NCBI GenBank assembly: GCA_034521575.1
Contig: JAXHMJ010000002.1
Location: 943,692-1,001,088 of the forward strand
Length of the DNA stretch: 57,397 nucleotides
Reading direction: 5' to 3'
DNA from: a candidate division KSB1 bacterium
Lineage (GTDB): Bacteria; Zhuqueibacterota; Zhuqueibacteria; Residuimicrobiales; Krinioviventaceae
Position numbers and translations under genes: made by a program. The notes beneath the pieces were generated by a model, which saw nothing but the letters and a program-made list of their open reading frames with translations, was not told the origin of the DNA and searched no databases. Below are positions 1 through 57,397 of this stretch, one piece after another (position 1 is the stretch's first letter; every line of letters starts with the position of its first letter).

Positions 1-272
1 TGATATAAAATCCATGACCGCCCAGGAATAACCGTCTCTTTGCTCTTGTTATTTGTCAAAAAGGAGAGCAATGAATATACTGATTATTCATATCGCATCA
101 AAGGGATGACCAAAAATATCCTGGCAACAGGGTAATGGTTGATAGTTACATACAAGCTGTGCATTTAATCGGCATGACGCGTCTTAAAACCCTTTCATAT
201 CAAGTAAAAAATGATTACTTTAAAGGTCATTATGTGCCTGTAAACAGCAACCATTAATAGCACGAGTTCCCA
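1..272. other. Intergenic left edge, no recognised gene
   Basis: No recognisable protein is seen here. Positions 4-135 are open on the plus strand (43 codons, ending TAA), but a TGA at 1-3 closes the frame at the window edge. A 12-codon ORF at 71-109 is preceded by a good Shine-Dalgarno sequence (AAGGAGAG). It is too short to judge and could be chance. Confidence 0.4.
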
Positions 273-1448
273 ATGACACACAATGACGTTTTAATTTCGC
301 ACCCCTACGCTCTGCTCGCTATCATGATGCTCATTCCGGTTATATTCATCGGGCTTGAAAAAAAGACGGGCTGGAAACTGTTCGATTATTTTCCACCGAT
401 AATCTGGATTTTCGTGGCCCCCATCGTCATGAGCAGTCTGGACGTGATTCCCAATGAATCGCCGGTATACACCAATTTCAAAGCTTTTGCCGTTCCCATG
501 TTTATCATTCTCATGCTGCTGGATGTGGACATTCGCGCTACGATGAAAATTGCCCTGCGCAGCATGGGGGTAGTGGTTCTCGGTTCCATCGGCGTGGTCA
601 TCGGCGGTATGGTCGCCTTTTTCATGCTCAAAGGGCAGCTCGGTCCCGAGTCCTGGCGCGGATTCGGCGCGTTAGTGGGCAGCTGGATCGGCGGTACCGG
701 TAATATGGCTGCTGTGGCCGAAGCCGTATCCACCCCTCCCACCATGATGGGAATTGTGGTGCTGGCGGACACGTTTATTTTCATTTTGTATTTTCCGCTG
801 CTGTTTGCCGCCAAACGCTGGGGCAAACCGTTTGCACGTTTTGCACGTGTGACGGAAGAACAGTCCGAGCGTACCTACAAGGCGGTCAATGATCTGAAAC
901 AAAAATCCAAAGAGGTCAATTTTCGCGATGTACTGACGCTGTTCGGTGTCGGATTTCTGCTGATCTGGATTGTCGAAACAATTTCCGGCTACCTGCCCGT
1001 GGTGCCGGGTATTTTTACCGAAAAAACCTGGGAAATCCTGATCCTGACCACATCCGGACTGATTCTCGCCACCACCCGGTTCCGCAATGTTCCGGGCACC
1101 AGTGCGCTGTCCATGGCTCTGGTGTATACGTATTTGTCCATGATCGGCGCGCAGGCGGACATTGCGCAGGCGGCAACCGCCCCGTATTTCATGCTGGCGG
1201 GCATCGTCTGTATGATCGTCCACCTTTTGCTGGTTGTACTGGGCGCCAGGCTGTTCAAAGTGGATATTCACATGGCCGCCATTGCCAGTGTCGCGGCCAT
1301 CGGCGGCGCAGCATCCGCTCCGGTGGTTGCAGCCTATCACCGCAAAGAACTAATCCCCATCGCCATACTGCTGGCGCTGGTCGGTTATGCGTTGGGCAAT
1401 TATCTGGGACTTTTAGCGGCGTACGGATGCCGCTGGATGATGATGTAG
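273..1448 (+). CDS. DUF819 family integral membrane protein (YjcL-like)
   Basis: A 391-residue polytopic membrane protein with about ten hydrophobic segments spread along its length. A hydrophilic loop around residues 185-215 follows the FAAKRWGKPF stretch. The glycine-rich GSWIGGTGNMAAVAEA segment near residue 135 and the C-terminal AAIGGAASAPVVAAYH segment form the internally repeated signature of the DUF819/YjcL family. Members resemble secondary transporters of the inner membrane, but the substrate is not known. The length is normal and no lesion is visible. The ribosome-binding site is weak. The gene stands alone, followed by a decayed hydrolase on the same strand. Family assignment rests on recognised motifs; the transport role is inference. 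Confidence 0.85.
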   Translation: MTHNDVLISHPYALLAIMMLIPVIFIGLEKKTGWKLFDYFPPIIWIFVAPIVMSSLDVIPNESPVYTNFKAFAVPMFIILMLLDVDIRATMKIALRSMGVVVLGSIGVVIGGMVAFFMLKGQLGPESWRGFGALVGSWIGGTGNMAAVAEAVSTPPTMMGIVVLADTFIFILYFPLLFAAKRWGKPFARFARVTEEQSERTYKAVNDLKQKSKEVNFRDVLTLFGVGFLLIWIVETISGYLPVVPGIFTEKTWEILILTTSGLILATTRFRNVPGTSALSMALVYTYLSMIGAQADIAQAATAPYFMLAGIVCMIVHLLLVVLGARLFKVDIHMAAIASVAAIGGAASAPVVAAYHRKELIPIAILLALVGYALGNYLGLLAAYGCRWMMM

Positions 1449-1484
1449 TCAAGTCAAAGAAAGCATAGTTTATTAGGAATCATC

Positions 1485-2400
1485 ATGCAGAGTTTAAAAA
1501 GCTGCTTTTTCAACTTTATGATATGATGCGCAATCGGCATATTTTTCAGGTAAAATTGAAAAAACTGCGCTTTGACTTTGACACTTCCATTAAAGAATTT
1601 CGGCAACAATGCGAAAACGGTGCATCAAAATAGGCAAAACTTCCGGAGGGCGTACGCTTTCAAGAAGAGATGATCAAAAGCATCAAGGCCGAGTAAATAA
1701 TCCCGGAGAATGCAAATCCCGACAAGCTGAGTCTTTACGTCCATGGAGGCAGCTATGTATCCGGTTCCTGCAGTGATCATCGCGGATTTGTGTCCAAATT
1801 CGCCAAGACCTGCGGCTATGTCAATCTGGTTTATACCTACCGTTTGGCACCGGAACACCCGTTTCCGGCCGCGCTGGATGATTCCGTCATGGTGTACAAA
1901 ATACTGCTCGACAAAGGGTATCAGCCGAATCGCATACTTGTTGCCGGAGGCGGTCTATAACCCTGGCCTTGCTGCTGGCCCTGAAAGAACAACATTTCTC
2001 ATTGTCGGCCGGAGCTGTCGCTATTTCTCCCTGGACGGATCTAACCTGTTCCGGTGATTCCTATCGAACAAAAAACAAAAAATCCGTTGCCCCGTTGAAT
2101 TCATAAAAGGTGTTCAGTGCTCATTATACCGGCACTCACTCTGCAAAACATCCGCTCATCCCCCCCTGTACGGTGATCTGCAGGGACTCTCCGGTTTTTA
2201 TCAATGCCGCAATGGATGATGAATTGTATGACGACGCTGAACGCTTTTACCTGAAAGCAAAAAAGGTCGATGTCGATTTTGAATTCCGATCCGGAGTCGG
2301 TAGGGTACACTGTTATCCGCTACTGTCGCCCATGTTCCGTGAAGCTGCCGAGGCTATGGATGAGATTCGCACATTTATTCGCCGACGTTTGGAAATTTGA
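1485..2400 (+). pseudogene. Decayed alpha/beta hydrolase (HSL-type esterase)
   Basis: Conceptual translation across several lesions recovers a hormone-sensitive-lipase-type esterase. From 1490 the reading frame runs to an in-frame TAG (1631-1633) and an in-frame TAA (1694-1696), the latter where the family usually has Trp. The oxyanion motif LYVHGGSYVSG follows at about 1735, then YRLAPEHPFPAALDD. At about 1943-1960 the nucleophile elbow, normally GDSAGGG, reads only AGGG, so the catalytic Ser codon is gone and the frame then breaks. The homology continues in another frame (AVAISPWTDLTCSGDSY, 2014-2058). It continues again in a third, as INAAMDDELYDDAERF to DEIRTFIRRRL (2200-2397). The expected GMIHVF-like His segment reads GRVHCYP. 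Stops, a deletion and frameshifts together make this a real pseudogene. An intact relative lies at 29015-29908. Confidence 0.9.
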
Positions 2401-2601
2401 TTTCGGCCGGGGAAAACTAAAAGAATCCGGAATATAAAGGCAGATAGCCGGTACTCACAAAACCGGGTATAGTTTTAGTATAATCCGCAAAGCCCTGTCA
2501 TTATCAAGCCCGTACCTCGGGGAATTGATAGAGATGTCGGAATGATGCTTGAAATAACCGCGGTATTCTGGAGAGCCCACTTTAATAAATTCCAAAATGC
2601 A

Positions 2602-2645
2602 TAAAAAAAGCCCGAGAATGTAACGGCTGCATTCCCGGGCTTTAT
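2602..2645 (-). terminator. Intrinsic terminator of the FG-GAP protein gene
   Basis: Inverted repeat AAAGCCCGAGAATG / CATTCCCGGGCTTT with a 9-nt loop and one mismatch. On the minus strand the 3' arm is followed by a run of seven T, as expected for a rho-independent terminator of the gene ending at 2671. On the plus strand it may also stop leftover transcription from the decayed hydrolase. Confidence 0.8.
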
Positions 2646-2670
2646 TAATTAACGAAAATAATTGAACGTG

Positions 2671-4141
2671 CTATCGAACCAACAGCATCTTTTTCGTTTC
2701 AGAAAACTGATCTGCGCTAATACGATAGTAATAAACTCCATTGCTGACAGTCTGACCGTTTTCATCCAAACCGTTCCAGCGTACAGAATGGTGTCCGGCG
2801 GTCTGTTCTGTGTTAACCAGGGTTTTAATGGACTGTCCGAGAGAGTTGTAAATGCTGACGGTAACCTGTGAGGTCTTTGGCAGCGCGTATTCTATAACCG
2901 TTGACGGGTTGAACGGATTGGGGTAATTCTGAGTGAGACCAAAATGATTTGGTTTTTCGGTCAACTCGTCTACACCCGTATCCTCCAGCAAATTTTCAAA
3001 CCAGACAATCTCGTCTCTGCCTGTCGAAGCTGCGACGATATCCGGGAATCCATCACCGTCAAAATCAGCCGCTGCAACGGCCATGGGGCCACGAATTTTT
3101 AGATAGCCGCCAATTATCTTTTGATTTGAAAAAGATCTATTGCCCGTGTTTTCAAACCAGGCGATTTTGTCATCACGGTAAGCATCCGAGTAGGAAACGG
3201 TCACGATATCCAGGTCACCGTCTTTGTCAAAATCGGACGCAAAAGCTGATTTTACACCGACCGTGGAATCCGTTACAGCTCTTGTCCTGAAAGTTCCGCT
3301 TCCACTGTTTTCATACCATTCGACTTTGTCAGCATCTTCTATAGAAGCCAACACATCCGGATCGCCGTCAACATCCAGATCGACCTTTGTAATATTACAA
3401 TTACCTGCCGGTACAAGGGTGTATATAATATTCGGCTCATCCGCAAGTTCAAGTTCATCATCCTGGATCCCTACATTTTCATGCCAGGCAATATTGCCGG
3501 TTTCTTTTGAAATTGTGACAATATCCGGATCACCATCCTGGTCCATATCGGCAGCAAACATCGACGATAGTCCGTCAAGTTCAGCAAGGACCTGCTGGCT
3601 TCCAAACTCTGTATCACCCGTATTTTCATACCAGGCAATCTTTGTATCTTTGATGGAAGCTGACACCACATCAAGGTCTCCGTCCTGATCCATATCAGCT
3701 GCATATACAGAGTTTGCTCCGCTTGCCTCATTGGTGATCATTTTCGGTTCACTAAAAAAACCAGCGCCGGTATTTTCATACCAGGTAATTCTGTTATTAG
3801 CGTATGTGGCTGAGAGAACATCGAGATCACCGTCAGCATCCAGATCAACAACATAGATAGACTGAACATCATCAGCGTCTTCATCTATGAGCAGCGGCTG
3901 ACTGTTGAAATTCCCGGTTCCGTCATTTTCATACCAGACAATATTGTCATCACCGAATGATCCCACAATAACATCCTGATCTCCATCATTATCCAGATCA
4001 GCGGTATGTATGATATGAGGTCTACTTCCAGGAATTGTGTTGATGACCATTGGAGTCTCCGAACATACCCTGGCCAAAAGCAGCGGGTACAACGCAAAAC
4101 GTTAGCATTACATATAATGCTGTTGTTAACGCATTTTTCAT
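2671..4141 (-). CDS. Secreted FG-GAP/VCBS-repeat protein with T9SS sorting domain (frameshifted)
   Basis: The long frame (to 4092) holds about seven FG-GAP/VCBS repeats, each with a DxDxDGDxD calcium-type loop followed by an I-x-W-Y/F-E-N motif, predicting a beta-propeller. The C-terminal ~85 residues are a T9SS type A sorting domain: NYPNPFNPSTVIEY, a FlgD-like beta-sandwich, and a KKMLLVR end. The long frame has no signal peptide. One exists one frame away from an ATG at 4141 (MKNALTTALYVMLTFC, then an AFGQG cleavage site), preceded by GGGAGGTAATT. The real start is therefore 4141, and a single-base shift (one surplus base) lies between about 4050 and 4090. The product should be exported by Sec, cross the outer membrane by T9SS and stay surface-attached. 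Its ligand is unknown. A terminator lies just downstream. Confidence 0.85.
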
Positions 4142-4411
4142 AATTACCTCCCGATTTTGTCTGATAATTATTTGAATTAGAATTAATTAGTACTTTAAAC
4201 CAATCAAATATATAATAAATAACATAAAAAGCAAAGCTATTAATCCTAATATTTATAAAAAATCAAGACAAACTGAGGTGCGGTCAAGCTTTTGATTTTT
4301 ATGTGCTGTTTGATTCATTGAAAAAGCGTTGCAACCTTGAAAAGGCTTCGTTATTTAACGAAGAAATCCGTAAAATTCTAAAATAATGTCTGATCAAATG
4401 AATTGTATTGC
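4142..4411. other. Divergent intergenic region
   Basis: AT-rich spacer between the FG-GAP gene (minus) and the solute-binding protein gene (plus). It holds a perfect 7-bp stem, CTTCGTT / AACGAAG with loop ATTT, at 4346-4363. This could be a small hairpin or operator. No clear -10/-35 pair was picked out. Confidence 0.35.
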
Positions 4412-6042
4412 ATGTTTTTCAAAATAAATATTTTGATTACCGCGAGCATGATTATCTTTATGCAATGCTCAGACAGGCATCAAGAACAGTCCGTTAAAAA
4501 ACCAGTTTTTGGCGGAATCCTGAAAACAGCCTGTCTGGCCTCCATTGAAACCCTTGATCCCCAGCAATTAATATTTAAAACCGATTACAAAGCAGCCTCA
4601 ATTGTGTACGAAGGCTTGACCACATTTGTCGGCGACTGCGATGAACCCAAGCCTTGTCTGGCTGAGAGCTGGGCCCTGAGCAGTGACGGCAAAAAGCTGA
4701 CATTTTTTCTGCGTGATTCGGTATTTTTTCATAATGATCCTTGTTTTCCGAACAGCAGAGGCCGGCGGCTGTGTGCCGATGATGTCATTTATACATTCCA
4801 TCGACTGGCTGACGCTCGAACCCAATGCCTTGAATACAGTATGTTTGCCGGAAAGATAATCGGTATCGATGACTATCATACCGGAAAGACCAAGCATATA
4901 TCCGGGATTGTAAAAAATGACAGTCTCACAGTTACGTTCATGCTGACCCGACCTTTTGCTGCATTTTTCAAGTATCTGGCGACACATATTTGCTATATCG
5001 TTCCGCAGGAAGCAGTAACCTATTATGGAGACTCGTTTTCACACCATCCCGTCGGAACCGGCGCCTTTCGGCTAAGCCGCTGGCAGCAGCTAAAAACCCT
5101 TTACTTTGAGCGGCATTCCAATTATTGGAAAAAAGACAACTATGGCCGGCACTTGCCGTATCTGGACTCTATACATCTACACCTGATTTCCCGGCCGGTT
5201 ATGGTTATCTCTGAACTGTACAAAGACAATCTTGATCTTGCCACTCTCAATCAAAAGCAATTCGATCAGCTTGTAAACCAGGACAAACTGCATGAACAGC
5301 ATTTTATGATCCAGGCCACTCCTTCCTATAATATTCGCTTTTTTGCTTTTTCTCTGAACAAAACAGGCAAGGCGACCCTTAAACCTGATTTAAGACAAGC
5401 GATTGCTTGCGGTTTTAACCGGGAGGAAATTCTAAATTCTCTAAATACAACCCCGGCACAGACTTTTGTCCCGGCAAAGATGCTCAGGACCAGCGAGACA
5501 ACATGGTACACGTATGACCCGCGTAAAGCCGAACTTTTAGTAAAAAATTCCGGGTATGCAGGAGAACAATTTTGTATTGCCTCCAATATAGAGACAGAAG
5601 AAGTGAATCAGCTGCAGCTTGATTGTCTGCAATTGGGTTTAAATGCCGAGCTCTGCGTTCAAAAATCAGATTATTACAGCTGGGTATTCAAGGAACGTCC
5701 TGTTCTTTTCCGGGTAAGTTTTCAACCCAACTATCCGGATCCGGAAGCTTACTATAACCTTTTTTATTCCAAGATATTCAGTTGAATATAAGCGGTTATC
5801 AAAACAAGACGTTTGACCGCCTGTTTGAATCCAGTCTCAGTGAAACGGATTCGCTTCACCGATTGTCACTTTTTTCAGATATGGAAAAGCTGCTAAAGCG
5901 TGATGTCCCCGTACTTTTGTTAACAACAGAGCAGTCGGTCTACCATATCAGAAACACAAACGTCAACGGTTTTCGAATAAATTTCACTATAGAAGACTAT
6001 TCGCAAATCTGGTTGGAAAAGCATGATGAAAACCCGTTATAA
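4412..6042 (+). CDS. Peptide/nickel-type ABC solute-binding lipoprotein (SBP_bac_5), frameshifted near 5780
   Basis: A family 5 solute-binding protein of the dipeptide/oligopeptide/nickel type. The N-terminus (ATG 4412; a TTG at 4403 is possible) is a lipoprotein signal with lipobox IFMQC, so the protein is tethered in the envelope. Family landmarks include LDPQQLIFKTDYKAA, LAESWALSSDGKKLTFFLRD, DDVIYTFHRLAD, HPVGTGAFRLSRW and DLRQAIACGFNREEI. The frame stops with TGA after YSKIFS at 5785, and the family C-terminus resumes one base back (ISGYQNKTFDRLFES to QIWLEKH, ending 6042). The repaired length is about 543 residues, normal for the family, so this is one gene with a one-base loss. No permease or ATPase genes follow. 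Instead a histidine kinase start overlaps its end, so a sensing role is likely. Confidence 0.85.
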
Positions 6043-7752
6043 ACTCAACACCCAAATTCAGCCTGTTCCTGACTGGATTTACAATGGTTCTGTTGATTAG
6101 TGTTTTATCATTTATTTATTTCAATCACATCTCATTAATCAAAAAAAAAGCAGAGCGTGAATTTATATAATTATCATACCCGCTTCCAGAATGAATTCCA
6201 GGCGCTGCTGCACGATTGTAAACTTGAAATGTATCCTCTTTTATATTCAGTCCCTCCCTCTGCCAATGAATTAGACGCTTTTATCACAGCCTATCCTATA
6301 AAGTACATCTCTCTTACAATGGGTAGCCCGGAATCCAGAGCAGTGCGGATTTCACCTGTGAAAATCTACGGGGGTGAGATTATATCAAAAATAGATACAT
6401 TGGACTTTATCAATTCCAGTCCGCCCCTGAACCGCGACCGCAGGTCTATTGATATTCACTTTATGCACCCGGCGGACAGCAGTATGCATATTTTGGCCTC
6501 TGTGGCGCTTGATCATATTGTGGAACAAATTCTAAACAGTCTGCAGCTTCCTCCGATCTATACTTACTTTCTAACAAATTCAAACTATACCATTCTGCAT
6601 TCCAACAGCATACACAATATTGGCAGCCAGTTCGATCAAATTGTTGATAATCGCGAAATATTTGCCGCTCATTCCGGTTTTTCATCTGAATACGCATGGC
6701 AAAGCTCTGAATTGCCTTATGGACTGGTTTTGTTTTTGCAAAAAGACCTGAAACCGGAATTCGCTGAATTGCACAGAAACCTGATCGGCCTGCTTGTTTT
6801 CATCCTGTTGCTTCTCCTGACTGTTTTGCTAATTGTCAGGATAATGGCTGGAAAGCTGGCAGCATCCCTGCAGGAGATAACTCGCGTCACTCAGCGAGTC
6901 TCGCATGGAGATTTCAGTCAAACAATTAAACTGCAGCGCCGGGATGAACTGGGAGAGCTGATCATGACATTCAATCAAATGGTGGATCGCCTGAATAAAA
7001 GTTACCAGGCACTCGAAAAAACCAATATAGCCCTTGAACAAAGTTTTTCCGAACTGACACGTACACGGGCTGAACTTTCTCAAAAACAAAGACTTGCGCT
7101 TGTCGGAGAAACCCTGTCAAAAATTTCTCACGAAATACAGAACAAAATCGGCGGTGTCTCCATTTGGGTGCAGAATCTAAAGATTATGGCAGCAGAGAAT
7201 CCCACTATCAGCCTGTATACTTTAGAAATAGAACAGTCTCTTGATTCTTTTATGCAAATGCTGAGCAATTTTAAACGTTTTTATCGGGAACCCTCTTTAA
7301 ATGTGACTCTGATTGATGCTGCGGATCTCGTCAGTGATGCAATATGGCCGTTTATAAAAGACGCTGAATCCAGAAATATCAAACTCAAAACGCATATCAA
7401 AGACCGGATTGACATCCGCGCTGATCAAGATCAAATGCTGGATGTGCTGTCCAATCTGATTATGAATGCCTTGTACTTTTCATCAGACGGAAGCGCCATA
7501 AAATGTACCGTCACCCGCAATGATGGCTATTGTAAAATAACGGTTTGTGATGACGGCCCCGGCATCCCGCCCGGTGACGAAATCCAAATCTTTCATCCGT
7601 TCTATACCACAAAAACGAGCGGCAGCGGCCTGGGTCTGGCCATTGCATCCTCTGTCATCAAGGCCCATAAAGGCAGCATAACCGTTCATAATGAGCCCGG
7701 CCATGGAGCCTGTTTCAGTTTATTTTTGCCGCTTGAAACGAATAAATCCTAA
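6023..7752 (+). CDS. Membrane sensor histidine kinase (HAMP, HisKA-like, HATPase), N-terminus frameshifted twice
   Basis: The intact frame from 6157 covers an extracytoplasmic sensor region (~200 residues), a transmembrane helix (NLIGLLVFILLLLLTVLLIV), HAMP, a short coiled coil and a kinase core. The H-box is SKISHEIQNKIGG with His at residue 325 of this frame. HATPase motifs are present: N-box NLIMNALYFS, G1 DDGPGIP, G2 SGSGLGLAIA. The first transmembrane helix lies upstream in other frames: ATG 6023/6026 gives MKTRYKLNTQIQ, then LFLTGFTMVLLISVLSFIYF one frame on, then the kinase frame. Each of the two shifts looks like one surplus base. The 6023 start overlaps the end of the solute-binding gene, so ligand-loaded binding protein may signal through this kinase (inference). 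Its partner regulator starts 15 bp downstream. Confidence 0.85.
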
Positions 7753-7766
7753 CTTTTGGACCAATT

Positions 7767-9137
7767 ATGCATATTTTGATAGCAGAAGATGACACTGCAA
7801 TCCGCAAAGGCATTGCTGTTTTTATGAAACATAAAAACTATGACGTTACATCCACAGCTGACGGACAAGAGGCATTTAACCGCTGTAGGAAAAATCCACC
7901 CGATGTTATCATTTCGGATTTAAAAATGCCCGGAATGACCGGGATTGATTTACTGGACAAACTCGCTGAAAAGGAATTGCACATTCCGGTTATTATCATT
8001 ACCTCTTATGCGACTGTTAAAAATGCAGTAGAGGCCATTAAAAGAGGGGCGGAAGATTATCTGACCAAACCTCTCGATCTGGAAGAGCTGCATTTAAAAA
8101 TCAAACGTATTCAGCGTAAAATAAATTTAGAGGCAGAAAACCGTAATCTGCGAGCAAGTCTAAAACGACACGAAAACCCGGACATGATCGGACACAGCCG
8201 TGTCATGCAGCAGCTGCAACAATTGATTCTGCACATCGCCCGGGATCCTGATATACCGGTCATGATTTACGGTGAAAGTGGCACCGGTAAAGAATTGGCA
8301 GCTCGCGCGGTCCACAACAACAGCAGCAGAGCCGGTTCACCGTTTATCGCAGTCAATTGTGCAGCGCTCCCTGATAACCTGCTGGAAAGTGAGCTGTTTG
8401 GATACTGCCGCGGTGCTTTTACGGGTGCGATGGCAGATAAACCCGGTTTTTTTCAGACTGCGGGATCTGGCACGCTTTTTCTGGATGAAGTCAGTGAAAT
8501 GAGTGCACATATGCAAGCCAAACTACTGCGTGTGCTGCAGGAACATGTAATTTATCCGTTGGGCAGCAGCAGTGAAGTACCAGTCCAGGCGCGGGTGATC
8601 GGAGCTTCCAACCGCGACCTGACAGAAATGCTACATCAAAAGACATTCCGTGAAGATCTGTATTACCGGATGAATGTCATGGAGATCACCGTTCCTCCGC
8701 TGCGCAGCCGCAAAGAAGACATTCCCGTTTTACTCGAGTTTTTTATAAAGAGATATAAACGCTCTTTACCCGCCTTTAACCTTACCGCAGATGCGATGAA
8801 TGAACTGCAGTCTTATCACTGGCCCGGCAATATCCGCGAACTTGAAAACCTGACACGCAGATTGCTGCTTCTTTGCAGTGGAAGCAAAGTTTCTTCCCTG
8901 GATCTGCCGTTTTCAGTGAAAACACATCATCACAATGACTGGAACGAATTCCTGCAACGGCCGAATATCAAGACGGCCTTACAGGAAATCACCGACAAAT
9001 TTGAGCAGCGTTATCTGTATTTCCATTTGCAGAAACACGGGGGAAATATTTCTAAAACAGCAGAGGAAATTGGTTTATCACGTGTGGCGCTGCATCAAAA
9101 AATAAAACGATACAAGATAACTGTTAACTCCGGTTAA
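7767..9137 (+). CDS. NtrC-family sigma54-dependent response regulator
   Basis: A 456-residue REC-AAA+-HTH regulator. The receiver has the acidic pair near residues 7-9, the phospho-acceptor D51 (IISDLKMPG), T/S in IITSYA and the conserved Lys in YLTKPLD. The AAA+ domain has Walker A GESGTGKE at about 169-176. The sigma54-contacting loop GAFTGA is at about 216-221, followed by GTLFLDEVSEM and ASNRDL. The C-terminus (residues ~425-455) is a Fis-type helix-turn-helix (ISKTAEEIGLSRVALHQKIK). It should activate sigma54 promoters after phosphorylation by the kinase encoded just upstream. A candidate target promoter lies 190 bp downstream (9327-9341). All key residues are intact. Confidence 0.95.
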   Translation: MHILIAEDDTAIRKGIAVFMKHKNYDVTSTADGQEAFNRCRKNPPDVIISDLKMPGMTGIDLLDKLAEKELHIPVIIITSYATVKNAVEAIKRGAEDYLTKPLDLEELHLKIKRIQRKINLEAENRNLRASLKRHENPDMIGHSRVMQQLQQLILHIARDPDIPVMIYGESGTGKELAARAVHNNSSRAGSPFIAVNCAALPDNLLESELFGYCRGAFTGAMADKPGFFQTAGSGTLFLDEVSEMSAHMQAKLLRVLQEHVIYPLGSSSEVPVQARVIGASNRDLTEMLHQKTFREDLYYRMNVMEITVPPLRSRKEDIPVLLEFFIKRYKRSLPAFNLTADAMNELQSYHWPGNIRELENLTRRLLLLCSGSKVSSLDLPFSVKTHHHNDWNEFLQRPNIKTALQEITDKFEQRYLYFHLQKHGGNISKTAEEIGLSRVALHQKIKRYKITVNSG

Positions 9138-9260
9138 CACTGTTCCAAAGGGGTTAAATAGCAGCACTTTTATTTAATATACTGTTTTACATAGACTTGG
9201 ATTACCTTGTTGATTTCGTCCACCAACAGGGCGCTAAAACAAGTGTAAGGCCCGGTTAAC
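9121..9260. promoter_or_regulatory. GTTAAC palindromes, possible activator sites
   Basis: GTTAAC occurs twice at the end of the regulator gene (about 9123-9138, separated by TCCG) and once more at about 9255, with GGTTAA at about 9151. They lie 70-200 bp upstream of the -24/-12 promoter at 9327, the usual distance for enhancer sites of an NtrC-type protein. Binding is inference only. Confidence 0.3.
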
Positions 9261-9326
9261 AGACATCTGTTCTCAGTATTCTTTTATATTATTGTTTATA
9301 CTATATTTACATTCGTTTTTATACAC

Positions 9327-9341
9327 TGGCACTGCCTTTGC
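9327..9341 (+). promoter_or_regulatory. Sigma54 (-24/-12) promoter
   Basis: TGGCAC, 5-nt spacer TGCCT, TTGC: GG and GC are separated by exactly 10 nt, a full match to the RpoN consensus. The predicted transcription start is about 9353, one base before the ATG at 9354. It lies right after an NtrC-family activator gene, which suggests local control. Confidence 0.7.
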
Positions 9342-9353
9342 TTGTCATATTGC

Positions 9354-9713
9354 ATGCAGACACTGAATAACAAATCCCTTCTCATCATTGAACCTGACCC
9401 CTCATTGGGGCGCGGGATATCTCATGCTCTGCAAGATATGTTTGCCGAGATACAGCATATAAAAAATCCAATGAAAGCTGTCGCAAAATTAGAAATAAAG
9501 AGATTTGATGTCATTGTCTGTGAACTTTGTTTTCAAACCATGGACGGCATCCCTTTGATCCGGCTTGTCAGACAAAAAGCGCCGGACACAACCATTCTGG
9601 TACTCACATCGGATTTGACTCAGGATATAATAGCCGCTCTTGAACAATGCAATGCCGTCGTTCTGGAAAAACCATTGAATATAAACAAACTTAAAAGCAG
9701 TCTCGCGTTATAA
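9354..9713 (+). CDS. Stand-alone receiver domain with Glu at the phospho-acceptor position
   Basis: About 119 residues from ATG 9354 (a TTG at 9342 overlaps the sigma54 promoter and is less likely). It consists of a single CheY-like receiver fold: IIEPDP supplies the acidic residues after beta1, VLTSD the Thr/Ser of beta4, and VLEKPLN the conserved Lys of beta5. The beta3 motif, normally IISDLxMP, reads VIVCELCFQTMDG, so Glu replaces the phosphorylated Asp. This may mimic a permanently active state or make the domain a phosphorylation-independent partner. No output domain is attached. It follows the kinase/NtrC pair and probably has its own sigma54 promoter. Receiver identity is strong; the functional consequence is inference. 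Confidence 0.8.
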   Translation: MQTLNNKSLLIIEPDPSLGRGISHALQDMFAEIQHIKNPMKAVAKLEIKRFDVIVCELCFQTMDGIPLIRLVRQKAPDTTILVLTSDLTQDIIAALEQCNAVVLEKPLNINKLKSSLAL

Positions 9714-9893
9714 CAGTCAACAGATATAGGCCCTGGAACAAATCAGGATATGTAATTCATGCAATTTATCCATCCTGAAAGCATCAGTTATCTCGGGAAA
9801 GAAATTTGAACAAGCTATTTCGCACAAAAATTAATATGTATGACAAAAAAGTTTCAATTCGTTTGACAAGACTCATCACGATGAAAGGAGAAA

Positions 9894-10985
9894 ATGATGA
9901 AAAAAGAATTACACAGTATCGTAACGGTTGGTTTTATTCTCTTGGTTCTTATGACGAAAATGCTCTCGGCGCAACCTAAACCCACTGTAATCATGAATCA
10001 GGCTTATGATTACACCGGGGAATGGTATAAAGTAGGGAAAACCACGTTTGACTATTTATCAAACAATCAAACGATTCAAACCGAATACGGATGGATTCCG
10101 CCGGATTGGAAGGCTCTCAATCGCACCCTTACAACGATCGATGACCACGATAATATGACGGAATTCATACTGGAAATGCCGGAGGATGGAGAATGGACGC
10201 CAGTGGTGCATTGGGCCTATGCCAACACATATCAGAACGGCCGGCTGATGGAGGTTAAGCAAGGTGATCCGGCATTAATTCAAATGGGATTATTCACAAG
10301 CCGAAAAGTTTATGCTTATAATGCGGATGGAAAAATCACGCAGATAACCCAACAACTGAATACAGGATCAGCATGGGCTGATATCAGTCGTAGCGTGTAC
10401 CATTATCAGGGAAATGACATTGATTATATCACCGAAGAGGATTATGACGGGTCGAGTACAAGCTGGACCTATAACCAGAAAAGCGTGCATACTTTTACGA
10501 GCGGCACGTTGTTCTCGCTGGAAGAATTGGAATGGGATGGGGACGATTGGGTACCCATAGAATTGCACGAGTATTACTATAGCGCTGACGGCTCCATAGA
10601 CAATATATTAGTAAAGGATTGGCAAGACGGGGCGTATGAAATCCAGAGAAGATTTGTCTATTCATATGGCGGCACATCGGTTAATGAACGCTCCTCAGGG
10701 CTGCCCAAAACCTGTACTCTGTCCAGTTATCCCAATCCGTTCAACCAAAAAACAATCATACAATTCAGTATTGACGCTGATGTTCAAGTCAGTTTAAATG
10801 TTTTTAATGTTATGGGCAAAAAAGTGCGCTCACTTGTTGTCGGAGAACTCAGACTAGCGGGTTTTCATCAGCTCAAATGGGATGGCAGGAATGACGCCGG
10901 TCAGATACTGCCGACAGGCAGTTATATCTACCGATTATCGACGCCTGATCGTACCCTCAGCAAAATGTGTTTTTTAATAAAATAG
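9894..10985 (+). CDS. Secreted protein of unknown function with T9SS sorting domain
   Basis: The 363-residue product starts at ATGATG, 7 nt after AAAGGAG. Signal peptide: MMKKELHSIVTVGFILLVLM, with cleavage after SAQ. The central part (residues 40-260) has repeated aromatic-rich beta-strand motifs (YDYTGEWY, VYAYNADGKI, EWDGDDWVP, YYYSADGSI, KDWQDGAYEI) like the YD/RHS-like repeats of Bacteroidota-type surface proteins. The C-terminus is a T9SS type A domain (SSYPNPFNQKTIIQFS to LSKMCFLIK). It is predicted to be exported and surface-attached. No enzymatic motif is seen. It could belong to the upstream two-component regulon, but 180 bp separate it from the receiver gene. Confidence 0.8.
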   Translation: MMKKELHSIVTVGFILLVLMTKMLSAQPKPTVIMNQAYDYTGEWYKVGKTTFDYLSNNQTIQTEYGWIPPDWKALNRTLTTIDDHDNMTEFILEMPEDGEWTPVVHWAYANTYQNGRLMEVKQGDPALIQMGLFTSRKVYAYNADGKITQITQQLNTGSAWADISRSVYHYQGNDIDYITEEDYDGSSTSWTYNQKSVHTFTSGTLFSLEELEWDGDDWVPIELHEYYYSADGSIDNILVKDWQDGAYEIQRRFVYSYGGTSVNERSSGLPKTCTLSSYPNPFNQKTIIQFSIDADVQVSLNVFNVMGKKVRSLVVGELRLAGFHQLKWDGRNDAGQILPTGSYIYRLSTPDRTLSKMCFLIK

Positions 10986-10993
10986 ATCACAAT

Positions 10994-11021
10994 CGAACGC
11001 CCCGGTTTATCGGGGCGTTCG
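10994..11021. terminator. Bidirectional hairpin between convergent genes
   Basis: Perfect 11-bp stem CGAACGCCCCG / CGGGGCGTTCG with a 6-nt loop, placed between the convergent ends of the T9SS cargo gene (10985) and the hydrogenase gene (11035). No long T-run follows on the plus strand, so termination strength is uncertain. Confidence 0.65.
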
Positions 11022-11034
11022 GTATATCCAAGGT

Positions 11035-12456
11035 TCAAACTGTTTGATTCAGGAACTTTTCCAGGCTGCGTTTGGCCAGTTTCGGATTATTGATCACCGC
11101 CGGGCCGGCGATACAGCCGCCTTCACAGGCCATAACCTCGAGAAAATTGCAGTCGCAGGAATCCGGATATCGCTTCAGAGCCCTGACCTGCTTTTTGTCC
11201 AATCCGTCAACCTGCCCGCTCTTGACCGCCGGCCCGTTTACAGCATGTTCGATGGCCCGGCTGACACCGCCGAGCGCGGCAAATCCGCGACCCTCGGCAT
11301 GCGCTGGCATTTCCAGTGCCGACGGTTCGCACTGCTGGACATCAATATCCGCAGCCACAAACATGGATCCGAGTTCTTCGATACTCAACACCAGATCAAC
11401 CTGCTCATCATCCAGCGCTTCATGCCGTTTGGCCACACAGGGACCGATAAATATGGTCTGCGAATCCGGCCAATGTTCACGCGCTTTTTCGGCCGTATAA
11501 TGCATGGGCGTCGGTGTATCTGAAATAAACGGCTCCAGTTCCGGTAAATGTTTGTTCACGGTTTCAGTAAACGCGGGACAACAGGATGTCGTCATAAAAT
11601 GTGCACCATTCTGCATGCGTTCGGAAAATTCCTCGCTTTCGTGCGCAGCAGTCATATCAGCGCCATAGGCAACTTCGATAACATGATCAAACCCAAGCTC
11701 CCGCAAAGCAGTCACCATCTGTCCCAGTTCTGCCGAAAACTGTCCGATGATCGCCGGAGCGACCATAGCCGTCATGGGCTTTTTCTGTTTGAGTCGTTTA
11801 AGCACATCAATCATCTGCGACCGCTCCATGATGGCGCCGAATGGACAGGCTCGCATGCATTTGCCGCAAAACGTACATTTGTCATAATCAATCTGTTCCT
11901 TGCCGTCCTCATCTTTGCTGATGGCGCCTACCGGACAGGCCTCTTCGCACGGCACCGGCATATAAATAATGGCATGATAGGGGCATTCTTTTTGGCAGAG
12001 ACCGCAATTCACACACAGATCCGGATCAATGACGGCGCGGCCGTCCTGCATTTTGATGGCATTCTTTTTACAGCTGGTCATGCACGGCCTGGCCACACAG
12101 CCCCGGCAGGCATCGGTGACGTAATAATTGGAGCGCACACAGGCGCTGCAGGCTTCATCCAGAACCGTCAATATCGGCGCTTCAATATCCTGCCGCTGTT
12201 CCGCCTGTTCAGCGTATTCGCACAATGGTGTGAGCTCATCCTGTTCCTCTTCCATGCGGTGACCCATCAGCGCCATCAGGCGGTACTTGGTCATGGCGCG
12301 GTCTTTGTAAATACAGCAGCGAACGGATTTTCCGCGCCGGGGAAACATTTCAACAGGAATTCGGTCTATATCCTTAACTTTATCTTGTAAAACCAGGCGG
12401 GCGAGACGAATCATGAGCTCGCGTCGAATCAATGTCGCGTTGTTGAGTACGTTCAT
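11035..12456 (-). CDS. [FeFe]-hydrogenase-like protein, group B type
   Basis: A 473-residue iron-only hydrogenase homologue. The N-terminal ~190 residues are Cys-rich with ferredoxin-type clusters (CRGCVARPCMTSC, CVNCGLCQKECP, CTFCGKCMRACP). The catalytic part carries the three H-cluster signatures: L1 TSCCPAF, L2 GPCVAKRHE and L3 ACEGGCIAGPA. The form with TSCCPA, GPCxAKRxE and no large extra domains fits the group B monomeric hydrogenases. These would reduce protons or oxidise H2 with ferredoxin-like partners, though most are uncharacterised. It is the last gene of the rex operon, and its ATG overlaps the stop of the [2Fe-2S] gene (ATGA). The maturases HydE, HydF and HydG are not in this window. 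Confidence 0.88.
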   Translation of the reverse strand: MNVLNNATLIRRELMIRLARLVLQDKVKDIDRIPVEMFPRRGKSVRCCIYKDRAMTKYRLMALMGHRMEEEQDELTPLCEYAEQAEQRQDIEAPILTVLDEACSACVRSNYYVTDACRGCVARPCMTSCKKNAIKMQDGRAVIDPDLCVNCGLCQKECPYHAIIYMPVPCEEACPVGAISKDEDGKEQIDYDKCTFCGKCMRACPFGAIMERSQMIDVLKRLKQKKPMTAMVAPAIIGQFSAELGQMVTALRELGFDHVIEVAYGADMTAAHESEEFSERMQNGAHFMTTSCCPAFTETVNKHLPELEPFISDTPTPMHYTAEKAREHWPDSQTIFIGPCVAKRHEALDDEQVDLVLSIEELGSMFVAADIDVQQCEPSALEMPAHAEGRGFAALGGVSRAIEHAVNGPAVKSGQVDGLDKKQVRALKRYPDSCDCNFLEVMACEGGCIAGPAVINNPKLAKRSLEKFLNQTV

Positions 12457-12704
12457 TCTTCACCTGTTATTCGTTTGAGTTCCGTTATCACGTTGTGTAT
12501 GCTGGCTTGCTTAATCAATTTACCATTCACCCGCGCGTACGGGGCTTCACCGGCGGGATTGGATTTACAGTGTTCCATACAGGACGTGCCCTGAATCTCC
12601 ACCCGGTCTGCCAGAGATTCTGGAAGACTTTCTTCCAGCATAAGCAATTCCGCTCCGCCCATGACAAAACAGGTTGTTCCTGTACAGATCTCGACCTTGA
12701 TCAT
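12453..12704 (-). CDS. Small thioredoxin-like [2Fe-2S] protein (NuoE-like)
   Basis: 83 residues from ATG 12704, which is preceded by TTAGGAG; a TTG two codons earlier is less likely. Four Cys in the pattern CTGTTC...CMEHCK match the thioredoxin-fold [2Fe-2S] ferredoxin family related to NuoE/HoxE. Its C-terminal RVNGKLIKQAS segment is typical. It probably passes electrons to or from the hydrogenase encoded immediately downstream with ATGA overlap. A paralogue of similar length sits in the same operon at 15628-15891. Confidence 0.85.
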   Translation of the reverse strand: MIKVEICTGTTCFVMGGAELLMLEESLPESLADRVEIQGTSCMEHCKSNPAGEAPYARVNGKLIKQASIHNVITELKRITGEE

Positions 12705-12713
12705 ATTCAACTC

Positions 12714-13892
12714 CTAAATAAATTGCAGTGTTGTTTCTTTCAAATGCTTGTCTTCAAGCGCTTGTTGAATACGTTTAATAATATTGCGCCGGATTTCAAG
12801 TTCAACCGGCACATGTGGATCCTGATGTGCATCATTGATTTTGGTTCCGACACAAAAATGGATTTTGTCATGATTCAGCAGATGCTGCACCAGAAGAACC
12901 GCTCCGTTGGGTTTCATGCTATCCGGATTCAGTCCGCTCTCCAGAATTTCCACAACTTTTCCGAGAGTAATTGTCCCTTCTGTCACCAGAGAGGCGCCCT
13001 GCATGTTTGAAGTGGGCGGCACATCCAGATGAATATGACTCAAATCCACATCAATCGGACGCCCGAGTTCGCGGCTGATAATGTTTGCCGTGGTGCCGCC
13101 GCACAGGATTTTCTCGCCTGTGAACAATTCAAAGATTTCGGCCATCTCTTGATCGCGTTCTTTGTGTATCGGCGGTCCGGTCATGATCAGCAGTTCACGC
13201 GGCTGGCGTACATTGATCACGCCGCAGGTAATGTCGTCCCAGGCTGCATTATAATTATGCGTGTATGCTTTCTGCACAATACGGCGCGACAGATCACGCG
13301 CGGATAGTTCGGGCTCGCGCTCCAGAATACCGCAGACAAACTGACGGATCGACGACTCGCGCCATCCGAGCGGAAATTCCGGGGTACCCATACCGGACTG
13401 GCTCACGCCGTCAGAAAAAAGAATAATCCGGTCGCCGAGCCGGGCTTTGAACTCAACGCATTTGAGCACATCCTCTTTGGTGTGCGTATTGTTGTCGAGT
13501 TTAATCGACTGCTTGGCCGTATCGATGACTTTGCCGTTGCGCACCAGGAGAAACGGCGGATTATCGTACTCTACAATACGCACCCGATTGTCTTTTTCCA
13601 CATCCACAATGCTGAATGTCGAGTAACTGATCTTGCGGGTTTTACAGACCGGCAGTGTTTTCATAATCACCCGCGCCGCCTTTTCAATGTCCATGTGATT
13701 GGTCACGTAATTCAGCGCCATCGTAGCGGTTAACGTTGACAACACATTGGCTTTGACCCCGCTGCCGAGACCGTCCGACAATACCGAGATCACACGATTC
13801 TCATCTCTGACCTTGCGCGATAGAAACGCGTCACCCCCGACACGCTGCTGATCCTTGAACAGCTGAAAATAATCCACTTCCACATACGCCAT
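12714..13892 (-). CDS. SpoIIE-type PP2C serine phosphatase with C-terminal extension
   Basis: The start is taken at ATG 13892 (MAYVEVDYFQLFKD), preceded by GGAGGGAG inside the end of the upstream gene. The open frame runs 43 codons further up, but that part is a shadow of the hydrogenase gene. The phosphatase core has the metal-binding motifs GDAFLSRK, VLSDGLGSGVKA, ILFSDGVSQSG and DDITCGV. Residues ~270-392 form an extension (MTGPPIHKERDQEMAEIF, GGTTANIISRELG) seen with phosphatases of hydrogenase operons; its function is unknown. SpoIIE-type phosphatases dephosphorylate Ser/Thr on anti-sigma-antagonist-type proteins. Next to a PAS-bearing sensory hydrogenase it probably converts a redox or H2 signal into protein dephosphorylation (inference). 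Confidence 0.85.
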   Translation of the reverse strand: MAYVEVDYFQLFKDQQRVGGDAFLSRKVRDENRVISVLSDGLGSGVKANVLSTLTATMALNYVTNHMDIEKAARVIMKTLPVCKTRKISYSTFSIVDVEKDNRVRIVEYDNPPFLLVRNGKVIDTAKQSIKLDNNTHTKEDVLKCVEFKARLGDRIILFSDGVSQSGMGTPEFPLGWRESSIRQFVCGILEREPELSARDLSRRIVQKAYTHNYNAAWDDITCGVINVRQPRELLIMTGPPIHKERDQEMAEIFELFTGEKILCGGTTANIISRELGRPIDVDLSHIHLDVPPTSNMQGASLVTEGTITLGKVVEILESGLNPDSMKPNGAVLLVQHLLNHDKIHFCVGTKINDAHQDPHVPVELEIRRNIIKRIQQALEDKHLKETTLQFI

Positions 13893-13893
13893 A

Positions 13894-15618
13894 TTATGTA
13901 TCTCCCTCCACCCGTTCAGCGGAAAAAGACTGGACGATCGAATCCAGCATGGTTTCGGTTTCCGATGCATTTTCACCCAGTAAATAAGCAACTTTCTGCA
14001 CAGTCTGCAGGTTTTTATCAATCACATCGCGGGTGCGTTTGATAATCTGTTCTTTCTGCATAGCCGGAGCAGTCACATCCTGAATCACAGCTCCAACGAT
14101 CTGGTGCATCTCAATCGAAAAAATGGATACATTTAAAATATGATTATCGTATTTTATGTCCTTATTGACAATATCTTCACCGGACTGCAGGACCGCCTTG
14201 AAATAGTCTGCGAACGGAATTACGCGTTCCAGAAGCGCGTTCTGCATACCCGGATTGGCCTCAAACACCATGGAGGTTTCCTCGCCCAAGAGTCGGGCAA
14301 AATTGCGGTTACACTCTACAATCCGCAACTGATCATTGACAATCACCACACCGGAGGGCATACTGCGCAGCAGCGCATTGGCTTTTTTATTGGCCAGCTG
14401 GCGCATATAGGAAACACACATTTCACGTTCCGCTTTACCGCCGAGCATCGCCGCAGCAAACTCCCGGCAGCTGTCATACCCGCAGCCGCCGCAGTTGAGT
14501 TCATCATCCGTACTGTATTTGCCCACCCGGGCCAGAGCGTCGCGAATATCCTTTTCACTGTATTCGGGTTCCCGGACAGGTTCGGACCGATAGGTATTCC
14601 GGATATCCAGAGTCGGCTGACGCGGAATTTCCATCTCTGGATAAGACGTGTACTGGATTAAATTGTATCGTTTCATGGCGGTGGCCAGATTTTCACCGCT
14701 CCCCGGACCATTCACACAACCTCCGGCGCAGGCAAGCAGTTCCAGACAGATATTCGAGTCCGGCGGTACCTGCGGTAGATCATTGACCAGTTGTTTAATG
14801 TGCCCAAGTCCGGAAAACGACATAAACGTAGCATCGTTGACCGAACAATTGGCTTTGATGCCGGCGATCATACCGCCGTCGATGGGATACAAAGCGCCCT
14901 CCTGTGCCGGTTCCGGCACAAAGCTGTCATTTGCGTCAGCAGGCTGGTTCTGCAAATTGATGCCTTCAGCATCAAACCAGGCACGCAGGGTATCAAAGGT
15001 CAGCGCCACATTCAGCAGATCACGATATTCATCCGATTCGTGCATTTTTGAGATGCAGGGACCGATAAACACCACCGCAATATCGTCGCCGTATTCCCGG
15101 CGCAGCATCCCGGCGTGCGCCAGCACCGGTGAAAACAGATCATTGACCCGGTCGCTGAGCTCCGGCACATACTTTTTGATATACTGCACAACCGTCGGAC
15201 AGGCTGAAGAAATGTATATTTTTCCGGTGTTCTTTTTCAACTGGTCACCCATGTGCGCGGACACTTCCTGTGCGCCAAGCGCTGTTTCAGACACACCGGC
15301 AAAACCAAGCTGCTTCAGCGCGCGGATGATTTGCCGCGGCCTGGCATGACTGAACTCGCTGACAAATGACGGCGCCAAAGATACATACACCGCTTTTTTC
15401 TGCGACAGCAGGCGCTTTACACGGCCAATATCATTACGCACACGCTTGGCGCCCACCGGACACACCTGCACGCAATGCCCGCACAGCACACAGCGCTCTT
15501 CCATCACCGAAGCCTTGCCCTGTTCAATGTGGATCGCTTTTACCGGACAGGCGCGCACACACTTGTAGCAGTCCTGACATTCCGGCTGCTCTGTATATAT
15601 GGGATAATATGGATTCAT
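13894..15618 (-). CDS. Sensory [FeFe]-hydrogenase with FeS and PAS domains (group C, HydS-like)
   Basis: 574 residues, from an ATG preceded by AAAGGAATAGG. Domains in order: two [4Fe-4S] ferredoxin motifs (C14-C24 and C43-C53); a hydrogenase H-cluster domain with L1 SSACPTV, L2 GPCISKMHES and L3 ACAGGCVNGPG; an FeS domain of the CGGCGYDSCREF type near residue 380; a PAS domain (about 410-500, SGVVIVNDQLRIVECNRNFARL); and a C-terminal helical tail. This order is the hallmark of group C [FeFe]-hydrogenases, thought to sense H2 or redox state rather than to turn over at high rate. It is followed 1 bp later by the SpoIIE-type phosphatase. The usual L2 Thr-Lys is replaced by Ser-Lys. Confidence 0.9.
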   Translation of the reverse strand: MNPYYPIYTEQPECQDCYKCVRACPVKAIHIEQGKASVMEERCVLCGHCVQVCPVGAKRVRNDIGRVKRLLSQKKAVYVSLAPSFVSEFSHARPRQIIRALKQLGFAGVSETALGAQEVSAHMGDQLKKNTGKIYISSACPTVVQYIKKYVPELSDRVNDLFSPVLAHAGMLRREYGDDIAVVFIGPCISKMHESDEYRDLLNVALTFDTLRAWFDAEGINLQNQPADANDSFVPEPAQEGALYPIDGGMIAGIKANCSVNDATFMSFSGLGHIKQLVNDLPQVPPDSNICLELLACAGGCVNGPGSGENLATAMKRYNLIQYTSYPEMEIPRQPTLDIRNTYRSEPVREPEYSEKDIRDALARVGKYSTDDELNCGGCGYDSCREFAAAMLGGKAEREMCVSYMRQLANKKANALLRSMPSGVVIVNDQLRIVECNRNFARLLGEETSMVFEANPGMQNALLERVIPFADYFKAVLQSGEDIVNKDIKYDNHILNVSIFSIEMHQIVGAVIQDVTAPAMQKEQIIKRTRDVIDKNLQTVQKVAYLLGENASETETMLDSIVQSFSAERVEGDT

Positions 15619-15627
15619 CCTATTCCT

Positions 15628-15891
15628 TTAACTTTTTGACGCAGACTTGCATTCCTCTAAAATATCCACCACCATCACCGGCTCTACTTTTTTATAAAGC
15701 TTGCCGTTGATACGGATAATCGGACCGCTGTTGCATTGATTTTGACACAAACAGCCCTTGAGATGTATTTCAGCCTGTAAATTTTGTTTTTCGATAAATG
15801 ACTGTATCATTTCCAGACTCTTGTGATTTCCGCGTGAAAAGCAGCTGCTTCCCATGCAGATCTCTATATTCAGTTGCTGTTTTGAACTCAT
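15628..15891 (-). CDS. Small thioredoxin-like [2Fe-2S] protein
   Basis: An 87-residue member of the thioredoxin-fold [2Fe-2S] family with CMGSSC and CLCQNQC, followed by GPIIRINGKLYKKV. The ATG overlaps the rex stop by four bases (ATGA), so the two are probably translationally coupled. A GGAG lies about 8 nt upstream. It should serve as electron carrier for the sensory hydrogenase encoded 9 bp downstream. It is related to, but clearly different from, the second copy at 12453-12704. Confidence 0.85.
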   Translation of the reverse strand: MSSKQQLNIEICMGSSCFSRGNHKSLEMIQSFIEKQNLQAEIHLKGCLCQNQCNSGPIIRINGKLYKKVEPVMVVDILEECKSASKS

Positions 15892-16531
15892 GTTGCTGCT
15901 CCGTGGTTATGCCGATAGCCTGAATACACATAAAAGGTCAGTGTCTCCATGGCCACATTCAGATCGATATCGTGTACAATCACGTGTTCAGGCACGCGCA
16001 GGGTCACAGACGCAAAATTAAGCACTCCTGTGATCCCGGCTTTAATCAGTACTGGTTTAAAACATCCTGAACTGCTGTATTGGGCACGGCAAGAATCGCC
16101 AGCTTGATGTCGTGTTTCCGGATAAAATCCGAGAGCTTGTCCATTGCATAAACAGGCACTTGCGCATCCGGGTTCAATTTGTCTTTATCAACATCAAAAG
16201 CCGCTCTGATACGGATACGTTCTTTTTCAAAACCTGGATACCGGGCCATGGCGCGGCCCAGATTGCCGTATCCGACAATGACTGCGTCCCGGGTCTCTTC
16301 TTTGCCCAACAGGCGATCAAAATCTTCCAGCAGCTCCTCAATCTGATAACCGCCCTTTTTACGACCGGTAATACCAAAAATGGAAAAATCCTTTCGCACC
16401 TGTGAAGCGGTAAAACCCAGGGCATCTGCCAGGTTTTCTGAAAACACTTTGTTCATGCCCAGAGCGCGCATGCGCTTGACCACCATTTTATACTTTGACA
16501 GGCGAGTCACGTGGTTTTTTCGATAGATCAT
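15888..16531 (-). CDS. rex: Redox-sensing transcriptional repressor Rex (frameshifted near 16050)
   Basis: The N-terminal frame (161 codons) holds the winged helix (MVVKRMRALGMNKVFS, TASQVRKDFSIFG, KKGGYQIEELL) and the start of the NADH-binding Rossmann domain (VIVGYGNLGRAM). It stops early at 16046. The missing C-terminus follows one frame away: LIKAGITGVLNFASVTL, RVPEHVIVHDIDLNVAMETL, and TGA at 15890-15888. With one base restored the protein would be 214 residues, normal for Rex. Rex represses fermentative and hydrogenase genes when NADH/NAD is low. Here it is the first gene of the hydrogenase operon, suggesting autoregulation. Whether the shift is real would decide if the strain has a working Rex. 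Confidence 0.88.
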
Positions 16532-16858
16532 GCTGATTTTCCTTTTTTATTCACCATAATATAGCAATTAAAAGTGTTTTTGTCAACATTATAATACTTT
16601 TTATGCTTTTTTATGTTATTTTATTCACATTAAATGGTATTTATCAATAATAAAAAGTAAGAGCCTAAAGTCGGCTTTGGATGACTCGTTTTAGAAAAAT
16701 ATATTTTTATCTTTGCGGTGTACAAGCACTTTAATTTTCCACACTATTCAAGCATCCCCGAACATGGATGAAACCCTGGATCCGGACTTGCGTATTAATA
16801 AAATAATTTTAAATTTGCAATTCATTTCTTTCATCTGTTTTAAATTAGAGGATATTTT
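16532..16858. other. Divergent intergenic region rex / TonB receptor
   Basis: This 327-bp AT-rich spacer holds the rex promoter at its left end and the AGAGGA ribosome-binding site of the TonB receptor gene at 16846-16851. A short stem at about 16661-16680 (AGCC...GGCT) is weak. Nothing else was recognised. Confidence 0.5.
16551..16586 (-). promoter_or_regulatory. Sigma70-type promoter of the rex-hydrogenase operon
   Basis: On the minus strand: -35 TTGACA (16581-16586), a 17-nt spacer, then -10 TATATT (16558-16563). The predicted start near 16551 gives a leader of about 20 nt containing AAAGGA before the rex ATG. An imperfect inverted repeat, ATGTGAATAAAATAACAT, lies about 25 bp upstream of the -35. 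It has Rex-like TGTGA character but is not a full consensus site. Confidence 0.7.
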
Positions 16859-19210
16859 ATGCGATTGTTTTTACTATTGATTCTATCGGTAACGACAGGA
16901 TTTGCACAAGCTGACACATTTACCCAGACCATCCGCGGCCAGGTCACGGACAAGACCACAAACGCTCCGCTCCCTTCCGCCAATGTAATTATCATGGATT
17001 CAAGCCGGTCTCTGGGTGCGAGTACGGATCAGAACGGCAGATTCAATATTGAAAACGCACCCACAGGCCGCGTTACTCTCAAAGCAATGTATATGGGATA
17101 CACTCCGGTCGTGCTCCGCAATATCCTGGTGCATCCGGGTAAAGAGGTTGTGCTGAATATTCAAATGCTGGAAAACATCCTGAAACTGGATGAGATCAGT
17201 GTCAAGGCGGATCTCGAATTTACACCCATTAATGAAATGGCGACCGTGAGCGCCCGGCAGTTTTCCGTGGAGGAAACAGAAAAATATGCCGGAAGCCGCG
17301 GAGATGTGGCGCGCATGGCCAGCAATTACGCCGGCGTGGCGTTCAGCAACGACGCTCGAAATGACATTGTGATCCGCGGCAACACACCCTCCATGCTGCT
17401 CTGGCGTCTGAACGGCGTCGACATTCCCAATCCCAATCACTTTGCCATGGAAGGCACCACCGGCGGTCCTGTTGGTATGTTGAACAACAATACGTTGAAC
17501 AACTCTGATTTTTTCACCGGCGCATTTCCGGCCGAGTATGGCAATGCCATGTCCGGTGTATTTGATCTGAGTCTGCGCAACGGCAACAATGAACAGTATG
17601 AATTTCTGGGTCAGGTCGGATTCAACGGATTCGAATTCGGCGCCGAAGGTCCGTTTTCAAAAAACAGCCGCAGCTCGTTTCTGCTCAATTACCGCTATTC
17701 AACCCTGGATGTGATGGACAAGCTGGGGGTGGACATGGGAACCGGCGGTGTGCCCGAATACCAGGACCTCACACTGCATTTGGTATTCCCGACACAGAAC
17801 GGTGTTTGGGACCTGTTTGGACTCTGGGGCACCAGCGGGATCAGTATCCTGGACAGCAAACGCGACGGCGATAACCTCTATTCGCCGGGTGGGCAGGATC
17901 TGTATAACGGCTCGAGTTTGGCTGTAGCCGGTCTCTCCTACACATATTTCCACAATAAAAACACCAGCTCGCGGCTGCAGGTTTCCGGATTGTATCAGCA
18001 CAGCTGGACGGACATTTTTGATCTCAAGCAGTCCGGACGTCAGCGCTCCCTAAATGATGATTATATTGAATCGCGTCTGTCCCTGAGCTATGCTTTTAAC
18101 AAAAAGCACAGCAGCCGCCTCTCTTCTGAAAGCGGCCTGAGCTATGACCGTCTGGCGGTAAATCTTGACGGACGCTATTACGATTTCGATGATGAACGGT
18201 TTTATTCTTATTTCAAGGACCGGATTGATCTCGAGGCAGGCCCGGGATACTGGCAGGCGTACAGCCAATGGCAGTATAAATTCACCAAGGCGACTGTAAT
18301 AAATGCAGGGCTGAATGCCTCTTATTTCACACTGAACAGCAGCCGTTCCCTCGAACCCCGAATCGGAATATCACAGTCGCTTTCGGCAACAGACAAATTG
18401 TCATTGGCCTACGGGCTGCATTCGCGCCGCCAGCAGCTGCTCACCTATTATTTCTTTGACAGTGAAGATGGGAACCCCACTCCCATGAACCGGGATCTGG
18501 ACTATACCCGGGCGCATCACCTGGTGCTGGGATATGACAAACGTCTGTCGGAACACCTTCGTCTCAAAGTGGAAGCTTATCTACAATCGCTGTACGATAT
18601 CCCCGTGGAACGCACGCCCTCGTCGTACAGCCTGATCAACACCGGATCCGAGTTTAATATCAATCTGCACGACAATATGATCAATCAGGGTACCGCGCGC
18701 AACACCGGTCTGGAAGTTACGCTGGAACGATTTCTTGACAACGGATTGTACTATTTGTTTACCGGTTCATTGTTTGATTCCCGTTATCAGGGCAGTGACG
18801 AGATCACCCGTGATACACATTTTAACAATAATTTTGTCACCAATGTTCTCATCGGCAAGGAATTCCGCCTGAGCCAGAAACACACATTATTTTTTGACAC
18901 CAAAATTGCCTGGGCGGGCGGCAACCGTTACACGCCCATCGATCTGGAAGCATCCAGACGCACCGGCGACATGACCACGATTAAGGAAAAAGCATTCAGC
19001 AAACAGTTTCCCAATTATTTCAAAACCGATATCAAAATCGGGTATCGTCAGAGTTCCAAACATATTACCCAGGAATGGATGTTTTATGTGGAAAATGTGA
19101 CCAATCACGACAATGTGCTGATGTATTATTTTGATGAGGATACGGGTACGATCAAGACCAATTATCAATTGGGTGTGTTCCCGATGATGCAGTATCGGAT
19201 TTATTTTTAA
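16859..19210 (+). CDS. TonB-dependent outer-membrane receptor with carboxypeptidase-like domain
   Basis: A full-length 783-residue receptor. Signal peptide (MRLFLLLILSVTTGFAQA), then a CarboxypepD_reg-like beta-sandwich (RGQVTDKTTNAPLPSANVII, STDQNGRFNIENAPTGR; residues 25-115). A plug domain follows (residues ~130-235, RMASNYAGVAFSNDARNDIV, then GVDIPNPN, then GAFPAEYGNAMSGVFDLSLR), and then a 22-strand-type barrel ending in a C-terminal aromatic (MMQYRIYF). It should import an unidentified large ligand with TonB energy. No SusD homologue or enzyme lies next to it. It is divergent from rex, so a redox or metal link is possible but unproven. AGAGGA precedes the ATG by 7 nt. No lesions are visible, in contrast to the receptor at the right end. 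Confidence 0.9.
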   Translation: MRLFLLLILSVTTGFAQADTFTQTIRGQVTDKTTNAPLPSANVIIMDSSRSLGASTDQNGRFNIENAPTGRVTLKAMYMGYTPVVLRNILVHPGKEVVLNIQMLENILKLDEISVKADLEFTPINEMATVSARQFSVEETEKYAGSRGDVARMASNYAGVAFSNDARNDIVIRGNTPSMLLWRLNGVDIPNPNHFAMEGTTGGPVGMLNNNTLNNSDFFTGAFPAEYGNAMSGVFDLSLRNGNNEQYEFLGQVGFNGFEFGAEGPFSKNSRSSFLLNYRYSTLDVMDKLGVDMGTGGVPEYQDLTLHLVFPTQNGVWDLFGLWGTSGISILDSKRDGDNLYSPGGQDLYNGSSLAVAGLSYTYFHNKNTSSRLQVSGLYQHSWTDIFDLKQSGRQRSLNDDYIESRLSLSYAFNKKHSSRLSSESGLSYDRLAVNLDGRYYDFDDERFYSYFKDRIDLEAGPGYWQAYSQWQYKFTKATVINAGLNASYFTLNSSRSLEPRIGISQSLSATDKLSLAYGLHSRRQQLLTYYFFDSEDGNPTPMNRDLDYTRAHHLVLGYDKRLSEHLRLKVEAYLQSLYDIPVERTPSSYSLINTGSEFNINLHDNMINQGTARNTGLEVTLERFLDNGLYYLFTGSLFDSRYQGSDEITRDTHFNNNFVTNVLIGKEFRLSQKHTLFFDTKIAWAGGNRYTPIDLEASRRTGDMTTIKEKAFSKQFPNYFKTDIKIGYRQSSKHITQEWMFYVENVTNHDNVLMYYFDEDTGTIKTNYQLGVFPMMQYRIYF

Positions 19211-19331
19211 AATTTTCAAAATACTATCCGTAAATTATTAACATATTATTGCAACGGTGTGCCTGACTGTTCACGTCAAAAAACAATTTGTTGTTTTAAT
19301 TTTTATTACTATTTTACAATGCGTTGATTTT

Positions 19332-19399
19332 AGCCTCCTCGACTGTTTTTAACTTTATGTTAATCCATACCTAAATTCGGTATTTGCAGCGGGGAGGCT
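19332..19399. other. Candidate structured element after the TonB receptor gene
   Basis: Outer arms AGCCTCC (19332-19338) and GGAGGCT (19393-19399) enclose an inner stem ATACC / GGTAT (19367-19371 and 19379-19383). This could be a nested hairpin at the 3' end of the receptor mRNA or a scar. No T-tract follows, so it is not called a terminator. Confidence 0.35.
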
Positions 19400-19423
19400 G
19401 TTTCATGATCGGGATTCGATATT

Positions 19424-20187
19424 TCATTGACAATCTGACCTTGCCTGCAGTAAAATCCCGCTGTCCGTGCGGCCATTCTCATTAAATGCCTCTATTGTAA
19501 AATAGTATATGATTTCAGCATTCAGACTGTTGATGCTCAATATGGTATCCTGATAAACCATATATCGATGCGAGAGTCCCTTCTGACGTCCGAATATGTT
19601 AGAATAATGTTCGGCGAAATTGATCTGTACAGCACACACATCGTTCATTTTTTCCAGATCCAAAACCACAAATTCATCAGACTCGCCTGTTTCGGCAGGA
19701 TCAGGGGATAATCAGCATATTTTGTTATCGAGTACAATGTTCCTTCTGCATCAAAAAAGGCAGGATAGAGTCCCAGTCGGCGTTCAAACATATGTTTTTG
19801 GGAAATTGTAATGGTGCCCATATGCCAGAGATTGCCGTATTCATCATGAAACGTACTTGCATGTCCGGCGCCGGCAGCAAATCCTTCCGGTTTGTAAGCA
19901 AAGGGATTGTGCGCCTGCGGCTGAAACAGTCCGAGAGGATTTTCTGAGGTGTAAACCGCGTCGCAGTAGCTTTTATACTCGGTACCCGGTCCTGAATACT
20001 GCAGATAATAAATGCCGTTGTGTTTATTCATCCAGGCGCCTTCAATCCAGGGCGCCTGGCCGGTTAAGCGGTTCGTATCACCCGGCACCTCCCAGCCGTA
20101 CTGGTTCGGATTGGCATGTACAAGTTCGGCAGGTTCGCCGATAAACGAGAAATTATTTTTATAATCCACTTTAATTCCGTATATCAT
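19424..20187 (-). pseudogene. Remnant of a GH43-like glycosyl hydrolase
   Basis: The frame from 20187 begins inside a family-43-type hydrolase: GWEVPGDTN, WIEGAWMNKHNGIYYLQYS, GPGTEYKSY, GHASTFHDEYGNLWH and FERRLGLYPAFFDAEG. These match the C-terminal half of the catalytic propeller. The frame then shifts at about 19660 into LDLEKMNDVCAVQINFAEHY and HRYMVYQD (discoidin-like part), and fuses abruptly to a fibronectin-like end, IYYFTIEAFNENG. The N-terminal half with the catalytic base is absent, and the remnant starts 5 bp from the end of the upstream dehydrogenase gene. This is a deletion remnant, not a sequencing slip alone. Confidence 0.8.
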
Positions 20188-20191
20188 ATCT

Positions 20192-21328
20192 TTATAGGAT
20201 CAGAATAGATTCGGTCAGGTTAATGTTGCGCTTTTTATACTTTGATAAAAGGTCCTGATAACATGCAGTATTCCGGCCGAGAAATTCCGGCGGAGAAATT
20301 CCTTTTAGAGTATATAGTCCATTTAAAATCTGACGAGCAACAATCGCGCATGTATACCCCGTGGTTCTGGCCATAGAAGACACACAGTTTTTCAGATCAT
20401 ACTCGTCATACAAGTAATAGCTGTAACGTTTATTTGTTTTATCCTCAATCCCTTCGAGTATCACCTGCATTACAGTAAATTCCGGTTCATCATCATGTAG
20501 ATACCATTGATCAAACAGCAGCTTTGAGGTCAGAGAGCGCGGGCTCACATTTGCTCCGTCAACCTCGACAGGATCAGCATCGAAAAAGCCGCTTTCTTTA
20601 AAAACCTGCATGAGTTCGGCGTGGCCCGGATAGCGCAGGGTTTTTTCACACATGTTCGCAATGTTCAGTGTATGTTGCAGCGTACGCAGGCCGTCAGTGT
20701 TGAACGCTTCGAGAGTCCCCACCTCTTCAAAATCAATCAATTCCAGGTCTGATAAAGCCGGTTTGACCACCGGTTTGCCGTTTTCAATAAAGCGTGCGGG
20801 ACGAATATACTCCTGCAGCACATCTGAAGGCGAGAACGGTGCCTTGTATTCAAACGGCCCTATGCGTTTTTTGGGCAGTCCACCGACATAACAGATATAC
20901 CGATGCGTCTCATCCAAAAGACTGTGCACATGTCCGGCCAGAATATTGCACAGACCCGGCGCAACACCGCAGTCGACCACTGCCGTCACTCCCCTGGATT
21001 TGGCGAGTTTGTCCAGTTCAAACGCATCCTGCTCAAAAAACGATATGTCCACCACATCTTTGCCCTGTGAGATGATCTGATGCAAGACCTTGAATCCGAT
21101 AGATCCCGGCAGTGCATTGATGACCAGACGGCTGTCATCGAGCAGTTGTTTTACATGCTCATCATTCAAAATATCTGCCTGTTCAACAGTGATGGAGGTA
21201 TCTGTTCCAAGCTTGTCAAGATTGTTCCGGTTATGGTCAACAGCGGTTACATGGTTATTTACATCCGCTGCAAGGTCTTTGACAATTGCCCGGCCTACCA
21301 TACCCGCGCCCAGAATTGTTATGTTCAT
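20192..21328 (-). CDS. Saccharopine dehydrogenase-like NAD(P)-dependent enzyme
   Basis: A 378-residue enzyme starting at ATG 21328 behind AAGAGGA. The Rossmann motif ILGAGMVGRAIVKDLA opens the protein, followed by NALPGSIGFKVL and the family signature VVDCGVAPGLCNILAGH. The later part (LEAFNTDGLRTL, MARTTGYTCAIVARQIL) is typical of the saccharopine dehydrogenase / lysine-ketoglutarate reductase superfamily. Members take part in lysine metabolism or, as carboxynorspermidine synthase, in polyamine synthesis; the substrate cannot be told apart here. It stands alone between the antiporter and the GH43 remnant, with no lysine genes nearby. Confidence 0.85.
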   Translation of the reverse strand: MNITILGAGMVGRAIVKDLAADVNNHVTAVDHNRNNLDKLGTDTSITVEQADILNDEHVKQLLDDSRLVINALPGSIGFKVLHQIISQGKDVVDISFFEQDAFELDKLAKSRGVTAVVDCGVAPGLCNILAGHVHSLLDETHRYICYVGGLPKKRIGPFEYKAPFSPSDVLQEYIRPARFIENGKPVVKPALSDLELIDFEEVGTLEAFNTDGLRTLQHTLNIANMCEKTLRYPGHAELMQVFKESGFFDADPVEVDGANVSPRSLTSKLLFDQWYLHDDEPEFTVMQVILEGIEDKTNKRYSYYLYDEYDLKNCVSSMARTTGYTCAIVARQILNGLYTLKGISPPEFLGRNTACYQDLLSKYKKRNINLTESILIL

Positions 21329-21505
21329 AAAGTCCTCTTGGGGAAAAGTTCAGATTATTCTAACTCCAGCAATCTTTAATGCTCCGCATAGACCGGAATA
21401 TTCGATCAGCAGTGTAAACAGATATTTTTCCATCAACCCTATACAATATACGAGTCATGCATTCATCGCAAAACATTTTTTTCGTTTGTTTCCCCACATG
21501 TATCA

Positions 21506-22729
21506 TTATCCGTTTTCAGAATGAATTTCACCAGCTTTGGCAAGTGAAAATTTTGATATGATGGGGCCGATAATTTCATGGATGATCGTTGCACCAATCA
21601 CGATGTTTAAAATAATATCAGAAAATGATGCAAACGCCGGATTTTGTTTGATAATCAACGCCAAACCGATGACAATACCACCCTGAGGAATCAGACCACC
21701 GGCTGCATATTTTTGAACCTTTGGAGACGATTGCGACAGTTTTCCTCCCAGAAATGTACCGCAATATTTCCCAGCCGCACGAAAAACAACAAACATCAGA
21801 ATCAACAAGTAATTGCCTATCAATATGGAGAAATCAAGATGCATTGAACTGATTGTAAAAAAAAGAACAAATATTAATTCTTCAGTATATCTTTCCAGGA
21901 TCCTGAAAATTTTCTCCTTTTTAAAATTATAATTTACTACCACAATCCCCATGACCATAGTGGACAAAAGCTCATCTGCACCCAGCAGTCCGGCGAATCC
22001 GTAACACAGAGCAAGCAGGCTTGCAATGAGTGTAATCAGGACGCCTTCTGTTTCTTTTTGGATGATTTTTGTTAAAATATTTAAGAGTATACCAAACAAT
22101 CCTCCCCCCATAATAGACAGCAGTATCCGAAGTGCTGGCTCTAAAATCAAGTGAATACTAAAAGGCTGATGCGCTGTAATTATATTGACGACAGAGACAG
22201 CCAGGCTAAAATTGATGATACCAAGAATATCATCAAATGCAGCGACTCCCATGATGGTAGACGTCACTTCACCTTTTGCATGATACTCATGTTCAACCGA
22301 CAATGTAGCAGACGGGTCTGTCGGCGAAGCAAGCGAGGCCAGTAGTAAACCAAGGGGAACAAAAAACGTCAACATGCTGTGCTCGGAAGAGTTCATGATA
22401 GGGGCGAGAACAATAAAAGAGACCGCCACAAACAGGTACGCAAACTCTGCTTCAAAAGGTACGATATAAAGAATCGATTTACCCATTTTCCGAACTAGGG
22501 AATACAGCAATGTGCCGCCGACAGAAAAGGTGATGAATGATAATGCAACATTGGTTACCAAACCGGTATGCTCGACAAATGAAGCGGGAATGAAATGTGT
22601 AATACCGGGATTCAGGATCAATCCCGCCAAAATATAACCTGTTACCTTGGGGAGTCCCGTTCGAGAACAGATTTCACCTACAATAAAACCGGTGAATAAA
22701 ATAATACCCAATATCAGAATAGAAGTCAT
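21506..22729 (-). CDS. Cation:proton antiporter, CPA2/KefB-like
   Basis: A 407-residue protein of about 12 membrane segments. Landmarks of the monovalent cation:proton antiporter-2 family are GEICSRTGLPKVTGYILAG (helix 1-2), SLASPTDPSATLSV (the unwound helix region, with the TDPS motif) and AAFDDILGIINFSLAV (the Asp-Asp ion-binding pair). There is no C-terminal TrkA_N or RCK domain, so it is a short antiporter. It exchanges Na+ or K+ for H+ across the inner membrane. An IS630 element sits 19 bp upstream of the ATG in the same orientation, so its native promoter has been displaced while its ribosome-binding region is kept. Confidence 0.88.
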   Translation of the reverse strand: MTSILILGIILFTGFIVGEICSRTGLPKVTGYILAGLILNPGITHFIPASFVEHTGLVTNVALSFITFSVGGTLLYSLVRKMGKSILYIVPFEAEFAYLFVAVSFIVLAPIMNSSEHSMLTFFVPLGLLLASLASPTDPSATLSVEHEYHAKGEVTSTIMGVAAFDDILGIINFSLAVSVVNIITAHQPFSIHLILEPALRILLSIMGGGLFGILLNILTKIIQKETEGVLITLIASLLALCYGFAGLLGADELLSTMVMGIVVVNYNFKKEKIFRILERYTEELIFVLFFTISSMHLDFSILIGNYLLILMFVVFRAAGKYCGTFLGGKLSQSSPKVQKYAAGGLIPQGGIVIGLALIIKQNPAFASFSDIILNIVIGATIIHEIIGPIISKFSLAKAGEIHSENG

Positions 22730-22747
22730 AACCGATCACTTTTCATC

Positions 22748-23968
22748 TAGTGTCATGTCACATCTGTAGTGTCGGGTAAAGACGCTTGAGTTTTATGCGA
22801 GAATCCTTTGTTGTAAATTGCCAATTAATTTTTGCATTCATTTGATTCCGGTGATTTTCCCAAGCATAGCATTCTCGGATCACGGTAGATATGTTGTCGA
22901 TTCTCCTGTTTAGGCATTGACCATTTAAAACATTTAATTCAATTTCTGCCATATTTAACCAGCTACCATGCTTTGGAGTAAAGATAAATTGAAATCTATC
23001 GAGCAACTGTTTTGCCTTTTCTGGTGCGAATGCTTCATACAGCGAACCTGGCTTATGTGTACCATAGTTATCCATAACCAGGGTTATCCTTTTGGCTTTT
23101 GAGTAGTGGTTGGCGATTGTTTCTACAAAGCGAGCCCAATCTGTTTTGGTTTTTTTTGTTGTAACCTCGATAAACCGTTTACCTGATAATGGCTCATTGG
23201 CGAGAAAAATATTGCAGACTCCACAGCGTTCGTATTCATAATCATACTTTGCAATACTTCCTGCAGAGGCCGCTATGGGCAAACGCGTTTCTTTTATCAA
23301 TTGTTTAGGAGATTCGTCCATGCAAACAACTGGAAACTCTTTGTTGTATGACTTTTTGTAAATATCAAGAACGATTTCCATGTTGGCGACAAAATCGCTG
23401 TTCTGCTTAGGTGGAATTACCCACCCCTTTTTGCGCCACGGCTTGATTTCGTTTTTTTTAGTACGCGACGAATGGTCTCATGTGAGATATCGTCAACATA
23501 ATTTAACTCAACAACCTTATCAGCAAGCAGCCGGAGCGACCATCGCGAAAAGCCTTCAGGAGGTTCACTGCAACTTAAAGCAATTAAATGGGCTTCAAAA
23601 TCTCCATCAGCTTTTCTTTCGTAAGCGCGTTGCCCTTTGGTACCATTTAATGCAATATCGAGGCCTTGTTCAACAAAACATTTTTTGACACGATCGATTT
23701 TGCGCATACTGATTTTTAAGACGCTGGCAACATCCTTGTTCTTTAATGGTTTGTCTTGATAGTCACCTTCATCACAGTTTAACAGTATGAGAGCGTTTAG
23801 AACCTTTTGCGATCGATGCTTGCCCTTCTGTGTTATTGAAATCAACTTTTGACGCTCTTCTTGAGTTAGAGTTACTTTGTACTTTTTCATATCACCTCCA
23901 TCAATCAATTCGTTGATGGAGTTAATATACAAATTATTTTACGACATTACAAGTGTGACATGACACTA
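22748..23968 (-). mobile_element. Complete IS630-family insertion sequence
   Basis: An element of about 1.22 kb flanked by TA dinucleotides (22748-22749 and 23967-23968), the target duplication of the IS630/Tc1-mariner group. Terminal inverted repeats: left GTGTCATGTCACA from 22750 and right its complement ending at 23966, extending imperfectly to about 27 bp (TCTGTAGTGTCG against CTTGTAATGTCG). One transposase is encoded on the minus strand in two frames. Both ends and all DDE residues are present, so it may be active. Confidence 0.9.
22758..23932 (-). CDS. IS630 transposase, probably made by -1 ribosomal frameshift
   Basis: The first frame (23932-23417, 171 codons) carries the N-terminal helix-turn-helix region (LTQEERQKLI, LKISMRKIDRVKKCFVEQG, FSRWSLRLLADKVVEL). 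The second frame carries KKNEIKPWRKKGWVIPPKQ and the DDE catalytic core: first Asp in VVCMDESPKQL, second Asp in LVMDNYGTHK, and Glu in SWLNMAEIEL. The frames meet at a run of eight A (23452-23459 on the plus strand as T). Frame 0 reads CTA AAA AAA ACG, a canonical A_AAA_AAA slip site. A -1 shift there joins the parts exactly to a 391-residue protein. Programmed frameshifting is known in some IS630 members. Confidence 0.88.
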
Positions 23969-24467
23969 GTTAGATCGACAGCATTTATCGCATGTCATTC
24001 TTGCGAAAGCTCACTGAGTCTATTAATGAATAACATTCCACAATGCTGATTGATTTCCATATATTCCGGTTATTTCTTCAATTCGCTGATATTCAGGCCC
24101 TCATCAGGCTGATTTAAATTATATAAAGGCAACATCATTGTCCCCACGATAATCATGATATTCGAACAGGATTTTGTTTTCACTCTTTTTCCTTTTATTG
24201 ATTACCCTGGCATAACCACAGGAATGATAATAGATCGTTTCTGTTCGCAGTACCCGATATTTATGATCAAGAACAAGGTATACCAATACGCCTGCATCTC
24301 CGGCACCCACACCAGCGCATACCTTGCGGCCATTTGGCAGATCCGTACACGGATATCAGAATATAATGATGATTGTCAATTTTTTAAAAAGTGAATATTG
24401 AACACTTTAACTCTGAAACTCAAACTTTTTTCAACTTTTACTCAAATCAACATATCCCGGCTCACCA
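23969..24467. other. Intergenic region with a possible small or decayed ORF
   Basis: A 499-bp region. On the minus strand 24119-24353 is open (about 78 codons, with NGRKVCAGVGAGDAGVLVY and ending in EYHDYRGDNDVAFI) but lacks a clear start with a ribosome-binding site and has no recognised family. It may be the tail of a gene truncated during insertion events near the IS. The rest is AT-rich with no clear signal. Confidence 0.35.
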
Positions 24468-25051
24468 CTAATACTCCAGCGGTTCCACATCCTCTCCCTC
24501 GAACGGACGCCGCCATTCAACAGGCACATCACCGGGATCCAGCCAGTCATCCGACGGCCAGCTGGCAACCTGATTGAAACTCAGTACATAGATTTTATTG
24601 ACCCATTTTGCCCATTTGTACCCGTATTTGCCAAACGCAATCAGGCGCAGCGGGAATCCGTCATGATCCTGCAGTGGTTCACCGTTGACCTCATAGGCGA
24701 GCATGGCATCGTATTTTTGCGCGTATGAGAGCGATATCACTGATTTGAAACCGTCAACGCACTCAAAATTCAGATATGCGGCATTGGGATGCAGGCCTGC
24801 CTGTTGCAAGAGGTCCTGAACCAGTACACCTTTCCAGACACCCAGACCTGCCAGCCTTCCACACAGTACATAATCATGGTATCTGTTGTGACAGCAGAAA
24901 GCTTCCGGATATCCGACCAGCTCAAGGCGTAGGCGGAATCCACCAAACCGGACATTCTGAGTTGCAAGGTATCCGCATCGAAATCCGGTTCCCCGAACAT
25001 GCTGCGTATCGGCCTCTTCGGCGGGATAAAATCCGGCCATAAAGAAAACAA
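24468..25051 (-). CDS. Molybdopterin-dependent oxidoreductase (sulfite-oxidase fold), frameshifted near 24845
   Basis: The N-terminal part is read in one frame: PDFIPPKRPIRSMFGEPDFD, LVDSAYALSWSDIRKL, then MYCVEGW, whose Cys is the expected molybdenum ligand. The frame then slips by one base at about 24845, and the family pattern continues: WKGVLVQDLL, AYLNFECVDGFKSVISL, GFPLRLIAFGKYGYKWAKWV. This is the oxidoreductase molybdopterin-binding domain (SUOX/YedY-like). It lacks a heme or C-terminal dimerisation domain, and no clear Tat signal was found at the 5' end, where only a TTG start (25051) is available. It follows the CrtI-like gene by about 50 bp on the same strand, so it is probably the last gene of that operon. 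Confidence 0.75.
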
Positions 25052-25104
25052 TTCTTTTATTTATTGAACCATGAATATACAATACCTGCGAAATAAACAG
25101 AACC

Positions 25105-26692
25105 TCAGGTTTTGAGAATCCGGTCCGCGGATAATTTACCCGTAAGAATCGACATGGGGACACCGGCAGGACTGTAAGCCCATTGCCCGGCTTGATAAAC
25201 TGAAGGTATGGGGGTCACAACGGAACGATCTGAGAACTGGATTTTATTGATAACAGGAACCGGTTTAACAAATGACCACCCGGTTATCGGCACCTTCGGA
25301 ACTGGCGGTATAGTCTTTGATACTTGTCGGGGTTGAAGAAAAACGGGCAACCAACTTGTCCTTCAGCATCGGATAGATGGATTCAGATATTACGTTAATA
25401 ATACGGTTCTCCAGTTCCGTTTTCAGTTCATCGTACCACCCGGCTTTACGGACTTTGTTGAACAGCTCATATTCAGCAAGCAGGCTGATAATCAGACCGG
25501 TTTCCCCCCGGGGAGCCAATTCAGGATCTTTGAGTCCGGGGATGGATATTTCATAGGTATTTAAACGCGTATACTTGTCAAGCCAGCTTAAAACCGGCTC
25601 CTTTTCCGGGTTGTCAAGCAGATGATCAAGCTCATTCCAGTTCGTTTCACCGAGCCCCTGTTTGGAAGGGGTATAAAAAAAATGGCCATTTGCAATCGCC
25701 CGAAAACTCTCAAGCGGTTCATCCACCTCCAGGAATAATGTAAAAACAGAGTCTCCCCCGCGCTTTGATAATATCTTTTGTTTCATATCTCCGAATTGCG
25801 TTCTTATTTTTGGGGACACCCCAATAATATCCGTGATCCTGTAAAATGTCTTTAAATCAGCGGCCCAAATCAAATTCTCAAATTCGTAAACCTCATTTGC
25901 ATGATCCTTCACCCGGCAACGATGCGCCAGCACTTTGACAATCTCAGTCTCCGTCTTTATGATTCCGCCATATTCAAGGATTTTGTTTTTCAGAGCATCG
26001 GCCAATTTTCCAATCCCGCCTTTGGGATAAAAATAATCCAGGTAAAGCGAAAAGTAGCTCAATGCAAAGAATGTTGGAGTATTTTTAAAAAAGTGCTGCG
26101 AAATAATATCTTTGAGAGAAGGATTTTTTATTATAGCATCCAGATACGTTTCAATCGGCATATTCATGCGGTTAATCTTTCCGACCGTAAATATAAATTT
26201 TGGTAGCCAGGGTAAAAGTCTTTTTAAAAGAAAAGTTCGGTCATGCTTTAAATCTTTGAACACCGGATTTTCTATGCCATAAAGCACATCCATGTGCTTT
26301 ATGATTTTTTGTATAACTTTTAATACAGCATCTATTTCGTGTTCACTTTCCGGATACAATTCGAGTAACAGTTCCCTGTATTGTTTTAAACTATCCAGAT
26401 TTTCTATATTGATGACATGATTTTCGATGCCCAGAGAGACCGGACTTTTCACCACGTCCAGCTGAATACCCAGATCTTCCAGCATCGGAAAAATAATACC
26501 CGCATCTTCAAGCGCACGCACACCCGCATCAAAGTGGAAACCGTCTCTTTTAAAAGAGTTTACCAACCCGCCGCATTCTGCATTTTTCTCACATAGCAGT
26601 ACGTTTCGCCCTTCACGTGCAAGATAGACTGCCGATGTCAATCCGGCAATTCCGCCGCCGACGATGATGGTATGGAATTTATTTACAGACAT
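25105..26692 (-). CDS. CrtI/phytoene-desaturase-like FAD oxidoreductase, frameshifted near 25287
   Basis: The N-terminal dinucleotide-binding motif (IIVGGGIAGLTSAVYLAREG) and CGGLVNSFKRDGFHFDAGVR are typical of the phytoene desaturase / carotenoid isomerase / retinol saturase group. The long frame stops at 25265 after SSEGAD. The conserved C-terminus resumes one base on: ITGWSF, TPIPSVYQAGQWAYSPAGVP, ILTGKLSADRIL, ending 25105. Removal of a single G in the GGTGCCGATAACC segment restores SSEGA-ITGWSF exactly, so one surplus base is the simplest explanation. Repaired length is about 528 residues. Its neighbours are an SDR and a SnoaL-like protein upstream and a molybdopterin enzyme downstream. 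The substrate is probably an isoprenoid or polyunsaturated lipid, but this is not proven. Confidence 0.83.
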
Positions 26693-26725
26693 AGGATGTC
26701 CCTTTTAAATATAAACATGAATCAT

Positions 26726-27694
26726 TCAAGATGATGGGATTGACAAACCGGTCAAATCCAGACTTTTTTCCCAAAGCAAACCCGCCATGTCTTTATCAAG
26801 AGCCGGCGGTGCGGGTGTCTCTTCAGTGGTCAAGTGGAAGAATTTGCCGTTTACGGTTTTTATGTTCTCCGAAACACCCAAATAATACAAAGCCTCGGCT
26901 GAAACTTGAGCGGATTTTAAGGTTTTATCAAAAAATGTCTTTTTAAACAAGCGGTAAAGGGGACCATTTTCCCGGCCCGTATCCGTCCTCACTGCACCTG
27001 GATGCATAGCATTTATCGACACAGCGGTATTTTCACATTTTTCAGCAAAAACAATCATGGACAAGAGTTGAGCGGTTTTGGCGGATCCGTAACTTTTCAA
27101 GCCGGAATAACGGTGTTTTTCCCAGTTCAGATCATCCACAGGCAGCCCCCATGCGGCAAACCGATGTCCTTCGGAACTCACAAAGATAATGCGGGCGCTT
27201 TTCTGGGATTTCAGTTTATCCAACAGCAGATAATTGATAATAAAAGAAGAGAGATAGTGAACCGCCAATGTTTTCTCGATACCGTCGGGTGTTAATTCCC
27301 GTGTTGTCAAATAGACACCGGCATTATGGATCAAAACATCGATGGGCTGCTTGACTTGCAGGAGTTCATTTGCAGCTTTACGAATATCGCTCAGATCGCT
27401 CAGATCGGCGATTAAGTACCGGCAGTTGACACCGTATTCGGTTTCAATCTCAGTACGCAATGCTTCCGATTTCACAGGATTGCGGTTGATACAGAGCAGA
27501 TTCGCACCGTGTGAGGCATACTTATGTGCGGTCAGCTTGCCGATACCGGATGTAGCGCCGGTGATCACAACCAGCCTGCCGGTGAAATCATCAGAGCAGA
27601 CCTCTGGCTCCAGAAAGCTGTTTCGGATCATAGCCCAAATATTAGACCATTTGTACTCTTTGACATACTGCCATACTTTTTTTCTTTTGTTCAT
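26726..27694 (-). CDS. Short-chain dehydrogenase/reductase (retinol-dehydrogenase-like)
   Basis: A 322-residue classical SDR. The cofactor motif VVITGATSGIGKLTAHKYA starts near residue 41, followed by NRNP (NADP preference is possible), IADLSDL, LIHNAGVY, the catalytic Ser in IIFVSSEGHR and YGSAK (YxxxK). About 40 N-terminal residues precede the Rossmann fold, as in retinol dehydrogenase-like and WW-domain oxidoreductase-like members. It lies between the SnoaL-like gene (8 bp upstream) and the CrtI-like gene (33 bp downstream). Together they suggest a short lipid or isoprenoid oxidation pathway. No lesion is seen. Confidence 0.88.
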   Translation of the reverse strand: MNKRKKVWQYVKEYKWSNIWAMIRNSFLEPEVCSDDFTGRLVVITGATSGIGKLTAHKYASHGANLLCINRNPVKSEALRTEIETEYGVNCRYLIADLSDLSDIRKAANELLQVKQPIDVLIHNAGVYLTTRELTPDGIEKTLAVHYLSSFIINYLLLDKLKSQKSARIIFVSSEGHRFAAWGLPVDDLNWEKHRYSGLKSYGSAKTAQLLSMIVFAEKCENTAVSINAMHPGAVRTDTGRENGPLYRLFKKTFFDKTLKSAQVSAEALYYLGVSENIKTVNGKFFHLTTEETPAPPALDKDMAGLLWEKSLDLTGLSIPSS

Positions 27695-27701
27695 ACCAGA
27701 C

Positions 27702-28133
27702 TCAACCGAATTTCTTTCTCATAAACCTTCTGTATGCCGGACCGAAACGCGGTATATTGTCAAAAATATCACCCCAAAGATCATAATAATCCCGCTGTTC
27801 TGAGATTTTTCCGTCTGCATTCAGAGTCACACGACTGCAGCCATAAATTGTCGAACCGGGATTATTTTTATAACTGAGGGTCATCTCCCACTCTAGAAAA
27901 ATAACGTTCTCCTGCTGGACCGCCCTGACAATGTGCATCTTTAAATCTTTAGAACGGTCTGCCAAACGTTCAGTCATTGCCGTGAATTCCCTGATACCAT
28001 GTATTTCCTGAATAGAGTCCCGAAAATAAATATCATCCGCATAATAGGGCAATATATGAGACCAGTCGGGGTTCCCTTTTGTATTGTATGTTTTTGACCA
28101 CAATTCAGTTATCGTATCGCAATTAATATCCAT
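27702..28133 (-). CDS. SnoaL-like / NTF2-fold protein
   Basis: A 143-residue single-domain protein with the NTF2-like fold pattern: LWSKTYNTKGNPDWSHIL, YYADDIYFRDSI, IHGIREFTAMTERL, VIFLEWEMTL and GCSRVTLNADGKISEQRDYYDL. SnoaL-like proteins act as small cyclases, isomerases or binding proteins. Its length is normal. It is the first gene of a likely operon with an SDR, a CrtI-like oxidoreductase and a molybdopterin enzyme. NTF2-like, SDR and FAD-oxidase genes also occur together in oxidative-stress lipid clusters of proteobacteria (family knowledge), but those clusters contain extra genes absent here. Confidence 0.8.
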   Translation of the reverse strand: MDINCDTITELWSKTYNTKGNPDWSHILPYYADDIYFRDSIQEIHGIREFTAMTERLADRSKDLKMHIVRAVQQENVIFLEWEMTLSYKNNPGSTIYGCSRVTLNADGKISEQRDYYDLWGDIFDNIPRFGPAYRRFMRKKFG

Positions 28134-28181
28134 TTTTATACTGTTCTCCTCTTCACATTCTGTAATAATTTTAGAAAAATT

Positions 28182-28862
28182 CTATAAATACATACCTATT
28201 GTGAACATATAATCCAGGTTGCGCAAGGGCGCGGGATCCTCTCCTTCTGCAGTGGGCATCATCAATACATTCCAGCCGATGGTAAAGCGGTACTCGAAAA
28301 AGCACTCTTTGCCCAAAATCGTGCTTTCCACACCGGCTCCATAGAGGAACGCATAATCAAAAACATCTATACCTTTGATTTTATTAACATCATAAAAACT
28401 GACAGGCACACCATCAACTTTAGCCACGCCACTCAGACGGTAATCACCGTTGAGTAAAATGGAGAGGACAAACCCACTGCTTCCATAAAGAGTAAAATCT
28501 CCCATCTGGGCAAACGAATATCGTATCAGCATGGGGATTTCAAAATAGTTCAAATCATACTCGGTTCGGGTATTGATTGGACGATCTTTCAAGTCAATAT
28601 CTTCCCTTGATCCTTTCTGCACAAATAAAAACTCTTGCTGCATACCGAATGATTCTGTGATGGGATAATAAATGAGCAGACCGCCCGCCAGGCCATGCCG
28701 GTAATATACATCAACTGAATAAGGGAGATCGGGAGCAAGGATACCATATTGCGTTGCCATACTGTACCCTGCCCTGAATCCAAATTTGACACCTTTTTGA
28801 GCGGATACAGGATTATGCAAAATCAAAAGTAATAATATATAAATACGCGGAATCCATTTCAT
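28182..28862 (-). CDS. Outer-membrane beta-barrel protein (PorT/OMP_b-brl-like)
   Basis: 226 residues with signal peptide MKWIPRIYILLLLILH and cleavage after SAQ. The mature part begins GVKFGFRAGYSMA and shows alternating amphipathic strands (YYPITESFGMQQEFLFVQKG, YFEIPMLIRYSF, GSSGFVLSILLNGDY, CFFEYRFTIGWNVL, YMFTIGMYL). This is the small eight-to-ten-strand barrel type common in FCB genomes. The function is unknown. It is 48 bp downstream of nothing obvious and is separated from the SnoaL operon by a short gap on the same strand, so it might head that operon. Confidence 0.8.
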   Translation of the reverse strand: MKWIPRIYILLLLILHNPVSAQKGVKFGFRAGYSMATQYGILAPDLPYSVDVYYRHGLAGGLLIYYPITESFGMQQEFLFVQKGSREDIDLKDRPINTRTEYDLNYFEIPMLIRYSFAQMGDFTLYGSSGFVLSILLNGDYRLSGVAKVDGVPVSFYDVNKIKGIDVFDYAFLYGAGVESTILGKECFFEYRFTIGWNVLMMPTAEGEDPAPLRNLDYMFTIGMYL

Positions 28863-29014
28863 AGTCTACTCCTGGTAGCAGAGGTACAAGACATGTATCC
28901 CCTGACGTCGGTTTCAGAGTCGTATACCGGGCTGAAAAATATTTTCATCCAAAAATATTAAATCTTTGCAATAGTTCCAAATATTAAATAATGTCAAGTG
29001 CACTCGAGTCACTC

Positions 29015-29908
29015 TCAGTCTTGCTGATATTTCCGGATAAAACAGCCGATTTCATCCACAGCCTGTTTTGCTTCAGGCAGATAGGGTATGAAAATATGCC
29101 ACAAATGCCACATTTTCGGCCAAACAGTCAGCGTTAGCTCCACACCTGCATAACCAGCATTCTCTGCAAGACGTTCCGCATCACTCAATAGAATTTCATG
29201 TTTACCTGCCTGGACGAGTATTGGCGGCAGGCCTGTCAAGTCACCATAATGAGGCGAAATCAAAGGATAGCGCACATTCTGATTACCTGCATATTTTCGC
29301 GACATAGACAGGGCAAATTCCGATGTTAAAAGTGCATCTTTGTTGGTATGAAACGTCTCACCGGTACAGGCCAGATCAGTCATAGGGGACATACAAACAG
29401 CAGCAGACGGCAGTGTCTCACCGGCATCACGAAGCGCCATCAAAACCGCCAACACCAAATTGGCCCCGGCTGAATCGCCTGTAAGCACAATACGATCCGG
29501 TTTGATCCCATCCTTTAGCAGCCGCCTGTAAGCAGTCAGGCAATCGTTAAGCTGGACTGGAAAAATGTGTTCAGGTGCCAGATGATAATCAACTGCCACG
29601 ACCCGGCTGTTTGCGGCCTGTGCGATATAGGCGGCAAGCACACGATAGTTATTATTCCAACCCAGCACCCATGCACCGCCGTGGATATATAATACCACAG
29701 ATTTTACTACAGCAAGACGCGGCTTGATCCACTCGACTGGAACCCCATCCAGAATGCTTTCCTGTAATGTCACACCATCAGGCAGCAGCAGTGGCCTGGA
29801 TGTTTTTTCTGAAAAAGTGCGCAAATCTTGTATTGAATTAATTGAATTCATCCGATACGAAAGTATTCTTGTCATGAACCTGAACACAATACTTTGTAAA
29901 CTGGACAT
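29015..29908 (-). CDS. Alpha/beta hydrolase, HSL-type esterase
   Basis: 297 residues with the hormone-sensitive-lipase signature. The oxyanion motif YIHGGAWVLG is at about residue 75, followed by VDYHLAPEHIFP, the nucleophile elbow TGDSAGANL and AVCMSPMTDL. The acid region is VQAGKHEILLSDAERL, where the usual Asp-Glu pair reads His-Glu, and the His lies in KMWHLWHIF. It probably hydrolyses short-chain esters or lactones, cytoplasmic or membrane-associated. The first ~30 residues are basic-hydrophobic without a clean signal peptide. It resembles the decayed hydrolase at 1485-2400. The gene is on its own, with 150 bp to the next gene downstream. Confidence 0.85.
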   Translation of the reverse strand: MSSLQSIVFRFMTRILSYRMNSINSIQDLRTFSEKTSRPLLLPDGVTLQESILDGVPVEWIKPRLAVVKSVVLYIHGGAWVLGWNNNYRVLAAYIAQAANSRVVAVDYHLAPEHIFPVQLNDCLTAYRRLLKDGIKPDRIVLTGDSAGANLVLAVLMALRDAGETLPSAAVCMSPMTDLACTGETFHTNKDALLTSEFALSMSRKYAGNQNVRYPLISPHYGDLTGLPPILVQAGKHEILLSDAERLAENAGYAGVELTLTVWPKMWHLWHIFIPYLPEAKQAVDEIGCFIRKYQQD

Positions 29909-30120
29909 ATTGCAGACACTTTTTAATTTGGGCTGAAATTATTGCTTTGTTCCGATAAACGGGCTGCTAATTGCTGGAGAATCTGCTATTCATAATCTTG
30001 GATGATGTTATGAATCAACAACAAAACTGTGAACATTGAATACAGTTTTTTGTTATACTGAATCACCACTTATTCGACAAGGCTATCACAATATTTTTTA
30101 ATCAACCGTGACAGATTAAA

Positions 30121-30594
30121 TCACACTTTATTATATACCATATCAACCTCAATATCCTCATCAGTACCGTCAGAATCAAAATCAATCGGCATCATCACGG
30201 TAATGGTGAGAGTATTGCCGTCAATATCATAGCCTACAATATTATCAATCCCGACGTCGTTGATGATCAATTCATCACCGTTCAAGCTATAGGTGCCGTC
30301 AACCACAACATCACTGCTGCCGGTATAAGTCGTTGTCACTGAAGCGGATCCGTCTTCGTTTAACAGCAGGACAGACGAGGTGGCCCCTGTTCCGGAGAGC
30401 TCTAAAAATTGCTCCGCGGTCATACTCATATCACCCACTGGAGTATTTTTCATGACTACATTGCTCATACGCCAGTTGCCAACGATTGATTCTTCCTTTT
30501 TGGATTCAACTCCATTGTCACAGCTGCTGCCGATAAACAGAACCTGCATAAGCGCAGAAGCGATTAGCAGTACCAGTATTCTTATTGTGCGCAT
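30121..30594 (-). CDS. Lipocalin-like small lipoprotein
   Basis: 157 residues. The signal peptide MRTIRILVLLIASALMQVLF ends in a lipobox-like IGSSC, so it is a likely lipoprotein. The mature part starts near IVGNWRMSNVV, and a later stretch reads LLLNEDGSASVTTTY then GTYSLNGDELII, the pattern of lipocalin-like domains of FCB lipoproteins (G-x-W start, beta-hairpins with polar turns). The C-terminal PIDFDSDGTDEDIEV segment is very acidic and could bind calcium. The function is unknown. It stands alone, with no operon partner. Confidence 0.75.
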   Translation of the reverse strand: MRTIRILVLLIASALMQVLFIGSSCDNGVESKKEESIVGNWRMSNVVMKNTPVGDMSMTAEQFLELSGTGATSSVLLLNEDGSASVTTTYTGSSDVVVDGTYSLNGDELIINDVGIDNIVGYDIDGNTLTITVMMPIDFDSDGTDEDIEVDMVYNKV

Positions 30595-31139
30595 TTCACC
30601 TCCATGTTGGTTAATGATAAAACAAGGTATGATATTTTTTTAAAAAAACAAAAGGTTTATGACCGGTAGATGAAAGTTCATCTGCACTGATGAGTTTGAT
30701 AGTCGACGGGGTTCGCAGTGCCGGACTGCAGTATACATGATCAAAACAACACCCGGAGTTGTATATATGCCGCGCCATATATCGACAGGTCCGGAGCCCC
30801 CGATCGTTGAGCGGACGGTCAATATCGGCCAGCGCGTCATCTTTCCAGCTGGATTTGGCGTGCCGGATGAGATGTAATTATTCCATAAACATACCATAAA
30901 TATTTTTTCAGATGCTATGTTTTGATCATTCAACGCAGAACCCGACGAGGACGTGGAGAACCATCGAGAAATCTGAAATCAAGTATTTTCCCCTGCATTT
31001 ATCACGTGTCAACAGATTCCACAAAATGAAATTGAATGTTCTCACCAATAAAGCAAGAGACTGTTTTTCAATACTACCTCTGCGTTCTCGGCAAACCCGG
31101 CGTTTGAGTTACGAAAATTTGTTTCCTGCTTCAATCGAG
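30595..31139. other. Intergenic region with a possible short gene remnant
   Basis: A 545-bp region. On the plus strand, 30737-30871 is open and reads TTPGVVYMPRHISTGPEPP then VNIGQRVIFPAGFGVPDEM. The last part faintly recalls the FP-x-G segment near the end of GH130 enzymes, but the match is too short to rely on. The minus-strand frame through the same bases shows no family pattern. The rest has no recognised signal. Confidence 0.3.
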
Positions 31140-32111
31140 CTACAATTTTTGCATGGAGAACCAGCCGTCGCCAACTGATATGCGGGCAACAGGTTTGCCT
31201 TTCTCTTTGACAAAATGAACCAGGACATCTGTTGTTTTGGCAAATAATTTTCCCTCATCGCTGCAGAACAGAACCAGACGGGTCCCGGCTATATCCATAG
31301 CCAGTCGACCATGTCCGGCGAGAGTTACTTGAGCGGGCTCTCCCCAGCTGATATGATAAGATCCTGTATATTGCTTCAGATGTTCATCGGTGTAATAATA
31401 TTCGGGGTTGGATTCAGGATCGAGCTCGCGCACCCAGATATTGCGATAGCAGACGGGATTGCCGTGATCCTGAAGCGCAATCGGCATCCTGAGCGGATGC
31501 GGACTGTAATCAGGTCGATTAATCCAGGCCGTCGGCCCGGACAATTCGACATGGTTCTGAATCAAGACACCGTTGTGAAAAATAGTCATATAGGCAGGCG
31601 AAACGAGTTCCCCGTCCCCGCAGAAACGTGGCACGGTATAAATAATGTCATAACTCTGCCATTTACCGGGCCGCCTGGATGCATTGACCATTGGAGCATA
31701 TTGTCCGTAGAGTGAACCTGCCGATCCATCTGCATAGGTTTCGTTCTGATACGAGTCGAGCACCTGGATCTCATACCGGTCGAGTCCGAAAAACACGCCG
31801 CTGTTGCCTCTTCCCTGGCTTTCTCCCTCTGCCGGAACCGGCGGCGCCCACTCGACATGCAGTTGGCAATCGCCGAACGATTGCAGAGAACGAATATAGC
31901 CGCTTTCCGGCACACATTCCAATGCGCCCGCCTCAATTCGCCACTTTGTGGGGTTTCCGTCCATTCCCACCCAGGCGGACAGATCCGAGCCGTCAAACAA
32001 GACCACCGCATCCGACGGCGCTGAGCTTGCCTTTTGCCCTGTTGACGGTTCCCCCGGAACCACGGCCGGAGGCGCGGGCTGGGTTCGATCGTGTGCCGGG
32101 CGATCGAACAT
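31140..32111 (-). CDS. DUF1080 / 3-keto-disaccharide hydrolase domain protein
   Basis: A 323-residue frame with a full DUF1080 concanavalin-like domain: VVLFDGSDLSAWVG, the RGNSGVFF and YEIQVLDSYQNETYADG motifs, GSLYGQYAP, YDIIYTVPRF, FHNGVLIQNHVELSG, IALQDHGNPVCYRNIWVREL. Domains of this family bind or cleave (3-keto) disaccharides in the envelope. The C-terminal ~85 residues carry an extra small beta domain (AQVTLAGHGRLAMDIAGT). No signal peptide is seen in this frame, but one frame away, from about 32215 down, a hydrophobic stretch (LIICIFNILLINLLAI) is present. The true start is therefore probably upstream, with a frameshift near 32110-32150. It lies downstream of the GH130/GT4 pair on the same strand, 390 bp away. 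Confidence 0.8.
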   Translation of the reverse strand: MFDRPAHDRTQPAPPAVVPGEPSTGQKASSAPSDAVVLFDGSDLSAWVGMDGNPTKWRIEAGALECVPESGYIRSLQSFGDCQLHVEWAPPVPAEGESQGRGNSGVFFGLDRYEIQVLDSYQNETYADGSAGSLYGQYAPMVNASRRPGKWQSYDIIYTVPRFCGDGELVSPAYMTIFHNGVLIQNHVELSGPTAWINRPDYSPHPLRMPIALQDHGNPVCYRNIWVRELDPESNPEYYYTDEHLKQYTGSYHISWGEPAQVTLAGHGRLAMDIAGTRLVLFCSDEGKLFAKTTDVLVHFVKEKGKPVARISVGDGWFSMQKL

Positions 32112-32500
32112 TGATGCACAGACATTCTGGGAAAGCGGACTGCCAGAATGCCGGCCGGTTGTATGGCAAGCAGATTTATCAGCAGAATATTAAATATGCA
32201 GATAATTAATTGTTTGTGAAACAACCAAACTCTATCAGATTTTGTTTTCACAACATCCTCCGGTGTTTAAATCATATATATAAATTTATTGGAACCATCA
32301 TAACAATCTATCAAAAAATCAGCAATCAAGCCAATTTTTTGATAGATTATGCGTTTTTTTATGAACAATTGGTGAATGCCCCCGGTTTGATCTTGTTTTA
32401 CATATACTTGCAAATATTGATATATAAACCCTGTTTTACTGATCATACAAAATCCGCCCCCTTTAATCAGTCCGGTCAGGATCCATTCCCAGGCGCTGAA

Positions 32501-33439
32501 TCAGTGTTGAGCAAGCCATTCCAGCATGGCGTTCACACTGCCGGTGACCAGGGCAATGCTCGTATCCGCCGCGCCGTAATACAGACGAATCGTGTCGCCA
32601 TCGGGTGCTATGGTATAACCGCATGGAAAGACAACATGGTCAACATCGCCACGACGTTCGTATGGTTCCTCTGGAGAAAAAACCCATTCATCACCGCGTT
32701 TGAGGCAGATCTCCGGTTTATTTAAATCGAACAGGGCCAGTCCGAGCCGATAAATGGCGCCGGCTGCATTTACACGGACACCGTGATAGATGACCAGCCA
32801 TCCTGCTTTGGTTTTTATAGGCGGAGGCGAGAGCCCGATTTTGTTCGCATCCCACCAGGCTCCGCGCCTGGCTTTTAACATGAGCTTGTGGTCGCCCCAG
32901 TGACGCAGATTGGAGGAATAGGAAAGCCACATATGTGCTCCGGGCATGGCGACCGGACGATGAATCAATGCCCAATTGCCATTAATGCGTTCAGGCAAAA
33001 GCACGGCGTCTTTATCCTCAGGCTGCAAAATCAAGCCATAGCGTTCAAAATGGTGAAAATCTTCTGTGAGAGCCAGAGATACCCCCGGTCCTTCTCGGGT
33101 GTAGGTGGTATAAACGATGGCATATTTATCAAGTTCGCTAACATAGGTGATACGTGGATCTTCAATGCCCCAAACTTCCTCCGGAAAGCGCTCCGGATCC
33201 GGCATCAACGTCGGCTGTGTATCGATCTTCCAGTTATCTATGCCATTATCTGAGCGCGCAGCGCACAAGTGGGAATGCCCGCGTCGATCTTCAACACGGC
33301 ACAAAAGAAGAGTGACACCATCAGGCATTAATACGGCGCCGGGGTTGAAAACAGAATTAACCCGGTACGGCCATTGTGCAGCCGTCAGAATGGGATTATG
33401 TTCGTGGCGTCGAAAGAGCTCTGGATATTCGTTATTCAT
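32501..33439 (-). CDS. GH130 family beta-mannoside phosphorylase or mannosidase
   Basis: A 312-residue five-bladed propeller enzyme. Landmarks are HEHNPILTAAQWPYRVNSVFNPGAV, where the NPGA segment contributes to the active site; LLLCRVEDRRGHSHLCAARS; WGIEDPRITYV (general acid Asp region); GAWWDANKIGLSPPPI; WLVIYHGVRV; and VVFPCGYTIAPDGDTIRLYYGAADT. GH130 enzymes phosphorolyse or hydrolyse beta-1,2 or beta-1,4 mannosides. No signal peptide is present, so it should act in the cytoplasm. Its ATG overlaps the stop of the glycosyltransferase gene by four bases, a strong sign that both act on the same mannose-containing glycan. Confidence 0.92.
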   Translation of the reverse strand: MNNEYPELFRRHEHNPILTAAQWPYRVNSVFNPGAVLMPDGVTLLLCRVEDRRGHSHLCAARSDNGIDNWKIDTQPTLMPDPERFPEEVWGIEDPRITYVSELDKYAIVYTTYTREGPGVSLALTEDFHHFERYGLILQPEDKDAVLLPERINGNWALIHRPVAMPGAHMWLSYSSNLRHWGDHKLMLKARRGAWWDANKIGLSPPPIKTKAGWLVIYHGVRVNAAGAIYRLGLALFDLNKPEICLKRGDEWVFSPEEPYERRGDVDHVVFPCGYTIAPDGDTIRLYYGAADTSIALVTGSVNAMLEWLAQH

Positions 33440-35718
33440 TGGCTTTTAATCTCCTGGGTTAATAAAATATTTTCAGCCAGGCGCAATTCCAGCAGGGCCT
33501 GAAGAAAGGCCAGCGTCGACTCTGCACCCTGGTTCTTGTTCACACTGTCGGGATGCAAACCGTCCTGGCATCCTCCTGTAGTTGGATCATAAACAGGAAG
33601 ATTCAAGTCGTTATGTCCGAGAAACCACTCAAAGGTCCGGCGTGCTTCTTCCTGCCAACGTTTGTCGCCGGTGATCCGGTAAGCTTCAAGACACGCAGAA
33701 ACCATGGTTTGTGCTTCGACCGGCTGTTGGTCAAAGCGCGCGCGCTTTGACCCCTGCTGATAAAATCCATTGGATCCTATAGGGAAAAAATATCCCACAT
33801 CCGAATGCTGTAAATCAGACAACCAGTTCAATGACTCTAAACCGGCCTCTGTCAAAGAGGTATTGGACATGACATTGCCACTCGTAAGTAAAGCGTGCGG
33901 CAGTGCGGCATTGCAATAGGTTAACCGGTCTTCATACCATTGCCATTTATCAGAATAGTTTTCTTTATACAATTTATATAATTGCATGGACAATTCCTCA
34001 AGCACCTGGATGGCTCGCCGATCACCGGTAAATCGATGCAGGTATTCCTGAATCCCCATTATTGTAAAAGCCCAGGCGCGGGGGCTGGTCGTCTCGAGAA
34101 TGGCCGGCAGGGCCTGCTCGAACACCCATCCAGCCATGCTGTGCAGGGCCGGTATATTTGATCGACCCAATACAGTCCCTAACGCCCACAACGTTCGGCC
34201 ATGGCTGTCTTCAGAACCGATCTTCTCCAGCCAGTTACGTTGATAATCCATAAAATTTCGAAAACGTCCAATTTCTGAATTAAAGGCATACCAGATAAAA
34301 GCAAGATAGCGGGAACCGAGTTGCAGTGTGTTTTCATTCCCCAGGGATTCCAGGAGAACACTCACGATCAGAGCCCGGGCATTATCGTCGATCGAGTATC
34401 CTTCGCTATAGTTTGGAACTGTGAATATGGCATGTTGGATTATACCCGTCTCATCTGTCATATGTAACAAGTGGTCAAGCTTTACAGGCGGTAAATCGGC
34501 TGGACGTTTATCCAATGGTTTGACTGCAAAACCAGGGCGGGTAAAATGGCGACGCTCTTTGCGTGTGCGTTTAAAGCACTCTTCATAGCGTTCCGCAACC
34601 TGGGGCCAGATCATCTGTCTGCCGTACACATAGGCCCGCTTTCTCATGGCATCGCGTTCGGATTCATTGTCTAAAAGCCGAATCACCTGATTGGCGAGTG
34701 CGTCAGAATCCTGAAATGGCACCAGCACCCCCCGTCCATCAGATAAGAGTTCATCCGCATACCAGTATGGCGTCGAAATCACGGCCTTTCCAGCCCCCAG
34801 TGTATATGCAAGCGTTCCGGAAGTGATTTGCGCTTCATTCAGATAAGGTGTAATGTAAATGTCCGCGGCGCTGATGAATTCAGTGAGTTCTTCCCTGCTG
34901 ACAAAGCGATTATAAAAAATGACCTGACTTTGCACTTTTTTCTCTCTGGCCAGGCGCTGCAAGTATAATCGGTAGGTTTCCCCCTCGCTCCGAATGACAT
35001 GGGGGTGGGTTGCGCCAACGACGAAATAAACAATGTTCGGATAACTTTGCAAAATGGCGGGTAAAGCTGAAATGACGTTTTCAATGCCCTTATTTTCAGA
35101 CAACAATCCAAAGCTCAGCAGGACAATTTTGCCTTCGACGCCAAACAGATCTTTGTGAAAACTTGGATCAACAAAGGGCACATCCGGGATGCCGTGTGGA
35201 ATCAGGTCAATTTTATCCGATGCTACGCCATAGACATCATGCAGGAATTCCGCACCGTGTTGACTCATAACTACAACTCGATCTGACAGCGACGATATTT
35301 CCTGCAGTACCCTTTTTTGATCAGGATCAGGATCACGCAGAATGGTATGAAAAGTGGTTACAACAGGCATCCTCAACTCGCGCAAAAGTACCAGAATATG
35401 ACTGCCTGCCCGACCTCCAAATATACCATACTCATGCTGCAGTGAAACGAGGTCCACGCTGTTTATGTTCAGAAAATCTGCAGCGCGGCGATAAGAATCG
35501 ATGTCCTTTTCAGAAATTTCAAACCGAACCTGGTCAGGATAATTATAGCCGGCCTTCACATCATTGACCGGAACAGCGATGCAGGTTGTTTGATCAAATT
35601 TCGTCGCAATGGCGTTGCTTAAATCCGTTGTAAATGTGGCGATGCCGCATTGACGCGGCAGGTAATTGCCAATAAACGCAATGCGATCGAGTCTTGAATG
35701 GGTTGATACGGAATTCAT
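33436..35718 (-). CDS. GT4 glycosyltransferase fused to an (alpha/alpha)-barrel-like domain
   Basis: About 760 residues from ATG 35718 (a TTG two codons earlier is possible). Residues ~1-390 are a GT-B glycosyltransferase family 4 enzyme: FIGNYLPRQCGIATFTTDLS, LQHEYGIFGGRAG, TTFHTIL, LIPHGIPDVPF, LLSFGLLSENKGIENVI, ADIYITPYLNEAQITSGTLA. Residues ~420-760 are a helical toroid-like domain (YSIDDNARALIV, GRFRNFMDYQRNW, EDSHGRTLWALGTVLG, VEAQTMVSACLEAYRITG, NQGAESTLAFLQALLE), similar to six-hairpin glycosidase-like domains. This fusion recurs beside GH130 genes in many bacteria. It probably builds or trims a mannosyl glycan. ATGA overlap couples it to the GH130 gene. Confidence 0.85.
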   Translation of the reverse strand: MNSVSTHSRLDRIAFIGNYLPRQCGIATFTTDLSNAIATKFDQTTCIAVPVNDVKAGYNYPDQVRFEISEKDIDSYRRAADFLNINSVDLVSLQHEYGIFGGRAGSHILVLLRELRMPVVTTFHTILRDPDPDQKRVLQEISSLSDRVVVMSQHGAEFLHDVYGVASDKIDLIPHGIPDVPFVDPSFHKDLFGVEGKIVLLSFGLLSENKGIENVISALPAILQSYPNIVYFVVGATHPHVIRSEGETYRLYLQRLAREKKVQSQVIFYNRFVSREELTEFISAADIYITPYLNEAQITSGTLAYTLGAGKAVISTPYWYADELLSDGRGVLVPFQDSDALANQVIRLLDNESERDAMRKRAYVYGRQMIWPQVAERYEECFKRTRKERRHFTRPGFAVKPLDKRPADLPPVKLDHLLHMTDETGIIQHAIFTVPNYSEGYSIDDNARALIVSVLLESLGNENTLQLGSRYLAFIWYAFNSEIGRFRNFMDYQRNWLEKIGSEDSHGRTLWALGTVLGRSNIPALHSMAGWVFEQALPAILETTSPRAWAFTIMGIQEYLHRFTGDRRAIQVLEELSMQLYKLYKENYSDKWQWYEDRLTYCNAALPHALLTSGNVMSNTSLTEAGLESLNWLSDLQHSDVGYFFPIGSNGFYQQGSKRARFDQQPVEAQTMVSACLEAYRITGDKRWQEEARRTFEWFLGHNDLNLPVYDPTTGGCQDGLHPDSVNKNQGAESTLAFLQALLELRLAENILLTQEIKSQ

Positions 35719-35724
35719 GATCAA

Positions 35725-36016
35725 TATCTTTCTATGAATAGCGGTTTTGATGGTCTTAAACAGTCTGCTTCCCGGTTTCGTTACCTCCTCTACAAAGCGG
35801 CGTGTCCAATCCCTATGCAGTTTTATACTTTTACGGATTTTTTAATCTGATCGGGCAATCGTGTTAAAGTAAAAACTTGCTCTAAATTCCGATTCACTTT
35901 TCTCAGATTGGTCAAGTATTTCATGCAAATGAACTTGCCATACCCGGTATAAGAATCCGGAGATAAGCCCAATTCCGCATATATGTATTTTAACTTTACG
36001 ATAATGGCGTGCTAAA
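35725..36016. other. Intergenic region, nothing recognised
   Basis: A 292-bp spacer between the RRM gene and the glycosyltransferase gene, both on the minus strand. No terminator with T-run, promoter pair or conserved ORF stands out. Confidence 0.4.
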
Positions 36017-36286
36017 TTACCGCCTTCCGCCTCCCTGTCTTTCTTTTCGGGGACGGGCTTCATTGACAGTAAGGGTTGATCCCTTCAAGTCCTTGCCGTT
36101 TAAACCATCGATCGCCGCCTGTCCATCTTTGTCAGAAGCCATCTCAACAAATGCAAAGCCCCGGGATTTGTTGGTGTATTTGTCTTTAATTACATTGACG
36201 GATGTAACCGGGCCAAAAGCCTCAAATACTTTTTTCAGATCATCCTCTGTAATATTTTCTGCCAAATTTCCGATATAAATATTCAT
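36017..36286 (-). CDS. RRM-type RNA-binding protein
   Basis: An 89-residue single RNA-recognition motif. RNP2 is MNIYIGNLAENI and RNP1 is KSRGFAFVEM, with aromatic residues in the RNA-contacting positions. The Gly/Arg-rich tail ends in RQGGGRR. This is the common bacterial RbpA-like protein of cyanobacteria and FCB bacteria, often cold-induced and used in RNA folding or turnover. AAAGGAAA precedes the ATG by 8 nt. It is monocistronic by context. Confidence 0.93.
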   Translation of the reverse strand: MNIYIGNLAENITEDDLKKVFEAFGPVTSVNVIKDKYTNKSRGFAFVEMASDKDGQAAIDGLNGKDLKGSTLTVNEARPRKERQGGGRR

Positions 36287-36384
36287 GTTCTATTTCCTTT
36301 CTGTTTAAAGTTTGCTGATGAATCATTGGTTCTTTGTAACGGTTTGTACATCAATCATCTTTTCTGATTTCTATGCAGCGAACT

Positions 36385-38028
36385 TTATTTCTCAGTCTGC
36401 AATTGCATTCGTGATAGAATACTGTCTTTAAAAAGCAGTTCTGTTTGTTCCTGTTGAAAGCGCTTTTGGGCTATAATTTCTTCATCAATATGCTTTATTA
36501 TGAACATTGACTGGCGATGAAAATGGATAAACATGGCTGAAAGACTGACAGCCGGTTCAATTGCCCGAGCGTTTTTCAAGAGAACTCTGAATAACATTTT
36601 ATAATAGGACCAAGCTGTTTGTCTGTCTTTGCCCAATTTGAGGCTCACCTTGATAAAGGCCATTCCTGTTTTCAACCATCTGAAAAATCCCGGTTTAAAT
36701 TTAGGAATCCATTCCAATTGAAAAGCGGTGGTGGTAACTCTATCAAAATAATTTTCCGGATCATAAATAAACTTTTCAATACAAAGGTAATCGTTCAGTA
36801 TATTGAGCCTGGGTCTGTCTGTCATAAAATTCAAACCGGTTGTAGTTTGATCAATTAATATCTGGTTTTCTTTCTCCGCAGAACTGTATTCAAACAATCT
36901 GCCCTGATTCATTAAGCGTTTTGACAATCTGGTGTTTGGCAGTGCGTATAAAAGCCCAAGCATGGCCATGGAGATACCTGAATCCTGTATACAACGAATC
37001 ATGTTATCAGCGATCTGATTGCTCTCCTGATCGAATCCAATAATAAAACCTGCATTAACAATCATACCATATGAAGAGATCGTTTTCACGACTGCACTTG
37101 TAGATTTATTTATATTTTCATTTTTATTCGCCATTATTAAAGCGCTTTCTTCCGGTGTTTCAATCCCTATGAAAACATATCTGAAATCCACATCACGCAT
37201 CATTTGCATCAGACTTTCATCGTCTACCAGATTGATTGAACATTCAGTTGAGAAATAGAATGGATAGCGGGTTTGTTCGGACCATTCCCTGATGTCAGTC
37301 AAAAGTTTTTTAACATTCTTTTTATGTCCAATGAAATTATCATCTACAATATCAATATGTCCACGATACCCCAAATTGTAAAGTGTCTGCAGTTCCAGTA
37401 AAACCTGCTCAGACGTCTTGGTTCTCGGATTTCTGCCAAACAATTCAACAATATTGCAAAACTCACAATGAAACGGGCAGCCTCTGGAATATTGAATGCC
37501 CATTTGTAAATAATCCCGAAATCGTATTAAATCAAAGCGGGGTACAACAGCCTCTGTCATATCGGCTTTTTCAATTGATTGGTATTGACCCCGATGCAAG
37601 CCTTTTTCCAGGTCAGCGATAAAAAGAGGAATGGTCACTTCCCCTTCTCCAAGCACAAGATAGTCGGCAGATTGATACAATTCAGGCTGAGAGGTCGGAT
37701 CCGGTCCACCTACCACAACAGGCAAATTAAACTGGTGGGCTCGGTCAATCAGGGATAACATGTTGGGTTGCTGAGGCAACATACCTCCGAGGCACACAAT
37801 ATCCGCCCATTCAAAGTGCTCATCAAGAACCGGTGTAATATTCGCATCCACAAGTTTAAAAATCCAGTGTTGCGGCAGCAATGCAGCCACGGTCAAGAGA
37901 CCCAACGGTGCGGAAGGATACTTGGCTCCAATAATTTTACACACATCCACATAGTTCCAAAAGCTGAATTCGGAAAATTCTGATTGTATAATCAGGCATT
38001 TGGACTTGTTTTCAATTAATTTTCTCAC
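36385..38028 (-). CDS. B12-binding radical SAM protein with DUF4070
   Basis: 547 residues. The N-terminal ~140 form a cobalamin-binding-type Rossmann domain (YPSAPLGLLTVAALLPQHW, DIVCLGGML, PVVVGGPDPTSQP, YLVLGEGEVTI). The radical SAM core follows with CPFHCEFCN, whose Cys are at about 184, 188 and 191, ligating the [4Fe-4S] cluster, then DIVDDNFIGHKKN and FIGIETP. The C-terminal region (~residues 370-520) matches DUF4070. Such enzymes often do methylations or rearrangements on hopanoids, tetrapyrroles or other lipids, but the substrate is unknown. A short helical region ends the protein. The next gene upstream encodes a pseudo-receiver. Confidence 0.88.
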   Translation of the reverse strand: MRKLIENKSKCLIIQSEFSEFSFWNYVDVCKIIGAKYPSAPLGLLTVAALLPQHWIFKLVDANITPVLDEHFEWADIVCLGGMLPQQPNMLSLIDRAHQFNLPVVVGGPDPTSQPELYQSADYLVLGEGEVTIPLFIADLEKGLHRGQYQSIEKADMTEAVVPRFDLIRFRDYLQMGIQYSRGCPFHCEFCNIVELFGRNPRTKTSEQVLLELQTLYNLGYRGHIDIVDDNFIGHKKNVKKLLTDIREWSEQTRYPFYFSTECSINLVDDESLMQMMRDVDFRYVFIGIETPEESALIMANKNENINKSTSAVVKTISSYGMIVNAGFIIGFDQESNQIADNMIRCIQDSGISMAMLGLLYALPNTRLSKRLMNQGRLFEYSSAEKENQILIDQTTTGLNFMTDRPRLNILNDYLCIEKFIYDPENYFDRVTTTAFQLEWIPKFKPGFFRWLKTGMAFIKVSLKLGKDRQTAWSYYKMLFRVLLKNARAIEPAVSLSAMFIHFHRQSMFIIKHIDEEIIAQKRFQQEQTELLFKDSILSRMQLQTEK

Positions 38029-38102
38029 GATTCAATTCTCATTCAAAGAAAATATTTCATTTTTTAAAATAAACAAAACCTGTCACCATTCCCGGTTTGC
38101 TA

Positions 38103-38453
38103 TCACAATCCACGAATAATATCTATAATGATCTGTTCAGAAGGCGCCTCGATACATTTTTTCTCTAAACCTGACTGATAAATGTAGAGCGCTTTACTTT
38201 CCAGAGTTAATATTAATATTCTCAACAGAGGGTGTTCCTCGATCAATTGACAGCAGATTCTGGGATTGCCGTTCGTTTTAAGGGGTGTGATAATCACCAC
38301 ATCCGCAGAGGTTATTCGCAGGGCAAATATGAGCTCAATAGGATCAATAACTTCACCCACAAGCTTCATATCCGGCTGGCGTTTAATCAGGTTTTGAATC
38401 ACTTCTGACAACAATTTGGGTCGGCTCGAAAGCATCACATTTATCTGAGGCAT
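38103..38453 (-). CDS. Degenerate receiver-like protein without phospho-acceptor Asp
   Basis: A 116-residue receiver-fold protein in the style of NarL-type regulators: INVMLSSRPKLLSEVIQNLI aligns with the usual beta1-alpha1, PDMKLVGEVIDPIELIFAL with beta2-alpha2, and ADVVIITPLK with beta3. At the position of the phosphorylated Asp stands Thr, and the acidic pair after beta1 reads Ser-Ser. The C-terminal LRILILTLES and YIYQSGLEKKCIE keep the fold. No output domain is attached. It lies 150 bp downstream of a NarL-type regulator gene, suggesting it may modulate that pathway without phosphorylation. It is a likely pseudo-receiver; the function is inference. Confidence 0.7.
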   Translation of the reverse strand: MPQINVMLSSRPKLLSEVIQNLIKRQPDMKLVGEVIDPIELIFALRITSADVVIITPLKTNGNPRICCQLIEEHPLLRILILTLESKALYIYQSGLEKKCIEAPSEQIIIDIIRGL

Positions 38454-38604
38454 GGCATTATCTCATTTAATCGTACGAACACAATGTCCACATAAATGTG
38501 CAGAAAGTCAATAGACCGAAAGGTTCAAAAAAGGTCTATAATAGGGACCAGTCCTCTGATGGATTGAATTGTTTTTTGGTGGGAAAAGTACTGGTACTTT
38601 GCTT

Positions 38605-39267
38605 TTATTTCAAGAGTTTTCTTTCACGGGCATATTGTACCGTTTCAAAGCGATTGTGCAGTTGCAGTTTATCAAGGATATTATGGATATGATTTTTTAC
38701 CGTTTGTGTTTCTATAAAAAGCCTGGCGGCGATTTCCTTGTTAGACAGACCTTCGGCGATTAGATTAACGACATCAATTTCGCGCAAAGTCAGTCTGACG
38801 GAATCGAATGGTATTTTTTCGTTGACTTTGCTTGTCAATTCTGCAATTCGGGAAAAGAGTGAAGCAGCCATCCGGGGTGAACAAAAAGCTTCATTATTGT
38901 GGACTGAACGAATGGTCTCGACAAGATGTTCAAATGGGGATTCTTTTAATATATAGCCGGTTGCACCGGCTTCGATACATGCCATGATTTCATCTGTCAG
39001 ATCAATCAACCCAAGAATAATCACTTTTATTTGCGGAAAATTTTTGTGAAGAATTTGAGTTACTTCCAGTCCGTCTTTTTCAGGCATACCGATATCAATA
39101 AGCGCCACTGCGGGTTGGGAGCTTTTAATAAGTTCCACAGCTTTAGAGCCGTTGGGCGCCGTCCCCACAATGATAAAATCATCCTGATCACCCAACATCG
39201 TCTCAAGGCCTTTAAGAAGCAGGGCATTATCATCTGCAATGAAAATGCGGATCGGTGTTTTATTCAT
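38605..39267 (-). CDS. NarL/LuxR-family response regulator
   Basis: About 220 residues from ATG 39267 (a TTG at 39276 is less likely). The receiver shows IFIADDNALLLKGLE with the acidic pair, phospho-acceptor Asp in ALIDIGMPEKDG, and Lys in GYILKESPF. The C-terminal LuxR-type HTH is LTLREIDVVNLIAEGLSNKE, then IAARLFIETQTVKNHIHNIL. All key residues are present. No histidine kinase gene is adjacent. The next genes downstream are the degenerate receiver and the B12-radical SAM protein, which may form its regulon. Confidence 0.9.
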   Translation of the reverse strand: MNKTPIRIFIADDNALLLKGLETMLGDQDDFIIVGTAPNGSKAVELIKSSQPAVALIDIGMPEKDGLEVTQILHKNFPQIKVIILGLIDLTDEIMACIEAGATGYILKESPFEHLVETIRSVHNNEAFCSPRMAASLFSRIAELTSKVNEKIPFDSVRLTLREIDVVNLIAEGLSNKEIAARLFIETQTVKNHIHNILDKLQLHNRFETVQYARERKLLK

Positions 39268-39581
39268 AATAGCCAATTTCGTGTGAAATACTTTTATCTA
39301 CCTGTCAATTAATAGAATATAATGATTCATACTTTGAAATCAAATCTATAATAGAACTTTCTGTTCCCCGGCCGCCGCAAAATGCGCGATTTTGCCTCAA
39401 AATGCTGTAATTTATTATTTTATATTTTAAATGCATGCCGAGTGAAATATTTTTCTGTAAAACATGTTACTTGGAATGTTCAGTAAAATTTACGGGTGGG
39501 ATGGTACAGCCCTGGTGTCTGTCGAGAATACGGGTACAGCCTGAGCGCTGTTTGAATTTACTGATCAAAGCACCCGAGTAA
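39268..39581. other. Intergenic region left of the repeat array
   Basis: A stretch of about 310 bp with no ORF of interest. It contains the motif GTACAGCC twice (about 39504 and 39535) with nearby direct-repeat character. It leads into the left inverted repeat of the array. Confidence 0.4.
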
Positions 39582-39606
39582 TCGAACAGTACTCTAGTAT
39601 GTACTG
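39582..39606 (+). repeat. Left inverted repeat bounding the array
   Basis: TCGAACAGTA, an 8-bp interruption (CTCTAGTA), then TGTACTG. Without the interruption this 17-mer is the exact complement of the sequence at 41183-41199. The tandem array begins immediately after it. Confidence 0.55.
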
Positions 39607-40800
39607 ATGGGGCGCTTTTTTGGGTTCGCATGGGTTCTATAGATATTTTGTCCCTACGGGACAGGTTTGTGAGGTGTCATGAATGAAGGGCATGTAAAGT
39701 TCAAATTACCCTTACAATGAAATATCGAGGTTACAAAACCTGGAATATTCAAATCCGGGAAACACTCGATATGCTGATTCTTCAATGATGCACAATCCCC
39801 GTCCCGGCAGGGACGGTATATCTATAGCAATATCCATCAAACGAAAACAGGCGTCCCGCAGGGACGCAATAAGACCAATTTTAATCAGGGTGTGAAAAAC
39901 CCTTTCCAGAACATCCCGGAATCAATCGTTTGCAGCCTTGACTGCCTTTTCCGGCCTATGACACCCCTGACGGGGTGCTTTTTTTGGGTTCGCATGGGTT
40001 CTATAAATATTTTGTCCCTACGGGACAGGCTCCCGATAGTCGGGACAGGTTTATGAGGTATCATGAATGAAGGGCATGTAAAGCTCAAATTACCCTTACA
40101 ATGAAATATCGAGGTTACAAAACCTGGAATATTCAAATCCGGGAAACACTCGATATGCTGATTCTTCAATGATGCACAATCCCCGTCCCGGTAGGGACGG
40201 TATATCTATAGCAATATCCATCAAACGAAAACAGGCGTCCCGTAGGGACGCAATAAGACCAATTTTAATCAGGGTGTGAAAAACCCTTTCCAGAACATCC
40301 CGGAATCAATCATTCGCAGCATTGACTGGCGGTTCCGGCCTATGGCGCCCCTGAAGGGGTGCTTTTTTTGGGTTCGCATGGGTTCTATAAATATTTTGTC
40401 CCTACGGGACAGCTTCCCGATAACCGGGACAGATTTATGAGGTATCATGAATGAAGGGCATGTAAAGTTCAAATTACCCTTACAATGAAATATCGAGGTT
40501 ACAAAACCTGGGATATTCAAATCCGGGAAACACTCGATATGCTGAATCTTCAATGCTGCACAATCCTCGTCCCGGAAGGGGCGGTATATCTATAGCAATA
40601 TCCATCAAACGAAAACAGGCGTCCCGGAGGGACGCAATAAGACCAATTTTAATCAGGGTGTGAAAAACCCTTTCCAGAACATCCCGGAATCAATCGTTTG
40701 CAGCCTTGACTGCCTTTTCCGGCCTATGGCACCCCTGACGGGGTGCTTTTTTTGGGTTCGCATGGGTTCTATAGATATTTTGTCCCTACGGGACAGGTTG
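39607..40800. repeat. Tandem array of palindrome-rich ~384-bp units
   Basis: Three near-identical units start at GGGTTCGCATGGG at 39622, 39986 and 40370, and a truncated fourth starts at 40754. Periods are 364, 384 and 384; the first unit lacks a 20-bp insert. Each unit holds several small palindromes: TGTCCCTACGGGACA; a TCCCGATA..CGGGA insert in units 2 and 3; CCGTCCCGGCAGGGACGG; and GCGTCCCGCAGGGACGC, whose central loop base is C, T or G in units 1 to 3 while the stem is unchanged. Each unit ends in a hairpin with seven T (39962-39985, 40345-40369, 40729-40753). The palindromes resemble REP-type elements. No transposase of the REP-associated type is in the window. Confidence 0.85.
40729..40753 (+). 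terminator. Terminator-like hairpin at unit end (copy 3 of 3)
   Basis: GCACCCC, loop TGAC, GGGGTGC, then seven T. Copies sit at 39962-39985 (6-bp stem) and 40345-40369. In the latter, A-to-G on the 5' arm makes a G-T wobble, so pairing is kept. The form is that of a rho-independent terminator on the plus strand, repeated once per unit. Confidence 0.55.
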
Positions 40801-41182
40801 GGTGATACCGGGATTGAATGCAACAATGGAGCGTAGCCGCACCGCTCGCTCTGCGCCCAAATTTTATGGACTGGGCGCTGCTTTTGTTCAAAAGCTGTGC
40901 AATGCAGAGCATTGCCATTGCATATGGATGGGCTGATTGTCATTTGACAGGCATCACGAGCTGGAGGATCGTGACGAGATTAAAAAATGTCTCCCACCCT
41001 TTTAAATACATTTTTGCTCTCTCCAGCGGCTTTGATTCTGAATCGAAAAATAACTGCCCGTAGCCGCCCGTCCGGTTTCGCCGGTCGATATTGATTTCGT
41101 AAACAAGTTGCAAACAAGGTGTGATAAAGCCATTTATAAGTTATTGTATATCATTAATATAAATCAAATTTTAAAAGTACTG
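40801..41182. other. Non-coding tail of the array region
   Basis: A stretch of 382 bp after the truncated fourth unit. A plus-strand open frame here shows no family pattern. A short GC-rich palindrome (CCGTCCGGTTTCGCCGG-like, about 41067-41086) and the perfect 12-bp palindrome GTACTGCAGTAC (41177-41188) are the only structure seen. Confidence 0.45.
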
Positions 41183-41199
41183 CAGTACATACTGTTCGA
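41183..41199 (-). repeat. Right inverted repeat bounding the array
   Basis: CAGTACATACTGTTCGA, complementary to the left repeat at 39582-39606 apart from an 8-bp interruption there. It overlaps the palindrome GTACTGCAGTAC (41177-41188) and lies about 20 bp from the stop of the GrpB-like gene. Confidence 0.55.
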
Positions 41200-41220
41200 G
41201 ATCAAACCGTCCGGCAGACA

Positions 41221-41775
41221 CTATTTCCACGGTTGTTCAAGAATCGCCTTGATAAATTCGCTTTTCGCATCTGTATAAGCGTCGCGGTCATGTTTGTATT
41301 GTGCAGCCAGTTTCTCCTTGAGACGGGCATAATCGTTGGCAATCGGGGGATGTGCAATCAGAATGTCCCGGAATCGTAATTCATCCCACTCACCGGGATA
41401 GCGCACCTGTACGTGGAACGGCTGGCCCTGATAACCCGCCGGAGTATAGCCTTTGACGCACAGGAGGTGCGGCGGTGGATTCTCAAGTTTGCGGATAATG
41501 TCATATCCCAGATCCTGCATCATGTCGGTCACTCTTTTCACATCGCAGTCACGGGTGATTTGCAGCAGAATATCAATGACCGGCTTTGCGCGCAATCCGG
41601 GCACAGACGTGCTGCCGATATGATCGATGCAGTGAATAGGCTCACCGAATCTCGCCCGGACACGGGCGCATTCCTGTTCATACAAAAGCCGCCAATTCGG
41701 ATTCGGTTCGGCAATTTCGACCGGAAACAGTCTGCCCAGTTCTTTGGAATTCATATTGTGCAAAGATTGATGCAT
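41221..41775 (-). CDS. GrpB-like nucleotidyltransferase-fold protein (UPF0157)
   Basis: A 184-residue GrpB/UPF0157 protein. The landmarks are the VEIAEPNPNWRLLYEQE start, then HCIDHIGSTSVPGLRAKPVIDILL, the nucleotidyltransferase-like G-S-T-S plus D-x-L pattern, then HVQVRYPGEWDELRFRD and ARLKEKLAAQYKHDRDAYTDAK. Some family members are fused to dephospho-CoA kinase (CoaE), but the biochemical role of stand-alone forms is unclear. Length is normal. It lies between the repeat array and the Trk genes on the same strand, 100 bp downstream of trkH, and may be transcribed with them. Confidence 0.88.
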   Translation of the reverse strand: MHQSLHNMNSKELGRLFPVEIAEPNPNWRLLYEQECARVRARFGEPIHCIDHIGSTSVPGLRAKPVIDILLQITRDCDVKRVTDMMQDLGYDIIRKLENPPPHLLCVKGYTPAGYQGQPFHVQVRYPGEWDELRFRDILIAHPPIANDYARLKEKLAAQYKHDRDAYTDAKSEFIKAILEQPWK

Positions 41776-41873
41776 TTAGGTTCTCTTTAAAATAAACAAC
41801 TCTATGTTTTGGGATAAGGAGTTTGAGATAATTGTTACAGGGTATAAGGTATGTGGTTCGAGGTCCGGGATAA

Positions 41874-43328
41874 TCATTGCTGCCAGAACTCTCTGGTGAA
41901 CAATACCAGCACGGTGTACAGCTCCAGCCGACCGATCATCATGGCGAATGACAAAATCCATTTTATAGTGTCCGGAAAAAACTGGTAATTGAGTGTCGGA
42001 CCGATTTTACCGAAACCGGGGCCGATATTGCCCAGCGTGACCAGAGCGGTGGAAAATGAGGTCAACAGATCATTGTCGGCGGCAGCCACGGCCAGAGTGA
42101 TGAGCAGCAGGATAAAGATATAGAGAACAAAAAAACCGATCACCGGATAAAAATATTTTTTCGCCAGGATTTCGCCGTCAATACGGATTCGGAAAATTCC
42201 GCGCGGATGGATCATGTGTTTCATTTCGTTCATAGCCAGTTTGATCAGCGAGAACACGCGGATCACCTTAATGCCGCCGCCGGTGGATCCGGAACAGCCG
42301 CCGATAAACATGAGAAAAAAGAGCGCCCCTTTCGCCAGAGCCGGCCAGGCGGCAAAATCCGCAGTGGCGTAACCGGTCGTGGTGAGAATGGACGCGGACT
42401 GGAACGCGGCATAGCGCAGACTCTCCCCCGCTCCGGTATACACCGTCCCGTACAATGAAATCGCAACGACAGCGGAAGCGATGACAAAGATGGACAGATA
42501 CACTTTAAGCTCGCTGCTGCGCAGCACCTGATCAAAACGTCCTGTGACGGCTCGGAAATACAAACCGAAATTGATCCCGGCCAGGATCATAAATACAGTG
42601 ACCACAATCTGAATATAAGCGGAGGAATAATATCCGACACTGGCATTTTTCGGCGAAAATCCGCCGGTGGCCAGGGTGCCGAACGTGTGCGTCAGGGCTT
42701 CGAACAGAGACATGCCGCCGAACATGAGCAGCAGGGTTTCCAGCACTGTAAGCGAGAGATACAGCATCCACAGGGTTTTGGCAGTCTGAGTGATGCGCGG
42801 CATGGTCTTGTCAAGCATAGGACCGGGTGCTTCGGCTTTGAGCAGATGCACACCGCCGATCCCGAGGATCGGCAGCAGCGCCACCGTGAGCACCACGATC
42901 CCCATACCGCCCAACCAGTGAGTCAGGGAGCGCCAGAACAAAAGACTGTACGGCAGGGATTCGATATCGGTCAGAATCGAGGCTCCGGTCGTGCTGAAAC
43001 CGGACATGGCTTCGAAAAACGCATCAGTGAACGACGGGATAGCGCCGGAAATGACAAACGGCAGACATCCGACCAGCGAAGCGGTTATCCAGCTGAGACT
43101 GACAAATAAAAATCCATCTTTAACAGACAGTTCTTCTATCTTGAAAGCGCTGGACAACATCAGAAACAACCCGGATAGCACAGCGGTCCCGGCAAGGGGA
43201 ATCAAAAACGCCGAGAGCGTCTGATATTCTTTATAAAACAAAGCGACCAGCACCGGTAACAGCATAAAAGCGCACAGAATTAGCGTCAGGAGCGCAATGA
43301 TCCGCAGAACCTGCATAAGATTGAGCAC
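41874..43328 (-). CDS. trkH: Potassium uptake protein TrkH
   Basis: A 484-residue membrane subunit of the Trk/Ktr K+ uptake system. Four pore loops with the selectivity-filter pattern are visible: SGFSTTGASILTD, GTLATGGFSPKN, ILTTTGYATADF and TLGNIGPGFG. Hydrophobic segments flank each. The motif GGCSGSTGGGIKVIRV lies between the third and fourth repeats, where TrkH has its gating loop. It works with the NAD-binding TrkA encoded immediately upstream (ATG 43328, 2 bp after the trkA stop). No lesion is seen. Confidence 0.93.
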   Translation of the reverse strand: MLNLMQVLRIIALLTLILCAFMLLPVLVALFYKEYQTLSAFLIPLAGTAVLSGLFLMLSSAFKIEELSVKDGFLFVSLSWITASLVGCLPFVISGAIPSFTDAFFEAMSGFSTTGASILTDIESLPYSLLFWRSLTHWLGGMGIVVLTVALLPILGIGGVHLLKAEAPGPMLDKTMPRITQTAKTLWMLYLSLTVLETLLLMFGGMSLFEALTHTFGTLATGGFSPKNASVGYYSSAYIQIVVTVFMILAGINFGLYFRAVTGRFDQVLRSSELKVYLSIFVIASAVVAISLYGTVYTGAGESLRYAAFQSASILTTTGYATADFAAWPALAKGALFFLMFIGGCSGSTGGGIKVIRVFSLIKLAMNEMKHMIHPRGIFRIRIDGEILAKKYFYPVIGFFVLYIFILLLITLAVAAADNDLLTSFSTALVTLGNIGPGFGKIGPTLNYQFFPDTIKWILSFAMMIGRLELYTVLVLFTREFWQQ

Positions 43329-43330
43329 GT

Positions 43331-44737
43331 CTATTTCTCCGCAAACAGTTTGTTCAGGCGTGCCACCGACTCTTCTTTGCTCATCACAATCAGATCATCG
43401 CCTGACTCGATTATAAAACCACCATCCGGTATTGTATTTTTTCCGTCACGGGTCACAGCCAGAATCAGAGACCGGGCGGGCAGGTGAATATCGCGAACGC
43501 GTTTTCCGGCAATTCTGCTTTTTTCCTTGACAAAAGTCTCAATCACATCGACTTCGGTGTCTGCGATACTGTGTACACTCTTGAACACGCCGGTCTGAAT
43601 GTGTTTAAAAATAGGATCGATAATACTATTTTTAGGACTGACAACCACATCGATCCCCAGACGGATGGCCATATTAATATAATTCAGATTATTTGCGACA
43701 CTGATGGCGCGTTTAACCCCCATTTTTTTAGCATAAAGCGCAGACAGTACATTCAGTTCGTGACGATCAGTGGCTGTGATGATCAGGTCATAACGACCCA
43801 GATTTTCTTCTTTGAACAAAGATTCATCCGAGATATCCGCATTGATGATCATGGACGAGGGAAAATCCTTGACCAGCGATTTACACTTTTCATAGTCACG
43901 TTCAATGATTTTGATCGAGCGCACTTCACGTTGTTTGACGGTTTGGCCGTTTGGCCTGACGATTCGGTTGAGCACGGAACTCGCCGGTGATTCCGCATTC
44001 ATAAAATGAGCGGCGACCTGACGGCCGATCTTGCCGCCGCCGATGATGAGAATATCGCGGATGCCGGTCTTGACCACGCCGATTTCATCAAAGATGGTTT
44101 CAATATCCCCGGCAGAAGCCAGAATATAAAGATTGTCCTCGTGTTTCACCTGAGTATCACCGGTGGGCACAATAAATCGATCATGACGCACAATGCCGGC
44201 AACAAGAAAATCATAGGGCATCTGTTCCTTGATATCGCTGATACTGCGGCCCAAAAACGGGGAATCCGCCGTGATTAACAGATTGCGCATACGCAGTCTG
44301 CCGCTGATAAAACTGAACACATCACTGTATGCGCCGTGCTCCACCGCATGAATGATCTTTTCCGCGGCTTCGGCCTGGGGATTGACCACCAGATCTATAG
44401 AACGGAGATTTTGCTTCAGCCGCTCGGTGCTGGCGTAATCAAGATTTTTCACCCGGGCGATCTTGTAGGGCCCCTGATCCGCCAGTTCGCAGCAGATCAG
44501 ATTAACGGAATCATCATTGGTCATACTGATAAAATAATCCGCATCGCTGATTCCGGCCTGGCGAAGCACTTTTATATTGTTACCTTCGTCATTGATCACC
44601 AGGCAGTCCAGATGGTTCGACAGATATTCAGCACGTACCTGATCGCTTTCGATCAGCACCACATTGGCGTCAATTTCAACAAGTTTTTTGGCGATCTGAA
44701 ATCCCACGATCCCGCCGCCGACAATAACAGCTTTCAT
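43331..44737 (-). CDS. trkA: Trk system potassium regulator TrkA
   Basis: About 468 residues from ATG 44737; a GTG four codons earlier is possible. It is the full two-repeat form: TrkA_N Rossmann domain (MKAVIVGGGIVGFQIAKKLV), TrkA_C, second TrkA_N (DILIIGGGKIGRQVAAHF) and second TrkA_C. The acidic residue after each beta2 (VVLIESD, IKIIERD) fits NAD(H) binding. It is a cytoplasmic gating ring for TrkH, responding to NADH and ATP. It precedes trkH by 2 bp, so the two are an operon. In a genome with Rex this is another NADH-responsive element, though the link is only thematic. Confidence 0.93.
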   Translation of the reverse strand: MKAVIVGGGIVGFQIAKKLVEIDANVVLIESDQVRAEYLSNHLDCLVINDEGNNIKVLRQAGISDADYFISMTNDDSVNLICCELADQGPYKIARVKNLDYASTERLKQNLRSIDLVVNPQAEAAEKIIHAVEHGAYSDVFSFISGRLRMRNLLITADSPFLGRSISDIKEQMPYDFLVAGIVRHDRFIVPTGDTQVKHEDNLYILASAGDIETIFDEIGVVKTGIRDILIIGGGKIGRQVAAHFMNAESPASSVLNRIVRPNGQTVKQREVRSIKIIERDYEKCKSLVKDFPSSMIINADISDESLFKEENLGRYDLIITATDRHELNVLSALYAKKMGVKRAISVANNLNYINMAIRLGIDVVVSPKNSIIDPIFKHIQTGVFKSVHSIADTEVDVIETFVKEKSRIAGKRVRDIHLPARSLILAVTRDGKNTIPDGGFIIESGDDLIVMSKEESVARLNKLFAEK

Positions 44738-44749
44738 TTCTATTCGCAC

Positions 44750-45023
44750 CTGTTTTTAAACGCAAAACGTGAATATAATGCTCCTGACTGTGATAATCAA
44801 GGACTATTCCGGTGAAAATGTTAAATACGGACTATATCGATAAAATAGGCCTGGACAGGATCGTCCGGATCAACAGGATTTAATTGATTTTCTGGATATC
44901 CTGTGCATTCCGTCATATCCTGCCTGTTTGATTATAAAAAACGCTCTGCAATACCCGTTTGCATTCTACTGTTAATTGTTGTAATTTGTTTTGATTTTTA
45001 AACAGTCAAAAGGAAAACCGAAT
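44750..45023. other. Divergent intergenic region trkA / rsgA
   Basis: A 274-bp spacer. The right end has AAAAGGAAAA, the ribosome-binding site of rsgA. A direct-repeat-like patch is seen at 44849-44915 (GATCGTCCGGATCAACAGGATT, then CTGGATATCCTG), typical of neutral intergenic debris. No promoter was called. Confidence 0.35.
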
Positions 45024-46076
45024 ATGACGCTTACCGACCTTGGTTTTGACGAGTGGTTCCAGCAGCATGCGGATGCCGGCGGGCACCAAATCGCGCGCGT
45101 GCTGACCGTTAATCGTGATAATTTTCTAATCAGCACGGGTGAGCAGCAGGTAAGGGCGCAGCTGACCGGCAATCTGATGTACGGCTCAAATTCGCCTCTG
45201 GACCTTCCGGCTGCCGGCGACTGGGTGGCGACGGATATCGTCGACGACAGTCTGGCCGTCATTCACTCTGTCCTGCCGCGCAAAAGCATTCTCAAACGAA
45301 AAACAGCTGGTAAATCCGTCGAATTCCAACTGATTGCCACCAATATTGATATCGCCATGATCATGCAGTCACTGGACGCCAATTTCAATCTGCGGCGCCT
45401 GGAGCGGTATCTGGTGGTGGTGCTGGACAGCGGTATTCAACCGGTGATCCTGTTGAGCAAAGCGGATTTGACTGATCAAGCCGATATACAGGCTAAAATC
45501 CGAAAGATCCATGACCTGCAGCCTGACCTTCCGGTACATGCCTTTAGCAGCAGCACCGGAACCGGATTGGAATCAATGACAGCATTGCTGCAGCCCGGCT
45601 GCACATACTGTCTTCTTGGATCGTCAGGTGTGGGCAAAACCACCCTGATGAACCGGTTGCTGAACGACGAGTCGCACGCTACCACAACCGTTCGCCGGGA
45701 CGGCAAAGGCCGGCATACCACCACACGCCGGGAACTCTTATTCCTGCCCAACGGGGCCATGATCCTGGACACACCGGGAATGCGTGAATTGGGACATTTT
45801 GACTCGGATACCGGTCTAAGCGCGGCATTTTCAGACATTGCTGAACTGTCTCGACACTGCCGTTTCAACGACTGCACCCATGAGCATGAAAGCGGATGCG
45901 CTGTGCTTAACGCACTGGAAAACAGTAAACTGGACGCAGGGCATTATGAAAACTATGTCAAGATGAAAAAACAAGCCGCGCATTACAGCCGTTCCTATCA
46001 CGAACGACGGGAACGCGACAAGGAATTCGGCAAGATGGTTAAAGCCATTAAAAAGGAAAAGAAAAAACGCCGATAA
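45024..46076 (+). CDS. rsgA: Small-subunit-dependent ribosome-assembly GTPase RsgA
   Basis: About 350 residues from ATG 45024, behind AAAAGGAAAA; an ATA 11 codons upstream can be ignored. Domains: N-terminal OB fold (QQVRAQLTGNLMYG, AAGDWVATD), a circularly permuted GTPase (G4 LLSKADL before G1 GSSGVGKTT at about 199, then G3 DTPGMREL), and a zinc knuckle (HCRFNDCTHEHESGC). The Lys-rich tail ends in KKEKKKRR. It acts in late 30S maturation. It forms a unit with the amidase gene 44 bp downstream. Confidence 0.95.
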   Translation: MTLTDLGFDEWFQQHADAGGHQIARVLTVNRDNFLISTGEQQVRAQLTGNLMYGSNSPLDLPAAGDWVATDIVDDSLAVIHSVLPRKSILKRKTAGKSVEFQLIATNIDIAMIMQSLDANFNLRRLERYLVVVLDSGIQPVILLSKADLTDQADIQAKIRKIHDLQPDLPVHAFSSSTGTGLESMTALLQPGCTYCLLGSSGVGKTTLMNRLLNDESHATTTVRRDGKGRHTTTRRELLFLPNGAMILDTPGMRELGHFDSDTGLSAAFSDIAELSRHCRFNDCTHEHESGCAVLNALENSKLDAGHYENYVKMKKQAAHYSRSYHERRERDKEFGKMVKAIKKEKKKRR

Positions 46077-46119
46077 TCGAGTATCATTTGACTGAAAACA
46101 AGTCAATGAAAGGATCATC

Positions 46120-47712
46120 ATGAAACGACGCGAATTTTTCAGAACAGCCGCGTTAAGCGGCACGGGAGCGGCTCTGAGCAGCTGGCTGTCCTGCGGAGGC
46201 GAGCGCTCACGCCGTACCGACATTGCGAGCTTTGAGCTGGCTGAATGGACTTGTACCGCAATGCAATCCGGCGATCTGACAAGCCGGGAGATCACAGAGC
46301 AGTACTTGTCGCGCATCCGTGATGTAGATCAAAGCGGCCCTGCGTTGAATGCAATTCTTGAGATCAATCCTGATGCTGCTGACATTGCCGCACAGCTCGA
46401 TCATGAACGACAAGCCGGGACAGTGCGCGGTCCGCTGCACGGGATACCGGTGATCCTCAAAGACAATATTGACACAGCAGACAAGATGATGACCACGGCC
46501 GGTTCACTGGCTTTGCAGGGCTGGCACGCACGTCAGGACGCATTCATCGTAGAAAAACTGCGCAAGGCCGGCGCGGTCATCCTGGCCAAAGCGAATTTGA
46601 GCGAGTGGGCGAATTTCCGTTCCCTGCACTCTAGCAGCGGCTGGAGCGGCCGCGGCGGACAGACGCGCAATCCCTATGTTCTCGACCGCAATCCCTGCGG
46701 TTCCAGTTCCGGTTCTGCAGTGGCGGTGAGCGCCAATCTCTGTGCCCTGGCTGTAGGTACGGAAACCAACGGCTCGGTGGTGTGCCCCGCCAATGCCAAC
46801 GGGATTGTGGGCATCAAACCCACAGTGGGACTGCTCGGGCGCAGCGGCATTATTCCGATCTCAGCGACCCAGGACACGGCCGGCGCCATGGCGCGCACGG
46901 TGGCGGATGCGGCGCTGATGTTGACTGCCATGGCCGGAGCTGATCCACGCGATAAAGCGACGCAGAACAAAACAGCAAAATCTCATCCTGATTATACCCG
47001 GTATCTGAAACCGGACGGCATGCAGGGCGCGCGCATCGGTGTGGCGCGCAATTTTTTCGGCTTTTTGCCGCAGGTGGATGAATTAATGCAAGGGGCGATA
47101 AAAGTGATGCGCGACCTAAATGCGGAAATTGTGGATACGGCAAATATTGAAACCAGCGGCACCTACGGTCGGGCGGCATTCGACCTGCTGCTGTATGAAT
47201 TCAAGGACGGCATTAATGCCTATCTCAAAGGTACGGGACCGGATCAGCCGAAAACATTATCGGACCTGATCGCATTCAATCGCGACTATTCGGATCAAGA
47301 GATGCCGTATTTCGGTCAGGAAATATTCGAAATGGCTCAGGAAAAAGGCGATCTTTCAAGTCCCGAATACCGGGAAGCTATGGCAACCGTACGAGAAAAA
47401 TCACGCGATGAAGGAATAGATGCCACCCTGCGCAAACACAACGTGGATGCGCTGATTGCGCCGACAGGCAGTCCGGCCTGGCCCACAGACTGGATTAACG
47501 GCGATCATTTTCTCGGCGGCAGTTCTTCTCCTGCGGCGCGCGCGGGATATCCAAACATTACCGTGCCGGCAGGATTTGTGCATGGATTGCCGGTCGGGAT
47601 TTCGTTCTTCTCCGGCGCCTGGCAGGAACCGCTGCTCATCCGTCTGGCTTACGCCTATGAACAGGCATCCGGACACCGCAACGAACCACAATTTCTAAAA
47701 CGAATCGCCTGA
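46120..47712 (+). CDS. Tat-exported amidase (amidase signature family)
   Basis: 530 residues. The N-terminus MKRREFFRTAALSGTGAAL has a twin-Arg motif, followed by a hydrophobic stretch and WLSCGG, which could be a lipoprotein cleavage site. The amidase signature triad is present: Lys114 in VILKDNID, the cis-Ser region CGSSSGSAVAV at about 193-203, and nucleophile Ser219 in GTETNGSVV. The later IAPTGSPAW and ITVPAGFVHGLPVGISFF match exported amidases of this clan. It hydrolyses an amide in the periplasm; the substrate is unknown. It is convergent with the ToxR-like gene, with only 4 bp between stops. Confidence 0.9.
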   Translation: MKRREFFRTAALSGTGAALSSWLSCGGERSRRTDIASFELAEWTCTAMQSGDLTSREITEQYLSRIRDVDQSGPALNAILEINPDAADIAAQLDHERQAGTVRGPLHGIPVILKDNIDTADKMMTTAGSLALQGWHARQDAFIVEKLRKAGAVILAKANLSEWANFRSLHSSSGWSGRGGQTRNPYVLDRNPCGSSSGSAVAVSANLCALAVGTETNGSVVCPANANGIVGIKPTVGLLGRSGIIPISATQDTAGAMARTVADAALMLTAMAGADPRDKATQNKTAKSHPDYTRYLKPDGMQGARIGVARNFFGFLPQVDELMQGAIKVMRDLNAEIVDTANIETSGTYGRAAFDLLLYEFKDGINAYLKGTGPDQPKTLSDLIAFNRDYSDQEMPYFGQEIFEMAQEKGDLSSPEYREAMATVREKSRDEGIDATLRKHNVDALIAPTGSPAWPTDWINGDHFLGGSSSPAARAGYPNITVPAGFVHGLPVGISFFSGAWQEPLLIRLAYAYEQASGHRNEPQFLKRIA

Positions 47713-47716
47713 GCTG

Positions 47717-48976
47717 TCAGTTCAGAGAATCACGAGCCGCGGCAGTCACAATATCGTCCGAAGTAATTTTATTAAGGATCAGAATCTCGGTGTTATAGGC
47801 GGTCTTGTCAATCCCGGTGACGCGAAACAGCGCCTCAAAATACTGCGGAATCTTGCCGTATTTCTGCATGAGCATGTCATTCATGGGTTTGCGCATGGAC
47901 AGGGACGTCATAAACTTTGAGATTTCCGGCGCACCGAGAGAATGGTAGGACGCGATAATAAAGATCGAATTGTTATCCGGCCCCGGCAGCTTGAGCGCCA
48001 GAACCAGGTCCTCATTGGGTCCGGGTGAATGCAGCGTGGTTTCGAACACCTGTCTTTTTCCACTCTCCGGATCGGTATAAAATACCTTGTGCGGTGAAAT
48101 TTCGAAATCAAAATTGGATTTCAACAGGGTGTGTTTCAGCTTGTACAGTGTTTTAATGCTGCCCAGAAACAGAATATGATATTCATCCAGGATCTGAGGA
48201 CTGATCTCGGATGACTTGCGCAGTATGGGACGTTTGTGCACGGAATAAAAAAGTTCCAAGACCGGTGGCAGACTCCAGATGCTGTGATACGGGAAATACG
48301 GCTCATTGGTCACCTGATAGGTCACCCCCGGACGCCGTTTGCGGTACGCCTCAAAGTCTTGCATTGAATTGACTTTGGGATGCCGCATGGCAATAAATTC
48401 CTCATATTTTTCACTGTACTCGTCAAAGAAAAAATGATTCCCCAGTATAACCAGAATCGATTTTTCTGAACTCAGATACTCTTGCCAGACCGGATCAGAC
48501 TCACTCAGCACCGTATAAGCATCAATATCCTGTTCAAGGCTTTGATTCTGCTGCCAGAGCAGAAAAACAAGCGCGCAGAGCGCAGCAATGATCAGCCAAT
48601 GATAATATGTTTTCAGCACTGAAACAATATTTTTGGGATGATAGATACTCTCTACATTGGGAACAAATTTCGCCTCATAATGCCCCTTGGGAATCCGCAG
48701 TCGATACTTGTCTTTCCGGCCTTCACTGTAATAATAACTCTGCAGTTTTTTTCGTAGCGTATAAATATGTGACCGGACGGTGGTGTCTTCGGCAGGGTTA
48801 AATGAAGAGTCTTTGCCAAAGACATCAATGGCAATCGTGGTTTCTTTTGGAGCCTCTCCCTCACTGGATGCGTGAACCAGGTAACGGAGAAACTGCTGAT
48901 AAATTTTAGAGTGGGAAAATTCCTGACTGTTTAATATCTTTTCAAGACTCTTTTTATATTTGTAATCAAGGCCCAT
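47717..48976 (-). CDS. Membrane-anchored ToxR-like winged-helix regulator
   Basis: A 419-residue regulator. Residues ~1-105 are a winged helix of the OmpR/ToxR class: FLRYLVHASSEGEAPKETTI, IDVFGKDSSFNPAEDTTVRS, HIYTLRKKLQSYY, and YRLRIPKGHYEAKF. This form (lKe..I...VFGr..) is typical of membrane regulators in Acidobacteria and related phyla. A single transmembrane helix follows (YHWLIIAALCALVFLLW, ~residues 127-144), then a periplasmic domain of ~270 residues with no recognised family (ILVILGNHFFFDEYSEKY, EDLVLALKLPGPDNNSIFII). DNA binding inside and sensing outside is the natural reading. It is divergent from the pectin operon and shares its 328-bp regulatory region, so it probably controls that operon. 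Confidence 0.82.
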   Translation of the reverse strand: MGLDYKYKKSLEKILNSQEFSHSKIYQQFLRYLVHASSEGEAPKETTIAIDVFGKDSSFNPAEDTTVRSHIYTLRKKLQSYYYSEGRKDKYRLRIPKGHYEAKFVPNVESIYHPKNIVSVLKTYYHWLIIAALCALVFLLWQQNQSLEQDIDAYTVLSESDPVWQEYLSSEKSILVILGNHFFFDEYSEKYEEFIAMRHPKVNSMQDFEAYRKRRPGVTYQVTNEPYFPYHSIWSLPPVLELFYSVHKRPILRKSSEISPQILDEYHILFLGSIKTLYKLKHTLLKSNFDFEISPHKVFYTDPESGKRQVFETTLHSPGPNEDLVLALKLPGPDNNSIFIIASYHSLGAPEISKFMTSLSMRKPMNDMLMQKYGKIPQYFEALFRVTGIDKTAYNTEILILNKITSDDIVTAAARDSLN

Positions 48977-49304
48977 ATGCTTTCAATCTCTAAAACAGCG
49001 GCGGTGACAATTAAGATGGATAAAAAAATTCCTGAACCGGTGAAGCTGTTCGAATGTAATAGTTTCGTGCCATAAATGCAAGACTTTAACAGGCGTTACC
49101 GATATTTTTTTATTGAAACGTATAATATCTTTAATAACCTTTGTATCAGGAACATTTTCGGTAAAGACAGCCCGTTCTAGTCTGTTGATGGATGTTGTCT
49201 AATGTTGTTCACTGTTTTTCACCGTTTATTACTTTTATTTAACGGACAAAACCTGTTTATTATAGTGTAATTTAAATACCATAAACCTAACGCGAATCAA
49301 TCCT
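48977..49304. other. Regulatory region between ToxR-like gene and pectin operon
   Basis: A 328-bp spacer between divergent genes. It contains the 10-bp phased repeats at 49183-49232 (separate entry) and AT-rich tracts downstream of them. No strong -10/-35 pair was fixed. Confidence 0.5.
49183..49232. promoter_or_regulatory. Five 10-bp phased TGTT direct repeats (candidate operator)
   Basis: Five abutting 10-mers: TGTTGATGGA, TGTTGTCTAA, TGTTGTTCAC, TGTTTTTCAC, CGTTTATTAC. All share GTT at positions 2-4, four begin TGTT, and the last three end in AC. The spacing of one helical turn places every copy on the same DNA face, as for tandem OmpR/ToxR-type winged helices. A sixth weaker block, TTTTATTTAA, follows to 49242. 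The site ends 72 bp before the GH28 start. Confidence 0.65.
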
Positions 49305-50729
49305 ATGAAAACCCTCCTCAACAAACGAATTTATCTACTTACACTGGGTCTGTTCGTGCTGGTTTCCTGCGCAGGCACACCCTCGCCGACCACAGGCTGG
49401 GACCAGGTATCTGAGATTCTGGAACAGATCAAACCGCCTCAATTTCCGGAACGCTCGTTTGACGTGACCGACTTTGGCGCTCAAGGAGACGGGGTCACCG
49501 ATTGCACAGAGGCATTTGTGCAGGCTATTGCAGCCTGTCATGATTCGGGCGGCGGCCGTGTCATTGTACCGCAAGGCAAATATCTCACAGGCGCGATCCA
49601 TTTAAAAAGCAATGTCAATCTGCATATCAGTGATGGTGCTACCATACTCTTTAGCCGGAATCTTGAAGATTATTTGCCGGTGGTTTACACCCGTTTTGAA
49701 GGTGTTGAATGTATGAACTATTCACCACTCATTTACGGATATAATCTGGAAAACATTGCCCTCACCGGCGAGGGTACTCTGGACGGTCAGGCGGATGAAA
49801 CACACTGGTGGTCATGGGCAAAAAAACAGGATCATGGTTGGCAGGAAGGTATGCCGCACCAAAAGGCGGATCGCGATAGACTGTTTCAGATGGGTGAAGA
49901 CAATGCACCGGTGCAGGAACGCGTGTTCGGTCCAGGACATTATCTTCGGGTCAATTTTATTCAGTTTTATCGCTGTAAGAATATCCTGATTGACGGTCTG
50001 ACTCTGAAACGCTCTCCCATGTGGGAGATCCATCCGGTTTTAAGTGAGAATATCACTGTCCGCAATGTAACCATCGACTCGCACGGGCCGAACAACGACG
50101 GCTGCAATCCGGAGAGCAGTAAAAATATCCTGATTGAGAACTGTTATTTTGATACCGGCGATGATTGTATTGCCCTGAAAGCCGGACGAAACGGTGACGG
50201 CAGGCGCGTGGACACACCCACTGAAAATGTAATTATCCGCAACTGCCGTATGAAGGACGGACATGGCGGTGTGGTTATCGGCAGTGAAATGACCGGCGGC
50301 TGCCGCAATGTGTTTGTCGAGGATTGTGTCATGGACAGCCCTAATCTGGACCGCGCCCTGCGCATCAAAACCAACTCGCTGCGCGGCGGTACGGTGGAAC
50401 ATATATATATGCGCAATGTCAGGATCGGTCAGGTGGCAGACGCCATCCTGCGCGTATATTTCCATTATGAAAACGGAGATGCGGGCGACTATACGCCGGT
50501 GGTGCGCAACATTCATTTGAAAAATGTAACCAGTGAAAAAAGCAAATATGCGCTGCTTTTGGAAGGGTACGAACGATCTCCGATCACCCATATCTATCTG
50601 GATTCCTGTAAATTTAACGGTGTCGAGCAGGGCAATATTCTGAATCATGTCAAAGACCTGAGACTCTCAGAGGTCAAAATCAACGGTGAACCGATGACGG
50701 TTCCTGAAGAAAATGCCGAAAGGATCTAA
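49305..50729 (+). CDS. GH28 polygalacturonase-type lipoprotein
   Basis: 474 residues. Signal peptide with lipobox VLVSCAG gives an envelope lipoprotein. A right-handed beta-helix follows with the GH28 active-site set: NNDGCNPES (263-271, Asp265), DTGDDCIALK (Asp286 and Asp287), GHGGVVIGSE (His320) and RIK (Arg353, Lys355). The start motif FDVTDFGAQGDGVTDCTEAF is classic. The NND instead of NTD form is common in bacterial exo-acting members. It cleaves galacturonan or rhamnogalacturonan links of pectin by inversion. It is the first gene of the operon; the next gene starts inside its 3' end, so they are coupled. Confidence 0.93.
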   Translation: MKTLLNKRIYLLTLGLFVLVSCAGTPSPTTGWDQVSEILEQIKPPQFPERSFDVTDFGAQGDGVTDCTEAFVQAIAACHDSGGGRVIVPQGKYLTGAIHLKSNVNLHISDGATILFSRNLEDYLPVVYTRFEGVECMNYSPLIYGYNLENIALTGEGTLDGQADETHWWSWAKKQDHGWQEGMPHQKADRDRLFQMGEDNAPVQERVFGPGHYLRVNFIQFYRCKNILIDGLTLKRSPMWEIHPVLSENITVRNVTIDSHGPNNDGCNPESSKNILIENCYFDTGDDCIALKAGRNGDGRRVDTPTENVIIRNCRMKDGHGGVVIGSEMTGGCRNVFVEDCVMDSPNLDRALRIKTNSLRGGTVEHIYMRNVRIGQVADAILRVYFHYENGDAGDYTPVVRNIHLKNVTSEKSKYALLLEGYERSPITHIYLDSCKFNGVEQGNILNHVKDLRLSEVKINGEPMTVPEENAERI

Positions 50730-52068
50730 TATCAAACCATCATTTTCACATTGCTGTATCGTCTTTTTTCTGATATGCCTGACTATAACAGCACCGGCGA
50801 TCTCCCGCATTCCGGCATTTCCGGGGGCTGAAGGTTTCGGACGCTACACAACCGGCGGGCGCGGCGGACAGGTGTACTATGTGACCAACTTGAATGACAA
50901 CGGTCCCGGCAGTCTGCGTCAGGCCGTTGAAACTCCCGGCAAACGAACCATCTTGTTTCGTGTTTCAGGACACATTAATCTCAACTCTCCGCTCATCATC
51001 CGTGAAAGCGGTCTGACCCTTGCCGGTCAGACCGCTCCGGGTGATGGTATCTGTATAAAGAATTATCCTGTTTTAATTAAAGCGGACAATATTATCATCC
51101 GCTACATAAGGGTGCGTCCCGGCGACAAAGCTCATGTGGAAACCGATGCCATCAGCTGTGTCGGTCAGAAAGACATACTTGTCGATCATTGTTCGTTCAG
51201 TTGGGGCAACGATGAAGTGGCATCATTCTGGAACAATGAGAACAGTAGCGTCCAGTGGTGCCTGATTTCCGAAAGTTTGCACCATTCAGCGCATCATAAA
51301 GGTCCGCACGGATACGGCGGTATCTGGGGTGGCATGGGCGCCAGTTTTCATCATAATTGTTTTGCACACCATGCCAGTCGTACCCCCCGTTTTAACGGCA
51401 GTCGGCATCAATCCAAACCGGTTCGCGAACTGACGGATTTCCGCAACAATGTCATTTATAACTGGGGCTTTAACAGCAGCTACGGCGGCGAAGGCGGACG
51501 TCAAAATATCATCGCAAACTATTATAAAGCCGGACCGGCTTCGCGGCACCGGAACCGGATTGTAGAGCCGTACGATGCCAAGGGCAAATGGTATGTGGCG
51601 GAAAACCGGGTACATGGTTTCCCGAAAGTTACAGCAGACAACTGGGCCGGCGGGGTTCAGGGCAAACATAAAAACAGCGCCCGGGTTGACACACCCTTTC
51701 AGGTCGCGCCGGTGGCGACACAGACACCTGAACAGGCATACGAACAGGTACTGCAAACCTGCGGCGCCATTTTTCCGAAACGCGACAGTCTGGACAAACG
51801 CATCATCCGGGAAATACGCACCGGCACCGCCACGTATGGCGGCAAGTATGGCGAACAAAGCGGTATTATCGATTCACAAACCCAGGTCGGCGGCTGGCCG
51901 GAGCTGCACTGCGATCCCGCTCCCCCGGACCGGGATCAGGACGGACTTCCGGATGTGTGGGAAGACACGCATGGTCTCGATCCGGACGAACCCGCCGATT
52001 CCCGCAATCTGACACCTGACGGCTATACCGTTCTTGAACAGTATTTAAACAGTCTGGTAAACGAATAG
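50713..52068 (+). CDS. Polysaccharide lyase family 1 pectate lyase
   Basis: 451 residues with signal peptide (IVFFLICLTITAPAIS). The mature protein opens with AFPGAEGFGRYTTGGRGGQV, the hallmark of bacterial PL1 enzymes, followed by GPGSLRQAVE, AGQTAPGDGICIK, IIRYIRVRPGDK and DHCSFSWGNDE; the DAISC/VDHCS region supplies calcium ligands. Further on are HGYGGIWGG, HHNCFAHHASRTPRFNGS and DFRNNVIYNWGFNS. A C-terminal DRDQDGLPDVWED loop resembles dockerin or thrombospondin type 3 calcium-binding repeats. No T9SS domain is present, so it should remain periplasmic. The start codon overlaps the end of the GH28 gene by 17 bases. It cleaves polygalacturonate by beta-elimination. Confidence 0.92.
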   Translation: MPKGSNIKPSFSHCCIVFFLICLTITAPAISRIPAFPGAEGFGRYTTGGRGGQVYYVTNLNDNGPGSLRQAVETPGKRTILFRVSGHINLNSPLIIRESGLTLAGQTAPGDGICIKNYPVLIKADNIIIRYIRVRPGDKAHVETDAISCVGQKDILVDHCSFSWGNDEVASFWNNENSSVQWCLISESLHHSAHHKGPHGYGGIWGGMGASFHHNCFAHHASRTPRFNGSRHQSKPVRELTDFRNNVIYNWGFNSSYGGEGGRQNIIANYYKAGPASRHRNRIVEPYDAKGKWYVAENRVHGFPKVTADNWAGGVQGKHKNSARVDTPFQVAPVATQTPEQAYEQVLQTCGAIFPKRDSLDKRIIREIRTGTATYGGKYGEQSGIIDSQTQVGGWPELHCDPAPPDRDQDGLPDVWEDTHGLDPDEPADSRNLTPDGYTVLEQYLNSLVNE

Positions 52069-52113
52069 CGTAGTTTATCATATAAACAGTCACAGTTAAC
52101 AAGGAGGTCCACA

Positions 52114-53465
52114 ATGAGAAAACATTTGCTACTATTGAGCCTTTTACTGGCGACAGGGCTTGTAGCACAAACCTACGTCGCACCGGGCGACGGCACCCTC
52201 TCCCAGGCGATCACAGATGCCGCGGACGGTGATATCCTCGAGCTGGTTCCGGGCGGTGAATACACAGAATCCAGCGCTTATACATTTGGTACGATTGTCG
52301 ATAAAAGGCTGACCATTGATGTTGAAAGCACAGAAGAAGAACCGGACAAGGCAAAATTGCAGATCCTCACTCCACCCGACGGTGAAAGTACAATCCGCTT
52401 GTTTGAGGTCGGGGACAATGCTTCCCTGACCCTGCGCAATCTGGAACTGGACGGAAGTTATGCCGGTGAAATGAGCGCTGAATATGCAGTTACGTTTTAT
52501 CTTGGCGAATTTCCCGCTCCCACCACGGTCAATAACATCCGTGTTGAAAACTGCTATATCCACGATTTTGTCAGTGATGTTCTGGCTGCCGGTGGTTCTG
52601 AAATGCGCGGCAATCTGATCGTCGATTCAACGTTTGTGGACAATTGTGTGGTGGAACGCACCGGCACGTCTGTCTATTACAAATACTGCGGCGCCCATTA
52701 TATTCAAGTGACCAATTCAACGTTTAACACCATTTCCAGTTACGGATTCCGCGTCGCCGGACCTGCAGAAAGCAACCTGCCGGAACACACTCCTTCAGCC
52801 CTGATCGATCATACCACCTGGTACAATATCGGCACCGAAGACGGGCGTGAGATCATTCTCTGCGCCAAGGGGCCGCATCTGGGACAATGGAAAGTCAGCA
52901 ACAGCATTCTGGTAAAACAGATCAACAAGGACAAGACCGTCATCAACATCAAGGAAACTTTGACCCCGGATCAGGCCGTGATCAATAATATTTGTATGTG
53001 GGATGTAGGAAACCGCACCTGGCGCGATCATCCGGTCTCGGATACACTGAACGTGGATCCTGAATTTGCAGGCCCGGAGAACGGCGATTTCACCCTGCCG
53101 GAAGGCTCACCAGCTGCTTACATTTGGTGAAAACGGCGGCGCCATCGGCGATCCCCGCTGGGCTATTCATGCAACCGGTGTTGAAACCAACGCAGCCTCC
53201 GAACGGATTCACCCTGGACCAGAATTATCCCAATCCGTTCAATCCCGTGACCTCGATTTCCTTCACTCTGGACAAGGCCGGGCACACACGTCTTGCGATT
53301 TATGATCTGCTCGGACATGAAATCAAGGAACTGATTAATCAGACAATGTCAGCCGGTACGCACCGGATCCGTGTAGATGCAGAGAGCCTGCCCACGGGCG
53401 TCTATCTGTATCAGTTGCAGTCCGCCGGTCAAAGCATGACCAAAAAAATGACCGTTTTAAAATAA
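52114..53465 (+). CDS. DUF4957/DUF5123-like beta-helix protein with T9SS domain (two frameshifts)
   Basis: Starts at ATG 52114 behind AAGGAGG; signal peptide MRKHLLLLSLLLATGLVAQ. A beta-helix with DGTLSQAITDAADGDILELV, IRVENCYIHDF, DSTFVDNCVVERTG, VSNSILVKQ and INNICMWDVG matches the DUF4957 and DUF5123 pair seen in pectin and alginate loci. Its typical end, TFGENGGAIGDPRWAI, is read one base on from 53115, and the T9SS type A domain (GFTLDQNYPNPFNP to TKKMTVLK) one base on again from about 53190. Both shifts act as one surplus base. With both repaired this is a single secreted protein of ~450 residues. It probably binds or cleaves pectic polymer at the cell surface. Confidence 0.85.
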
Positions 53466-53479
53466 AACAGAATCAATCG

Positions 53480-53504
53480 CCGGCCGGTTTGAATCGCCGG
53501 CCGG
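53480..53504 (+). other. GC-rich intercistronic hairpin
   Basis: CCGGCCGG (53480-53487), 9-nt loop, CCGGCCGG (53497-53504), formed by a 17-bp direct duplication of AATCGCCGGCCGGT. It sits between the DUF4957-like gene and the second PL1 gene. There is no T-run, so it looks more like an mRNA-stability or processing hairpin than a terminator. Confidence 0.5.
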
Positions 53505-53544
53505 TATACGCAACGGGGGGCAACATTGGGAAAGGTAAGAGCTG

Positions 53545-55215
53545 ATGAGAATATTGAGGGTCTATAGTCTTTTAATAGCTATTTTTTTGATACCGTTATA
53601 CGGACACACCCGCACACTGGCTTTTCCCGGCGCTGAGGGCGCAGGACGTTTTACGCGCGGGGGCCGCGGCGGTGAGGTTTATATTGTCACCCATCTCGGC
53701 GACAGCGGACCCGGCAGCCTGCGAGAAGCCATTGAAGCCAGCGGACCGCGCACTGTTGTGTTTCAGGTTTCAGGGACGATTGAACTGGAATCCGATCTGA
53801 AAATTAAAAGTCCATATATCACCATTGCCGGACAAACCGCGCCCGGCGACGGGATTTGTATCAAAGATCACACACTATATGTCAATCACAACGAGGTGAT
53901 CATTCGGTATATGCGGTTTCGCCTCGGCGATGAATCCGGCGAAGAATCCGATGCCGCATGGGGCCGGTATTGCAAAAATGCAATCCTGGATCATTGTTCC
54001 GCCAGCTGGAGTGTGGACGAAGCGTTTTCATTCTACGGGATTGACAGCCTGACTATTCAGCGCTGTCTGGTTTCCGAAAGTCTGTACTATTCACATCATG
54101 AAAAGGGCGCACACGGATACGGCGGTATTTGGGGCGGAGACAATGCCAGTTTTCATCACAATCTGCTGGCACATCATTCCAGCCGCAATCCCCGGTTCTC
54201 CGGCGGCAGCACATCACTGTGCGTGAATGTCGACTTTCGCAATAATGTCGTCTACAACTGGGGCTTTAACAGCGCCTACGGCGGTGAAGGCGGCACCATC
54301 AATATGGTTGCCAATTATTTCAAAGCCGGACCGGCCACCAAAGAGTCAGTGCGCGACCGGATTGTCAATCCTTCCGGAATCGAAGGACGATGGTATGTTG
54401 CAGAAAATGTGGTGGAAGGATTTCCTGACATCTCCGCGGACAACTGGTCAGGCGGTGTGCAGGGCGGTTCAGCGGTCAAATCCATTATCGGCGTCGATAC
54501 GCCCTTTCCCTTTCATATTGAAACCACCCAAAGCGCCGAAGAAGCCTATGCAGACGTATTGCAGGATGTGGGTGCAAACTTTCCCACCCAGGATGCAGTG
54601 GACAGCCGTATTCTGAGCGAAGTGGAAAGCGGTACAGCCACCTATGAAGGATTTTATTACGAAGCGGCTCAAGGATTTTCCGACACCTCTGTGGTGCGCG
54701 GCATTATTGATTCCCAGGATCAAGTCGGCGGATGGCCGATACTCAGCAGCGCAGCAGCTCCTGCAGATTCGGATCAGGACGGCATGCCGGATGACTGGGA
54801 ATCAGATAACGGACTGGATGCCAATGACGCATCCGACCGCAATCTCACGGATGCAAGAGGCTATACCATGCTCGAACGGTATATCAACGGCCTGGTTTCG
54901 AATCCCAGCGGCATCGCCGATTCTCCGGATTTGCCCGAGTCATTTACATTGCTGAAAAATTATCCCAATCCGTTCAATCCCAGCACACGGATTGAATTTA
55001 ATTTGCCCCGGGCAGACTATGTTGAGCTGAATATTTATAACATGCGCGGCCAGCTGGTGAACACCCTGATCCGGGAGCTTTGCCAGGCGGGAGTGCATAC
55101 AGCTGAATGGAACGGAACACATGCCAACCATCAACACGTGGCATCCGGATTGTATTTCGCTGTATTAACACACGGCAACAAAACCCGTGTTATCAAAATG
55201 CAATTGCTGCGGTAG
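53545..55215 (+). CDS. Polysaccharide lyase family 1 pectate lyase with T9SS domain
   Basis: 556 residues; signal peptide MRILRVYSLLIAIFLIPLYG. The catalytic domain parallels the first PL1 (AFPGAEGAGRFTRGGRGGEV, IAGQTAPGDGICIK, LDHCSASWSVDE, HGYGGIWGGDNASFHHNLLA, RNPRFSGGS, DFRNNVVYNWGFNSAYGGEG). A DSDQDGMPDDWES calcium-type loop follows at about residue 412. The last ~85 residues are a T9SS domain (NYPNPFNPSTRIEFNLPRAD to TRVIKMQLLR). This copy should be surface-exposed while the paralogue at 50713 stays inside the envelope: a division between outer and periplasmic pectate cleavage. No lesions are seen. Confidence 0.93.
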   Translation: MRILRVYSLLIAIFLIPLYGHTRTLAFPGAEGAGRFTRGGRGGEVYIVTHLGDSGPGSLREAIEASGPRTVVFQVSGTIELESDLKIKSPYITIAGQTAPGDGICIKDHTLYVNHNEVIIRYMRFRLGDESGEESDAAWGRYCKNAILDHCSASWSVDEAFSFYGIDSLTIQRCLVSESLYYSHHEKGAHGYGGIWGGDNASFHHNLLAHHSSRNPRFSGGSTSLCVNVDFRNNVVYNWGFNSAYGGEGGTINMVANYFKAGPATKESVRDRIVNPSGIEGRWYVAENVVEGFPDISADNWSGGVQGGSAVKSIIGVDTPFPFHIETTQSAEEAYADVLQDVGANFPTQDAVDSRILSEVESGTATYEGFYYEAAQGFSDTSVVRGIIDSQDQVGGWPILSSAAAPADSDQDGMPDDWESDNGLDANDASDRNLTDARGYTMLERYINGLVSNPSGIADSPDLPESFTLLKNYPNPFNPSTRIEFNLPRADYVELNIYNMRGQLVNTLIRELCQAGVHTAEWNGTHANHQHVASGLYFAVLTHGNKTRVIKMQLLR

Positions 55216-55268
55216 AGCATGCTGCAGACTGGACAATTTTCGCTCGTATCCTTTGAAAGGAAAACATT

Positions 55269-57397
55269 ATGTTTCACAGGAGAATAATTGCAAAACAATC
55301 AATCATCTTGATACTATCCATTCTATTGTTATTGATGATACAAACGGCTGCACAGGCCCAGAACCGGAGCCGTATTTCCGGTACGGTACGGGATGCCAGC
55401 ACCGGCGAACCCCTGGCAGCGGCGAATGTGATGATAGAAAATACCAATCTGGGCGCTGCCGCGGATCTACAGGGCCGGTTCATCATCATTAACGTTCCGG
55501 TGGGTCAATACCGTGTCAAAGCCACCATGATGGGATATGAAACCCGGATTAAAACCGGTGTTATGGTCTCGATGAACCGGACCACCAACCTTGATTTTAT
55601 GCTGAAGCCTTCGGTGATGCAGGGCGAAGAAGTTGTGGTCATGGCGGAGCGAGATGAGACTGCACAAAGAAGTTTCAAATACGCAGCTGGTGATCTCGGA
55701 TGTACAGCTGCAGGATGCCACCGGTATCCGTGAAATCAACTCGTTCCTGACCAAACTTCCCGGCGTTTCAGAACAGAACGGCTATCTCTCTATCCGCGGC
55801 GGTTCCGCTGACCAGACCGGTATGATGGTGAACGGTCTGGCCTACAACAATGCAGCAGTGGGCAATGCAGAAACCAGCATACCGCTGAGCGCTATTGAAC
55901 AGGTCTCGCTGCTGTCCGGCGGATATAATGCAGAATATGGAAATTTTCGGTCCGGTCTGATCAATGTGACCACCAAAAGCGGCAATAAAGACGGGTATCA
56001 TGGAACATTCAGCTATTCGCGCAACACCGATCATCTTCGCCGATTCGGTCCCTCCTTTTACGATCCGCACAGTCCGGCGCTGCGTCCGTTTCTGGATCCG
56101 GACGTTGCTTTTGTGGGCACCCGCGATGCATGGGCAGATGATCCTTATCTTCAGGAGCAGCATCTGAGTTTTAGCGGGTGGAATCTGGCTGCACAGATTT
56201 ACAATATGGGCAAAGAACCGGAAGATCATGCCACACCCCTGGATTATTATCTGCTGGGCACCTGGATGCACATGGCTGAACCTGACTATGAAGGTCTGGC
56301 GGAGCAGGGATATACGGTGTCCGAGGAACACAAAAGACTGTTTGCCGAACATCAACGCCAGGAAGGCGGTGTGGACTGGAACTTTGACGGCGGGTTCGGC
56401 GGTCCTTTGCCGCTGATCGGCAAGTATATCGGAGACGCGACGTTTTACATCTCTAATAACTCGAGAGAGCGCAATTACATCATGCCGGTCACCCGTTCGA
56501 ATGAAAAAACATATACCACGCTGGCCACCGTCAAAGCCAATCCGACTGAAAGTCTGTCACTAACTTTTAATGGTCTGCATAAATACCAAAAAGGCATGAG
56601 TCCCATCCGGCCACCCTGGGGAGATTTTCCGGACGCCAGCCGGGAAGGCGGCTTTATGCCCATTAACAACATTAAATACATTCACAAAAACCCGGATTAC
56701 TGGTACGATCAACCGTTTTATCCCATTTTGGAACAGAATACTCTGATGGGCGGATTGACGATCAATCATATACTCAACTCGTCTATGTTCTGGGAACTGA
56801 CCCTGAGCGCTATGAATATCCAGAACGACTCGCCTACCGGAAACACACGCGACAATACCGTACTGACTTCATTTCGGTCCGTTTCCGGTGTCTGAAATGC
56901 CTTACGGTAAACTGCAGTACGGCCTGAATATTCTCGACGGATTCGAGTACCCGAGTTATGATGCGCTTCCGGGCGTTCCGAGACGTTTCCGGCGCAAGGA
57001 AGGTGATCTGTACGACAATACCAACACAAGCCAGTATAGAGCCAAATTTGAACTAAATTCGCAGATCGGTCACCATCACTATGTCAAAGGCGGCTTTGAA
57101 TACAATTATATCGATCTGGATCACGAACTCTGGGAAAAATGGAAACGAAAATTATTACAACGTTTATGAATTCAACTATCACCGCACACCCAGCCAGACC
57201 GGTGTTTTCATTCAGGATCAAATCAGTTATTCGAATATCATCGCCAATCTTGGACTTCGTTTTGATTACTATTACGGCGGCGGGGGCCAGTGGCCCACGG
57301 GTGACCCGTTTGCCACAGAAGTATTCACGCCGCAGGCCTTTGCAGAGGATTCAGTGCTGTTTGAATATCTGGAACGCGGCAAATCCTATATCTGGGA
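55269..57397 (+). CDS. TonB-dependent receptor of the pectin locus, three frameshifts, cut by window end
   Basis: Starts at ATG 55269 behind GAAAGGAAAA; signal peptide (IIAKQSIILILSILLLLMIQ, AQA). Then a CarboxypepD_reg-like domain (ISGTVRDASTGEPLAAANVM, LQGRFIIINVPVGQYRVKAT), a plug domain (INSFLTKLPGVSEQNGYLSI, RGGSADQTGMMVNGL, SGGYNAEYGNFRSGLINVTT) and the barrel. The frame changes at about 55660, 56885 and 57145. Each change looks like one surplus base, and homology continues after each (RLHKEVSNTQLVISD; SEMPYGKLQYGLN; YYNVYEFNYHRTPSQTGVFI). The gene runs off the right edge, so its end is not seen. It should import pectin oligomers released by the upstream enzymes. No SusD-like partner precedes it. 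Confidence 0.85.

Follow-up and report, generated by a model that had tools for sequence, protein, structure and literature searches.

What switches on the pectin genes of a candidate division KSB1 bacterium, and could the short direct repeats in front of them be the switch? The window, i.e. the whole stretch of DNA analysed here (57,397 nt), contains a 328-bp gap between a regulator gene on the minus strand (47717-48976) and a GH28 gene on the plus strand (49305-50729), the two neighbours named in the original prediction. Within this gap, at 49183-49232 on the plus strand, are five abutting 10-bp direct repeats (NGTTNNTNAC), reading TGTTGATGGA TGTTGTCTAA TGTTGTTCAC TGTTTTTCAC CGTTTATTAC. The blocks had been described as sharing GTT at positions 2-4, with four starting in TGTT and three ending in AC, and the sequence agrees exactly (5/5, 4/5 and 3/5). 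The count of five blocks stood as well, but a sixth, degenerate unit in the same phase, CGTTCTAGTC (49173-49182, plus strand), had been missed; with it, six GTTs run at period 10 from 49174 to 49226. Dinucleotide shuffling of the intergenic region, 5000 times over, gave no run of at least five at period 10 for any trinucleotide, and the best score for five 10-bp blocks (39, vs 30.9 +/- 1.4 in shuffles) was reached in none of 1000. The conserved core comprises the three promoter-proximal blocks, 49203-49232, with the pattern GTTnnTnAC; most orthologues, too, have degenerate blocks upstream of it. Because the row recurs beside relatives of the regulator and before a second pectin cluster, it is very probably a switch that turns on pectin use in these bacteria.

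The genes beyond the repeats, all on the plus strand, are those of pectin breakdown and uptake. The first, at 49305-50729, encodes a GH28 polygalacturonase-type enzyme (PF00295, E 1.3e-31) with a BT4155-type galacturonidase as its best NCBIfam match, below cut-off. It is followed by a PelZ-like, pectate-lyase-type protein (50713-52068; NCBIfam NF041900, E 6.8e-34, below cut-off) and, at 52114-55215, by a DUF4957/DUF5123 protein and a second pectate-lyase-like protein with a secretion tail, identified from open reading frames and domain matches. A SusC-like TonB-dependent receptor gene occupies 55269-57397 and runs off the window; it is split over several frames, with the CarboxypepD_reg and Plug domains in separate ones, so that the copy at this locus may be decaying into a pseudogene or the assembly may be imperfect (indels). 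A SusC-like TonB receptor (CarboxypepD_reg, Plug, barrel), a GH28 enzyme and pectate lyases adjoining a regulator give the locus the functional make-up of a PUL. Two paralogues of the regulator in the same genome (G000:C2:601886-603110 and G000:C5:871030-872246) are interrupted by stops or frame changes and seem to mark loci of this kind in decay.

The regulator, the proposed binder of the repeats, is a protein of 419 aa described here from its reading frame, domain searches and an AF2 model (pLDDT 88 overall, mostly about 90 in the winged helix); a stand-alone model of the 103-aa winged helix made without an alignment reached pLDDT 50 and was left out. Residues 1-106 (48659-48976, minus strand) form a predicted OmpR/PhoB-like winged-helix DNA-binding domain, with the recognition helix at residues 66-83 (VRSHIYTLRKKL...; 48728-48781, minus strand). 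The nearest folds are PrrA (Z 7.8), RstA-DNA (7.4), SaeR (7.3) and PhoB-pho box (6.8); these values (range 6.5-7.8) are middling, and the best rows for residues 1-105 are nearly all OmpR/PhoB. They come from the VIA second look, Foldseek alone having given no match to the regulator model at E <= 0.001, and a search of the regulator profile against PDB sequences gave no match either. The Pfam family Trans_reg_C (PF00486) is reached at 16.0 bits, below its cut-off of 26.2, and is weakly matched by 18 of 20 homologues (best E 6e-6). The OmpR class of the winged helix, as originally predicted, thus rests on the fold and the recognition-helix pattern: the predicted fold agrees with it, but the family cut-off is not passed. 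No receiver, kinase, AraC, sigma or other signalling domain was matched in the regulator with Pfam or NCBIfam.

Between the DNA-binding and C-terminal domains, sequence and model alike give one long helix with a hydrophobic core, residues 125-154 (48515-48604, minus strand), which includes a single predicted membrane span (WLIIAALCALVFLLW) and would anchor the protein in the membrane. From the domain order, the C-terminal domain (residues ~155-409, 47750-48514, minus strand; more narrowly residues 160-409, 47750-48499) would then be periplasmic and signal-sensing. The claim that this domain matches no recognised family holds for Pfam, where no match was found, but it does have relatives in fold: the BcsB flavodoxin-like domain (Z 12.4, rmsd 2.9, 168 residues) and the N-domain of GH67 alpha-glucuronidase (Z about 9.5). 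In BcsB the flavodoxin-like domain is paired with a carbohydrate-binding-like domain (PMC11379886). Judged on the model, the sensor domain is possibly a new periplasmic glycan receptor domain.

Of the 82 genomes of the phylum, 35 contain homologues of the regulator at E <= 1e-40. There are about eight in the bacterium's own genome, some of them broken, so that the possibly new one-component sensor that had been proposed is no one-off. Calditrichaeota and candidate division KSB1 MAGs account for most of the named relatives, and outliers come from Ignavibacteria, Bacteroidota and other groups; most homologues are divergent from SusC-like TonB receptors or glycan-degradation genes. The pattern GTTnnTnAC, derived from the last three blocks of the window, was counted in the 450 bp upstream of 62 homologues, the window being excluded. 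Forward matches numbered 69, vs 7.6 +/- 2.8 in shuffles, and were present in 39 regions, vs 7.1. Spacing between matches was 10 bp for 18 pairs, 20 bp for 8 and 11 bp for 4, with 0.01 pairs expected from shuffles at 10-11 bp. The reverse strand has 30 matches, likewise more than background, a result of the partial palindromy of units such as GTTAATAAC.

In a maximum-likelihood tree of 63 regulators, that of the window falls into a 17-member clade (support 99/98) drawn mostly from Calditrichota/KSB1, and wherever the flank is long enough, a clade locus has GH28, pectate lyase or a pectin-type TonB receptor on its divergent side. All 17 regulators of this pectin clade are preceded by units spaced at exactly 10 bp. 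With a thresholded unit matrix, 15 of the 17 regions score above shuffles of themselves (p <= 0.01), and for the window region p is <= 0.005 when the window is left out of the matrix; the matrix is partly circular for the other clade members, for which reason the count upstream of the 62 homologues is taken as the main test. An unthresholded EM chain scan of the units drifted into AT-rich sequence and was replaced by this matrix. Period 10 stands out in the clade at z = 35, vs 3-6 for periods 9, 11 and 12, in a test that used a 400-bp cut; the operator of L094, at 417, falls outside the cut and is seen in the matrix scan. A typical clade operator has three strong units, near NGTTTTTCAC, and ahead of these one to three degenerate ones, for example TGTCGAATCC. 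Only two good units are present at L016, L017, L018, L096, L100 and L102, and the unit match at L016 is weak (p = 0.14). Outside three close pairs (L016/L017, L094/L095 and L099/L101), pairwise BLASTN of the clade intergenic regions aligns essentially the operator only, over 20-50 bp, and this amounts to phylogenetic footprinting, beyond mere relatedness. The original prediction hung on whether orthologous intergenic regions conserve the repeats, and the answer is strongly positive. The clade is also marked in the protein, S69-H70 in the recognition helix being present in 17/17 of its regulators and in 0/46 of the others.

Searches with the operator also led away from the regulators. The sequence GTTnnTnACnGTTnnTnAC has three matches in the 5.26-Mb host genome, two overlapping ones in the window and one at C1:435819, which ends ~80 bp before the gene of a 994-aa TonB receptor. 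The cluster there runs TonB receptor, outer-membrane-type protein, GH28, pectate lyase, with no regulator nearby. This second site (G000:C1:435799-435837) has five phased units, TGTTGAGTAA TGTTGATTAA TGTCGAAAAC AGTTTTTCAC CGTTTTTAAC, and the two sites remain the best in the host genome when up to 3 mismatches are allowed over three units. BLASTN of the two intergenic regions against each other gives a single significant match, window positions 49183-49239. The TonB receptor gene of the second cluster (L151 7920-10904) is intact, unlike the copy in the window, and its GH28 (L151 12873-13676) is without ~190 internal residues of the window enzyme, matching residues 4-231 and 422-461. Across the 82 genomes of the phylum, the two-unit sequence GTTnTTnACnGTTnTTnAC has 14 sites: 9 beside regulator homologues, 2 before TonB receptors (G000:C1 and G054:C21) and 3 unrelated ones (G044, G002:C61 and G070) near neither. 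Two near-identical sites with one mismatch in G036 likewise have no link to a regulator or TonB receptor. Every genome with a site of three exact units also has a pectin-clade regulator.

Related repeats precede regulators of sister clades. An eight-member sister clade has units like GTTAATAACCG at 11-bp spacing (z 12.9 for period 11), and another has GTTCTTAACGGTTATTAT at 10 bp (z 7.5). Such repeats suggest, at the level of sequence, an operator code that covaries with the regulator, and they argue that the regulator itself, and not a third party, would read them. Upstream of L026, L025, L085, L091 and L132, regulators of a sister clade, are 11-bp tandem repeats (CGTTAATAACC GGTTAATAAC), after which TTG often occupies the -35 position. 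At one locus of G054 (L158 2109-11232), a sister regulator (6660-7880, minus strand) and a LacI-like gene (5359-6402, minus strand) are found with SusC-like receptors on both sides. The cultured Flexithrix dorotheae DSM 6795 (L105) encodes a distant homologue preceded by tandem-like repeats, GTTAAAAAACAGTTTTTAAC, and is a possible experimental host.

At sites beside regulators the repeats point toward the enzymes or receptor and away from the regulator gene. In the window the last repeat is abutted by a -35-like hexamer, TTTTAT (49233-49238, plus strand), which belongs to a TTTA(A/C)T-like series in 19 aligned sites whose first position is T in 19/19. A 17-nt spacer separates it from a -10-like hexamer, TTTATT (49256-49261, plus strand). 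Across the 19 sites such hexamers (TATATT and relatives) lie 23 nt after the last repeat, where the mean -10 score peaks at 2.53, a value unmatched at any offset in 1000 shuffles. The promoter pair of the window is ambiguous, as a consensus scan favours TTAACG/TATAGT a few bases downstream, with TATAGT at 49261-49266. By the predicted hexamers, the operator abuts the -35 of a sigma-70-type promoter. This geometry fits PhoB-type activation, and by analogy with PhoB an activator would contact polymerase at a weak -35.

The repeats are thus likely to be the operator of the divergent membrane-anchored regulator, through which it would activate the pectin genes here and, in trans, at the second cluster. 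In the proposed mechanism multiple DNA-binding domains, in probably two to three dimers, would bind head to tail along the 10-bp units on one face of the helix, and the last of them would touch RNA polymerase at the weak -35 hexamer. Transcription of the GH28, pectate lyase and TonB-dependent receptor genes would be activated in this way and not repressed. The predicted periplasmic domain presumably detects an oligosaccharide derived from pectin, or else a partner protein that signals its presence, and the same regulator would act on the site at G000:C1:435799-435837. Clade conservation, the second pectin cluster and the predicted OmpR/PhoB-like fold all favour the role first proposed for the repeats, that of a putative operator for pectin genes read by the adjacent regulator.

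The same protein could bind the same operator as a repressor, keeping the pectin promoter shut until it is freed by an inducer. The operator does abut the predicted promoter, and membrane-bound winged helices such as ToxR also can repress, as stated in the passages cited (PMC6733452). The repeats, however, stop upstream of the -35 and -10 hexamers and cover neither, and the -35 hexamers are poor (TTTAAT-like), like those of activator-dependent promoters. Given also the PhoB-type geometry, repression is unlikely. A different objection is that the sites belong to an unlinked transcription factor of the pectin genes, the neighbouring regulator being a bystander. The link between regulator and operator is drawn from neighbourhood, that is, from synteny and clade association, so another factor of the same genes could own the site, and a trans site without an adjacent regulator exists. 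Against such a factor, the tandem repeats that sister clades carry in this divergent region are similar without being identical, one set having the 11-bp period (z 12.9), the recognition helix (S69-H70) differs in step with the repeats, and sites of three exact units keep to genomes with a pectin-clade regulator; a bystander is accordingly quite improbable.

T runs that recur every 10 bp might also make intrinsically curved DNA or a UP-like element that acts without a sequence-specific protein. The most conserved positions, however, are a G at -19 (2.29 bits) and C at -11 and -1 (2.28 bits), whereas conservation is lower at several middle positions (0.1-0.8 bits in the outer units), and the motif has no further recurrence elsewhere in the host genome. 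As for chance periodicity in AT-rich intergenic DNA, runs of at least five at some period of 7-24 did appear in 4/1000 shuffles of the intergenic region, but chance does not account for conservation in 17 orthologues and at the trans site. Both were rejected, on conservation and on the G/C positions that hold most of the information: curvature is very improbable, and the probability of chance is negligible. Activation by the adjacent regulator through the repeats is the preferred reading.

Literature searches on PUL regulators in KSB1/Calditrichota, on COG3710 beside TonB receptors and for the Melioribacter genome paper found nothing on this regulator family, and in the literature searched no description of glycan-locus control in Calditrichota/KSB1 was found. 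What is gained is a regulator family, a readable operator, a promoter geometry and regulon prediction from MAGs; the operator alone located the second pectin cluster. Tentatively, and with the case about balanced, the proteins may represent a family, expanded and so far undescribed, of membrane-anchored one-component regulators acting as locus-specific PUL switches in Calditrichota/KSB1 and some Ignavibacteria and Bacteroidota, each with a private 10- or 11-bp tandem operator whose unit is set by residues 69-70, and with glycan sensed via the BcsB-like domain. If the operator code holds in sister clades, the repeats and two recognition-helix residues could reveal which substrates uncultured bacteria are specific for, and the sensor domain would become a candidate for a new class of glycan receptor in the periplasm.

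Like the PUL regulators of Bacteroidota (SusR, hybrid two-component systems, ECF-sigma/anti-sigma), the window protein adjoins a SusC-like TonB receptor and glycan-degrading enzymes and has many paralogues per genome, often one per locus. It belongs to another protein family, however, having no histidine kinase, receiver, AraC or sigma domain; the first three, which make up the Bacteroidota HTCS, were unmatched in it. The predicted fold of its sensor domain is shared with the BcsB flavodoxin-like and GH67 N-domains, both from glycan-handling proteins, at ~5-11% sequence identity, and ligand binding does not follow from the shared fold. With the ToxR-like regulators (CadC, ToxR, TcpP, Salmonella ChiR) it shares a cytoplasmic winged helix of OmpR/PhoB fold, one membrane helix (both predicted here) and the union of sensor and regulator in one protein with no receiver or kinase domain. 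It differs from them in scoring below the PF00486 cut-off and in its C-terminal domain of ~250 aa with a BcsB-like flavodoxin fold, a case not found for ToxR-like proteins in the literature searched. In CadC, the residues credited with sequence-specific DNA contacts include His66 and Gln70 (in a numbering independent of that of the window regulator), and the CadC site is described by AT-rich patches, unlike the strict 10-bp tandem array of the window, at least in the passages cited (PMC5430869). Salmonella ChiR controls a polysaccharide-degrading enzyme (PMC10109510) and on that likeness is the nearest functional analogue among ToxR-like proteins. The operator itself resembles pho box and ArcA sites, with tandem direct repeats about one helical turn apart and a variable number of degenerate outer units, and presumably one repeat unit serves each winged helix, as for OmpR/PhoB response regulators. 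The period is exactly 10 bp here and not 11, and the putative binder is predicted to be membrane-anchored, whereas those response regulators are phosphorylated and cytoplasmic. ArcA sites, with 2-5 direct repeats at 11-bp spacing (PMC3798270), are the nearest documented operator architecture.
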